DNA of 34,501 nucleotides from a virus. A model generated the notes under the pieces. The model was not told the DNA's origin. It searched no databases and was given only the letters and a program-made list of their open reading frames with translations. The DNA is taken from the IMG/VR virus record IMGVR_UViG_3300043774_001222, positions 1 through 34,501 of that record; one strand, written 5' to 3'. Positions 1 through 34,501 of the stretch are shown here, piece after piece. Numbering within the stretch: position 1 is the first letter of the stretch; each line of letters begins with the position of its first letter. Made by a program: the position numbers and the translations under genes.

Positions 1-580
1 CGATGCGTTTGGCGACGAACCCCTCGAAGACCTCGGCGTTCCACTGATTGTTCATGTATTGCAGCACGCCCCACATATCATAGAGATCAAATGAGGGTTC
101 CACTCGTGCGCCGATCTTGACCTCGCCGGGGGTATTGTGCGGCAGGTATTTGTCGAGCAGGAGCAGGCGGTCTTCCTCGGGCGGCTTGAGGTGTGTGAAG
201 TGGCGGATCACGGGGAGGCCGGTTCGCACGGCATCGAGGATGCGTTCTTGCCGCTCGCCGTAGGTCGCTTTGTCGGTGGGAATGTAGTCGAGCAGCACAA
301 GGCTGCCTTTGCCGAGGGCGTGGCGACGCTCAAAGGCTTCGCAGTCGAGCCACTCCATTTCGGGCGGCAGGTCGGCATTGCGGATCGCTTCCAGCACGGC
401 GGCAAACTCATACTCGATCGAGAGGCGTTGGCCGCGCCGGTTCCACATACGACTGGTCGGCGCGTGGACGATGGCTCGCCAGCCATTGACTTTGGGTTCG
501 TAGGCCCACTGGCCGCGCTTGTCGCGATCCGGTTTGAATGGGCCGCCGTTGGTGGGGCGGAGAGGGTAGGATGGGATCAT
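1..580 (-). CDS. ATP-dependent DNA ligase, adenylation domain (C-terminus off the left edge)
   Basis: My own translation from the ATG at 580 runs open to the left edge (193 residues). Seen: motif I at residues 28-33 (E-P-K-V-N-G, nucleophile lysine K30), a motif III-like E-W-L-D-C-E-A-F at 76-83, and motif IV E-G-F-V-A-K-R at 186-192. This order is that of the nucleotidyltransferase domain of ATP-dependent DNA ligases, which seal nicks through a lysine-AMP intermediate. Two usual residues differ: K-x-D-G is K-V-N-G and L-D-G-E is L-D-C-E. The OB domain would lie outside the window. It is the last gene seen of the leftward block and probably serves phage replication or repair. No strong ribosome binding site precedes the start. 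Confidence 0.8.
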   Translation of the reverse strand, partial: MIPSYPLRPTNGGPFKPDRDKRGQWAYEPKVNGWRAIVHAPTSRMWNRRGQRLSIEYEFAAVLEAIRNADLPPEMEWLDCEAFERRHALGKGSLVLLDYIPTDKATYGERQERILDAVRTGLPVIRHFTHLKPPEEDRLLLLDKYLPHNTPGEVKIGARVEPSFDLYDMWGVLQYMNNQWNAEVFEGFVAKRI

Positions 581-595
581 AAAGAGTTTCTATAA

Positions 596-733
596 CTAAC
601 CACAGAGGACACGGAGGACACAGAGGTTTTTTTTGGCAAATTGATCATGCGGCTTGGGCGTGTTGTTCTGTCCGTTGGCAGCAGCGGCGGCTGCGGCGTA
701 TTGTTCTTCGTTGAGTTCGATTTGAAGTGTCAC
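596..733 (-). CDS. Small hypothetical protein (45 aa), GTG start
   Basis: A GTG start overlaps the stop of the upstream gene (GTGA). The purine-rich end of that gene (AGGAAGGGGAA) lies just 5' and could serve as ribosome binding site. The product begins V/M-T-L-Q-I-E-L-N-E-E-Q-Y, followed by an alanine run. Its last residues (L-C-V-L-R-V-L-C-G) are encoded by a dispersed repeat that also supplies the stop codon. Function unknown. Coupling and codon pattern favour a real gene, but its length leaves doubt. Confidence 0.4.
   Translation of the reverse strand: MTLQIELNEEQYAAAAAAANGQNNTPKPHDQFAKKNLCVLRVLCG
598..627 (+). repeat. Dispersed repeat A (CCACAGAGGACACGG type)
   Basis: Copy of a repeat with core AACCACAGAGGACACGGAGG, built of 9-base steps. 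It lies between the ligase and the small gene upstream of it. Confidence 0.8.
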
Positions 734-1407
734 TTCCCCTTCCTCCCCTTGGTTTTGACCATCGCGATGATCGGGCAGGCGGCGTCCACGGCCATGTTTT
801 CCTCCACCGACAGGGCGGTGTGGCGTCCGGTGTGGAAGTCGGGTGTGGGTTTGATCACCGCTTTGGCGCTGAGGGCTTCGGGGCAGTTGTGGCTGGCGAA
901 GAGGGTTTGGATCTCGCCGATGAGTTCCTCGGCGCGGTCGGCGGGGATTTTGTCGCCGTCGATCTTGAGTTCGAAGCTCTGGCGGAAGAATTGGGCGGTG
1001 AGTTCGGCGCCGATAGCCTCGATCACCGGCGTCTCGTCCGCGAGGGTCGAGTAGCGGGAGGAGAAGGTGACGAGCACTTTCTCATCGGGGTTCTCGCCCT
1101 TGACTTCGACGGAACTTGGAATCTCGTGCTTGCCGTGGAGGTGTTGGAAGTAAAACTCTTGCGACATGGCGCGGAGTTCCGCTTTCTTGATCTTGAGGCT
1201 GCCTTCGAGGACTTCAAAATCCCGGCTCTCCGCGATGATCTCGCTGGCGAGTTTCGCGACATCCCCCGTAGGGTCTGGGAGTGCTGGGTATTCTGTGGTT
1301 TTCTTTTCAGTCTTGGCAGCGATGCCGCCGAGATTGATTTTACGGATTCCTGCTGCGGGAGCAGGCGTGGATGCGGCCGGAGCCGACTTGGGTGTTGCTG
1401 TTTTCAT
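730..1407 (-). CDS. Hypothetical protein (225 aa) with A/P/T-rich N-terminus
   Basis: The ORF starts at ATG 1407 and ends in a basic K-G-R-K-G-K tail. Residues 1-20 are low complexity (Ala, Pro, Thr); the rest is a mixed alpha/beta-like sequence with no motif I recognise. It sits between the ligase/small gene and a three-gene cluster, with a dispersed repeat 5' of it. The product is probably cytoplasmic, as no signal peptide or membrane segment is visible. The open frame on the opposite strand is a shadow of this gene. Confidence 0.75.
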   Translation of the reverse strand: MKTATPKSAPAASTPAPAAGIRKINLGGIAAKTEKKTTEYPALPDPTGDVAKLASEIIAESRDFEVLEGSLKIKKAELRAMSQEFYFQHLHGKHEIPSSVEVKGENPDEKVLVTFSSRYSTLADETPVIEAIGAELTAQFFRQSFELKIDGDKIPADRAEELIGEIQTLFASHNCPEALSAKAVIKPTPDFHTGRHTALSVEENMAVDAACPIIAMVKTKGRKGK

Positions 1408-1430
1408 AAAAGTTAGTTGGAAGAGGGTTT

Positions 1431-1459
1431 AACCACGGAGAGCACGGAGGACACGGAGG
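1431..1459 (+). repeat. Dispersed repeat A
   Basis: Copy reading AACCACGGAGAGCACGGAGG and onward, in the short gap between two minus-strand genes. Confidence 0.8.
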
Positions 1460-1464
1460 TAGAA

Positions 1465-1827
1465 TTAGAGTGTGAGGGTTGTGCCGTCTTCGAAGGTGGC
1501 GATGCCGTTCTCGATGGTGATGTTGCCCTTCACATTGCGAAGACGGCTGAGTTTGTCTTCGGGGCGAATGGGGTGTCCGGTGATCTTGTAGAACTGCTCG
1601 TTGGTGAGCTTCAGGTCTCCAAGGTCTTCATGGGTTCCGTCTTGCTCGTAAAACACGAGGCCGTAGGCGCTTCCTTCCTCTGTGTCGTAAGTAAACCGAA
1701 TCCTGACGGAGTGTTCGTTGGCTACCGAGTCAGCGGCGGCGTCGAATGACGGGAGTTCATGGTGAATCTCGTAATCAATGTATTGGCCATCTTTCTGGAC
1801 GAAGTGTGGGTAGGTTGGTGTGTTCAT
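1465..1827 (-). CDS. Hypothetical protein (120 aa)
   Basis: Start chosen at ATG 1827 (M-N-T-P-T-Y-P-H-F) because it overlaps the stop of the upstream gene by four bases (ATGA); the longer frame upstream is a shadow. No known domain is recognised. The C-terminal half has strand-like repeats (N-I-T-I-E-N-G-I-A-T-F-E-D-G-T) suggesting a small beta-rich protein. It is the third gene of a coupled set at 2356-1465. Confidence 0.7.
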   Translation of the reverse strand: MNTPTYPHFVQKDGQYIDYEIHHELPSFDAAADSVANEHSVRIRFTYDTEEGSAYGLVFYEQDGTHEDLGDLKLTNEQFYKITGHPIRPEDKLSRLRNVKGNITIENGIATFEDGTTLTL

Positions 1828-2075
1828 AAGCTGAATGCTGTTTTCAAGAAGTTGCGGATTTGTGTTTTTGTGGGTTGCTCGGTGGCGATGGCGATCCACC
1901 GGCCATCGGGAGAGTCGTAGGCGGCGAGCATGGGGAAGGCTCGGGCGGCTCGCATGATGATGTCGATGTCGGGTGCGCCGATATCGGAGACGGGGAAGAT
2001 GTCGAGGATGGGGCTGGGTCTGCGTTTTTTTGGTTTGGTGCTCATTTGATTAGGCGGGTGGACTTCGTAGATCAT
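1824..2075 (-). CDS. Hypothetical protein (83 aa)
   Basis: Starts at ATG 2075 (M-I-Y-E-V-H-P-P-N-Q-M-S-T), overlapping the upstream stop by four bases, and its own stop overlaps the next start. An internal ATG at 2045 is a possible alternative. The body includes a basic K-P-K-K-R-R-P stretch followed by a mixed sequence. No function recognised. The spacing suggests translational coupling within one operon. Confidence 0.65.
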   Translation of the reverse strand: MIYEVHPPNQMSTKPKKRRPSPILDIFPVSDIGAPDIDIIMRAARAFPMLAAYDSPDGRWIAIATEQPTKTQIRNFLKTAFSL

Positions 2076-2356
2076 AGGGTTTCCTTTTCGAAGACGGCCC
2101 AATACTCGTCGTGGCGAACCCAGCGGTAGCCTTGCGCGAGGAGGTCGCGGAGGGCGGCGGTGGTGGCGTCTTCGGAGATGTAGGCGTCGGGGTTGGTGAG
2201 CACCTGCACGGCAGAGGCGACTTCCTCCATCGGCAAGGTGGCGTATTGGTATTTCTTGGGGGTGGGCTTGGCGTTGAGTTGTTTGAGCTGTTCCACAAGT
2301 GCGGGCAGCGTGGCGTCCACAAGGCGGACGCCTCGGATGGTGTTGAAGAAGTCCAT
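2072..2356 (-). CDS. Hypothetical protein (94 aa)
   Basis: ATG 2356 follows the upstream gene by only a few bases. The sequence starts M-D-F-F-N-T-I-R-G-V-R-L and contains a helical region followed by G-Y-R-W-V-R-H-D-E-Y-W-A-V-F near the end. That ending resembles small phage proteins of unknown role that read 'arrives-at/appears-in' strand motifs; I cannot assign a family. First gene of the three-gene coupled cluster. Confidence 0.7.
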   Translation of the reverse strand: MDFFNTIRGVRLVDATLPALVEQLKQLNAKPTPKKYQYATLPMEEVASAVQVLTNPDAYISEDATTAALRDLLAQGYRWVRHDEYWAVFEKETL

Positions 2357-2360
2357 AGTA

Positions 2361-2693
2361 TTAAAATGGTTGGTTTAGGTGATTGTTGGGTAATCCCCCG
2401 ATAATTTTTTCCAAAGCTTCTCTCCGCACGGGGATTGGGTATGGGGATACATATTCAAAAATGTTCCCTTTTCTGCGTATAAGCAAATAACAATCAGCAA
2501 CATATCCGTTGAAGGTATCTCTTGGTGTGCAATACTTTGTGGTATTACCTTCGCCGTCGTATTCACGAGGGTATGTCTGATAAACGACACCTCGAACAAA
2601 AGTTATTCGCGCATCGACAAGGGCTTCTGCTGTTGTATTTATCTGAATTGTATTGAGTTTAGATGTGGGAATGAGTTTCATGCTAGTTTTCAT
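2361..2693 (-). CDS. Hypothetical protein (110 aa)
   Basis: Start chosen at ATG 2693, preceded closely by GAGGAAT, where the GAGG belongs to a dispersed repeat. A second ATG at 2681 is also possible. The product is a mixed alpha/beta protein (Y-L-L-I-R-R-K-G-N-I-F-E-Y) without recognised motifs and is noticeably lower in GC than neighbouring genes. It lies downstream of the reverse transcriptase, separated by a hairpin-rich repeat element. An accessory role with the RT is possible, but nothing in the sequence demonstrates it. Confidence 0.65.
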   Translation of the reverse strand: MKTSMKLIPTSKLNTIQINTTAEALVDARITFVRGVVYQTYPREYDGEGNTTKYCTPRDTFNGYVADCYLLIRRKGNIFEYVSPYPIPVRREALEKIIGGLPNNHLNQPF

Positions 2694-2694
2694 A

Positions 2695-2812
2695 TTCCTC
2701 TGTGTTCTCTGTGTCCTTTGACTCGCTCGCTCCCGCGAGTCTCGCCCCTTCGGGGCCAACCTGCGGTTGCTCTACCTCGCGCCTGCCACGGCGCTTGGTT
2801 GTGGTTAATCAT
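2695..2812 (+). repeat. Composite hairpin-rich repeat, copy 1 (just downstream of the RT)
   Basis: Starts with a repeat-A segment (CTCTGTGTTCTCTGTGTCC), then TTTGACTCGCTCGCTCC, a CCCCTTCGGGG hairpin, CAACCTGCGGTTG and CGGCGCTTGGTTGTGGT. The same series recurs at 5079-5251 on the other side of the RT/ncRNA locus. Internal hairpins include GACTCGC/GCGAGTC and GCCCC/GGGGC. No ORF is credible here. It may also end RT transcription. Confidence 0.75.
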
Positions 2813-3783
2813 GCTGTGATTTTTCTATTGAAGATGCCGAAGGGCATGGGGATGGCGGCGGAGGGTTTGTGGGTGGTTGTGGTTGGTTTTTGGGTGGTTG
2901 TGGATACGGGGTGGTCGGTGCGGTGGTGTGGGGGGATGAGGCGGATGAAGCTGGCGAGGCCTCGCCATTGGGCGCGGAGGATGTCGCCGATGCGGTGCAT
3001 GGTGAAGGGATCGTCGCGGTGGTAGGATTCGGCTTGCTTGGTGAGTATTTTGCGCAGGTTGCGGCGGCGCAGCCCGGTCTTGATCTGGTGGGAGGCGGCG
3101 CGGAGTTTGCGGCGGGCTTGGCGGGTGGGCACGATGCCGCTGGGGGTCGCGGCGATGCCGGTCACGATGCGGTGTCCGGCGCGGGCGTGCTGGCGTGTCG
3201 TTTTGGCGGCGTTGATCTTAAAGCCATGCGCGGCGGCGAGTTCAGGGATTTCTTTGAGAATCCTCGCGGCGACGGCCTCGCTATTGCAGGAGAAGGTGAG
3301 GTCGTCGGCGTAGCGGGTATAGACAAAGGCGGGGCCGCGACTGCCGAGGATACGGCGCTTGGGGGTGAGCGACTCGCGCAGTGCGATCACGGCGGCATCG
3401 AATGGCGCAGCGGCGATATTGGCGATGGCGGGGCTGGTCGGCAGACCTTGGCGGGCGGCTCCGTCGGGGAAAAGGAGTGGTAAAAAATCCTTCCCGATAG
3501 CGCATCTTAATATCTCGCGCAGTTCATCGGTGGGTTTTACTGAATCGAAGAAGTCTTCAAAGTCGAAGTGCAGGGTGATCTGCCAGTCGCCGACATGGGC
3601 AAGGGCGTTGGTCACAATGGATCGTCCCGGCATGAACCCGTGGGCCACCTTGTGAATGTCGAGGGTTACAGCTCGCGTGTTGATGAAGTGGAGGATGCTG
3701 CGTAGTCTGTATTTCTCATCTGGGCTGGGGCAATAGATCGTGCGGAACTTGCCATTGCCTTTGGGGATTTTGGTGATTTTCAT
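2809..3783 (-). CDS. Retron-type reverse transcriptase (324 aa)
   Basis: RNA-dependent DNA polymerase. Motifs seen in order: R-T-I-Y-C-P-S-P near residue 14 (RT1); A-H-G-F-M-P-G-R-S-I-V-T-N-A-L-A-H at 47-63, carrying the retron hallmark NAxxH; F-D-F-E-D-F-F (catalytic D74); Q-G-L-P-T-S-P at 112-118; Y-A-D-D at 158-161; and V-T-G at 207-209, the second retron hallmark. Q-G-x-x-x-S-P rather than S-Q argues against a diversity-generating retroelement RT, and no maturase or endonuclease domain follows. An in-frame TAA three codons upstream fixes ATG 3783 as the first possible start, so the usual N-terminal helices of retron RTs are short. The basic, Thr/Pro-rich tail after residue 290 looks disordered. 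It starts 17 bases after a three-unit structured RNA region, its probable template; no fused or adjacent effector is recognisable. Confidence 0.92.
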   Translation of the reverse strand: MKITKIPKGNGKFRTIYCPSPDEKYRLRSILHFINTRAVTLDIHKVAHGFMPGRSIVTNALAHVGDWQITLHFDFEDFFDSVKPTDELREILRCAIGKDFLPLLFPDGAARQGLPTSPAIANIAAAPFDAAVIALRESLTPKRRILGSRGPAFVYTRYADDLTFSCNSEAVAARILKEIPELAAAHGFKINAAKTTRQHARAGHRIVTGIAATPSGIVPTRQARRKLRAASHQIKTGLRRRNLRKILTKQAESYHRDDPFTMHRIGDILRAQWRGLASFIRLIPPHHRTDHPVSTTTQKPTTTTHKPSAAIPMPFGIFNRKITA

Positions 3784-3800
3784 TTGTTGTTAAATGTTTT

Positions 3801-3819
3801 GCGCGTGGGGAGTGGTCGC
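3801..3819 (-). repeat. a2-like conserved repeat, RT-proximal unit
   Basis: Minus strand GCGACCACTCCCCACGCGC, followed by A-A-A-A-C-A. It lies 17 bases before the RT start codon. It carries an A where the other copies carry G, restoring a Watson-Crick pair with the 5' arm. Confidence 0.7.
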
Positions 3820-3922
3820 AGATGACCGGCCCGGCGGCGGCGTGCACACCGGGTTGGGGTTGGGTAAACCAGGTGACACTGCGCCGCCGGGCGGGATGTC
3901 ATGCTGGCTGTCGGAGAGTTTA

Positions 3923-3941
3923 GCGCGCGGGGAGTGGTCGC
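3923..3941 (-). repeat. a2-like conserved repeat, middle unit
   Basis: Minus strand GCGACCACTCCCCGCGCGC, followed by T-A-A-A-C-T-C. About 128 bases from the distal copy, with unrelated sequence between apart from the shared loop motif. Confidence 0.7.
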
Positions 3942-4050
3942 GAGAACCACGGCAGGCCGCCAGAAAGCTGGGCACGAGGGGGTTGGGAAGGCTCGTGCCG
4001 CCTTAATGGTGTCCAGAGTAGTTCAGAGGACTGTGCGCGGTGAGTTTTTG

Positions 4051-4068
4051 GCGCGCGGGAGTGGTCGC
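4051..4068 (-). repeat. a2-like conserved repeat, distal unit
   Basis: Minus strand GCGACCACTCCCGCGCGC, followed by C-A-A-A-A-A-C-T-C. First of three tandem copies; complementary to the single 5' arm at 4239-4219. Confidence 0.7.
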
Positions 4069-4218
4069 AAAATTCCCTGGGGTAGGAGGTGTGGAATTCG
4101 AGTGGGGTTGGGTGACTCGAATTCATCACAGACGGACCCAGGGAATACCTGCGGAATACTCGGTGCGCGTTGTCGCTGGCCGGGCGAATCGCCTCGGGGC
4201 TGGCTCATCCGATAAAAA

Positions 4219-4239
4219 GCCGACTACTCCCGCACGCGC
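4219..4239 (-). ncRNA. a1-like 5' arm of the RT-associated RNA
   Basis: Reads GCGCGTGCGGGAGTAGTCGG on the minus strand. It pairs with all three downstream copies of GCGACCACTCCC(C)-R-CGCGC. The best match is the RT-proximal copy: GCGCGTG pairs perfectly with CACGCGC there, whereas the other two copies need a G-U pair. A bulged C and one A-C mismatch interrupt the stem. Confidence 0.65.
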
Positions 4240-4386
4240 GGGGAGCCATGGGGGCGTTCGGCCTTGCCTGTCTTCGGCATCCCCTTGCCTCTCAAGGAGG
4301 CAGCCTGCAGTGGGCAATACGAGCGGGGTTTGCGTGGACTCGGCGGAGGCTTTACTGGCCTTGCTGGCTACCGAAAGTGTTATGGA
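4240..4386. other. Gene-free stretch upstream of the RT-associated RNA
   Basis: No credible ORF. It holds a TGCCTC-tcaag-GAGGCA hairpin (about 4288-4304) and several short complementary GGCAAG/CTTGCC segments. It may contain the promoter or 5' part of the RT-associated RNA, but no convincing -35/-10 pair was found. Confidence 0.4.
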
Positions 4387-4418
4387 TTAACCACAGAGGA
4401 CGCAGAGGACACGGAGGG
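4387..4418 (+). repeat. Dispersed repeat A
   Basis: Reads TTAACCACAGAGGACGCAGA and onward, at the upstream border of the RT locus. Confidence 0.8.
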
Positions 4419-4423
4419 GATTC

Positions 4424-4744
4424 TTATGCCGAAATAAAAGAAGCGGTAAGTGCCACTTGATTTTCTCCGTGCGCTATTTGGGGGAAAGCTCGTCCAACAG
4501 CAGTTGGTTCAGGAAGGGAAGTTCCATACTTTGTCGTGCGGGTTCCCCTCTTGGCTTTAATGAAATGCGCCTCGCATTGCCAAGCCCCATAGGTATTGCC
4601 ATCCTCATCGAGTATGACAACTCCCGTGCAGTTTGGTATAACAAGATACTGAGTTCCTTTAAGTTTGAAGGTTCTAAATGTTTTCATTGCGGTTTCTAAA
4701 TCAAAAAAACCAATGTTTGCATCCGTTTCTGGTGTCTCACTCAT
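4424..4744 (-). CDS. Hypothetical protein (106 aa)
   Basis: Starts at ATG 4744, overlapping the upstream stop (ATGA) and preceded by AAGGAGGGCGCGAA, a strong ribosome binding site. The sequence includes T-F-R-T-F-K-L-K-G-T-Q-Y-L-V-I, a beta-hairpin-like core, and ends A-L-T-A-S-F-I-S-A. No known family. GC content is low compared with the RT. It lies at the end of a coupled three-gene set at 5075-4424, directly upstream of the RT locus. Confidence 0.7.
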   Translation of the reverse strand: MSETPETDANIGFFDLETAMKTFRTFKLKGTQYLVIPNCTGVVILDEDGNTYGAWQCEAHFIKAKRGTRTTKYGTSLPEPTAVGRAFPQIAHGENQVALTASFISA

Positions 4745-4998
4745 TTCGCGCCCTCCTTGAGTTTTTCAAAAACAAACCAAGCTGAATTGATCTCTTCGTC
4801 TGTTGCCCAAGTGGGTTTATCTGGCGCACCAATTATTGCGGCAAAGTTTTCAGCGCATTTTCGCCACTCGTCGAGTTCTCGCAACAACTTGTTGAGTTCA
4901 TCTGTAATATCTTGTAAATCTCCAACATCTCCCTTGTTGTTTGGTTTGTTAATCCATCTGTCCTTGAACTGATCATTAACTAATTCGTATTTACTCAT
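4741..4998 (-). CDS. Hypothetical coiled-coil protein (85 aa)
   Basis: Starts M-S-K-Y-E-L-V-N-D-Q-F at ATG 4998, four bases overlapping the upstream 26-residue gene and with AAGGAGGACGCGAA before it. The centre (D-I-T-D-E-L-N-K-L-L-R-E-L-D-E-W) is a predicted heptad helix. The C-terminus L-K-E-G-A-K is shared with the unrelated small gene at 21752. Role unknown. Confidence 0.7.
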   Translation of the reverse strand: MSKYELVNDQFKDRWINKPNNKGDVGDLQDITDELNKLLRELDEWRKCAENFAAIIGAPDKPTWATDEEINSAWFVFEKLKEGAK

Positions 4999-5075
4999 TT
5001 CGCGTCCTCCTTGAGTTGATCGAGTTCGGCGCGGAGTTGTTTTCCATGCTCTTCATTGGGTATGTAGTATTTCAT
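4995..5075 (-). CDS. Small hypothetical protein (26 aa)
   Basis: ATG 5075 opens M-K-Y-Y-I-P-N-E-E-H-G-K and ends L-K-E-D-A-K, with the stop overlapping the next start (ATGA). The repeat just upstream supplies purine-rich GAGAGAAAA. The very short length makes it uncertain, but its end matches that of its neighbour (L-K-E-G-A-K), so it may be a remnant or a leader peptide that couples translation. Confidence 0.45.
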   Translation of the reverse strand: MKYYIPNEEHGKQLRAELDQLKEDAK

Positions 5076-5078
5076 TTT

Positions 5079-5251
5079 TCTCTCTGTGCTCTCTGTGTCC
5101 TTTGACTCGCTCGCTCCGTGCTCTCTGTGTCCTTTGACTCGCTCGCTCCTCTCCGAGCTGTATAGCTCTCCAAGCAGGAAGCCGCTCGTCTCGCCCCTTC
5201 GGGGTCAACCTGCGGTTGCTCTACCTCTCGCACGGCGCTCGGTTGTGGTCA
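5079..5251 (+). repeat. Composite hairpin-rich repeat, copy 2
   Basis: Second copy of the element at 2695-2812. It contains two units of CTCTGTGTCCTTTGACTCGC, an insertion with a GAGCTGTATAGCTC hairpin, then the same CGCCCCTTCGGGG, CAACCTGCGGTTG and CGGCGCTCGGTTGTGGT segments. No gene is visible in it. Confidence 0.75.
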
Positions 5252-5255
5252 AATT

Positions 5256-5864
5256 CTACAATGCCGCAAGCTGGGCTTTGAGCTTGGCGTAGGTGGAGGG
5301 GTAAACTTGGGTTATGTCTGGGGCTGGTGGTATGGTGAAGTGGGCGACGAGGGTTTCCAGTGGGTGCTGGGCATGGATGCCGTCCTCGTCGGGCAGGCTG
5401 GTGTGGCAGAAGGTGTGGATGCGGGAGAGGTTGTCGGCGATGTTGATGACCAATTCGTTGCCGGTAATGAGCACCTCCTCGGCGACGCCGTGCATGGTCT
5501 GGCGGTCGATGATGTGGGAGGTCGGCGAGTCTTGGCAGACAACGCGGTAGGTCGAGCCTGCGGTGAAGGAATCGTCGAGATCGGTGCGGCAGGTGATGTG
5601 GGTGACTTCATCGAGCCAAGCGATGCGTTGCTCCTCGTTGAGCGGCATGAAGGGGGCGGTGCGGCGCAGGCGGGCGCGGAGTATGGCCTCGATCGCGGTG
5701 CGTAGCTCGGGGCTGACGCTCTCTTGCTCGCTGTGCAGGAGAAGTTGCAAGAGCTTGCGTGTCTCGGCCATTAGCACGAGTTCCGCAGGCGTCTTGCCGC
5801 TCAAGGCGGAGCGGCGGGCCGTGGCGATCGTGCCGTTTTTGCGGAGCCAGTGGGTGTGGGGCAT
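5256..5864 (-). CDS. Hypothetical protein (202 aa)
   Basis: ATG 5864 directly follows the AT-rich leader repeat. The N-terminus is basic (M-P-H-T-H-W-L-R-K-N-G-T), then a helical region to about residue 90 (T-R-K-L-L-Q-L-L-L-H). The C-terminal half is beta-like and ends A-K-L-K-A-Q-L-A-A-L. No motif identifies it. GC-rich like the neighbouring replication genes, and bounded downstream by the composite repeat. Confidence 0.75.
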   Translation of the reverse strand: MPHTHWLRKNGTIATARRSALSGKTPAELVLMAETRKLLQLLLHSEQESVSPELRTAIEAILRARLRRTAPFMPLNEEQRIAWLDEVTHITCRTDLDDSFTAGSTYRVVCQDSPTSHIIDRQTMHGVAEEVLITGNELVINIADNLSRIHTFCHTSLPDEDGIHAQHPLETLVAHFTIPPAPDITQVYPSTYAKLKAQLAAL

Positions 5865-5865
5865 A

Positions 5866-5900
5866 GAGTTTTAAGTTTTAAGGATTAAGTTTTCAGTTTT
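5866..5900 (-). repeat. AT-rich leader repeat C
   Basis: On the minus strand ACTTAATCCTTAAAACTTAA and onward, ending two bases before ATG 5864. It also encodes the last residues and stop of the upstream gene. Confidence 0.8.
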
Positions 5901-6152
5901 TGTGAGTTTGGCGGCGTATTTCTTGAGCATGAGGTCGAGGCTCCAGTAGTAAGACCACCCGCCTAGTTCAACATGGTATCCGCCTGGGCATTCGCGGGGA
6001 ATGCGGTTGATTGTTTCGACGGCCTGCGTAGCCTCTTGCAATGAAGTGTCGCCGAGGCGGATTTGCTGTTCGGTGCCGCACTTGAGGCATTTGGTCGTCC
6101 AGATATATCCGTGCTCGTTGTCGTGGGATAGCTTTCCGTTTTGGTCAATCAT
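5871..6152 (-). CDS. Hypothetical zinc-binding protein (93 aa)
   Basis: Start at ATG 6152 (M-I-D-Q-N-G-K-L-S-H) overlaps the upstream stop by four bases. Residues about 22-25 form C-L-K-C; later C-P-G-G-Y-H offers Cys and His, so a small zinc site is plausible. The last residues (K-T-E-N-L-I-L-K-T) are encoded by the AT-rich repeat, so the original end was probably changed by insertion of that repeat. Confidence 0.65.
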   Translation of the reverse strand: MIDQNGKLSHDNEHGYIWTTKCLKCGTEQQIRLGDTSLQEATQAVETINRIPRECPGGYHVELGGWSYYWSLDLMLKKYAAKLTKTENLILKT

Positions 6153-6337
6153 AGTGCGTTTTGAAGGATGGTGGATTTGGCTTTTTTGATGGCTCTTTGC
6201 AGGTCTTCGAGGTCTTTTTGGAGGGTTTCGGGGAGTGTGGCCTGTTCGGCGGTGGTGCAGGCGGTTTGGGCGCAATCTACGAGCCAGCAGAGTGAGTTAA
6301 AGATTGCAGGGCAATCTTTTTCAGTGTTGGTAATCAT
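6149..6337 (-). CDS. Hypothetical protein (62 aa)
   Basis: ATG 6337 is preceded by AAGGAG at good spacing. Mostly helical, with three cysteines in the N-terminal half and a basic tail (A-I-K-K-A-K-S-T-I). Its stop overlaps the next start. Function unknown. Confidence 0.65.
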   Translation of the reverse strand: MITNTEKDCPAIFNSLCWLVDCAQTACTTAEQATLPETLQKDLEDLQRAIKKAKSTILQNAL

Positions 6338-6352
6338 AGTGCGCTCCTTGGT

Positions 6353-6571
6353 TCAATATCCCGTTATGCGGCGCGGCGGGAAGGCTTGGCCTTGGGCGTT
6401 GATGGCTCGAAATTCGCAGTAGTCGGGGCCGGGATCGTTGAAGGATGAGCCGTGGACTTCGAGCGTGTGTATGGTTTGGGCTTCTTCTTGGGAAAAGCCC
6501 GGGCCGTAGGGGCTGCGGGTCGTGGCGAGGGTGCGCGCCGCTTCGCCCGAGAGGGTTTCAATGAGGTGCAT
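6353..6571 (-). CDS. Hypothetical protein (72 aa), overlapping the LuxR-type gene out of frame
   Basis: Reads M-H-L-I-E-T-L-S-G-E-A-A-R-T-L and ends F-P-P-R-R-I-T-G-Y. Its composition is that of a normal protein, unlike the Arg/Pro/Ser-rich tail of the overlapping frame. About 208 bases are shared with the LuxR-type ORF in another frame. Most likely this is the true gene and the tail of the regulator is a read-through artefact of a lost stop or frameshift; dual coding cannot be excluded. Confidence 0.55.
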   Translation of the reverse strand: MHLIETLSGEAARTLATTRSPYGPGFSQEEAQTIHTLEVHGSSFNDPGPDYCEFRAINAQGQAFPPRRITGY

Positions 6572-6855
6572 GGGTTTATTTTGATTGTGATGAGTTGGTT
6601 GGCCACGGCAAAGCGTGTTATGTCGGCGGTGTTTCGCAGGTGCAGGCGATCCATGGCATTTTGCCGGTGTTTTTCGACTGTCTTTCTGCTGATCTGGAGG
6701 ATTTTGGCGGCTTGTTTGTTGGTATAGCCTTCGGCGATGAGTCGAAGCACTTCGGCTTCGCGCTTGGTGAGTGTTTTTTCGACTTTTGGCTCGTCAGGCG
6801 TCTCGGCGATGGCCTTGAGTAAAGCCGGTATGCCGTCGCGGTCGGTTTTTTTCAT
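6364..6855 (-). CDS. LuxR/GerE-type helix-turn-helix regulator (163 aa as read)
   Basis: Residues 29-90 form a classical GerE DNA-binding domain: L-T-K-R-E-A-E-V-L-R-L-I-A-E-G, then N-K-Q-A-A-K-I-L-Q-I-S-R-K-T-V-E-K-H as the HTH, then A-M-D-R-L-H-L-R-N. No receiver or ligand domain precedes it, so it is a stand-alone DNA-binding protein that may control phage promoters. Residues 96-163 are basic, Pro/Ser-rich and overlap a better-looking ORF in another frame, so the real product may be about 95-100 residues. Start ATG 6855 follows A-C-C-A-A-G-A-A-T. Confidence 0.8.
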   Translation of the reverse strand: MKKTDRDGIPALLKAIAETPDEPKVEKTLTKREAEVLRLIAEGYTNKQAAKILQISRKTVEKHRQNAMDRLHLRNTADITRFAVANQLITIKINPCTSLKPSRAKRRAPSPRPAAPTARAFPKKKPKPYTRSKSTAHPSTIPAPTTANFEPSTPKAKPSRRAA

Positions 6856-6870
6856 ATTCTTGGTAGGGTT

Positions 6871-6903
6871 TGACCACAGAGGACACAGGGGACACGGAGG
6901 AGG
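6871..6903 (+). repeat. Dispersed repeat A
   Basis: TGACCACAGAGGACACAGGG and onward, between the LuxR-type gene and the small acidic gene upstream of it. Confidence 0.8.
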
Positions 6904-7140
6904 TTAATCCTCATCCTCTTCCTCATCATCCAGCCCGAAAAAGCCAGGATCACTCCCGGCGTCTATCAAGAGCTGAGACATTTTTTCTTTGGATACCTCT
7001 TTTGCTTTTCTGTTGTCGCTGAATAAAACGCAGTCCCCCTCATTCACAGCGTAGGGAATTTGTTCCAAATCTAAATTTTCCGTCGATGTATCTTCACTGA
7101 GAATTTTTAAGGTGATGGTTGTGATGTAGTATTTTTCCAT
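6904..7140 (-). CDS. Small acidic protein (78 aa)
   Basis: Begins M-E-K-Y-Y-I-T-T-I-T-L-K-I-L-S, a beta-strand-rich start, and ends with an acidic tail (G-L-D-D-E-E-E-D-E-D). Low GC. The fold resembles small phage regulators or decoys only in general terms; no family is assigned. It starts at ATG 7140, six bases after the stop of the upstream gene. Confidence 0.65.
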   Translation of the reverse strand: MEKYYITTITLKILSEDTSTENLDLEQIPYAVNEGDCVLFSDNRKAKEVSKEKMSQLLIDAGSDPGFFGLDDEEEDED

Positions 7141-7146
7141 GGATTT

Positions 7147-7344
7147 TTATATTGTAGCAAATGGGTTGCTGTGGATGGAGCGGAGGTAGCGCTCGTGGTT
7201 CAGGCAGGCGTCGCGGCGGTCGGCGAGTTGCTGCCTCTCGGCGGGATCGGTTGCCGCCTCCCAGCGGCGTTGGAGTCTCTGCCACTCGGCTTCGACTCGC
7301 TCCAGTTCAAGTTCCTCAAGGTCGTCGTTAATGATTCTGCTCAT
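7147..7344 (-). CDS. Hypothetical helical protein (65 aa)
   Basis: Start chosen at ATG 7344 (M-S-R-I-I-N-D-D-L), overlapping the upstream gene by 17 bases. Almost entirely amphipathic helix (E-E-L-E-L-E-R-V-E-A-E-W-Q-R-L), a likely coiled coil. An upstream ATG at 7389 would lengthen the overlap. Unknown function. Confidence 0.6.
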   Translation of the reverse strand: MSRIINDDLEELELERVEAEWQRLQRRWEAATDPAERQQLADRRDACLNHERYLRSIHSNPFATI

Positions 7345-7591
7345 GGATGGATTCAATGTGGTTGAGAAGGTATTCTTCGATATCGACAAGGGATTGGGTG
7401 ATCCGCTCCCGCCACTCGACGGCTACCTGCCATGGGCCATTGTTGCTGTATGGCAGGTAGTCACGGCTGTTGAACTCGATCTTTTCAAAGGCTTCGCGGG
7501 CGGCAACGATTGCGTCGTAGGCTTTGCCGTAGTCGTCGAGAAGTTGCGGCGCGGTCGTGCCGCCGAGGTGGATGGTTGGGAATGCTTTCAT
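7328..7591 (-). CDS. Hypothetical protein (87 aa)
   Basis: ATG 7591 overlaps the stop of the AAA+ ATPase gene by four bases, which fixes the start; the longer frame extending upstream is a shadow of the ATPase gene. Mostly helical (Y-D-A-I-V-A-A-R-E-A-F-E-K-I), ending N-H-I-E-S-I-H-E-Q-N-H. No family recognised; expected to be co-translated with the ATPase. Confidence 0.65.
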   Translation of the reverse strand: MKAFPTIHLGGTTAPQLLDDYGKAYDAIVAAREAFEKIEFNSRDYLPYSNNGPWQVAVEWRERITQSLVDIEEYLLNHIESIHEQNH

Positions 7592-9105
7592 GCGGCTTTG
7601 GCGATTTTGCGGGTTTTGGTTTCGGTGGCGGTGGGTTTGAGCGATGCCTCGGTGGCGCGGCCTTTGAGTCGGTCGCGGCGGGCTTGGATGGCTGCGCCCA
7701 TGGTCTTGGAGGTGGCGATGGTGCGGGAGAGTGCGGCGAGGGCGTCCTCGGTGGTGGGTGGGCGCTGGGCGTTGAAGGCGGCGACGAGCGCATCCTTCCA
7801 CACGGCTTCGATCTGGCGACCGGAGTAGCCCTCGGAGGCTTCGGCGAGGCGTTGCAGGTCGAAGTTCTCGATGTCCCAAGCGGCTTTCTGCTTGCCGCGC
7901 AGCTTGGCGATGTGGATGCGCCAGATGGCGAGGCGCTCTTCGTGGTGGGGGAGGTCTACGAGCCATGTCATAACGCGGTCGATCACGGGGTCTGGTATCT
8001 TGTCAATATCATTCGCCGTGAAGACATAGAAGATACCCTCGGAGTGGTCTTGCATATCTTGGATGATGGCTTTGATGACGCGATCGGAGGTGCCGCCGTC
8101 GGTGGTGGATCCACCCGTGCTACCGAAGAGGCCGTCCACTTCGTCGATCCAGAGCACGCAGGGGGCTACGGCTTTGGCAGTGGCATGGGCGGTGCGCCAG
8201 TTTTGCTCGCTCTGGCCGACGAGGCTGCCGAAGAGGCGGCCTGCTTCGAGGCGCAGGAGAGGGAGGTTGAAGACATTGCCCGTGGCTTTGGCGAGGAGCG
8301 ACTTGCCGGTGCCGGGGTGTCCGCAGGCGAGGAATCCGCGAGGAGGCTCGGTGCCGAAGTCGGCAGCGGCGTCGGTGTAGAGGTGTCGGTTGGCGGTGAG
8401 CCAGCCTTTGAGATTCTCCAAGCCGCCGATCCCGTCGAGAGTGGTGGGGTAGTCCACGATCTCCAAGATGCCGTTTTTGCGGATGGTGTTGGCCTTTTCG
8501 CGTTGGATGATGTCGGGCGAGATGTCGCCTGTCTCGACGATGGAGAGGGCGAAGGCGTCCTCGGCCTCTCCGGTGGTGAGGCCGGATGCGGCGGCGAGGA
8601 GTGGGGTGAGATCCTCGGGGAGCATGATGTCGGCACTCTCGGCGATGGATCGCAGCACGATGGCGAGCGATTCGCGGTCGGGCAGGCTGAACTCGATAGG
8701 GGTAATGAGCTTGGAGCAATCGACAGGAATCTTTAGCTCGGGGGCGAGGATGAGCAGGGTGATGCCGCGTGCCTTGCCTTGGATGAGGGCATCCTTGAAA
8801 CGGCGGATGAGCACGGCGTAGCCTGGGAAGTCGGGCGTGAGGAAGAGGTGGAAGTCACGCAGGAGCAGTAGGCTGTTATCTGGCATGGATTGCACGGATT
8901 CGAGGATTTCCACGGGATCGGTGATGCCTTCGACTGTGCCTGCGATGACTTCGTGGCGGCCTTTGGCGATATCCCACGCAAAGAGGAGTCGGTCTGTGGC
9001 ACCTGCGGCCTCGGCGATGGTGCGCTCGATGCGGGCTTCCTCGTGGCTCACGAGGTAGAGGCAGGGGTAGCCTGCTTTGAGGTAGTTGGTGATACGGGTT
9101 AGCAT
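7588..9105 (-). CDS. AAA+ ATPase, Ycf46-like (505 aa)
   Basis: The N-terminal half (1-220) resembles the degenerate P-loop region of Ycf46-type ATPases (L-L-L-L-R-D-F-H near 79-86). The second half is a full AAA+ module: Walker A G-H-P-G-T-G-K-S (262-269), Walker B V-L-W-I-D-E-V-D (317-324), sensor 1 F-T-A-N-D (362-366) and R377 in D-P-V-I-D-R, a possible arginine finger. The S-G-R-Q-I-E-A-V region matches the AAA lid. It presumably remodels proteins or nucleoprotein complexes. DUF2997 and DUF1257 genes lie upstream, an association also known from cyanobacterial and other bacterial genomes. It starts after an AT-rich leader repeat and ends K-I-A-K-A-A, like the protein at 12832. Confidence 0.88.
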   Translation of the reverse strand: MLTRITNYLKAGYPCLYLVSHEEARIERTIAEAAGATDRLLFAWDIAKGRHEVIAGTVEGITDPVEILESVQSMPDNSLLLLRDFHLFLTPDFPGYAVLIRRFKDALIQGKARGITLLILAPELKIPVDCSKLITPIEFSLPDRESLAIVLRSIAESADIMLPEDLTPLLAAASGLTTGEAEDAFALSIVETGDISPDIIQREKANTIRKNGILEIVDYPTTLDGIGGLENLKGWLTANRHLYTDAAADFGTEPPRGFLACGHPGTGKSLLAKATGNVFNLPLLRLEAGRLFGSLVGQSEQNWRTAHATAKAVAPCVLWIDEVDGLFGSTGGSTTDGGTSDRVIKAIIQDMQDHSEGIFYVFTANDIDKIPDPVIDRVMTWLVDLPHHEERLAIWRIHIAKLRGKQKAAWDIENFDLQRLAEASEGYSGRQIEAVWKDALVAAFNAQRPPTTEDALAALSRTIATSKTMGAAIQARRDRLKGRATEASLKPTATETKTRKIAKAA

Positions 9106-9107
9106 AG

Positions 9108-9140
9108 GAGTTTTAAGTTTTAAGTATTAAGTTTTAAGTT
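9108..9140 (-). repeat. AT-rich leader repeat C
   Basis: Minus strand ACTTAATACTTAAAACTTAA and onward, ending just before ATG 9105 of the ATPase. Confidence 0.8.
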
Positions 9141-9142
9141 GA

Positions 9143-9165
9143 AAAATCCTTATTGTAAGGATTTT
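9143..9165. repeat. Palindromic repeat B
   Basis: AAAATCCTTA-ttg-TAAGGATTTT. It supplies the C-terminal K-S-L-Q and stop codon of the gene at 9150. Confidence 0.85.
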
Positions 9166-9497
9166 GTGGCGGCGGCGAGGATGCGGTCTTCGGTGCAGAC
9201 CACGATGTAGATCATGCCTTCGGGTGGAGGGGGTATGGTGGGTTTTTCCATAACTTGAGTCCGGTAGGCATTGAGGGTTTCGATCGGCGTGGCAAGGGTG
9301 AGAGCCGGTATGCAGCCAGCGGCGAGTTGTTTGTCGCGATTGGCGATGAGGTTCTCGGTGGTCTCGTGCGCCTCGGCCAGTTGGAATGCCAACGGGTCGG
9401 TGAGATCGAGCACCCACAGGACATTGTTCTCGCCGGTGCAGGCGAGTTGAGCAACATCTTCGTGGTATTCGAGGAGCTTGATTTGTCTCTCGGTCAT
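9150..9497 (-). CDS. Hypothetical protein (115 aa)
   Basis: Starts at ATG 9497, overlapping the DUF2997 stop. Helical N-terminus (M-T-E-R-Q-I-K-L-L-E-Y-H-E), a hydrophobic strand N-N-V-L-W-V-L-D-L, then a second strand M-I-Y-I-V-V-C-T-E-D near the end. The final residues and stop come from palindromic repeat B, so the end may have been altered by that insertion. It lies between the Ycf46-like ATPase and DUF2997; function unknown. Confidence 0.7.
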   Translation of the reverse strand: MTERQIKLLEYHEDVAQLACTGENNVLWVLDLTDPLAFQLAEAHETTENLIANRDKQLAAGCIPALTLATPIETLNAYRTQVMEKPTIPPPPEGMIYIVVCTEDRILAAATKSLQ

Positions 9498-9688
9498 GCC
9501 TTTACTCGTTGGGCTTGGGTGGTGGTGCCGAGGGCGTAGTATTCCGGCTTTTTCTTGCGCGCTTTTTTGAGGCCGAGGGCTTCTTCGATTTCTTTCGTGG
9601 CTTGCTCACAGGCTCCACCTCGGAAGCCAGTAGCTTCCACGGTGACGGTGCCTGCGGCATCAATAGTGACTTCAATGGTTCTGTGCAT
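9494..9688 (-). CDS. DUF2997 family protein (64 aa)
   Basis: The pattern I-E-V-T-I-D-A-A-G-T-V-T-V-E-A, then G-F-R-G-G-A-C-E-Q-A-T and I-E-E-A-L-G matches the small DUF2997 family, known beside DUF1257 and AAA+ ATPase genes in cyanobacteria and other bacteria. The C-terminus is extended by a basic segment (K-K-A-R-K-K-K-P). Biochemical role unknown. It overlaps the next gene by four bases. Confidence 0.7.
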   Translation of the reverse strand: MHRTIEVTIDAAGTVTVEATGFRGGACEQATKEIEEALGLKKARKKKPEYYALGTTTQAQRVKA

Positions 9689-9792
9689 AATAGTATTTCT
9701 GTGGCTAAGGTTGCGGCTGCGTGAACCGACATACGGATGATGCGGTCTTGGTCTTCTGGGCTGAGGCCCGGAAGAAGGGTGCGTTGGGGCAT
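9502..9792 (-). CDS. Possible small protein overlapping DUF2997 out of frame
   Basis: Starts at ATG 9792 after an AT-rich leader repeat. The first 35 or so residues (M-P-Q-R-T-L-L-P-G-L-S-P-E-D-Q) look like real protein. Beyond about position 9688 the frame runs under the DUF2997 gene and becomes Lys/Ser/Pro-rich. Either a short gene lost its stop or the frame is only partly real; this parallels the LuxR-type case at 6364. Confidence 0.35.
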   Translation of the reverse strand: MPQRTLLPGLSPEDQDRIIRMSVHAAATLATEILLCTEPLKSLLMPQAPSPWKLLASEVEPVSKPRKKSKKPSASKKRARKSRNTTPSAPPPKPNE

Positions 9793-9794
9793 GG

Positions 9795-9855
9795 GAGTTT
9801 TAAGTTTTAAGGATTAAGTTTTAAGTGTTTCGGCATGGGAGTTTTCAGTTTTCAG
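9795..9855 (-). repeat. AT-rich leader repeat C, about two units
   Basis: Two partial copies of the TTAAAACTTAAAAC element; the distal one encodes the last residues of the upstream gene. Confidence 0.75.
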
Positions 9856-10077
9856 GGAGTTGAGCATGGTGAGGTAGCCTTTCTGGGCTAATCGTTGGAC
9901 ATGGGCCATATCGCCGAAGTGGGACGGAAGAGCACCGCTGGCGGGGTCGCGGGGTATGGCGGCGCAGTATCCTTCGTCGTTGCGGCAGATCATCCACGAA
10001 CTGCTGTCGGCGATATGGTGCGGGAAGTTCTTGCGGTTGTAAAACTCGAATAGCATGGCTTTTCCTTCTGGTGTCAT
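9814..10077 (-). CDS. Hypothetical protein (87 aa)
   Basis: ATG 10077 overlaps the DUF1257 stop (ATGA), so the two are translationally coupled. The N-terminus is M-T-P-E-G-K-A-M-L-F-E-F-Y-N-R. The centre, S-S-S-W-M-I-C-R-N-D-E-G, looks like a small alpha/beta domain. The tail (K-T-E-N-S-H-A-E-T-L-K-T) is repeat-encoded. No family recognised. Confidence 0.65.
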   Translation of the reverse strand: MTPEGKAMLFEFYNRKNFPHHIADSSSWMICRNDEGYCAAIPRDPASGALPSHFGDMAHVQRLAQKGYLTMLNSLKTENSHAETLKT

Positions 10078-10505
10078 ACAGTGATCTGGAGTTTGATGGT
10101 GTCGCCGACTTGTTTGCGGGTCACATAGTAGCCCTTGGCCTTGGCGGCGGCGGTGGCGGTGTGGACGCCATACATCTGCTTGAGCTTGGTGAGGCCGTCG
10201 CCGAAGTGGGAGCGGAGCTTCTCACCTGGCCCCCAGAAGTCGTAGAGGAGTGTGTAGGACTTGGGCTTGGCGGGGTTGCGCACGACGCCGATCTGGTAGG
10301 TCGTGCCGGGTAGGCCGATGGCGTGCTCGCACTTGCCGAGCATCTCCTTGGTGAAGCCTGGAGGCAGTGGGAAGTCGCCGACATGGTGGCCATACCACTC
10401 GTAGTTTTTCTTGTCTCGCAGGAAGGAGCCGCCCATTTCTTGAATGGCGCTTTCGAGCGCGGTGAGGTTGCTGATCTCGATGTCGATGTTTGTTACATGG
10501 CTCAT
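10074..10505 (-). CDS. DUF1257 (Ycf35-like) protein (143 aa)
   Basis: Begins M-S-H-V-T-N-I-D-I-E-I-S-N-L-T-A-L, the family opening (M-S-H-h-T, then a leucine-rich helix), with Y-G-H-H-V-G-D, P-L-P-P-G-F, L-G-K-C-E-H-A-I, L-L-Y-D-F-W and L-K-Q-M-Y-G in order, as expected for DUF1257. Chloroplast and cyanobacterial homologues are called Ycf35; their exact role is not known. Here the gene lies with DUF2997 and a Ycf46-like ATPase, suggesting these products act together. Preceded by an AT-rich leader repeat. Confidence 0.85.
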   Translation of the reverse strand: MSHVTNIDIEISNLTALESAIQEMGGSFLRDKKNYEWYGHHVGDFPLPPGFTKEMLGKCEHAIGLPGTTYQIGVVRNPAKPKSYTLLYDFWGPGEKLRSHFGDGLTKLKQMYGVHTATAAAKAKGYYVTRKQVGDTIKLQITV

Positions 10506-10507
10506 AA

Positions 10508-10541
10508 TTTAGTTTTAAGTTTTAAGGGGTAAGTTTTAAGT
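10508..10541 (-). repeat. AT-rich leader repeat C
   Basis: Minus strand ACTTAAAACTTACCCCTTAA and onward, shortly before ATG 10505. Confidence 0.75.
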
Positions 10542-10889
10542 ATTCGTGTTTGTGAGGTGGTTTTTTATCCAACTTGCAGTCTCGTTTGGTAAGCAGGGGA
10601 CTCGGGCGTAAATTTCATCCGCTTGATCTTTGCGTTGGATTGTAATTTTGAAGTGGTCTGAATCGAGGAGGGCTTCTATGGATTCCTTCCAACCTGGTTC
10701 ACGCAGGCTCATGTATTTCACGGCTTCTGTAATAGTGTCTCTGCGCTCGATTTTATATTTCTGGATATCATAGCTTTGGCAGTTTGTTTCTGTGGCTATA
10801 TTCAAGAGATATTCAATTTCTTTTTTGTCTTTTGCTGAAAGGCGGGTTGAAGTGCTATATGACAAGAAGTAGCGTTTTATGTCGCTCAT
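10536..10889 (-). CDS. Hypothetical protein (117 aa)
   Basis: M-S-D-I-K-R-Y-F-L-S-Y-S-T start at 10889. Charged, alpha/beta-like, with Y-K-I-E-R-R-D-T-I-T-E-A-V and F-K-I-T-I-Q-R-K-D. AT-richer than the DUF1257 gene next to it, hinting at a different origin. The stop lies inside the AT-rich repeat. No family recognised. Confidence 0.65.
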   Translation of the reverse strand: MSDIKRYFLSYSTSTRLSAKDKKEIEYLLNIATETNCQSYDIQKYKIERRDTITEAVKYMSLREPGWKESIEALLDSDHFKITIQRKDQADEIYARVPCLPNETASWIKNHLTNTNT

Positions 10890-10897
10890 GCTTATAG

Positions 10898-10925
10898 ATT
10901 TTTAAGTTTTAAGGGTTAATTTTGA
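10898..10925 (-). repeat. AT-rich leader repeat C
   Basis: TTAACCCTTAAAACTTAAAA on the minus strand, between two small genes. Confidence 0.7.
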
Positions 10926-11108
10926 AGTATATGGGTCTTCTATTTTCATTTTTCTTGAGAAAATGATGTTATCCAGCTTGGCGAACTCCATTGCGGTGAA
11001 GAATCCCTCTACCCAAAGGCGATCCAGCGAGCTGTCCAACTTGAGGAGGTCTGCAAGGGTTTTTGCTTTCAGGATTCGAGCGTAAAAGGTTTTGAATTCC
11101 GGTGTCAT
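10902..11108 (-). CDS. Hypothetical protein (68 aa)
   Basis: M-T-P-E-F-K-T-F-Y-A-R-I-L start at 11108, helical throughout, ending T-S-K-L-T-L-K-T from the AT-rich repeat. Palindromic repeat B lies immediately upstream. Function unknown. Confidence 0.6.
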   Translation of the reverse strand: MTPEFKTFYARILKAKTLADLLKLDSSLDRLWVEGFFTAMEFAKLDNIIFSRKMKIEDPYTSKLTLKT

Positions 11109-11113
11109 TTGTT

Positions 11114-11135
11114 AAAATCCTTACGATAAGGATTT
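11114..11135. repeat. Palindromic repeat B
   Basis: AAAATCCTTA-cga-TAAGGATTT, supplying the K-S-L-S end and stop of the gene at 11121. Confidence 0.85.
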
Positions 11136-11357
11136 GTCGAAATACTCGCGCTCCCAATCCAAGCAGGCTTGGCGGGAGGGGTGGGAGTATTCGGCGGTGT
11201 CGGCGTGGGGATCAAAGCGCACTTCCCATTCTTGGGTGTGCTCGTTGAAGTCGATCCATGAGGCGCGCTGCGTGCGGCAGTGGCCGAGGGATTGCAGGGG
11301 GATGGCGTCGGTGTGGAGGCAGGACGCTGTGGCGTCGGGATGGAAGGTGAGAGTCAT
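11121..11357 (-). CDS. Hypothetical protein (78 aa)
   Basis: ATG 11357 overlaps the DUF2958 stop by four bases. Features W-I-D-F-N-E-H-T-Q-E-W-E-V-R-F-D and a C-terminal helix (R-Q-A-C-L-D-W-E-R-E-Y-F). The last residues K-S-L-S plus the stop are made by palindromic repeat B. A very similar ending (K-K-S-L-S) occurs in the gene at 15405. Unknown function. Confidence 0.65.
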   Translation of the reverse strand: MTLTFHPDATASCLHTDAIPLQSLGHCRTQRASWIDFNEHTQEWEVRFDPHADTAEYSHPSRQACLDWEREYFDKSLS

Positions 11358-11734
11358 GTGTTTACGATTGCTTCGCGTTCGGAGGGTGTGAAATAGAAAT
11401 CGACTTCGAGGCCGATGCCGATGGGGCCTTCGACTTCGGAGAGTTCGTGGAGGGAGAAGTATCCCCACTCCGGCTCGATGCCCTCGACCCAACCGAAGCA
11501 GGTGTCTTCGCCGTCCCAGTCTTGGATATACCAAGTCCAGCCGCCGCACGGATTAAAGAGCTTAACGCGCAGGAGGGTGGAAATGGCATCTCCCTCGGCA
11601 TCCAGATTCTCGCTGGAGAGTGGCACCTCCATAAGACGGCAGGCTTGCTGCATGAGGGCGAGTTTTTTGGGGCCGGTTGTAATGCCGGATTGGTTGATGT
11701 GGTTGTATAGGCGGGGCAGGGTGGTGGTGGGCAT
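11354..11734 (-). CDS. DUF2958 family protein (126 aa)
   Basis: Start at ATG 11734 (M-P-T-T-T-L-P-R-L-Y-N-H-I); the longer frame upstream is a shadow. The pattern V-K-L-F-N-P-C-G-G-W-T-W-Y-I-Q-D-W, then C-F-G-W-V-E-G, W-G-Y-F-S-L-H-E-L and G-L-E-V-D-F-Y-F is that of DUF2958, a family common on phages, plasmids and conjugative elements. Its role is unknown. Coupled to the downstream 78-residue gene. Confidence 0.85.
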   Translation of the reverse strand: MPTTTLPRLYNHINQSGITTGPKKLALMQQACRLMEVPLSSENLDAEGDAISTLLRVKLFNPCGGWTWYIQDWDGEDTCFGWVEGIEPEWGYFSLHELSEVEGPIGIGLEVDFYFTPSEREAIVNT

Positions 11735-11752
11735 AATAGTTTTAAGGATTTT
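11735..11752 (-). repeat. AT-rich leader repeat C (short)
   Basis: AATCCTTAAAACTATT on the minus strand, directly before ATG 11734. Confidence 0.6.
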
Positions 11753-12098
11753 CGGCGAGTTGTGATTTAAGCGAGAGCAGGCGAAGGATTGGGCGCGCCT
11801 TAAACCCAAGCGAAGCAGCGTCGATTTGGCCACTTACGGCTGAGTCTTCCATCGCGTCATCATTAGAGAGGAAAGAGAAAATGCCCTTGTATGTGTGTTT
11901 AATTCCAAGGGCTTTGCAGGCTATTTTGACGCCTTTTCCGTCCTTATTTGCCGCCCGCTCCATGAATGCCGATGTCGTTTTTTCCGCTAAACCTTGCGGG
12001 GTATTGCGTGAAGCGGCATAGGCGTAATCTGGATCGCTTTGGAAAAGATGGGTGTAAGCCCTTTCGAGTTCGATTCTGAATTTTTCGGTATTTGTCAT
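11742..12098 (-). CDS. Conserved phage-type hypothetical protein (118 aa)
   Basis: Start ATG 12098 (M-T-N-T-E-K-F-R-I-E-L), overlapping the upstream stop. The core Y-T-H-L-F-Q-S-D-P-D-Y-A-Y-A, then A-E-K-T-T-S-A-F, G-K-G-V-K-I-A-C-K-A-L-G-I and K-H-T-Y-K-G-I-F-S-F-L follows a pattern I recognise from many tailed phages, where it is an unassigned small protein. No catalytic motif. Its position among replication genes is the only hint of function. Confidence 0.7.
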   Translation of the reverse strand: MTNTEKFRIELERAYTHLFQSDPDYAYAASRNTPQGLAEKTTSAFMERAANKDGKGVKIACKALGIKHTYKGIFSFLSNDDAMEDSAVSGQIDAASLGFKARPILRLLSLKSQLAENP

Positions 12099-12325
12099 GT
12101 TTCCTTGATTTTGTTGGTAAGGGCGTTGGTGAGGGCGGAGATTTCCTTGCGGAAGTCGTGGAGGATTTCGCCGTTGGGGAGGCGGATGGCGAGGGCGAGG
12201 CGGCGGCCTCGCGGGATGAGAACGGGGACGCCGCCGTATTTTTTGGCGAGGAGGAGGTGGTCGCGGTCGAAGGTGACGGAGGCTTGGAACTTGCGCGGGA
12301 TGGGGAGTGGGTTTTTTACAGGCAT
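12095..12325 (-). CDS. Hypothetical protein (76 aa)
   Basis: ATG 12325 start, M-P-V-K-N-P-L-P-I-P-R. Compact alpha/beta sequence (K-K-Y-G-G-V-P-V-L-I-P-R-G-R-R-L-A-L-A-I). It overlaps the upstream gene by 10 bases and the downstream gene by 4. No family recognised. Confidence 0.6.
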   Translation of the reverse strand: MPVKNPLPIPRKFQASVTFDRDHLLLAKKYGGVPVLIPRGRRLALAIRLPNGEILHDFRKEISALTNALTNKIKET

Positions 12326-12615
12326 AGGAAGAGAAATTCCCTGGCGAGTGTCTTGAGGCGGCTGAGTTGGTGGGGTGTGAGCGGGATGCTGTCGGCGGCG
12401 GCTTCGAGGGCTTGGAGGTCGGGGCCGCAGGGTATGTGGATTTGCAGGACGCGGTTGGCGGTTTCGGCGTAGAGGTTGGCCAGTTGCTCTTCGACGGCGC
12501 GGAGCTGGCGGTGTAGCTCGGCGACGCGGTTTTCGTTGGCAAGCATCTCGGTATGGAGGGCTTGGTTCTCCATAACGAGGCTGTCTATTTCGGTTTTGAG
12601 GAGTGCGGTGCTCAT
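12316..12615 (-). CDS. Coiled-coil protein (99 aa)
   Basis: M-S-T-A-L-L-K-T-E-I-D-S-L start. Residues 5-55 form a continuous heptad helix (E-N-R-V-A-E-L-H-R-Q-L-R-A-V-E-E-Q-L), then a short proline-containing segment and a second helix ending L-F-L-C-L. It could be a dimerising accessory protein. Overlaps both neighbours. Confidence 0.65.
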   Translation of the reverse strand: MSTALLKTEIDSLVMENQALHTEMLANENRVAELHRQLRAVEEQLANLYAETANRVLQIHIPCGPDLQALEAAADSIPLTPHQLSRLKTLAREFLFLCL

Positions 12616-12830
12616 GAAAGTTTCCCTTTCTGCATTTGGGTGTGGACATAGCAGAGGTTGCGCGCGGATTCCTCGTGGTAGCGGGCGAGGAGTCGCACGA
12701 CTCCCATGAGTGGCGTTTCCTCTTCTTCGCAGAATGCCTCCACATACCCGGCTATGACGCCCAGCATGAGTGAGCGGTCACGGAGAATAGAGAACTCTTC
12801 TTTTGAAAGGGTGATTGTGGTGTTGGTCAT
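12612..12830 (-). CDS. Hypothetical protein (72 aa)
   Basis: Start ATG 12830 (M-T-N-T-T-I-T-L-S-K-E-E-F), one base after the upstream stop. Helical, with C-E-E-E-E-T-P-L-M-G in the middle and a basic end. Unknown role; overlaps the coiled-coil gene by four bases. Confidence 0.65.
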   Translation of the reverse strand: MTNTTITLSKEEFSILRDRSLMLGVIAGYVEAFCEEEETPLMGVVRLLARYHEESARNLCYVHTQMQKGKLS

Positions 12831-12831
12831 T

Positions 12832-13692
12832 TCAAGCGGCCTTGGCGATTTTGCGGGTGGTGGCGCCGAATTGCATGGCGATGTTGCTTGCGTGGACGGC
12901 GGCGAGGGTGCGGGTCTGTTGGTTCTTGCGCAGGGCATCGGCGGAGAAGGCGAGCTTGGTGCGGGCTTGGGCGGCGATGGCGGTGATGGTGGGGTCGTTG
13001 GTGATATTGAGCGCGGGGATGCGGTCGAGGTATTCCTGGAGTTTGGCGAGTGGGCCTTTGCGGTTCTCGCTGTCTACGATCGGGCCGTCATTGGCGAGGC
13101 TCTCTGCGGTGTCGGCTATGAGGCCGAGGAGGTTATCCAATACGGAGCGGGAAATCTGCGCGGTCGTGTTGGCGAGGCGTTGCTCGTAGTCGGCGGCGAG
13201 TCGCTTGCCGAGTTCGTCGGTGAGGGCATCGCGCACGAAGGCGTTTGGCTCCGGCATGGGGAGGATGGCGAAGTGGACGCGGAACTTGCTGGCGAGGTTC
13301 TCGCGGCTGGGGTAGTCCTCAAGTCTGAACGCGCCGTTTTTGTCGTAGCGTTCCTGCTCCAGCCAGATGTCGTAGCTGTCGAGCCACTTTTGGGCAAGGT
13401 CGCGGTAGGCGGCGGCGTATTCGCCCATGGTTGCCAGCCATTTCTCGCGCTCGGCTTCGACGCACACACGGATGTCGCCGATGCCGTCGAAGGTCATGTT
13501 TTTGTGAAACTTGCGCGCCTTGCGCTCGCAGGAGGCGAGGTCGTCGAGGCTGTTGCCCCAGAGTTGCTTCACGGCTTTGAGCGCCTTCTTGCCGGTGTGG
13601 AAGTGGTCGGTGAGGTGCTCGGTGAGTTCGTCGTCGGTCTTGGATTGGCCGGGGCGGCCGAACTTGATGGTGGCTTGCCAGAGTGTGTGCAT
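12832..13692 (-). CDS. DUF3150-like phage protein (286 aa)
   Basis: Mostly helical; an opening M-H-T-L-W-Q-A-T-I-K-F-G-R-P-G is followed by basic, aromatic-rich helices (W-L-D-S-Y-D-I-W-L-E-Q-E-R) and F-R-V-H-F-A-I-L-P-M-P. General length and pattern suggest the phage DUF3150 group, usually found beside AAA+ ATPases, but this assignment is tentative. The C-terminus T-T-R-K-I-A-K-A-A matches that of the Ycf46-like ATPase, encoded by nearly the same DNA. Preceded by an AT-rich leader repeat. Confidence 0.6.
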   Translation of the reverse strand: MHTLWQATIKFGRPGQSKTDDELTEHLTDHFHTGKKALKAVKQLWGNSLDDLASCERKARKFHKNMTFDGIGDIRVCVEAEREKWLATMGEYAAAYRDLAQKWLDSYDIWLEQERYDKNGAFRLEDYPSRENLASKFRVHFAILPMPEPNAFVRDALTDELGKRLAADYEQRLANTTAQISRSVLDNLLGLIADTAESLANDGPIVDSENRKGPLAKLQEYLDRIPALNITNDPTITAIAAQARTKLAFSADALRKNQQTRTLAAVHASNIAMQFGATTRKIAKAA

Positions 13693-13693
13693 A

Positions 13694-13724
13694 GGAGTTT
13701 TAAGTTTTAAGGATTAAGTTTTCA
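13694..13724 (-). repeat. AT-rich leader repeat C
   Basis: Minus strand ACTTAATCCTTAAAACTTAA and onward, immediately before ATG 13692. Confidence 0.8.
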
Positions 13725-14882
13725 GGCCTCGCAGGGTTCTTCTTTTTTCTCGCAAGGCGTTGCGGGTTCTGTTCGTATGGGCATGAGGACATGGGTGTTG
13801 CCTTTGATGCCGGTGAGGAGGCCGGGGGAGAGGCTATCCCGTGCGTCGATGCAGTCGCCGCCATTTTCAAGGGCGGTGATGAGGAACTTGGTGTCGTAGG
13901 TGGAGCGGCAGGGGGTGCCTTTGAGGATCGCGGGCTGGGTGAACGCGCCGCAGGGGTTGCCGTCTTTGTCCCTCACGCTGAAGGTGACTCCTGTCGGGGA
14001 CGGGGTGATGAGTGTGGGGGAATCCTTGGCGATGGCGGCGAGCTTGCGGAGGGCGGCGGCGGCTTGCGTGTTGTCGAAGCGCACGGAGTTGCCGCTGGCC
14101 TCGGGGATGACCTGCCGGTAGTTTGGGTAGTTACCCGCCTCGAGCTTGGATAAAATCCTTATACTAAGGATTCCTTGCTGCGCGCTGAAGGCGATGAAGC
14201 GTGGCGGGTCTTCCTCTTTGGCGAGGAGCGAGATCGCCGCTCGCTCGGGGATGAGCTTGCAGGCGGCGTTGGGGATGATGACTCCCTTGTGCTCGCCGAG
14301 TTGAAACGGGTGGGCGGACTCTTTGTGCAGGCGGCGGCCGTCGGTGGCGATGAGGTGGCCCTCGCCATCCCAGTAGATGCCGGTCAGGACAAGTCGCGTT
14401 TCGTCATTGGAGACGCAGCGCAGGAGTCGCTTGATCTTGTCGGTATCGAGGCACACGCCCAGGTGATGCTCGGTTTGTAGGGTTCCCGTCACGCCCGTGC
14501 CTGAGTCGGGGAAGTCTTCGGCGTTGTAGCCCCTTACGGGGACGGTGCTGGCCTGCCCGCCGATCGAGAAGGTGATGCTCGCCGGGGCGATGTGGATCGC
14601 GCTCTCGGGGTCGGCGGAGTTTGCGCAGTTGGCGAGGACAGCTGCCGGAACGACGACTGGCACGGCGCGATTCGCGGCGAGCTTGGCGGCGAGGCCGATG
14701 GGCTTCGGGGCGGGGATGGAGATGGTGGTCTCCCGATCCAAGTCTGTGGAGGTGAGCAGGATCGCGCCTTGGACGGGGGCGATCTTCACGCAGCCCAACA
14801 GGGCCAGCTTGGGCTTGCGGGGCGTGGTGCGCAGCAGGTGGCGCATGGCGGGGACGAGGTGTTCTTTGGAAATCGAGATCAT
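13722..14882 (-). CDS. DNA polymerase sliding clamp (beta subunit, DnaN-like; 386 aa)
   Basis: Start at ATG 14882 (M-I-S-I-S-K-E-H-L-V), coupled to the membrane gene upstream by ATGA; the longer frame is a shadow. Length is close to bacterial beta clamps (about 370). Signature strands include V-L-T-G-I-Y-W-D-G (165-173), A-T-D-G-R-R-L (179-185) and Y-P-N-Y-R-Q-V-I-P (252-260). The product should form a ring that tethers the replicative polymerase. Unusual: palindromic repeat B lies in frame, encoding I-L-S-I-R-I-L at about 238-244 in what should be a beta strand. The C-terminus lacks the usual clamp ending and finishes K-K-E-E-P-C-E-A. Confidence 0.9.
   Translation of the reverse strand: MISISKEHLVPAMRHLLRTTPRKPKLALLGCVKIAPVQGAILLTSTDLDRETTISIPAPKPIGLAAKLAANRAVPVVVPAAVLANCANSADPESAIHIAPASITFSIGGQASTVPVRGYNAEDFPDSGTGVTGTLQTEHHLGVCLDTDKIKRLLRCVSNDETRLVLTGIYWDGEGHLIATDGRRLHKESAHPFQLGEHKGVIIPNAACKLIPERAAISLLAKEEDPPRFIAFSAQQGILSIRILSKLEAGNYPNYRQVIPEASGNSVRFDNTQAAAALRKLAAIAKDSPTLITPSPTGVTFSVRDKDGNPCGAFTQPAILKGTPCRSTYDTKFLITALENGGDCIDARDSLSPGLLTGIKGNTHVLMPIRTEPATPCEKKEEPCEA
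14152..14172. repeat. Palindromic repeat B inside the sliding clamp gene
   Basis: AAAATCCTTA-tac-TAAGGATT, read in frame as part of the clamp. Confidence 0.8.
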
Positions 14883-15022
14883 AGCATAGTGAGGAGTTGG
14901 ACGGCGAGGATGCCGAGGATGGTTAAGAAGATGGCGAAGAGGCGGAAGAACCGCGCCTTGGCGGCGCGGTGTTCCGCTTGTTCCTTGTCTTCCCAGAGGA
15001 TTTCGGAGAGGTGGCGTGGCAT
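14879..15022 (-). CDS. Small membrane protein (47 aa)
   Basis: ATG 15022 shares one base with the upstream stop (TAATG) and its own stop overlaps the clamp start (ATGA). Residues 1-24 are charged (M-P-R-H-L-S-E-I-L-W-E-D); 25-47 form one transmembrane helix (F-F-R-L-F-A-I-F-L-T-I-L-G-I-L-A-V). Tight coupling on both sides argues for a real gene. Role unknown; possibly membrane anchoring of phage complexes. Confidence 0.6.
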   Translation of the reverse strand: MPRHLSEILWEDKEQAEHRAAKARFFRLFAIFLTILGILAVQLLTML

Positions 15023-15222
15023 TACTCGCTCCAGTCCTTGCTGCCGATGACGATGGCGTTGCCGGTGACTTGCAGGCGGGTGCCGTCGGCAAGGGTGACT
15101 TTGCCGTTCAGGTTGTAGCCCACGGAACCGGTGGAAAACTTCTTCCGTGTGGCGGCGATGGGTTGGCCAGAGATGAGTGGTGTGATTTCGGGGGCGGATG
15201 TGACGAATTGCGATTTGCTCAT
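15022..15222 (-). CDS. Hypothetical protein (66 aa)
   Basis: M-S-K-S-Q-F-V-T-S-A-P-E-I start at 15222. Beta-rich (V-T-L-A-D-G-T-R-L-Q-V-T-G-N-A-I-V-I) and possibly a small barrel or loop protein. It is the first gene of the clamp operon, after a structured intergenic region. Confidence 0.65.
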   Translation of the reverse strand: MSKSQFVTSAPEITPLISGQPIAATRKKFSTGSVGYNLNGKVTLADGTRLQVTGNAIVIGSKDWSE

Positions 15223-15398
15223 GGTTTTGGTGTTGTTGGGTTTGCTTTTGGGTTGACCGAAGTGGTCGGAAAGGGGTTCCCTGGGATTGTTGGTGGTGTA
15301 TTCTGCGTGCCCAGGGTCACGCAGCGCAGACTCCGCCTGCGAGGGTATTTAGACGAGCCACGCACGGGTATCCCGTGCGATCGCTAAATTAAAGTGTT
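15223..15398. other. Structured intergenic region
   Basis: No credible ORF. It contains a perfect hairpin CGCACGGG-tat-CCCGTGCG (15361-15379), CTGCGTG-N8-CACGCAG (about 15304-15325), CGCAG-N7-CTGCG and a longer-range CCCTGGG/CCCAGGG pair. It could be an untranslated leader of the clamp operon or a small RNA; no promoter was assigned. Confidence 0.45.
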
Positions 15399-15420
15399 AA
15401 ATCCTTATGATAAGGATTTT
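15399..15420. repeat. Palindromic repeat B
   Basis: AAATCCTTA-tga-TAAGGATTTT, encoding the K-S-L-S end and stop of the gene at 15405. Confidence 0.85.
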
Positions 15421-15599
15421 TTGATTACAAAGTCGATAGCCTCTCGGGCGGTCGGGAACTCTCCCCACTCTTGATTTTCAAAATCTGCTGTAAATATGAA
15501 GCGGGGGGTGTCTTTGCTCGTTCCTTCTTTGCTGGATAGGCACATGACGCAATGGCCTTGTTCGATCCAGTTTATCCTGTCGGTGTCGGTGATATTCAT
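15405..15599 (-). CDS. Hypothetical protein (64 aa)
   Basis: Start chosen at ATG 15599 (M-N-I-T-D-T-D-R-I-N-W-I-E), because the sequence further upstream is the tRNA-like gene. Compare W-I-E-Q-G-H-C-V and W-G-E-F-P-T-A-R-E-A-I-D with small phage proteins of unknown role. Ends K-K-S-L-S from palindromic repeat B. Confidence 0.65.
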   Translation of the reverse strand: MNITDTDRINWIEQGHCVMCLSSKEGTSKDTPRFIFTADFENQEWGEFPTAREAIDFVIKKSLS

Positions 15600-15608
15600 A
15601 AACGAAAG

Positions 15609-15676
15609 TGGCGGCGGCAGGCGGGGTCGAACCGCCACGGAGGTCTATCAGTCTCCGGTCATGCGCGGACGCCGCC
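15609..15676 (-). tRNA. Atypical tRNA-like gene with encoded CCA
   Basis: Minus strand: acceptor stem GGCGGCG pairs with TGCCGCC over 7 bp (last pair G-U), followed by G and an encoded CCA. The T arm is perfect (GGCGG-TTCGACC-CCGCC). Between them only 33 bases remain, about 8 too few. A CGGAG/CTCCG stem encloses a 10-base loop containing CTGATAG (anticodon GAU if read normally), and the D arm is reduced to GTC/GAC or TCCG/CGGA. It is either a degenerate tRNA or a minimal tRNA-like element; the decoding identity is unsure. Confidence 0.5.
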
Positions 15677-15749
15677 GCATGGAAAGTTTTAAGGGTCAAC
15701 GCGCCTTCAGGTTTTTCAGGCGGACGGCGCGGACGGTTGGGAGGGAAAT

Positions 15750-15787
15750 AAAAAAGGGGAAGCAGGGGGTGCTTTCGCACCCCCTGC
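15750..15787 (-). terminator. Rho-independent terminator of the 15795-16700 gene
   Basis: Minus strand GCAGGGGGTGC-gaaa-GCACCCCCTGC, an 11-bp stem with a GNRA-type loop, followed by TTCCCCTTTTTT. Confidence 0.9.
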
Positions 15788-15794
15788 GGGTCGG

Positions 15795-16700
15795 CTACTT
15801 GGCGGCGACTGTTCCGCCCGCTTCGACGAAGCGGGAGGCCATCTCGCACAGGCGAGCGCCGACGATCCCTTGATCTTCGGCGGACAGGGCTTTCATGGAC
15901 TCCTCGATCTCTTCGAGGAGGGCGATGAGTTCCTCCGATGTCGTCGGCATCTCGGGTGCTGCGGTCGGTGCGGGAGCTGGAGCCTCGGCGGCGGGAGCGG
16001 GCGTTGGTGCGGCTACCGGAGCGGCAGGCGTTGCGGGAGCGGCGGGTGTCGGTGCGGCGGGAGCCTCGACGGCGGGCGGGGTGGTCGCGTTTTGTGCGGC
16101 CACTTGCTCTTCCAGCTCCTTTTTGCGCTTCAGGGCTTCTTCCAGCTCCTTGGCTTGCTGCTCTGCCTTGATCTTGGCCTCGGCCTCGGCGGCTTCCTTG
16201 TCGGCCTTGATCTTGTCCTCGACAGCTTTCTTTTCGGCGGCGGTGAGGCCGGTGTCGTAGATCGCTTGCAGGTCGGCTTGGAAGTCGCCGCCTTGGCGGA
16301 CGATCTCCACAGCCTGCTCGGGCGTGAGCTGCTTTTTCGATTTGGTGGTGATGACTCGGGCGATGATCGCCACTTCGGCGAAGGTGAGCTGATCGAACTC
16401 GGGTTCGGTCAGGTGTCCCGCTTCGACCAGATCGAACACTCGGGCGCCATAGCTGGCGTTGCTCACGGTGCCGGGCTTGATCCCGGCGTCTCCCAGAACG
16501 CTGTTGATGAACTTGCCTTTCGGCAGGTTCTTGTCGATGATGCGATACAGCTTGCCGATGGCGGCAAACGCACGCTGGCCTGCTTCGGTTTCCGCTTTGA
16601 AGCGGATGATGCGGTCGGCTTGCTCCAAGGCAAGTCCTTCGGCGTATGTCATTGCCCAGACATTGGGCGCGCTGACGGGCGCTTTTTTTGCTTTTGGCAT
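15795..16700 (-). CDS. Hypothetical protein with coiled coil and Ala/Pro linker (301 aa)
   Basis: Start at ATG 16700 (M-P-K-A-K-K-A-P-V). The N-terminal 150 residues are globular and helical (E-Q-A-D-R-I-I-R-F-K-A-E-T). Residues 160-210 form a highly charged coiled coil (A-E-A-E-A-K-I-K-A-E-Q-Q-A-K), followed by about 50 residues of Ala/Pro linker and a final helical domain with A-L-L-E-E-I-E-E-S-M. The layout suggests an elongated scaffold or regulatory protein. It has its own terminator and a structured leader shared with the next gene upstream. No family recognised. Confidence 0.7.
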   Translation of the reverse strand: MPKAKKAPVSAPNVWAMTYAEGLALEQADRIIRFKAETEAGQRAFAAIGKLYRIIDKNLPKGKFINSVLGDAGIKPGTVSNASYGARVFDLVEAGHLTEPEFDQLTFAEVAIIARVITTKSKKQLTPEQAVEIVRQGGDFQADLQAIYDTGLTAAEKKAVEDKIKADKEAAEAEAKIKAEQQAKELEEALKRKKELEEQVAAQNATTPPAVEAPAAPTPAAPATPAAPVAAPTPAPAAEAPAPAPTAAPEMPTTSEELIALLEEIEESMKALSAEDQGIVGARLCEMASRFVEAGGTVAAK

Positions 16701-16704
16701 ATAC

Positions 16705-16799
16705 TTAAAAAGCCGTCGGGTTTGCACAATGAAAACGGACGGCGCGTTTTCATCGCGTTTTCAACAAAAAATCCTTATTGTAAGGATTTTTCGTGAACT
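16705..16799 (-). promoter_or_regulatory. Duplicated structured leader, copy 1
   Basis: Almost identical to 17007-17100. On the minus strand it holds palindromic repeat B, then ATGAAAACG-CGCCGTC-CGTTTTCAT (9-bp hairpin), then GACGGC-TTTTT a few bases before ATG 16700. GACGGC can pair either with the GCCGTC in the hairpin loop (pseudoknot) or as a terminator-like stem with its T run. Confidence 0.65.
16768..16790. repeat. Palindromic repeat B
   Basis: AAAATCCTTA-ttg-TAAGGATTTT, at the 5' end of leader copy 1. Confidence 0.85.
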
Positions 16800-16810
16800 A
16801 AACAGATCGA

Positions 16811-17002
16811 CTACTTCACACGGATGTCGTCGATTATTGGGAAGTGGCACTCGACCACTTGAGGATTCCGATGCGCCCGCTCGGGCTGGTCGGCGTGTTG
16901 CTTGGCTTCCTCGTAGGTGGAAAAGACTTTGCGGGTTAGCAAAGCGATCGCAGCTTCGCGGTCGTCATCGTTTTTGCCGATGACAAGAAATTGAGTTGGC
17001 AT
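16811..17002 (-). CDS. Hypothetical protein (63 aa)
   Basis: M-P-T-Q-F-L-V-I-G-K-N-D-D-D-R start at 17002 directly after leader copy 2. Contains a helix R-E-A-A-I-A-L-L-T-R-K-V-F and ends F-P-I-I-D-D-I-R-V-K. Small alpha/beta protein; function unknown. The shared leader suggests it is co-regulated with the gene at 15795. Confidence 0.65.
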   Translation of the reverse strand: MPTQFLVIGKNDDDREAAIALLTRKVFSTYEEAKQHADQPERAHRNPQVVECHFPIIDDIRVK

Positions 17003-17006
17003 AATT

Positions 17007-17100
17007 TTAAAAAGCCGTCGGGTTGCACGATGAAAACGGACGGCGCGTTTTCATCGCGTTTTCAACAAAAAATCCTTACAATAAGGATTTTTCGTGAACT
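17007..17100 (-). promoter_or_regulatory. Duplicated structured leader, copy 2
   Basis: Same hairpin (ATGAAAACG/CGTTTTCAT at 17054-17030), loop GCCGTC and downstream GACGGC-TTTTT, ending seven bases before ATG 17002. Differs from copy 1 at only a few positions. Confidence 0.65.
17069..17091. repeat. Palindromic repeat B
   Basis: AAAATCCTTA-caa-TAAGGATTTT, at the 5' end of leader copy 2. Confidence 0.85.
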
Positions 17101-17286
17101 CAAAATTTGCATGAAGCGGGCAGGTCGCGCACCCTTCACCCTTCCTCAAAAATCCTTATTGTAAGGATTTTCGAGGAAGGACGCCGGGGCATGAAGCGGC
17201 CAGGTCTTCAAACTCAAAATCAAAGGAACAAACGAAAAGACGGCGACGCCGACCGCTGGCCGGATGCGTCTTTTTTTCCTTTGAAT
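17101..17286. other. Gene-free stretch with short repeats
   Basis: No convincing gene. Holds two GCATGAAGCGG-s-CAGGTC direct repeats (17110-17127 and 17189-17207 region), palindromic repeat B enlarged by flanking CTTCCTC/GAGGAAG, and a GACGGCGACGCCG segment. Together with the adjacent tandem array it may be a replication or regulatory region. Confidence 0.45.
17149..17171. repeat. Palindromic repeat B with extended stem
   Basis: AAAATCCTTA-ttg-TAAGGATTTT, flanked by CTTCCTC and GAGGAAG so that the hairpin lengthens to about 17 bp. Confidence 0.85.
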
Positions 17287-17544
17287 GAAGGAAACATCTT
17301 TCTTCCTTCCTGCCTAATATCAAACGAGGAAGGAAACATCTTTCTTCCTTCCTGCCTAATATCAAACGGGGAAGGAAACATCTTTCTTCCTTCCTGCCTA
17401 ATATCAAACGAGGAAGGAAACATCTTTCTTCCTTCCTGCCTAATATCAAACGAGAAAGGAAACATCTTTCTTCCTTCCTGCCTAATATCAAACGAGAAAG
17501 GAAACATCTTCCTTCCTGCCTAATATCAAACGAGGAAGGAAACA
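17287..17544 (+). repeat. 42-base tandem repeat array (about 6 copies)
   Basis: Unit starts GAAGGAAACATCTTTCTTCC and ends TAATATCAAACGAG. Copies start at 17287, 17329, 17371, 17413, 17455 and 17497 (the last four bases shorter), with a partial seventh. Each copy contains GGAAGGAA-N9-TTCCTTCC. Because 42 is a multiple of three, both strands stay open, but no start or composition supports a protein. Confidence 0.9.
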
Positions 17545-17576
17545 AAAAAGGCCCTCAACGCAATGCGTTGAGGGCC
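17544..17576 (-). terminator. Rho-independent terminator of the 17592-18635 gene
   Basis: Minus strand GGCCCTCAACGC, 3-base loop, GCGTTGAGGGCC, then TTTTTT. Perfect 12-bp stem. Confidence 0.92.
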
Positions 17577-17591
17577 AATGTTTTGCGCTTG

Positions 17592-18635
17592 TTACGCTAA
17601 TTTAGCGGCAATTTTCGGAAAGCGCCGCTTCATGGTTTTTGCATAAGTGGTTGACTCCCAGCTTGTTCCAATCTCAATGACTTGAGTTTTAACTTGCTTG
17701 GATTCAACGCTTTGCGGCAATTCCACTACCGCGCTATCTTGCAGGTCTTGCAAGTCGCTCGGAATCAGCGTATTGTGCATGATTTCCGCGAGTTTATCCA
17801 ATGCCTTGCGCTCCGATGAACTATTATCTGGAGCGGAAAACATTCCATTGCAGATACTTACAGCAGTATTGCGAAGGAGCTCACTTTTAGCTTTCCATGC
17901 GTTATATGTGCGCTTGTCAGTAAAGCGTTGAGGATAAGCAATATGCAAGCGATTCTTGCAAGCTCGGAGCTTTTCTGCCATTTCGTCGCGATTGTAATAC
18001 TCTGTATCTTGTTCATCGCAAGAGTGTTGCAACTCAGCGCGAAGGAGTTTCCATGCTTTCTCATGGAATTTTTCGGCTTGCTCAACATCCTCAAAGAGAG
18101 GCATTTGCACGGATCTGCGAAGCTCGCTGGCGCAAGCGGATGACGCGGCCTTTATTCCAGGCTCTAAAACCTTGCCCGTCAATGTTTTATGACCTGCAAT
18201 CAGTCCAGTCAATGCCGCGCTGTGCATTTCAATAAGGCGTTGAGCCTCAACGATTTGCCCGGAGCCATCGCGAGCGATCTTCTGATACTTCGCTTTCTGC
18301 TTGTCAGTCAACGAGTTATACTTGCCAATACTGATTTGCTTTGCATCGCCTTTCTTAGTCGTTGTCTGATAGGCAGTTCCACCAAAGGTGAAGTATTTCG
18401 CCCGCTGCCAAACGACTTTCCAAGCCGTTGTATTTAAGTCATTTACGCGATCCGCTTCACTTGGATTTGCCTTGAGATAGGTTTCAATCTCAAGCCGTTG
18501 CTTTTCAAGGTGTTGCGAGCGGACATCCTCCTTTTTGTATTGTGGCAACTCTGCCGCCTTTCTCTTTTTTGCCGCTCCGCGAATGTTCTGAACATATTGC
18601 TGATCAACTACTTGTGGGTTGTTTTCTGTTTGCAT
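17592..18635 (-). CDS. Hypothetical protein (347 aa), possible early or replication-associated protein
   Basis: ATG 18635; M-Q-T-E-N-N-P-Q-V-V. Mostly helical and lysine-rich, with K-K-R-K-A-A-E-L near residue 24 and K-Y-N-S-L-T-D-K-Q-K-A-K-Y in the centre, plus K-T-M-K-R-R-F-P-K-I-A-A-K-L-A at the end, so nucleic-acid binding is plausible but unproven. GC content is clearly lower than the rest of the block, suggesting separate acquisition. It is the first leftward gene after the divergence point, has its own promoter and terminator, and lies next to the tandem array; a replication initiator or early regulator are possibilities only. Confidence 0.7.
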   Translation of the reverse strand: MQTENNPQVVDQQYVQNIRGAAKKRKAAELPQYKKEDVRSQHLEKQRLEIETYLKANPSEADRVNDLNTTAWKVVWQRAKYFTFGGTAYQTTTKKGDAKQISIGKYNSLTDKQKAKYQKIARDGSGQIVEAQRLIEMHSAALTGLIAGHKTLTGKVLEPGIKAASSACASELRRSVQMPLFEDVEQAEKFHEKAWKLLRAELQHSCDEQDTEYYNRDEMAEKLRACKNRLHIAYPQRFTDKRTYNAWKAKSELLRNTAVSICNGMFSAPDNSSSERKALDKLAEIMHNTLIPSDLQDLQDSAVVELPQSVESKQVKTQVIEIGTSWESTTYAKTMKRRFPKIAAKLA

Positions 18636-18665
18636 TTTATTTATTTATTTTATGTTTGTTACTGC

Positions 18666-18700
18666 TTTTCAGTTACTTGCGTCGTGCAAGCAACTGAAAA
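18666..18700. promoter_or_regulatory. 35-base inverted repeat, candidate operator or leader hairpin
   Basis: TTTTCAGTTACTTGC-N5-GCAAGCAACTGAAAA, nearly perfect. It lies where transcription from the leftward promoter would begin. Confidence 0.6.
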
Positions 18701-18701
18701 C

Positions 18702-18729
18702 ACTATACCAGAAAACGAAAAGGAAACAA
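18702..18729 (-). promoter_or_regulatory. Leftward promoter candidate
   Basis: Minus strand -35 TTGTTT (18729-18724), 16-base spacer, -10 TATAGT (18707-18702), upstream of the 17592-18635 gene. Sigma-70-like by eye. Confidence 0.5.
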
Positions 18730-18897
18730 GATATTTTTTCGAGTTTAATAAGTTCATAATCAATAACTTACAAGTAGCAAAAAATCGGTTTTTCGGGCTT
18801 TTTGGATGCTTACTTATGTATAATTATGCTTATTTCCGTCGATTGAAAAATGGTGTGTTTTCGAGCCGTCCGTGAAATTGATCAGAGGGGGGTGATG

Positions 18898-18920
18898 AAA
18901 ATCCTTACGATAAGGATTTT
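18898..18920. repeat. Palindromic repeat B
   Basis: AAAATCCTTA-cga-TAAGGATTTT, about 30 bases before the first rightward gene. Confidence 0.85.
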
Positions 18921-18950
18921 TGAGGGCGTTGACTGTTGCCGTGTGGGGAT

Positions 18951-19193
18951 ATGAGCACGGATTGGCTGGAAATTTATCGCGACTATGCGGGGGATGAGTT
19001 GGAGGCGGAGATCACGCGGATGAAGCAGGAGGCGACGGTGTATCTGTCGCAGAACATCGCGGACAAGAGCTACCAGAAATCCCTGGACGAAGTGCGGAAC
19101 CGGCTCCATGCGGCGATCCGTGTGCGCAATGAGCGGCGGAATCGTGATGTGCCGAGCTGGGGTGTGCCGGACTTCTCGGGTGGGATTCATTGA
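18951..19193 (+). CDS. Small phage-type protein (80 aa), possibly head-associated
   Basis: ATG 18951 (M-S-T-D-W-L-E-I-Y-R-D-Y). Alternating charged helices: E-L-E-A-E-I-T-R-M-K-Q-E-A-T, then S-Y-Q-K-S-L-D-E-V-R-N-R-L, and G-V-P-D-F-S-G near the end. The pattern recalls small head-joining or linking proteins of tailed phages that end in a V-x-D-F-S motif, but I cannot name the family with certainty. First gene of the rightward block. Confidence 0.65.
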   Translation: MSTDWLEIYRDYAGDELEAEITRMKQEATVYLSQNIADKSYQKSLDEVRNRLHAAIRVRNERRNRDVPSWGVPDFSGGIH

Positions 19194-19210
19194 CAGGATT
19201 TCGGGTGGGT

Positions 19211-19393
19211 ATGGAAAAACGACTGGAAGGTGAGGAGAAAGTGCGGATGCTGGAGCGCGAGATGCGGCAGCCGCCGTCTGGCGGTGGGGCGTGTCCCAAG
19301 TGCGGGGCGCAGGTGCGTGATCCCTTTGGGGGGCGGGTGGTGATGCACGATGTGCCTGGATGCCGTGTGGTGAAATCGGGTTTCAAGGGCTGA
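19211..19393 (+). CDS. Small zinc-binding protein (60 aa)
   Basis: ATG 19211, with GGGTGGGT before it; an earlier TTG at 19190 is an alternative. C-P-K-C at about residue 28, then M-H-D-V-P-G-C, consistent with a C-C-H-C zinc site. N-terminal helix is basic and acidic alternating. Role unknown. Confidence 0.6.
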   Translation: MEKRLEGEEKVRMLEREMRQPPSGGGACPKCGAQVRDPFGGRVVMHDVPGCRVVKSGFKG

Positions 19394-19398
19394 CGATC

Positions 19399-19959
19399 AT
19401 GGCAGACCGTCTGTGTGTGTGTGGAGTGGCTGGGGCTGGGAAGTCGGCTCTGGCGCGGGTGCTGGTGCGCGACTATGGGTATGAGGTGGTGAAGTTTGCG
19501 GATCCCCTCAAGGAGATGTTGCGGGTGCTGGGCTTGGGGGTTGATGAGCTGGAGGGCGACCGGAAGGAAGTGGCGAGCGAGTTGCTCTGTGGGCGCACGC
19601 CGCGCTGGGCGATGCAACGCCTGGGCACGGAGTGGGGGCGTGACATGATCGGCGGGGCGCTGTGGGTGGAGGCTTGGCGTCGGCGTATCGAGGCGATGCC
19701 TACGGGCACGAAGCTCGTGGTGGATGACTGCCGTTTCCCGAACGAGTTGGAAGCGGCGAGGTCGCTGGGGTTTGTGCCGGTGCGGATATACCGCGCGGCG
19801 CGCACGCATTGGGGGGAGCGGCATCTCTCGGAGGTGGCGCTGGATGAGGTGTGGATGCCGGAGTTTGCGAATCACGGCACGCCGGAGGATTTGGCGAGGG
19901 TGATCTTGCATAGAGGGGCCGCTAGTTCCTGCTCGCTCATGTATCGGGGGGAGGTATGA
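19399..19959 (+). CDS. Deoxynucleoside monophosphate kinase-like P-loop protein (186 aa)
   Basis: Start at ATG 19399 (M-A-D-R-L-C-V-C-G); the longer frame is an extension into the previous gene. Walker A G-V-A-G-A-G-K-S at 9-16, followed by F-A-D-P-L-K-E-M-L, typical of phage dNMP kinases that phosphorylate dNMPs to dNDPs and raise the precursor pool for phage DNA. V-V-D-D-C-R-F-P-N-E-L-E near 115-126 matches the second conserved region. The gene is coupled to the next one by ATGA. Confidence 0.85.
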   Translation: MADRLCVCGVAGAGKSALARVLVRDYGYEVVKFADPLKEMLRVLGLGVDELEGDRKEVASELLCGRTPRWAMQRLGTEWGRDMIGGALWVEAWRRRIEAMPTGTKLVVDDCRFPNELEAARSLGFVPVRIYRAARTHWGERHLSEVALDEVWMPEFANHGTPEDLARVILHRGAASSCSLMYRGEV

Positions 19960-20144
19960 AGATCGATTTTGAAGTGCGCTTGGTGCTGTGTGCAAATGGG
20001 GTTGCCGTGGGGCCGCGCTTGCAGAGGGACAAGCCATTCCCCCGCTATGAGTTGAGCTATCCCGATACGCCCGAGGGGCGCGAGAAGGCAGAGGCCGACT
20101 TGGAGCGGATCAAGAAATATGTGGAATCCTATGACAAAAAATAA
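19956..20144 (+). CDS. Hypothetical protein (62 aa)
   Basis: ATGA overlap with the kinase gene. M-K-I-D-F-E-V-R-L-V-L-C-A-N-G, a beta-like start, then a helix K-A-E-A-D-L-E-R-I-K-K. Unknown. Confidence 0.6.
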   Translation: MKIDFEVRLVLCANGVAVGPRLQRDKPFPRYELSYPDTPEGREKAEADLERIKKYVESYDKK

Positions 20145-20328
20145 GCCAGCCGTCGATTCGCGATTGCTGTTTTTCAATGCCTTGCGGGAAAAGTTCAGGC
20201 GTCCGCTCTTGCCTGTCGAGCCGCCTGCCACGCGCGGCACAGAGGCCGTTCCCCCGCTTCGTCAGATGGGTCTGGCTGAGTATATCGCGGCACGGAAGCG
20301 CGGGGAGATGACAGCAAACTTGAAGTAA
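20131..20328 (+). CDS. Hypothetical protein (65 aa)
   Basis: Start ATG 20131 (M-T-K-N-K-P-A-V-D-S), overlapping the previous gene by 14 bases. Contains R-L-L-F-F-N-A-L-R-E-K-F-R and L-A-E-Y-I-A-A-R-K-R-G-E. Basic; unknown role. Confidence 0.55.
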   Translation: MTKNKPAVDSRLLFFNALREKFRRPLLPVEPPATRGTEAVPPLRQMGLAEYIAARKRGEMTANLK

Positions 20329-20625
20329 ATGAAAATAGAAGACGAAATCACGGAACTCTCCGAGCGCTGGTATGAACTCATCGGCGGCGAGCACCATAAG
20401 GATCGGGATTGCCACTGGTATGTGGAGGTGCGGTGGAGTTATGGGTTGCCGCAGGTGTATGTGGTGGTGCATGAGGGATATACTTTTGAGCGGATCGAGG
20501 AGGAGTTCAATACCTATGCCGAGGCTCTGGAGGGGTTGAAGGGATACCTGGAGCGGGCCGTCTCAGAAGAGATCGCCGAGCGCGATGACAGCGATGAGGG
20601 CGAGGAAGACGAAGAAGATTTATGA
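20329..20625 (+). CDS. Hypothetical acidic-tailed protein (98 aa)
   Basis: Follows the previous stop with no gap (TAAATG). M-K-I-E-D-E-I-T-E-L-S-E-R-W-Y-E-L-I, a beta-rich middle (V-E-V-R-W-S-Y-G-L-P-Q-V-Y-V-V-V) and an acidic tail (E-G-E-E-D-E-E-D). Unknown function; the acidic tail may bind a basic partner. Confidence 0.65.
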   Translation: MKIEDEITELSERWYELIGGEHHKDRDCHWYVEVRWSYGLPQVYVVVHEGYTFERIEEEFNTYAEALEGLKGYLERAVSEEIAERDDSDEGEEDEEDL

Positions 20626-21167
20626 AAACAAAAATGGTGGTGGTGGATACGGAAACGGGGGGCTTGCGGGCGGATCGCCATGCGTTGCTCTCCATCGCGG
20701 CGGTCGATGCGGAAAGTGGTGAGGCGTTTCACGCTCTCATTCGCCCCTCGGCGGATTGGATCGTGGAGGCGGGAGCCTTGGAGGTGAATGGCTTGACGCT
20801 GGATTTCCTGCGCGATGCAGGTCGCGCCGAGTCGGTGGTGATGGCTGAGTTTGCGGCTTGGATGGATGCTCGGCGTGGCTCGATGGTGGCTGGCTGTAAT
20901 GTGGCCTTCGACCTCGGATTCTTGGACGCTGCGGCGAAGCGCAGCGGGTTGAAATGGCAGGCTGGCCGTTCGCTGGATCTGCGTGGAGCGGCATGGCTGG
21001 CCTATGAGACGAAGGGGCTGGAGCTTGCGATCGGCAAGGATGGCAACCCCAAGCTCTCGCTGGATAGTATCGCGGGAGCGCTCGGCTTGAGCCGGACAAC
21101 AGAGAAGCATGACGCGCTGGAGGATGCGTTGCTCACGCTGGCGTGTTTCCGCGAGTTGCTGGGGTGA
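20622..21167 (+). CDS. DnaQ-like 3'-5' exonuclease, DEDDh family (181 aa)
   Basis: Exo I V-V-D-T-E-T (D9, E11), Exo II N-V-A-F-D (D97 in G-C-N-V-A-F-D-L-G-F), Exo III H-D-A-L-E-D (H163, D168), in the expected order, with L-D-S-I-A-G-A-L-G just before Exo III. The length is that of a stand-alone exonuclease domain. It would remove 3' nucleotides from single-stranded ends, for proofreading or processing. Coupled to the upstream acidic-tailed protein by ATGA; unlike many phages, no polymerase is adjacent. Confidence 0.88.
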   Translation: MKTKMVVVDTETGGLRADRHALLSIAAVDAESGEAFHALIRPSADWIVEAGALEVNGLTLDFLRDAGRAESVVMAEFAAWMDARRGSMVAGCNVAFDLGFLDAAAKRSGLKWQAGRSLDLRGAAWLAYETKGLELAIGKDGNPKLSLDSIAGALGLSRTTEKHDALEDALLTLACFRELLG

Positions 21168-21170
21168 ATT

Positions 21171-21199
21171 TAACCACGGAGAACACGGAGGACACGGAG
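21171..21199 (+). repeat. Dispersed repeat A
   Basis: TAACCACGGAGAACACGGAG and onward, just after the exonuclease stop. Confidence 0.8.
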
Positions 21200-21244
21200 T
21201 TTTTTTTGGAGGAATTGGGATTGCGGCGGCGCGCGGGTTTCGCG

Positions 21245-21288
21245 CTGGTTAGCATAGCCCCAGGGTCGTAACCGCATAAAAGCGACCC
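21245..21288 (+). ncRNA. Two-part hairpin motif, copy 1
   Basis: CTGGTTAGCATA, then after 6 bases GGGTCG-TAACCGCATAAAAG-CGACCC: a 6-bp stem with a 14-base loop. The same loop (one G/A and one G/T change) occurs on a different stem at 25081-25106. It sits in a gene-free stretch before the 21331 gene and is followed by a T run (CTTCATTTTTTT), so it may also act as a terminator. Confidence 0.55.
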
Positions 21289-21300
21289 CCTTCATTTTTT

Positions 21301-21324
21301 TAACCATAGAGGACACAGAGAAGG
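21301..21324 (+). repeat. Dispersed repeat A, probably supplying the ribosome binding site of the next gene
   Basis: TAACCATAGAGGACACAGAG followed by AAGGAAGATT and ATG 21331. Confidence 0.7.
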
Positions 21325-21330
21325 AAGATT

Positions 21331-21759
21331 ATGAGTGAGTGGGAAACATTTTGTGACATCAGCTACTACCATTTGTGGCGGGTGCGCCGGAAGGACGAGC
21401 GGGGGTTTAATGATGGGTATCACCTCCAGCATGGGGAAGAGGCGAAGGCATTGGTCGAGTTGCTGAACCGACTGGAGCGCGAGCGGGATGAGGTGACTAA
21501 GGATTTGGAGTTTCGTCGCGAGCTTTACAAGGTTCAGGAGGAATACCTTGAAACGGCAAGACGCGAGCGCGATGAGGCGAGGGAGCAGAACGCCAAGCTC
21601 CGCGACATTGCGGGCGGCCTCGCTGCCGCCCTCGAACGCCTTGACGCACTTTATCGCTCAGAGCAAGACCCGGAGGCCCCTATGCCGCGACCGGATTGGC
21701 TACGGCGTCCGTTGCAAATGCTTGACGCCGAACTCGCAAGGAGGGCGCGGAATGAGTGA
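21331..21759 (+). CDS. Coiled-coil phage protein (142 aa)
   Basis: M-S-E-W-E-T-F-C-D-I-S-Y-Y-H-L-W-R-V-R-R start with AAGGAAG before it. The first 45 residues (V-R-R-K-D-E-R-G-F, Y-H-L-Q-H-G-E-E-A-K-A-L) are a pattern found in many phage-encoded small proteins; 46-105 are coiled coil (L-E-R-E-R-D-E-V-T, then R-R-E-R-D-E-A-R-E). Function unknown. Shares the E-R-D-E-A-type motif with the genes at 21931 and 23081. Confidence 0.75.
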   Translation: MSEWETFCDISYYHLWRVRRKDERGFNDGYHLQHGEEAKALVELLNRLERERDEVTKDLEFRRELYKVQEEYLETARRERDEAREQNAKLRDIAGGLAAALERLDALYRSEQDPEAPMPRPDWLRRPLQMLDAELARRARNE

Positions 21760-21934
21760 TACAGCAAGCCAGTGGATAATGGTAGTCGCGGTAATCTTTT
21801 TGATTGCAGCGTCTTTTATAGCTTCAAATCAGCGGGATAACTTAAAGGCAGAAGCGGTCAAGCGAGGATTTGCGGAATGGGTTTCTGACTACAACGGGAA
21901 CACCACATTCAAGTGGAAGGAGGGCGCGAAATGA
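21752..21934 (+). CDS. Small single-pass membrane protein (60 aa)
   Basis: ATG 21752, overlapping the previous stop by eight bases and preceded by AAGGAGGGCGCGGA. A transmembrane helix spans residues 8-26 (W-I-M-V-V-A-V-I-F-L-I-A-A-S-F), then A-V-K-R-G-F-A-E-W-V-S-D, a motif common in small phage membrane proteins, then N-T-T-F-K-W-K-E-G-A-K. A role in lysis or membrane remodelling is possible but unproven. Confidence 0.7.
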   Translation: MSDTASQWIMVVAVIFLIAASFIASNQRDNLKAEAVKRGFAEWVSDYNGNTTFKWKEGAK

Positions 21935-22851
21935 GTGACATGATTAAGCGTTTCATTTTTGAGCGCGTCTCTGAAATCATCATAACCAAGCCTTGGATGA
22001 AGGCTTGCTATCGGGATTACCAGACGAGGGAGATCGTGATGGCGGCATGGCCTCTTAATTACGCCATTCAGCTTGCATGGATGCTCAACCTGGCGTGGCA
22101 GAGGTATCGCCATCGGGAGTCTTGGATAGATAGAATGATCGCGAGCGAGGCGAGGCTTAAAATCATCCAACTGGAGCGCGAGCGGGACGAGAAGCAAGAA
22201 ATCATTCGTCGGTCTTGCGTGGATTGGGCTGAAGACCACACTCACCTTCAAAACCTTTGCCGGGAGGTTGGAGCCACGGAGCACGAAGTAGAAGGCGATT
22301 CCTACGGGGTTCCAAGTATTAGCGATTTAGCTGATTGCTTGAAAAAATTGCTCGTTTGCCAGCGCGACAAGTGGGAAGAAACCGCTCGCGTTTACTGCCA
22401 GAACTCGGACTACCACCGAGAAATGCGCGAAAAAGCAGAACACGAAATTGGGCGCGGTAAACGGGAACGCGCACAGATCCGCAAGACGCTATCCCAAAGC
22501 GGAGAGGCTATTGGAAATGGAGATCATGATTATTCGATTACTGAAATGGTCGAAAAACTCATCCAATCAAAAAACTACTTTATTCAAAAAAGTGATTCAG
22601 TAGAGCGCGAGCGGGACGAAGCGATTGCAGCGAGAAAAGCCTCTGCTGCCGACTGGCGAAACCAACTGGTCCAAATGGGCAAATGCGTTTCATCGGCAAA
22701 ACGAATGGCTGCATTGGCAGTAAAAGAGCGCACAGAGATGTTGGAGGCGTTGATGAAGATCGAAGATGTCTTTGTCGATGGCGAGGATACTTACGAAGGC
22801 TGGAGGGCAATGGGGAACATTGCCAGAGCGGCGTTGGAGGGCAAGGTGTGA
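21931..22851 (+). CDS. Coiled-coil protein (306 aa)
   Basis: Start at ATG 21931 (M-S-D-M-I-K-R-F-I-F), coupled by ATGA and preceded by AAGGAGGGCGCGAA. Helical throughout, with repeated charged segments L-E-R-E-R-D-E-K-Q, V-E-R-E-R-D-E-A-I and a middle region C-V-D-W-A-E-D-H-T-H-L-Q-N-L-C. No enzymatic motif. Probably a structural or scaffolding phage protein; function unassigned. GC is lower than in the virion genes. Confidence 0.7.
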   Translation: MSDMIKRFIFERVSEIIITKPWMKACYRDYQTREIVMAAWPLNYAIQLAWMLNLAWQRYRHRESWIDRMIASEARLKIIQLERERDEKQEIIRRSCVDWAEDHTHLQNLCREVGATEHEVEGDSYGVPSISDLADCLKKLLVCQRDKWEETARVYCQNSDYHREMREKAEHEIGRGKRERAQIRKTLSQSGEAIGNGDHDYSITEMVEKLIQSKNYFIQKSDSVERERDEAIAARKASAADWRNQLVQMGKCVSSAKRMAALAVKERTEMLEALMKIEDVFVDGEDTYEGWRAMGNIARAALEGKV

Positions 22852-23084
22852 AATCGATCCGAGTTTCGCCAACCACGATCATAAGCGTCTGCGATGCGCC
22901 TGACAATGAGATCGTTGTAAAAGGGCGGGTGTGGAGGTTTGATTTTGACCGGCACCTTGGCCCGACTTGGCTCAGAAAAGACGGGTCAGACCGCAAGTGC
23001 CAGAACCCAAGCAAGGCTGTTTGGAAGGCGTTTGGGAAATGGTTTGATCAATATCATCTTGAAAGGTGGAAGGCAGCAAAATGA
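22848..23084 (+). CDS. Hypothetical protein (78 aa), GTG start
   Basis: GTG 22848 (M-K-S-I-R-V-S-P-T-T) overlaps the previous stop (GTGTGA) and its own stop overlaps the next start. Short beta-like domain with W-R-F-D-F-D-R-H-L-G-P-T-W and a basic helical end (F-D-Q-Y-H-L-E-R-W-K-A-A-K). Unknown. Confidence 0.6.
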   Translation: MKSIRVSPTTIISVCDAPDNEIVVKGRVWRFDFDRHLGPTWLRKDGSDRKCQNPSKAVWKAFGKWFDQYHLERWKAAK

Positions 23085-23638
23085 TGGATATAAAAATAGC
23101 GCAGCAAGAGGCCATTACCGAATTGGTGTTGGAGAATCAGAGGTTGAAGCGTGAGCGGGATGAGGCGCGGGAAAAATATACAACCTTTCTGACAGAAAAT
23201 ATGTTGGCCGTGCAAAAGCTTTGCACTGAACGCGACGCCGAGCGGGAGTCTGCTCGCCGCTGGCGCAAGTTGGCATCGGCTTACGAAATCCTCATGCCGC
23301 CTGTGGGCGGGAAGCGCATTATGAAGCTCGCGCACCGCGATGGGTGGGAGTGTGCCTATTGCGGTGCGGAGACTTGCTTTACAGGCAGGGATGGCCCCAA
23401 GGCCACGGTGGATCATGTCGTGCCGAAATCCAAGGGCGGGCTGGATCATTTGTCGAACTGCGTGGTGGCTTGCGAGGCGTGTAACTCAGCAAAAGCGGAT
23501 CAAGAAGATTGGACGCCGCCGCAGGTTGACGAGCCTAAATCGGAGATACCACAGGACGATGCCGCTCATCTTTCCAGTATGCAAAAGACATGGGAATGGC
23601 GGGATGGAATGTTCCGAAGGAAAAAAGATGGAGAATAA
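23081..23638 (+). CDS. HNH endonuclease with N-terminal coiled coil (185 aa)
   Basis: Start M-M-D-I-K-I-A-Q-Q-E at 23081. Residues 5-65 are coiled coil carrying R-E-R-D-E-A-R. The nuclease domain has W-E-C-A-Y-C-G (C91, C94), T-V-D-H-V-V-P (D111, H112) and C-E-A-C-N-S (C131, C134, N135): a zinc-stabilised HNH core. It could cut DNA in packaging, homing or recombination; the coiled coil may tether it. Coupled to its neighbours by overlaps. Confidence 0.85.
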   Translation: MMDIKIAQQEAITELVLENQRLKRERDEAREKYTTFLTENMLAVQKLCTERDAERESARRWRKLASAYEILMPPVGGKRIMKLAHRDGWECAYCGAETCFTGRDGPKATVDHVVPKSKGGLDHLSNCVVACEACNSAKADQEDWTPPQVDEPKSEIPQDDAAHLSSMQKTWEWRDGMFRRKKDGE

Positions 23639-23810
23639 AGAATACCCCAGGTGGGCTTGCCAAGAGTGCGGTGAGAAGCATGGAGCCAAGCCCAAGATGG
23701 ATCGCGTTTCGACTTGGCACTACGGCCAATGCGATGTGTGCGGCGGCCATAAAAGCGTCACCGAGCCGCGCGACTACGGGCATTTCCCTTATTGGTTTCA
23801 AACAAAGTAA
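23628..23810 (+). CDS. Small zinc-ribbon phage protein (60 aa)
   Basis: ATG 23628 (M-E-N-K-E-Y-P-R-W-A-C-Q-E-C-G). Two C-x-x-C pairs (C-Q-E-C and C-D-V-C-G), then the run V-T-E-P-R-D-Y-G-H, a pattern I know from small phage zinc-ribbon proteins. Function unknown. Overlaps the HNH gene by 11 bases. A shortened relative may start at 25141. Confidence 0.7.
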   Translation: MENKEYPRWACQECGEKHGAKPKMDRVSTWHYGQCDVCGGHKSVTEPRDYGHFPYWFQTK

Positions 23811-23815
23811 AAACT

Positions 23816-24481
23816 ATGGAATTTCAAGAGTTTCCGAAAATGCCGCGCTTGTCGCGGGAGATGATCGTGACCGAGAAGATCGACGGCACGAATGCCCATG
23901 TCTATATCGTGGGGAACCCCGAGGGGTTCTATACGGCGAAGCATCCCGATCCCTTGGTGATCGCGGAGGGGAATTGTGGTGGGGAGCCAGCGGTGATCTT
24001 TGCCGGATCGCGCTTGCGGTTCATCGCGCCGCAGGATGACCATTTCGGTTTCGCGGCGTGGGTGAGGGATCATGCTCAAGAGCTTTTCGGCTTGGGTTTT
24101 GGAAGGCACTTTGGCGAGTGGTGGGGGCGAGGCATTCAGCGCAACTACAGGTTGAATGAGCGGCGCTGGAGCCTTTTCAATGTGTCGCGCTGGTGCCTGC
24201 ACGGGCAGGAGCCGCAGCGTGTGCCGACCGCCGATCCTCGCATTGAGAAGTATCAAGAGCCTCTGCCTGAGTGCTGTGGCCTTGTGCCGGTGCTGCATAG
24301 GGGGCGGTTTTCTGTCCTGCAATGCGATATGGCTTTGGATGAATTGATGATCGGCGGCAGCAAGGCCGCTCCGGGGTTTATGAAGCCGGAGGGCATCGTG
24401 GCCTTCCATGTCGCGGGGAATGTGGGCTTCAAGAAAACGATTGAGAAGGACGAGGAGCCGAAGGGGATGGGCAAAGTATGA
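23816..24481 (+). CDS. RNA ligase, Rnl2-like family (221 aa)
   Basis: Start ATG 23816 (M-E-F-Q-E-F-P-K-M-P-R-L). Motif I E-K-I-D-G-T-N-A (K21 nucleophile), F-A-G-S-R-L-R-F-I near 62, then K-P-E-G-I-V-A-F-H as motif IV and F-K-K-T-I-E-K-D as motif V. This fits the phage RNA ligase family (PF09414-type) that seals RNA nicks or repairs tRNA. No separate C-terminal domain is visible. Whether it works with the reverse transcriptase RNA is only a speculation. Confidence 0.85.
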   Translation: MEFQEFPKMPRLSREMIVTEKIDGTNAHVYIVGNPEGFYTAKHPDPLVIAEGNCGGEPAVIFAGSRLRFIAPQDDHFGFAAWVRDHAQELFGLGFGRHFGEWWGRGIQRNYRLNERRWSLFNVSRWCLHGQEPQRVPTADPRIEKYQEPLPECCGLVPVLHRGRFSVLQCDMALDELMIGGSKAAPGFMKPEGIVAFHVAGNVGFKKTIEKDEEPKGMGKV

Positions 24482-24783
24482 AGGATGAAGTAAGAAGGAC
24501 GATAGAGAAGCTGCGCTCCTACAATAAATGGCGGCGGGGCGATGAGGAACTCTCGCAGCCCGATCCGCGAGAAATCGGCATCTGGATCGATGAGATTTGC
24601 AACTACGCCGAGGAAAATGATGAGCGCGACGACGCGCGGCGTCTGGCCGATGCCGTGGCCGAGAAGGCAAAAGCTCTTGTCGCTCGGTGGGATCAGCCTT
24701 CGTGGAAGGATGTCGCCCCTACGGCGGGTTTTATCTATGATTTGCGGAATGCGGTCGCTGCCTACGAGGCGGTGAAGAAATGA
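24478..24783 (+). CDS. Conserved phage-type hypothetical protein (101 aa)
   Basis: ATGA overlap with the RNA ligase gene. M-K-D-E-V-R-R-T-I-E-K-L, followed by N-K-W-R-R-G-D-E-E and P-R-E-I-G-I-W-I-D-E-I, a pattern seen in many small phage proteins of unknown function. Helical, charged. Confidence 0.65.
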   Translation: MKDEVRRTIEKLRSYNKWRRGDEELSQPDPREIGIWIDEICNYAEENDERDDARRLADAVAEKAKALVARWDQPSWKDVAPTAGFIYDLRNAVAAYEAVKK

Positions 24784-25010
24784 GCGATGACGCTTCACTG
24801 CCCTCGCGGCGATACACTTGCATCTCTTGTGGCATGAAGGGGCGTCGGAGTAATGCGCCCGAGCAGAGGCAACGCGAGCCGATTTGCCCGCGCTGCGAGA
24901 GGGGGATGGATCAGCTCGATCTGTATGCGAAATTGATTCCCTTTTGGCGGAGTCGTAGGAAAGATGTGCGAAAGGTTGAAAAAACAGCACAGGATTTTCA
25001 ACAAATTTGA
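24780..25010 (+). CDS. Small zinc-finger protein (76 aa)
   Basis: ATGA overlap at 24780. C-I-S-C-G near residue 14 and C-P-R-C-E near 36 form a four-cysteine zinc ribbon, followed by a helical basic tail (W-R-S-R-R-K-D-V-R-K-V-E-K). DNA or RNA binding is plausible. Confidence 0.65.
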   Translation: MSDDASLPSRRYTCISCGMKGRRSNAPEQRQREPICPRCERGMDQLDLYAKLIPFWRSRRKDVRKVEKTAQDFQQI

Positions 25011-25060
25011 GAGCAATAATGTGGCAATGTGGCGGGTGGCTAACCTTGGCGGGTGTGCAT

Positions 25061-25106
25061 CTGGTCAGCATACGAAGCCATTCCCGTAACCACATAAAAT
25101 CGGGAA
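25061..25106 (+). ncRNA. Two-part hairpin motif, copy 2
   Basis: CTGGTCAGCATA, then TTCCCG-TAACCACATAAAAT-CGGGAA. The stem differs from copy 1 at most positions but still pairs fully, while the 14-base loop is the same apart from two changes. It lies in a 130-base gene-free gap before the small ORF at 25141. Confidence 0.55.
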
Positions 25107-25140
25107 CTCTCACCCTGTTGACTGCGAAATTTGGGGCTGT

Positions 25141-25203
25141 ATGAACGAAGAATATCCCAAATGGGTCTGCTTGGAACATGGGCGCAACTGGTTCAAGAAA
25201 TGA
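25141..25203 (+). CDS. Very short ORF (20 aa), possibly a truncated zinc-ribbon paralogue
   Basis: M-N-E-E-Y-P-K-W-V-C-L-E-H-G-R resembles the start of the 23628 protein (M-E-N-K-E-Y-P-R-W-A-C-Q-E-C-G), with the second cysteine changed and an early stop. The stop overlaps the next start (ATGA), so it may now serve as a coupling leader. Confidence 0.4.
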   Translation: MNEEYPKWVCLEHGRNWFKK

Positions 25204-25511
25204 ATTGCCCGAAGTGCGGTGGGGATACGCGCGTGGTCGAGAGCCGTCCGCGCGAAGGCGGCGTGTGGCGGCGGCGTAAGTGCGCGAAAGCTCACCTCTC
25301 CTACACGCTGGAGACGCAGACTGCCGAGCCGATTAAGAAAGTAGGAAAGATGAAGGATGAAGTAAGAAAGGGGCCGAAAAAACCCAAGGCTTTGCCCAAG
25401 CCGAAGCGACAGCCGCAAGCCCCCTACTCTCCTGCCGTGGAGGAGTGGAATCTCAATGTCACGGCCTCCTCGCCGCTGTGGTTGAAGTCGATGGCGCTCA
25501 AGCTCGGTTGA
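25200..25511 (+). CDS. NrdR-like zinc-ribbon protein (103 aa)
   Basis: Start ATG 25200 (M-N-C-P-K-C-G-G-D-T-R-V-V-E-S-R-P), close to the N-terminal ribbon of NrdR and related phage proteins. The second metal half is degenerate: R-R-R-K-C-A-K-A-H keeps one Cys and a His rather than C-x-x-C. No ATP-cone follows, so it is not a full NrdR. The C-terminus is Lys/Pro-rich. A small DNA-binding or structural role is possible. Confidence 0.6.
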   Translation: MNCPKCGGDTRVVESRPREGGVWRRRKCAKAHLSYTLETQTAEPIKKVGKMKDEVRKGPKKPKALPKPKRQPQAPYSPAVEEWNLNVTASSPLWLKSMALKLG

Positions 25512-25529
25512 CCGCCATGCGCTGTGGGC

Positions 25530-26069
25530 ATGGGGATTGACCACAACAGAGAGCGATTGCGCGAGTTGGCGCAGGTGAGTCGGGAGTTTGGACTGCTTGG
25601 ACATCCGCTCAAATACTCGCGCCCATACATTTATGGAGACCATAGCCTGCCGAGAGGGAGTGGCGAATACGAGGCTCCCGAGGCATTCCGGCTCACCAAC
25701 CAAGGGGAAAGTTTTGCTCCTGGCCAAGAGGCGGCAATAGCCAAAGTCAGAAAAAACGGAGCCATCTCTGTCGGCCTCAAGAAGACCACGCCCGGAGGGT
25801 GGCAGGCGATTGCTGAAGCCAACGGCCTCGCCCGCGCGGCGGATGTGAAGCGCAGCGTGCTCAGACACGAGATCGTCCACTCGATCCAGCGGGCCAAGGC
25901 GGCATCTCAAGGGCAATCCTATGTGAGAAGCATGATGAACCCCGTCAAGCGATACATCGCCGAGGTGGGCGCTTACGCCACGCAAAACCGAAGAAGACCC
26001 GGCAGAAGCATCGTGGAACGGCTGTTCCCGACATTCAAGGCCATGCTTAGTGCGAGGAGGTCGATGTGA
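25530..26069 (+). CDS. Zincin-like virion-region protein with HExxH motif (179 aa)
   Basis: ATG 25530 (M-G-I-D-H-N-R-E-R-L-R-E-L-A); a GTG six bases upstream is an alternative. The single clear motif is R-H-E-I-V-H at 112-117, matching the HExxH zinc site of metallopeptidases, preceded by K-R-S-V-L. The third ligand is unknown; E131-type candidates follow in Y-I-A-E-V-G-A-Y near residue 139. It lies before the portal gene, so head maturation or a host-wall function is possible. Confidence 0.6.
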   Translation: MGIDHNRERLRELAQVSREFGLLGHPLKYSRPYIYGDHSLPRGSGEYEAPEAFRLTNQGESFAPGQEAAIAKVRKNGAISVGLKKTTPGGWQAIAEANGLARAADVKRSVLRHEIVHSIQRAKAASQGQSYVRSMMNPVKRYIAEVGAYATQNRRRPGRSIVERLFPTFKAMLSARRSM

Positions 26070-26082
26070 TGATTCCAACCTC

Positions 26083-26115
26083 TCCCCTCCGTGCTCTCCG
26101 TGTCCTCCGTGGTGA
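26083..26115 (-). repeat. Dispersed repeat A
   Basis: CTCCGTGCTCTCCGTGTCCT and onward, opposite in orientation to most other copies in the right block. Confidence 0.75.
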
Positions 26116-26148
26116 ATCCCTCCCCGTTGACTACTCCGCAATGAGCGT

Positions 26149-27864
26149 ATGAACTTTCTGGATCGAGCAGTTTCTTTTTTTGACCCCGAGGCGGGAGTGA
26201 GTCGGGCGATGGCGCGGGAGCGGTTGAAAGCATTTGGGTATGATGCCGCGCAGCCTGGCACGAATCGCGGTGGCAGCGGCGGGAGGCAGAAGAACTCCTC
26301 CTCCGAGACATGGCGTATGCAGCGGGATCGTCTTGTGCTTTTGTGGGATGCGCGCGATGTGGTGCGGAATTTTTCGATCCTGCGCGGCATCATTTCGCGC
26401 ATCGTCCAATACACCGCCGATACCGTCCAGTATGTTTCGCAGACGGGGGATGAGGAGATCGATTCGATGTATCAGGACTATTTCCATGCGTGGTGCGAGC
26501 AAGCGGATATCACTGGTCGTCACCGGCTTGGTGCGCTGGTGTGGATGGCTATGTGGAGCTTGCTGGTCGATGGCGACCACGGCTGGCACTTGGTGCAGAT
26601 CGAGGAGGGCGGCAAGCAACAGCTTCGCATTCAGAGTATCGAGGCCGACCGCATCGGGGATCCGAACAATCCGATGAGCCCCGGCAACAACAACGACATA
26701 GGCGGCGTTATCGTGGACGACTTGGGCCGACCTGTCTCCTACCGCATCTTCAAGCGCGAGCGGCGCACGGCCTTGTATTCCTTTGAGAAGGAAATCCCTG
26801 CCGACCAGTTCATTCACATCTTCGACCCGATGCGGGTGGATCAATACCGAGGCGTCACGGCACTCTCGACCGTGATCGCTCCTGCGCGGGATTTGTATGA
26901 GGTGTATCACTTTGAGAAGCTCGCCGCCAAGTGGCAAGTCGGCCATGCGGGATTCATCAAGGTTTCAGACCCCACTCGGCGCGATGGCGGCATCTCGGCG
27001 TGGAATGGCACGAAGGACAACCGCCCCGACTCGCCCGGCACGATGGCGATGGAGGCAGGAAAAATCCAACGACTCTCGCAGGGCGAGGACATCCAGTTCG
27101 CTCCTGGCACGAACCGCCCGAGTGGAGCCTTCATGGCTCTGGTGCAGGTGATGGTGCGCGAGATCGCGAGCGGGCTGAATATGCCCTACGGATTCCTTTA
27201 TGACATGACGGCGTTCTCGGGTCACACGGGTCGCATCGAGATCGCGCAAGCCATGCGCTCGATCCGCCGCTACCAGAAGTTGCTCGCCGAGAAAGCCCTC
27301 GACCCGCTGCGTGATCGGGTGATCGGCCTTGGTATTTCTCTCGGTGATTTGCCAGCGCACCCGAAATGGCGCAGCGGCAGATGGGGCTTTGGCCGCTCGC
27401 TCACAGGCGATTATGGTCACGACACTTCGGCGAATCTCCAGCTTCTCTCTGCCGGACTCGTCACCGCCACCGACCTCATTGCCGAGACAGGACAATCCTT
27501 TGAGGAAGTGGTTCGCCGTAGCGCGAGCGAAGTCGCTTACTTGCAACGGGTCGCCACTGAAACTGGTGTGCCTATCGAACTCATCAATCAACGACTGCCT
27601 GGGCCGACTCAAGCCCTCGCCGCCATGGCCGAGCCGCCGCAGCCGCCGCCGCCTGGCCTCGTGCCGCAGGGGTTGGATGTGAAGCCGCTCTTGGAGCTTC
27701 TGAAAAATGTGGGCGAAGGGATATTGGATCGTGAAAGCGCGATTATCAATTTGATGAACCTGTATGGCGTGGAGCGCAATGCGGCTGAGAAGATGATCCC
27801 CGATGGGCCGAAGGAGAAGAGTTTAACCACGGAGAACACGGAGAGCACGGAGGGCGAGAAATGA
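26149..27864 (+). CDS. Phage portal protein, lambda type (571 aa)
   Basis: ATG 26149 (M-N-F-L-D-R-A-V-S-F-F). The N-terminal arm, the R-N-F-S-I-L-R-G-I-I segment near residue 72, the E-A-D-R-I region and the long helical hub (Y-G-F-L-Y-D-M-T, then S-A-N-L-Q-L-L) follow the lambda portal family (Phage_portal_2), which forms the dodecameric ring through which DNA enters and leaves the capsid. Length agrees with the family. The C-terminal residues (L-T-T-E-N-T-E-S-T-E-G-E-K) come from dispersed repeat A and are probably an acquired extension. A three-codon ORF (ATG AGC GTA TGA, 26141) overlaps the start. No terminase gene is seen just upstream. Confidence 0.93.
   Translation: MNFLDRAVSFFDPEAGVSRAMARERLKAFGYDAAQPGTNRGGSGGRQKNSSSETWRMQRDRLVLLWDARDVVRNFSILRGIISRIVQYTADTVQYVSQTGDEEIDSMYQDYFHAWCEQADITGRHRLGALVWMAMWSLLVDGDHGWHLVQIEEGGKQQLRIQSIEADRIGDPNNPMSPGNNNDIGGVIVDDLGRPVSYRIFKRERRTALYSFEKEIPADQFIHIFDPMRVDQYRGVTALSTVIAPARDLYEVYHFEKLAAKWQVGHAGFIKVSDPTRRDGGISAWNGTKDNRPDSPGTMAMEAGKIQRLSQGEDIQFAPGTNRPSGAFMALVQVMVREIASGLNMPYGFLYDMTAFSGHTGRIEIAQAMRSIRRYQKLLAEKALDPLRDRVIGLGISLGDLPAHPKWRSGRWGFGRSLTGDYGHDTSANLQLLSAGLVTATDLIAETGQSFEEVVRRSASEVAYLQRVATETGVPIELINQRLPGPTQALAAMAEPPQPPPPGLVPQGLDVKPLLELLKNVGEGILDRESAIINLMNLYGVERNAAEKMIPDGPKEKSLTTENTESTEGEK
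27823..27854 (+). repeat. Dispersed repeat A inside the 3' end of the portal gene
   Basis: TTAACCACGGAGAACACGGA and onward, read in frame as L-T-T-E-N-T-E-S-T-E-G. Confidence 0.85.
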
Positions 27865-28124
27865 GCAAGGCCGGTCAAAATTCGTTAAAGGGCTCGGGGT
27901 GTTTGTCGTATCGGCAGTCGGGGCAGAGGCGGCGGTATCTCACGCAGGAGGAGCGGGAGCGCATTTGGATGGAAGCTCTCAAGCGGGATATGGAGCGCGC
28001 GGAGGCGTATTTCTGGCGGCAGACGCCGGAGCGGCGGCGGGTGCAGAAGAACTATCTGGAGGCACACAAGGGATTTGGTCGGGAGGGGAATGATTTTATT
28101 TTTGGAAAGGGAAAAAAACGATGA
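27861..28124 (+). CDS. Small basic virion-region protein (87 aa)
   Basis: ATGA overlap with the portal stop. M-S-K-A-G-Q-N-S-L-K-G-S-G, very basic, with E-E-R-E-R-I-W-M-E-A-L-K-R and R-R-R-V-Q-K-N-Y. Position right after the portal suggests a head-completion or scaffolding-type protein, but there is no motif to prove it. Confidence 0.65.
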   Translation: MSKAGQNSLKGSGCLSYRQSGQRRRYLTQEERERIWMEALKRDMERAEAYFWRQTPERRRVQKNYLEAHKGFGREGNDFIFGKGKKR

Positions 28125-31100
28125 GTGAGAGAATTCGATTGGCTATTGAGAATGGGAAGAATGAGCGGTTGAGGCTGTTGACGCAAGGGTCGCTGGGTAT
28201 GAGGCTCAAAGAATTTCGCTATTATCAACCTCCTGGCGGTTTTTACGGAAATCCTTACGATAAGGATTTTGCTCAGGAGAGGCAGAAAGAGCGTCGCCAC
28301 GGGTTGATCAAAGCGGGCATCGTGGGCGCGGGTTTGCTGGGTGGTGGAGCTTTGCTGGGCCGTGGGTTGTATAAGGTCGGCAACAGCGGGGCCGTGCGGC
28401 GAGCCGAGGATCTGGCCGAGGAACTCTCGAAGCTGCGTGCCAGTAAGGCCGCTGCCGATGTCGGGAATGCCGCGCCTGCTCCGCGTGGCCGCCCGAAGTC
28501 CGTCGTTCAGCCTGCTCCGCAGACACCGCAGGCTCAGACGCCCCAGACGCCTCCCCCACAGCCTCCGCCACAGACGCCTCCGCCGACAGCCCCCAAGGTT
28601 ACTGGGAAGTCAGCGCAGCAAGTCAAGGCGGTCGAGAATCTGAATAAGCAGGGGGCATTATCGAATGCCGATGCCACCGCCGAGATGGATGAGATCGCAG
28701 CGGCAGCAGAAGCAGCCAAGCCGCCGCGCAAGCTCACGGCGAGGCAGCAAAAATTAGCGAACCGGCAGGCTAAAGTCGCCAAATTCGCCGCCGCTCAATC
28801 TGGAGGGACGGCCTCCGTGCCGTCTGCTCCCGCAGCGCCAGTCGCTCCGAAAACAAAGGCTCCCGTAGCTGCAAAGACTCCTGCCGCGCCCAAGCCTCCA
28901 GTCAAGACCCAAGCTCCTACAAAACCCGTCGCCAGCGCGACCAATCAGGAGTTTTGGGAGAAGAAAGGCGTCGGCAAAGTGCCGCTCACGGGAACGCCCG
29001 AGCAGAACGCTGCCCTGCGCAAAAGGTTGGAAGAGACTCATGCCGCTGGGGGGTTCAATGGCAAGGTCGCTGCCGATGTGATCGATGAGGCCCGCGCTTC
29101 GCTGAAACCGAAATCCGATTTTCCAGAAGGACTCAGCGATAAACTTCGCGCGGCAGGGAAGGAAAACAATCCGAAGCCTAAAGGTAAGAAAAATTCCAAG
29201 GCCAAAAAAGAGGATGCCGATGAGGCTGACGATCTCGACGATCTGGAGGCTGACGACATCAATGAACCGGATGCCTCGGCGGAAGAAGCCGATTGGGAGG
29301 CAAAGCTGAAGGAGAATCCCCAAGTGCGCGCCAAGAAGTCTGCCGCAAAGTCAGGCTCCAACAAGCCTGCTGCCAAGCCTGCCGCAAAATCCAAGAAAGG
29401 TAAAAAAGAGGAAGCTCCGCTTTCTCTTGCCGACAAAATCGCTGCCAAGGTCAAGGCGAAGCGCGACAAAAAGAATGGCAAGAATCTCTCGGCCCTCTTG
29501 CAGCGTGTGCGGTATTTCAATCAATTTCAAACCGACGAGGCGGGCATCCCGCTCACGGGTCGCGTGGCGAGGGATCGCTTCGTGAAGAAGCTCCGCGATG
29601 AGGACTTGGATCGCCGCGATGCGAATATCCTGCGTGCCGGTGGCGCGGGTGCGCTGGCGGGCCTACTGGCTCGTGGCCGCATCGGCGCGAGCAAGCGCGC
29701 ACTCATCGGCGCGGGTGCTGGCGGACTCGGCGTGATCGGTATCCGTGCCCTCACGAATAACGACCGCGACATCTACGGTGAGCGGGATCGCGGCAGCAAG
29801 CGCGCGGAGTTGCTCCCTGCCGTGGGTGGCCTCGGCGCGGCGGCTTGGCTTGCGGGTAAGCGGTTGAAGGCGTTTGCGGCGAAGTTTAACCACAAGAAAT
29901 TTAACCACAGAGGACACAGAGGACACAGAGGGCACAGAGGGCACAGAGGAGGGGTGAAGGAGTTTGCCGCGTATGTCGAAGATATGGCGATCGAGGGCCT
30001 TCCTAAAAATGTGCAGGCCGACATCGCTCGCTTTATCAATGCGAAGCCGGGCGATAAGGTGATCCACTACGGCATGGTTGTCTCGGAGTTGGCGATGATG
30101 GCGGACCTTCCGAATCTCAAGCTGGCCCGCGCAAATGTTTCCAAGCTCGAAAAAGCGAAGGCGGCAAAAATGGTTTTCGATCAGTTGAAGAAAGGCGAGA
30201 AATTCGTTCTGATCCTGAATGGCAAAGTGGTGGATGGCCATCACTTCATCGCCAAGGCGGAGCGTGGCGGCGTTACGAGTAGTCTCGATGTGATCGATCT
30301 CACTCCACTTCGCTTCCAGCATCTCTCCGCCCGTCTTCGCGGCGTGAAGAACTTTGACGACTACCGGCTCTATTATTTCAAGGGTCGCAATACGGGCATT
30401 GCCGCGCGGAGTGCGGAGGAGGCTCGTAAAAAGAAGAAGCGTGGCGGCGATGAGTTGGTGGCTGTGCGCACGCCGAGCGATTCCGAGAAAAGCCAGATGG
30501 CGCGTGGCATTTGGGTGCGGACTCGGCGCGATGGCAAGTCGCCTGGGCAGTCTCGCTATGGCAAGGGGCGTGGGCAGGGGCCAGCGCGGAAGAGCTTGAG
30601 TGCGAAGCTGCGCGGATTGAAAGAGTTTGGGGTGTTGAAGTCAAAGATCGTGCCGGTAATAGAAAGGGGTATTGATTTGATTACTGATTATGATCCTTTT
30701 GGGCACTTTGCACGGCGGAGAGCGAAGTATACCACTCAGCAGGCTAAGCATGTGCGTGCACAGGAAAGCGCGCACGCGGCAAGAATGTCCCAAATTCTTG
30801 GCAGCAAGTGGTCACCCAATTACGGTGAATCATATGGCGCGAAATTCTACACTAAAGAAGCAAAGGGATACCGCAAGCAGGCGGCTGATCGTTTCAAGCG
30901 GGACGCTGTAGTATCTGGGGCAGGATTAGTCGCTGCTGGTGCTGGAGCTGGATACTTGGCTACGCGCAAGAAACAACTTGCGGCGAAACTGCGCGTCAGA
31001 TTTTTCGAGAAAAAGCGTTTCGGGCCTCCAGCGGGTTTTTACGACAAAAACTCGCCCGAGTATTGGAATTCCCCAGAGCGGAAGGCCGAAAGGGAGGTGC

Positions 31101-32758
31101 TCCGGCAAGAGAATTTAAGGAAAGAGAACGCCCGGATTCCTCGGCATCTTCGCGCTCAAGGATGGTCTTGGACGGGTCGCTGGGATGGCAAAAAAGGCGG
31201 CGGATCAATTTATCGGGATCAAGATGGAAAGGATCACTATATTGGTAAGGATGGATTCAAGGGATTTTCCGCCCGCCTCCGTGCTATCAAATTTTTTGAG
31301 AAGCGGGATCGTGAGAAACGCGGTATGAACCCCTATGTGGGGGCTGCGCTCTCGGGCTTTGGCAGTGGTGCGGCACTTGGCTCTCTGGCGCTCTTGCGGC
31401 GTGGGGCGACATTCCGTGGCGCGGCTAAGACAGCGGGCAAGCTCGGCTTGGCCTCGGCGGGCATCGTGGGCGGCGGGGCATTGCTTGGCAGCAAGATCGT
31501 GGGCGATCCGCGCAAGGAGGAGTCCGCTCCCTTCATGAAGCGGGCGGCGATCGGCGGCACGCTGGTGGGCGCAGGCGCAGGACTCGGTGGGGCATTGCTG
31601 CTTCGCAAGACCAAGGGCGGAGCGCGGGCGCTCGTCGCGGCATCCAAGAAGAGCGAGCCATTTTCACGGCCTGCCATGTGGCTGCGTAAGTCGCCGCTTC
31701 TCGGGGCGACTGGCATAGGTGCGGTGGGTGGCGCTCTCTATGGGGGCGGCATGGGACTCGATGAGGGGCAGCAAGTGGACTCGATCCGCAACATTAAAAA
31801 AGATTTGAAAAAGAACCTCTCGTCCCGCTTGAAGCTGCGGTTCTTTGGCCGCTCCGACCAACCGCGCTGGGATGCCCGGCAGGGCGGTGGAGTGCAGTCC
31901 CACGAAGACTCGCAATTTGCACACCCTGCTTGGGGGTGGGCGAACGACCGTCCGATGTATGTCGCCAAGCGCGACAGCGCGGGCCGCGTCGTGCGGGATA
32001 AGGAGACTGGCGAGGCGATTCGCGTGAACTGGGATCCGAGTTCAGGTCAGCTCTGGAACTCGATAGCTCGCGAGGCGAAAAATAAGCGGGTCACTGTGCA
32101 GCGCGGCGGTCGCCTGACGAGGGATGTGGCACATGTCATTCAAGGCAAAGACCGCGAGCGCGATGCCAGTGGGCGCATCAAGAAGCGTGAGTGGGAGAAA
32201 AGCTGGTTCCACAACAAGGCCACTGAGATCGGCATGACAGCGGCGGGATTGGGCGGACTCGCCACCGTGCGCTATGCCAATAACAACCCGGATACCAAGA
32301 TCGGCAAAGCCTACACAAATACCCAGGCAAGCCTACGCGCTACGAAGGATGGCCTCTCGGAAATCGGTGGGAACATTTTGAAAGGCATCACCAAAATCAC
32401 CGCGAAAAAAGCGTTCTCCGCGAAGCTCAAGCGGCTCCGTGAACTCGATGCCATCGCGGAATACGAAGGCTGGGATGTCCGTGATCCGCGTGGCCGCTCG
32501 GCCCGTGTCTTCGCCCCCGGCAGCCGCAAGCGCGAACGCCGCCCGAAGGAATGGCATGAGAAGACGGAAAACGAGCGCAAGCTCTGGAAGGCAGGCATCG
32601 CCGCAGGCGTGCTCGGCGGCGTGGGAGTCACACTCGTCGGCCAACGCCTCGTCTCCGGCAAGTCGCTCATACCCTCGCGGTTTATGCCCAAGAAGGTAAC
32701 TCCACCCGATGCCAGTGTCTTTGTGGATGCGGCCAAGGTGTTCAAGGCAGGCGCTTAA
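28121..32758 (+). CDS. Giant modular virion-type protein (1545 aa)
   Basis: ATG 28121, coupled by ATGA. A Lys/Ala/Pro-rich, partly acidic linker (residues 100-450) alternates with glycine-zipper hydrophobic segments, such as L-I-K-A-G-I-V-G-A-G-L-L-G-G-G near 63, A-G-G-A-G-A-L-A-G-L-L near 505, V-V-S-G-A-G-L-V-A-A-G-A near 930 and L-A-S-A-G-I-V-G-G-G near 1110. Recurring L-S-A-K-L-R-type peptides end many modules (see findings). Residues 630-735 carry a ParB-like part (V-V-D-G-H-H-F-I-A-K). Two dispersed repeats are inserted in frame, giving N-P-Y-D-K-D and an R-G-H run. Large, modular and membrane-active-looking, it resembles ejection or channel proteins carried in the virion; not confirmed. 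Confidence 0.7.
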   Translation: MSERIRLAIENGKNERLRLLTQGSLGMRLKEFRYYQPPGGFYGNPYDKDFAQERQKERRHGLIKAGIVGAGLLGGGALLGRGLYKVGNSGAVRRAEDLAEELSKLRASKAAADVGNAAPAPRGRPKSVVQPAPQTPQAQTPQTPPPQPPPQTPPPTAPKVTGKSAQQVKAVENLNKQGALSNADATAEMDEIAAAAEAAKPPRKLTARQQKLANRQAKVAKFAAAQSGGTASVPSAPAAPVAPKTKAPVAAKTPAAPKPPVKTQAPTKPVASATNQEFWEKKGVGKVPLTGTPEQNAALRKRLEETHAAGGFNGKVAADVIDEARASLKPKSDFPEGLSDKLRAAGKENNPKPKGKKNSKAKKEDADEADDLDDLEADDINEPDASAEEADWEAKLKENPQVRAKKSAAKSGSNKPAAKPAAKSKKGKKEEAPLSLADKIAAKVKAKRDKKNGKNLSALLQRVRYFNQFQTDEAGIPLTGRVARDRFVKKLRDEDLDRRDANILRAGGAGALAGLLARGRIGASKRALIGAGAGGLGVIGIRALTNNDRDIYGERDRGSKRAELLPAVGGLGAAAWLAGKRLKAFAAKFNHKKFNHRGHRGHRGHRGHRGGVKEFAAYVEDMAIEGLPKNVQADIARFINAKPGDKVIHYGMVVSELAMMADLPNLKLARANVSKLEKAKAAKMVFDQLKKGEKFVLILNGKVVDGHHFIAKAERGGVTSSLDVIDLTPLRFQHLSARLRGVKNFDDYRLYYFKGRNTGIAARSAEEARKKKKRGGDELVAVRTPSDSEKSQMARGIWVRTRRDGKSPGQSRYGKGRGQGPARKSLSAKLRGLKEFGVLKSKIVPVIERGIDLITDYDPFGHFARRRAKYTTQQAKHVRAQESAHAARMSQILGSKWSPNYGESYGAKFYTKEAKGYRKQAADRFKRDAVVSGAGLVAAGAGAGYLATRKKQLAAKLRVRFFEKKRFGPPAGFYDKNSPEYWNSPERKAEREVLRQENLRKENARIPRHLRAQGWSWTGRWDGKKGGGSIYRDQDGKDHYIGKDGFKGFSARLRAIKFFEKRDREKRGMNPYVGAALSGFGSGAALGSLALLRRGATFRGAAKTAGKLGLASAGIVGGGALLGSKIVGDPRKEESAPFMKRAAIGGTLVGAGAGLGGALLLRKTKGGARALVAASKKSEPFSRPAMWLRKSPLLGATGIGAVGGALYGGGMGLDEGQQVDSIRNIKKDLKKNLSSRLKLRFFGRSDQPRWDARQGGGVQSHEDSQFAHPAWGWANDRPMYVAKRDSAGRVVRDKETGEAIRVNWDPSSGQLWNSIAREAKNKRVTVQRGGRLTRDVAHVIQGKDRERDASGRIKKREWEKSWFHNKATEIGMTAAGLGGLATVRYANNNPDTKIGKAYTNTQASLRATKDGLSEIGGNILKGITKITAKKAFSAKLKRLRELDAIAEYEGWDVRDPRGRSARVFAPGSRKRERRPKEWHEKTENERKLWKAGIAAGVLGGVGVTLVGQRLVSGKSLIPSRFMPKKVTPPDASVFVDAAKVFKAGA
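28249..28270. repeat. Palindromic repeat B inside the giant gene
   Basis: AAATCCTTA-cga-TAAGGATTTT, read in frame as N-P-Y-D-K-D-F. Confidence 0.85.
29901..29953 (+). repeat. Dispersed repeat A inside the giant gene, expanded
   Basis: Five tandem 9-base steps of the CACAGAGGA type, read in frame as R-G-H repeats (F-N-H-R-G-H-R-G-H-R-G-H-R-G-H). Confidence 0.85.
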
Positions 32759-32785
32759 AACTTTATTCTTAAAACTTAAAACTTA
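32756..32785 (+). repeat. AT-rich leader repeat C
   Basis: TTAAAACTTTATTCTTAAAACTTAAAAC type sequence, starting at the stop of the giant gene and ending at ATG 32786; the only copy in the right block and in the same orientation to its gene as the left-block copies. Confidence 0.8.
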
Positions 32786-33793
32786 ATGGACTCAAGACCA
32801 CGCAACAACAACGGCCAGTTTGCTCCCGAAGAGCAAGGCGGCATGGATCCGAATACCACCTCTGCGGCATACAATCCGCAAATCATCGAGGCCCGTAAAG
32901 CGACCCTCGCCGAGAAACTGCGTCGTGCCATTGGCCTACGCCGTGGCGTAGAGGAAAGCGTGCCGCAGGAGCAGCGGGTTCTTTCGAGGTTTGACCACAG
33001 AGGACACGGAGAGCACGGAGGGGTGAGGGAGTTTTCGATTCTTAATAAAATTTCCAATCTCACGGGAATGGCGCAGATCAAGGCCGGGCGCGACTCGTTG
33101 GGTGCGGCAAAATACAACAGGAGCCTTAGGGATGCTTATCGAGAAAGTGCCATCAAGGAAGCCAAGTATCCCTACCATGATGCTGATCTTAGGTATAGGC
33201 TTGAGAGCAGTGCGAGGCATGCCGCGATAGAGAGAGGCTTTTATGCTAAGAATGATGTGCGTCGAGCCAGAAAACTCATCAATGAAGGCGTCCGCCGCCG
33301 TAACATTTCGATTGGCGTCGGCGCAGGCGTGGTGGGTGCTGGCGCGGGTGCTGGGTATCTTGCGACGCGTGAGAAAGACCTCTCTGCTAAGCTCCGCTTG
33401 CGCGAGTTGGCGCGGCAGGCGGCTTATGATCCCTATGCGGTGCAGGCGCAGCCTGCGGAGCCGGGGCAGGCAGGCAGAGATTTTCGTAATGCGGCGCTCG
33501 GGATCGGGGCTTTGGGTGCTGGTGGAGGCGTGGCCTACGCAGGGTTTCGCGGAGCGCAGGCGGCTAAGAGCGCGCAGACGCTCACGGATGATGCGCTCAA
33601 AACCTCGGGCGAGGCTCGCAAGGCGGCTCGCTCGGCGAGGGTTGCGGCGGCGCGAGTGAATCGTGCTGGCAAGGTGATCAAAACGCAGCTCACGACCTTC
33701 CCGACTTTCAAGAAGGTGGCTTCCAAGATTTTTGAAGAGGATTTGCAAGGTCTCAAGGAACTCGCTGCGCGGAGCGTGGAGTTGAACTCATGA
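32786..33793 (+). CDS. Glycine-zipper virion-region protein (335 aa), related to the giant protein
   Basis: M-D-S-R-P-R-N-N-N-G-Q-F-A-P start right after the AT-rich leader. Contains the same building blocks as the giant protein: V-G-A-G-V-V-G-A-G-A-G-A-G-Y-L-A-T-R then L-S-A-K-L-R-L-R-E-L (about 199-208), and an Ala/Gly-rich membrane-like helix after residue 230. A repeat-A segment in frame gives F-D-H-R-G-H-G-E-H-G-G. Coupled to the next gene by ATGA. Likely works with the giant protein in the virion. Confidence 0.7.
   Translation: MDSRPRNNNGQFAPEEQGGMDPNTTSAAYNPQIIEARKATLAEKLRRAIGLRRGVEESVPQEQRVLSRFDHRGHGEHGGVREFSILNKISNLTGMAQIKAGRDSLGAAKYNRSLRDAYRESAIKEAKYPYHDADLRYRLESSARHAAIERGFYAKNDVRRARKLINEGVRRRNISIGVGAGVVGAGAGAGYLATREKDLSAKLRLRELARQAAYDPYAVQAQPAEPGQAGRDFRNAALGIGALGAGGGVAYAGFRGAQAAKSAQTLTDDALKTSGEARKAARSARVAAARVNRAGKVIKTQLTTFPTFKKVASKIFEEDLQGLKELAARSVELNS
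32991..33023 (+). repeat. Dispersed repeat A inside the 32786 gene
   Basis: TTGACCACAGAGGACACGGA and onward, read in frame as F-D-H-R-G-H-G-E-H-G-G. Confidence 0.85.
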
Positions 33794-34501
33794 ACCTTAA
33801 ATCCCGACTCAAGGAACTGGCGGCGAAGTCCGAGGAGAAGCGCAGTGGCGTGGGCCGTGCGGCTTTGATCGGGGCGGGTGTCGCGGCGGGTGGTTTGGTG
33901 GGGATGCGCACGCTGCCGCGTTTGCTGCCGAAGGGGCGCTTGGTTCAGGAGGGGGAGTCTCTTCTTGGCAAGGTGGTCTATAACAACCAGGGGCTCACGA
34001 CGCCTGCGGAGATCATTCATTTACCGAATGGGCGGAGCTTGCGCGGTGTGCTGAGGAAGAACCGCGAGGCGGCGGGCGTGAAGGGTGCGCTCTCGCGTGC
34101 GGCGCTGAAGGCGGATGAGTTTTTGGGCGTGCCGCAACGGCACTATGGCGTGGGTGTGGGCAGTGGGCGGATCGCCGAGGTGAGCAAATCGCGGGGGCGC
34201 AAAATTGTGGATCAGGCGGAATTCGGCAAGAAGGTGTATATCGACAACGATGGCAAGATTCTGCGTGAGCGGGGTATCCCGCAGCGGGCGGAAGGGCGCG
34301 CGGGCACAATGAACGATGCCGAGGTGGAGGCTTTCAACAAACGCTACGAGGCTTCGCAGGCCGACAAGCGCTGGGACCGTAAGAGTGTGTGCCCAGCGGG
34401 AGCGAATAACTGCGAGGCTTATGCGCGTGGCATCGGCACAGGCAAGGCGGTGAGCCGCCAAGTGCAGGCGATGCGTGTCGGCGCGATGGCTGGGGCTGTG
34501 G
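33790..34501 (+). CDS. LRAT-like (NlpC/P60 superfamily) protein (cut by the right edge)
   Basis: My translation from ATG 33790 (M-N-L-K-S-R-L-K-E-L-A-A-K) runs open for 237 residues. Residues 23-40 are a glycine-rich hydrophobic segment (A-A-L-I-G-A-G-V-A-A-G-G-L-V-G). The region 115-225 matches the LRAT/HRASLS-type papain-like fold: R-H-Y-G-V-G-V-G-S-G-R-I (H118) and N-N-C-E-A-Y-A-R-G-I (C208 as nucleophile), then a G-K-A-V-S-R-Q-V ending as in N-C-E-x-F proteins. Such enzymes act as acyltransferases or hydrolases on lipids or peptides; in a virion a cell-envelope function is possible. It opens with a version of the L-x-S-R-L-K motif. Confidence 0.7.
   Translation, partial: MNLKSRLKELAAKSEEKRSGVGRAALIGAGVAAGGLVGMRTLPRLLPKGRLVQEGESLLGKVVYNNQGLTTPAEIIHLPNGRSLRGVLRKNREAAGVKGALSRAALKADEFLGVPQRHYGVGVGSGRIAEVSKSRGRKIVDQAEFGKKVYIDNDGKILRERGIPQRAEGRAGTMNDAEVEAFNKRYEASQADKRWDRKSVCPAGANNCEAYARGIGTGKAVSRQVQAMRVGAMAGAV

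What the first reader, a model, noticed from the sequence alone, without database searches (positions are those of the whole stretch)
3822..4146. Three unrelated stems, one conserved loop (CCCAACCCC)
Plus-strand reading: unit 1 stem CACCgGGTT/AACCaGGTG inside GCCCGGCGGCG/CGCCGCCGGGC; unit 2 stem GGCACGAG/CTCGTGCC; unit 3 stem GAATTCGAGT/ACTCGAATTC inside ATTCCCTGGG/CCCAGGGAAT. All enclose GGGGTTGGG in an 11-13-base loop. Pairing is kept while the sequence is wholly different, as expected of selected structure. The conserved loop with changing stems suggests the loop is read by the RT or a partner and the stem is a free payload.
Basis: seen in the sequence. Interest (0 to 1): 0.75.

Follow-up and report, generated by a model that had tools for sequence, protein, structure and literature searches.

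The report
Phage retron with several DNA templates
A bacterial virus carries a reverse-transcriptase gene beside a row of three hairpins that look like interchangeable templates for small DNA molecules, all sharing one start element and one conserved tip, whereas ordinary retrons have a single template.

Summary
In detail: three dissimilar stems, each carrying an exact GGGGTTGGG tip (nowhere else in 34.5 kb). The functional strand is the minus strand, upstream of a retron-type reverse transcriptase (window 2809-3783, NAxxH, YADD, VTG). There the order is one a1 + msr (4239-4180), then three repeats of [msd hairpin with CCCAACCCC tip + its own a2]. Three related phages (RT 85-87% identical) have the same layout with 3, 4 and 3 units: 13 units in 8 msd families. 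All 13 a2 copies pair strongly with the single invariant a1. Matching 5' and 3' arms is the best of 40,320 permutations, so stems change with pairing kept. The stems use very few G-U pairs, as expected if they work as DNA. Units are mixed and matched between phages while linkers stay nearly constant. Two more distant phage retrons of this RT clade also have multiplied templates (two, probably four), each with its own msr. Best reading: a phage retron that makes several different msDNAs from one msr. The tip is lineage-specific, so probably read by a partner rather than required by the RT. The stems' 'payload' matched nothing. No msDNA, effector or host is shown. New variant of a known kind.

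The parts
2809..3783 (-). Retron-type reverse transcriptase, 324 aa: NAxxH at aa 59-63, YADD at 158-161, VTG at 207-209
4221..4239 (-). a1: GCGCGTGCGGGAGTAGTCG, single copy, identical in all four phages; contains UAGU, the proposed branch-G context
4202..4221 (-). msr hairpin 1 (GGCT...AGCC)
   Evidence: seen in sequence
4180..4197 (-). msr hairpin 2 (CCGAGGCGATTCGCCCGG); a similar (U)UCGcC hairpin is seen upstream of related RTs
4104..4112 (-). conserved tip CCCAACCCC, unit 1
4051..4068 (-). a2 of unit 1 (GCGACCACTCCCGCGCGC), pairs with a1 at -33.0 kcal/mol
3945..4023 (-). msd unit 2 (family F3): upper stem GGCACGAG/CTCGTGCC, weaker lower stem
3979..3987 (-). conserved tip CCCAACCCC, unit 2
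3923..3941 (-). a2 of unit 2, pairs with a1 at -32.8 kcal/mol
3856..3864 (-). conserved tip CCCAACCCC, unit 3
3801..3819 (-). a2 of unit 3, pairs with a1 at -33.3 kcal/mol; 17 bases upstream of the RT start codon

Best explanation
This is a phage-borne retron whose non-coding RNA holds one a1 + msr and an array of three (in one relative four) msd templates, each closed by its own a2. The RNA is read on the minus strand from about 4240 to 3801, then the RT. Inferred mechanism: a1 pairs with any one of the a2 copies, the RT primes at the msr branch G and copies the msd next to that a2, so one RT makes several different hairpin msDNAs. Each would show the same GGGGTTGGG tip on a different stem. 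The constant tip is probably bound by a protein or by another tip; the changing stems make the set diverse, and single units are exchanged between phages by recombination in the constant linkers. Shown by computation: architecture, a1:a2 complementarity, arm co-change, shared tip, mosaicism, retron-type RT. Inferred: priming, alternative pairing, number and ends of the msDNAs, and role (several sensors or decoys in phage-host or phage-phage conflict).
For: RT: profile of its clade best matches solved retron RTs Ec86, Ec67, Ec83, Ec78 (1e-39 to 1e-33) well above group II intron RTs (1e-20); NCBIfam retron_St85 1e-38; PADLOC retron RT models 1e-38; NAxxH and VTG invariant in the four phages. Layout repeated in L001 (3 units), L002 (4), L003 (3). 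All 13 a2 pair with the one a1 at -30 to -36 kcal/mol against shuffle means near -16 (at most 1 of 500 shuffles as good); some a2 carry U instead of C opposite the a1 A, giving A-U. Cognate 5'/3' arms are the best of all 40,320 pairings. Tip identical in 13 of 13 units and unique in the window. Only 9 of 255 stem pairs are G-U. Units shared in a mosaic: unit 1 window/L001 (87%), unit 2 window/L003 (98%) and L001/L002 (95%), unit 3 L001/L003 (98%), while a1-msr is 96-100% and linker 1 100% identical. Related phage retrons L046 (two copies of a 70-nt 99% repeat before different hairpins) and L048 (apparently four) also multiply templates.
Against: No msDNA is shown. No Rfam retron family matches. 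The msr alone does not fold better than shuffles. Unit 2 is a weak hairpin as a whole. One near-family (L003 unit 1) folds marginally better with a foreign arm. Only four phages carry this array, so co-change rests on few lineages. No known effector was found near it. In three relatives about 1.4 kb (two genes) separate array and RT.
Confidence: 0.66

Rival explanations
1. Same retron, but synthesis starts only at the last a2 (or at each a2 and runs on to the msr), giving one long, or a nested ladder of, multi-hairpin msDNA instead of separate single-hairpin species.
For: One msr only; the last a2 is nearest the RT gene; nothing in the linkers is proven to stop the RT. The minimum-energy fold of the whole RNA pairs a1 with parts of the later a2 copies, the last one included.
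Against: Internal a2 copies keep a1 pairing as strong as the last one although the msd hairpins beside them have diverged completely, which is not needed if only the last a2 primes.
Confidence: 0.2
2. Only one unit is active; the others are leftover tandem duplicates.
For: Tandem duplication presumably made the array; unit 2 of the window folds weakly as a whole.
Against: All 13 units keep the tip, a hairpin and a pairing-competent a2 while stem sequence turns over; decay would break these first.
Confidence: 0.06
3. The hairpins are DNA sites or a regulatory leader (recombination sites, protein-binding palindromes, attenuator) that merely sit next to an RT gene.
For: Three relatives have two genes between array and RT; stems are nearly pure Watson-Crick, so both strands fold; units recombine like cassettes.
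Against: a1/msr/msd/a2 order upstream of a retron RT with a retron-like msr; a1:a2 pairing in all units; related RTs have retron-like RNAs in the same place. No terminator-like site was called in the array.
Confidence: 0.05

Closest known systems
Bacterial retrons (Ec86/Eco1, Ec67/Eco2, Ec78, St85 and others)
   Same: RT with NAxxH, YADD and VTG; non-coding RNA upstream on the same strand with a1, msr hairpins, msd hairpin and a2 (PMC6868368 for the standard layout)
   Different: Several msd+a2 units share one a1-msr; phage-borne; no recognised effector; all msd tips share CCCAACCCC
Retron-Nex1 (Ne160), described as having several duplicated msr and msd repeats without an RT within a kilobase (PMC6868368)
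   Same: Multiplied template sequences
   Different: There msr and msd are both repeated and no RT is near; here a single msr serves several msds next to an RT or about 1.4 kb from it
Tandem templates upstream of related phage RTs, L046 (two) and L048 (apparently four)
   Same: Same RT clade (about 40% identity), multiplied templates with unrelated hairpins
   Different: Each template appears to have its own msr and the tips are not conserved
Laboratory msd swapping (an Eco2 msr and RT copy an Eco3 msd, PMC6868368)
   Same: msr-RT pairing is fixed, msd is exchangeable
   Different: Here the exchange appears to have happened in nature, unit by unit

Membership tests
Retron | RT of the retron clade with YADD, NAxxH (region X) and VTG (region Y) | tested here: met
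   Motifs; best PDB matches are retron RTs; NCBIfam and PADLOC retron models, though below the NCBIfam curated cut-off (133 against 235 bits)
Retron | Non-coding RNA upstream of the RT with a1/a2 inverted repeats enclosing msr and msd | tested here: met
   a1 pairs with every a2, -30 to -36 kcal/mol, 13 of 13 units; layout conserved in four phages
Retron | Branch G next to a1 in a UAG(C/U) context followed by msr hairpins | tested here: inconclusive
   UAGU lies in a1 and two short hairpins follow, but the msr alone is not significantly folded and the branch is not shown
Retron | Branched RNA-DNA msDNA made in cells | not testable with these tools
   needs expression and sequencing
Retron | Cognate effector gene (defence retrons) | tested here: not met
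   No PADLOC, Pfam, PHROG or NCBIfam effector hit in the neighbouring ORFs tested; an unknown effector is not excluded, and an effector is not part of the molecular definition of a retron
A numbered retron type (for example XIII or III-A) | RT clade plus type-specific effector | tested here: inconclusive
   PADLOC top hit RT_XIII covers only aa 112-241 in its best stretch; III-A and II-A score nearly as well; no type effector
Retron known to Rfam | Match to a curated RNA family | tested here: not met
   No retron family hit
Diversity-generating retroelement | Template repeat with adenine-biased variable repeat in a target gene | not tested
   RT motifs fit retrons, so not pursued

The most novel reading that the evidence does not exclude
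One phage reverse transcriptase uses a single msr to make a swappable set of three or four different msDNAs displaying the same G-rich tip: a modular array of DNA sensors or decoys that is rearranged between phages, perhaps with tips that pair with each other as two-strand G-quadruplexes.
Probability: 0.4. Interest if true: 0.85.

Novelty: new variant of a known kind. Interest (0 to 1): 0.7.

Why it matters
Known retrons typically have one template. A natural array in which one msr serves several exchangeable msds would show that the msd is a module that turns over quickly with its structure kept, give a direct way to ask what msDNA stems and tips are for, and offer a ready design for making several DNAs from one retron. 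That it lies in phages without a recognised effector also raises the question of what phages do with retron DNA.

Tried and rejected
Rfam search for a known retron RNA: none. Search for the unit pattern in IMG/VR: 39 contigs, but apart from the three relatives they share one recurring, apparently protein-coding, sequence or are chance, with no arrays. Close relatives in 84,980 genomes: none with window-clade patterns; a wider search gave retron RTs of 41% identity or less, and the four closest, inspected, showed no array with this tip. Stems as payload copied from other genomes: no match in phages, only short weak matches in plasmids, and short G+C-rich chance matches in Verrucomicrobiota-phylum genomes, with no RT beside the four inspected. 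Tip as a binding site elsewhere in the phage: no other exact copy in the window. Effector gene: none recognised; the 353-aa Tgt/DpdA-like gene between array and RT in relatives is absent from the window, so it is not essential. Promoter scan: nothing. Literature for tandem or multiple msd: nothing except Nex1; the library is open access only.

Full report
What is there. The window is a virus record of 34,501 bases with a lambda-family portal protein. On the minus strand at 2809-3783 lies a 324-aa reverse transcriptase. It carries YADD and both retron signatures, NAxxH (aa 59-63) and VTG (aa 207-209), invariant in the four closest sequences. A profile of its clade matches solved retron RTs Ec86, Ec67, Ec83 and Ec78 at 1e-39 to 1e-33, against 1e-20 for a group II intron RT. 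NCBIfam retron_St85 (1e-38, under the curated cut-off) and PADLOC retron RT models (1e-38) agree; no retron type can be assigned.

The observation. The whole stretch folds with z = -8.6. Taken singly, the two flanking units are strongly folded and the middle unit is weak outside its perfect 8-bp upper stem.

The right strand and the right boundaries. On the RT's strand the order is: a1 GCGCGTGCGGGAGTAGTCG (4239-4221), two short msr hairpins (4221-4180), msd1 (4146-4072), a2 (4068-4051), linker, msd2 (4023-3945), a2 (3941-3923), linker, msd3 (3902-3822), a2 (3819-3801), RT start at 3783. There is one a1-msr and three msd-a2 units.

Relatives. IMG/VR holds three phages with RTs 85-87% identical (L001, L002, L003). 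All three carry the same array, with 3, 4 and 3 units. In them two genes (117 aa and 353 aa in L001) stand between array and RT; the window lacks both. The 353-aa protein resembles queuine tRNA-ribosyltransferase-like phage proteins (PHROG 887, 1e-10).

Selected structure. The 13 units fall in 8 families by inspection. Every a2 pairs with the single a1 at -30 to -36 kcal/mol; shuffled a2 average about -16, and at most 1 of 500 reaches the real value. Some a2 copies have U instead of C opposite an a1 A, turning a mismatch into a pair. Folding each 5' arm with each 3' arm, the real pairing of the 8 families is the single best of all 40,320 permutations (-284.5 against a mean of -186.4, sd 15.8). 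Most upper-stem positions show three or four different Watson-Crick pairs across the families. Only 9 of 255 stem pairs are G-U, which suggests that the stems must also hold as DNA. That is what a reverse-transcribed msd would require; a1:a2, which stays RNA in retrons, includes G-U pairing (seen in sequence).

Exchange of units. Between phages, a1-msr is 96-100% and the first linker 100% identical, but msds change wholesale: unit 1 is shared by window and L001 (87%), unit 2 by window and L003 (98%) and by L001 and L002 (95%), unit 3 by L001 and L003 (98%); non-shared units in the same slot fall to 63-79%, which includes the common tip and ends. This is a mosaic of cassettes in a constant frame.

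Wider clade. RTs at 34-47% identity in other phages (L046-L057) often have a structured stretch upstream, and several show a hairpin resembling the window's msr hairpin 2. L046 has two copies of a 70-nt, 99% identical segment, each followed by a different long hairpin. L048 has a regular series of CTAGGTAG-like motifs about 55-62 bases before UUCG hairpins, four times, each followed by a different long hairpin (three exact motifs; the fourth read by eye), so probably four complete tandem templates. Neither has the CCCAACCCC tip. Multiplying templates thus occurs more than once in this clade, but sharing one msr among several msds was seen only in the window's lineage.

Mechanism. Retron RTs prime from a branch G beside a1 and copy the msd next to a2 (established for retrons; reviewed in PMC6868368), and in the laboratory an msr-RT pair accepts foreign msds (same review). 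With one a1 and several equally good a2 copies, the simplest reading is that alternative a1:a2 pairing gives alternative msDNAs, each a hairpin with a GGGGTTGGG tip. The alternative, a long or nested product started at the last a2, is not excluded. The persistence of pairing-competent internal a2 copies beside fully diverged msds argues for the first. The tip is fixed in this lineage but absent from relatives, so it is more likely a ligand for a partner or for another tip than a general RT requirement. No effector was recognised, so defence, counter-defence and other roles stay open.

Payload idea. No stem has a convincing match in phage or plasmid collections or in 388 genomes of the Verrucomicrobiota phylum. 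The host is unknown; a 40% identical portal protein in one genome of that phylum is a lead.

Verdict. A real, selected structure; a new architectural variant of a retron: one msr, several exchangeable msds, in a phage.

Noticed in passing
window 17245-17563 and 16694-17171: Six tandem copies of a 42-nt unit (17245-17563), preceded by two 84-nt direct repeats with palindromes (ATGAAAAC..GTTTTCAT, AAAAATCC..GGATTTTT): a candidate replication origin or regulatory region.
   Followed up: partly
window 599-626, 1432-1459, 4390-4417, 6873-6900, 21173-21200, 29904-29949 and others: A dispersed repeat ACCACAGAGGACACRGAGG, 19 matches with up to 3 mismatches against 0 expected, mostly between genes and in places just before start codons, so it may carry a ribosome-binding site.
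   Followed up: partly
L001 1940-2998 (homologous stretch also in L002, L003): A queuine tRNA-ribosyltransferase-like (Tgt/DpdA-like) gene between the retron array and the RT, missing in the window.
   Followed up: partly
window RT aa 22-44 and 83-104: Two RT segments differ wholesale between the window and L001-L003 while the rest is nearly identical, suggesting recombination inside the RT gene.
   Followed up: no
L048 2003-3000; L046 2014-2760: Tandem complete retron-like RNAs (probably four and two) upstream of one phage RT, each with a different long hairpin.
   Followed up: partly
L048, L049, L050, L056 RT C-termini: Several RTs of this phage clade carry an extra C-terminal region of more than 100 aa with no Pfam match: a possible fused effector.
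   Followed up: no
window 7588-9105 (-): AAA+ ATPase with similarity to the PADLOC IetA defence ATPase (1e-22) and a strong match to phage family phrog_8638 of unknown function.
   Followed up: no

Follow-up and report, generated by a model that had tools for sequence, protein, structure and literature searches.

In bacteriophage T4, the head protease gp21 cuts after the sequence L/I-x-E, and residues 1–10 of IPIII suffice for entry into the capsid, with residues 4 and 7 acting in targeting and residues 8 and 10 in processing (PMC9026906). In phage P1, an N-terminal peptide directs a large effector, DarB, to the capsid; in the part of that report considered here, the signal is N-terminal only and is not reiterated at module joints (PMC9024508). 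The polyvalent proteins are multi-domain proteins of portal-terminase phages. They combine peptidase- and transferase-like modules and are predicted to enter the virion and to be injected, and the sections of that study considered here describe no linker tag between their modules (Iyer et al. 2017, PMC5512222). The ejection proteins of SPN3US and phiKZ have short protease sites ending in Glu, several per propeptide, but these propeptides are mostly long, have another consensus (A-x-E in SPN3US) and belong to non-modular proteins (PMC10052503).

Here, we analyzed the head gene block at the right end of the window, by which we mean the whole 34.5 kb stretch of an IMG/VR virus record. A short peptide of the type LSAKLR recurs in its predicted cargo proteins. 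Like the T4 CTS (IPIII, IPII, IPI and Alt, all processed by gp21), the peptide is found as a short N-terminal tag on unrelated head-cluster proteins, with hydrophobic residues near positions 4 and 7, L/I-x-E at its end, and a protease with a predicted gp21 fold in the same head cluster. Unlike the T4 CTS, it has a different sequence, recurs inside multi-module proteins, at their joints, and has L or F after the Glu, which most copies in the giant genes do not have; its processing is a prediction. The proteins of this group share with the polyvalent proteins the combination of distinct domains, with peptidase- or effector-type modules, in one phage polypeptide, but the same recurrent tag between modules sets them apart from the polyvalent proteins and from DarB. 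Capsid-targeting tags, polyvalent proteins and the DarB signal were already known. The repetition of a tag from joint to joint in a cargo polyprotein appears to be a new variant; a literature search for such a tag in shuffled cargo polyproteins found none.

The upstream edge of the cargo cluster is a portal protein of the lambda family at 26149–27864 on the plus strand (Pfam PF05136, E 3.8e-49; phrog_21). A small gene at 27861 lies between it and three plus-strand genes, which encode a giant modular putative cargo protein of 1545 aa (28121–32758), a second modular protein of 335 aa (32786–33793) and an LRAT-like protein (33790–34500) that is open at the window end. Several head-block genes overlap by four bases. 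The two modular proteins had no match in Pfam, PHROGs or NCBIfam, and tblastn of the giant protein against 50,697 phage records gave no match. The LRAT-like protein matched Pfam LRAT weakly (E 0.15, 12.8 bits against a cut-off of 24.3), with HYG and NCE conserved. The window stops upstream of the protease gene, and the protease was taken from relatives with 95–99% identical portals, in which the next genes of the block encode a metallophosphoesterase, a protease-scaffold protein and a major capsid protein of 318 aa (match to the PHROG major head protein, E 1.8e-33). The window also encodes an RNA ligase upstream of the head block (23792–24481; PHROG 548, E 1.1e-19). On the minus strand, it encodes an AAA ATPase (7588–9105; E 8e-23) and a protein with a weak sliding-clamp-like match (13722–15092; DNA pol III beta, E 1e-4).

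The first-pass annotation had reported LSAKLR in all three of these proteins. A profile combined with a six-frame scan bore this out for two of them. In the giant protein, seven copies were found, against 0.22 in shuffles of the same protein: LSALLQRVRYFN at residue 456 (29486–29521), LSARLRGVKNFD at 735 (30323–30358), LSAKLRGLKEFG at 826 (30596–30631), LAAKLRVRFFEK at 953 (30977–31012), FSARLRAIKFFE at 1049 (31265–31300), LSSRLKLRFFGR at 1233 (31817–31852) and FSAKLKRLRELD at 1432, originally given as 1431 (32414–32449). The copy at 826 continues with L-K-E and that at 1432, which heads a conserved C-terminal module, with L-R-E; the other five have no L-x-E. The 335-aa protein has one copy with L-R-E, LSAKLRLRELAR, at residue 199 (33380–33415). 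The N-terminus of the LRAT-like protein, MNLKSRLKELA (33790–33822), with E at residue 9, is a degenerate tag and not a copy of LSAKLR. These eight were the only sites found anywhere in the window. The copies had also been said often to follow a glycine zipper; this was the case, directly, at residue 953 of the giant protein and residue 199 of the 335-aa protein, that is, for 2 of the 8 copies, and not for the others.

Further tag-like stretches are all on the plus strand, as are the copies above. A degenerate tag, LGMRLKEF, lies near the giant N-terminus (28193–28216), and a C-terminal remnant, GLKELAARSVELNS*, ends the 335-aa protein (33746–33793) where its relative L005 runs on into another module. 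At two joints, a DNA repeat of the CACAGAGG type, read as HRG, is followed by a Glu-bearing sequence: LKAFAAKF, the repeat and GVKEF, with V-K-E (29864–29965), and LSRF, the repeat and GVREF, with V-R-E (32981–33034). As a separate observation, this type of repeat occurs in coding sequence at module joints and can be read as HRGHRG or, in a different frame, as TTENTE. It is present in the window at 29906–29952, 601–620, 1443–1462, the portal gene end (TTENTESTEGEK) and 32981–33034. A Spartobacteria MAG has 17 occurrences and Verrucomicrobium BvORR034 has 8, whereas a reversed-pattern control gave none.

A 12-column profile, built from the copies in the window and its relatives, gave 84 matches (76 distinct) in the 14 contigs made up of the window and those relatives, compared to 0–1 in shuffles. 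All 76 distinct copies were in genes between the portal and the metallophosphoesterase. In seven relatives, 57 profile matches fell in 62 kb of cluster and none in 195 kb of other strand-sequence, and a degenerate DNA pattern applied to ten whole records agreed with this confinement, except for scattered matches to other peptides. In five Verrucomicrobiota genomes (22 Mb) with related head genes, no motif DNA was found. Relatives of the metallophosphoesterase outside the group did not have the motif either; this gene is common to unrelated tail regions. Past the capsid gene of L021, two genes (12791–13684 and 13819–14715) have tags (LSANLKPALRELAARSEAITEF), so that putative cargo is not restricted to the interval between portal and protease.

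The copies mark the boundaries of modules: in this family of Verrucomicrobiota phages, almost every exchangeable block in the proteins encoded next to the head genes, which are probably injected, starts with the peptide. When the proteins were compared to each other, homology blocks started within 8 residues of the motif center in 41% of cases, compared to 6% for random positions, and blocks ended just past the motif. In the giant-gene copies, the downstream side was conserved and the upstream side often non-homologous. Judged from these alignments, exchangeable modules have the motif as their N-terminal tag. The clearest cassettes were at residue 199 of the 335-aa protein, where exactly at the tag a 97-residue module is inserted in L005 and a different, 257-residue module with HExxH in L007. 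The outer flanks are 88–98% identical to the window, the inserts are unrelated, and the tag copies on either side of the insert differ by one base in 33 (97% DNA identity). Modules also occur both fused and free: the module SVELNSITYHETNAD is fused in L005 and a separate gene in L014, and the LSxKQKxG module, a separate gene in L015, is part of a fusion in L004, L008 and L013. Fused tags sometimes retain a vestigial start codon (FSMNTKLRLREL), and the old start is likewise kept in the fused copies FSMNTKLRLRELARQ of L010 and L014. The modules that could be named were DUF5872 (E 2.8e-5, below the Pfam cut-off), GNAT (weak, E 0.001), HExxH patterns, present in 15 cluster proteins, and the doubtful LRAT. 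For a module in the L007 protein at 6114, phmmer against the PDB gave no match, so that its ART-like label is guesswork based on YHGT.

Selection on the peptide had been argued from the observation that codons differ between copies. This is true of the giant gene, in which the motif codons have a pS of 0.59 and a pN/pS of 0.32, so that the peptide has been maintained although synonymous sites are nearly saturated. It applies only in part to the LSAKLRLREL copies in the shorter genes, which use TCC in 22 of 26 cases, compared to a usage of 19%, and are alike in DNA well beyond codon bias. This likeness suggests that recombination occurs at the joint: shared tag DNA would be a natural place for it, consistent with the cassette swaps.

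The first-pass annotation gave only the LSAKLR half of the motif, but its most constant part outside the giant genes is the tail L-x-E-[LF], which 36 of 37 copies there possess, compared to 12 of 39 inside (Fisher p 3e-10). The residue between L and E may be R, K, V, E, H, Q, M or I; a near-invariant L and E around a variable middle residue is the pattern of a protease site. Beyond the profile matches, the shorter cargo proteins contained 29 [LI]-x-E-[LF] sites, compared to 6.7 expected, nearly all of them further tag copies at protein ends or joints. The portal genes had a weak excess of L-x-E-[LF] (7 vs. 2.5 expected, z 2.8), and there was no excess in capsid, tape-measure and minus-strand window or replication-side genes. 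On this pattern, cuts are predicted in the giant protein after E31, E614, E835 and E1441, in the 335-aa protein after E82, E207 and E325, and in the LRAT-like protein after E9. Another match in the giant protein, at E656 (VSEL), is probably due to chance. Five giant joints (456, 735, 953, 1049 and 1233) should stay joined according to their sequence.

The protease domain of the L005 protein encoded at 20343 was modeled with AlphaFold from 23 homologues, giving a pLDDT of 80, compared to 46 for the full protease-scaffold protein modeled from 8 close homologues. The best Foldseek match of the protease model was 5jbl (E 1.4e-4). The model aligned with T4 gp21 with Z 11.5 over 130 residues (VIA), with herpesvirus proteases next at ~7, and the candidate catalytic residues H70 and S121 are invariant in the 23 homologues. 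A protease profile run against PDB sequences matched coiled coils and no protease. The model thus indicates that the head protease of this group has the gp21 fold, and we infer its cut specificity from that fold alone. In the scaffold half of the same protein (L005 20343–21659, residues 310–327), the stretch LSALQKQVRELSARF resembles the cargo tag. This may reflect mimicry of a scaffold helix by the cargo, or no more than a coiled-coil-like character of both.

When the protease alignment was used as the query, matches extended to phages with a protease only 35–54% identical and to five bacterial genome contigs, every one from Verrucomicrobiota. In the prophage of Verrucomicrobium sp. BvORR034, the tag has a divergent form (FSEL). 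In these distant relatives, separate genes from portal to protease start with MNPIQRLVELSARC, MTPLSRLRELSEKS, MNALSRLRELSAKT, MNHMTRLKELSARC, MDCLKRLRELSEKI and others, a tag of the form M...RLxELSA at the N-termini of separate genes; one such gene also has three internal LSAKDRLRELA-like copies. The N-terminal signature was found in 21 of 194 pre-protease ORFs, a count that takes in spurious ORFs and leaves 173 in the interval without a tag, compared to 0.9% of shuffles. Most N-terminal tags combine L7 with E9, and position 4 is usually hydrophobic; of the 16 tagged N-termini with LxE, 10 have the Glu at residue 9. L153 encodes a distantly related LRAT-like protein that has no N-terminal tag; an internal LQQRVVELGRA copy lies further on, at its junction with an RPRNNNGQF module. 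In the L153 gene at 8479–9540, LRAT-like and RPRNNNGQF modules are joined in the reverse order relative to the window, with the tag-like MGALQQRVVELGRA at the joint.

The explanation that we favor, and consider somewhat likelier to be right than wrong, is a T4-like capsid-targeting and cleavage tag that is repeated at the cassette joints of fusions resembling polyvalent proteins. In its basic form, M-x-x-L-x-R-L-x-E-[LF]-[AS], it would stand at the start of the product of a single cargo gene. The tag would send the cargo into the prohead core alongside the protease-scaffold protein, and the gp21-like head protease would cut after the Glu of L-x-E. Cargo genes arranged in a string with overlapping ends would often fuse, each module retaining its tag, now internal, as [LF]SA[KR]LR-LxE-[LF]. 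The fusion would be a polyprotein, separable at tags bearing Glu and left joined at those without it, which are mostly in the giant gene, and the common tag DNA would provide a short homology tract for inserting or swapping cassettes (HExxH peptidase-like, GNAT-like and other modules). We infer packaging, cleavage and ejection from position, pattern and the T4 parallel; recombination through the tag is likewise a deduction. We put forward only tentatively the fuller version, a plug-in effector system in which one peptide would be capsid-targeting signal, protease cut site and DNA homology for cassette exchange all at once, and in which loss of the Glu would switch cutting off at chosen joints.

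Of the roles originally proposed for the peptide, two are compatible with the evidence, a cleavage site and a virion-packaging signal, and T4 offers the precedent of one short N-terminal tag for both (PMC9026906). Cleavage cannot explain why the LSAKLR half is conserved in the 27 of 39 giant-gene copies without Glu, and this half may therefore have a job of its own, such as scaffold docking. If that were its only job, every module would bind the prohead core and the peptide would stay uncut. The Glu-less copies are consistent with such a packaging or docking tag, as are the scaffold stretch described above and the packaging of P1 DarB via its N-terminal 30 residues (PMC9024508). We consider it unlikely, however, since a single tag per polypeptide would suffice, and since outside the giant gene the near-invariant L and E point to a protease site. 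The third proposed role, a membrane-interacting helix, would act in DNA ejection. Glycine-zipper segments are common in the modules and directly precede some copies, but the copies have low helical moments that do not agree with each other, with no consistent amphipathic helix, and the core spacing differs between copies, so that we hold this role to be very improbable.

It is also conceivable, but improbable, that the internal copies are leftovers of fusion whose DNA is kept for cassette exchange and which have no present role as protein. The 97% DNA identity of the flanking copies, the strong codon bias of LSAKLRLREL, the vestigial Met codons and the coincidence of joints with homology breaks would all be expected of such scars. 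Against this, the peptide persists in the giant gene despite near-saturated synonymous sites (pN/pS 0.32), and the same peptide pattern is found at the N-termini of unfused genes in distant phages. Autoproteolysis by HExxH peptidase modules within the fusions, as suggested for P1 DdrB and predicted in PMC5512222, would accord with the many HExxH modules among the relatives; we give it very little credence, as the three tagged proteins of the window have no HExxH.

If the favored reading of a targeting and cleavage tag is correct, it would explain how a phage lineage can change its injected proteins without loss of packaging, and it would extend the logic of T4 head proteins to polyproteins, with a prediction of cut or no cut for each joint. 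Virion cargo could also be recognized by a sequence rule in phages of uncultured Verrucomicrobiota, for which searches of database families give almost no matches.

A repeated unit of another kind was also seen in the relatives. It has constant ends and a variable middle (ARGDYAIPALGKMLRDRSMLEEFLTGxRGPKMGD...variable...AKMLRKGRAGGDVYExIDR) and is found in different genes, at L007 6114–8351, L004 8636–11170, L008 4615–5472 and residues 742–850 of the L007 protein at 8400.
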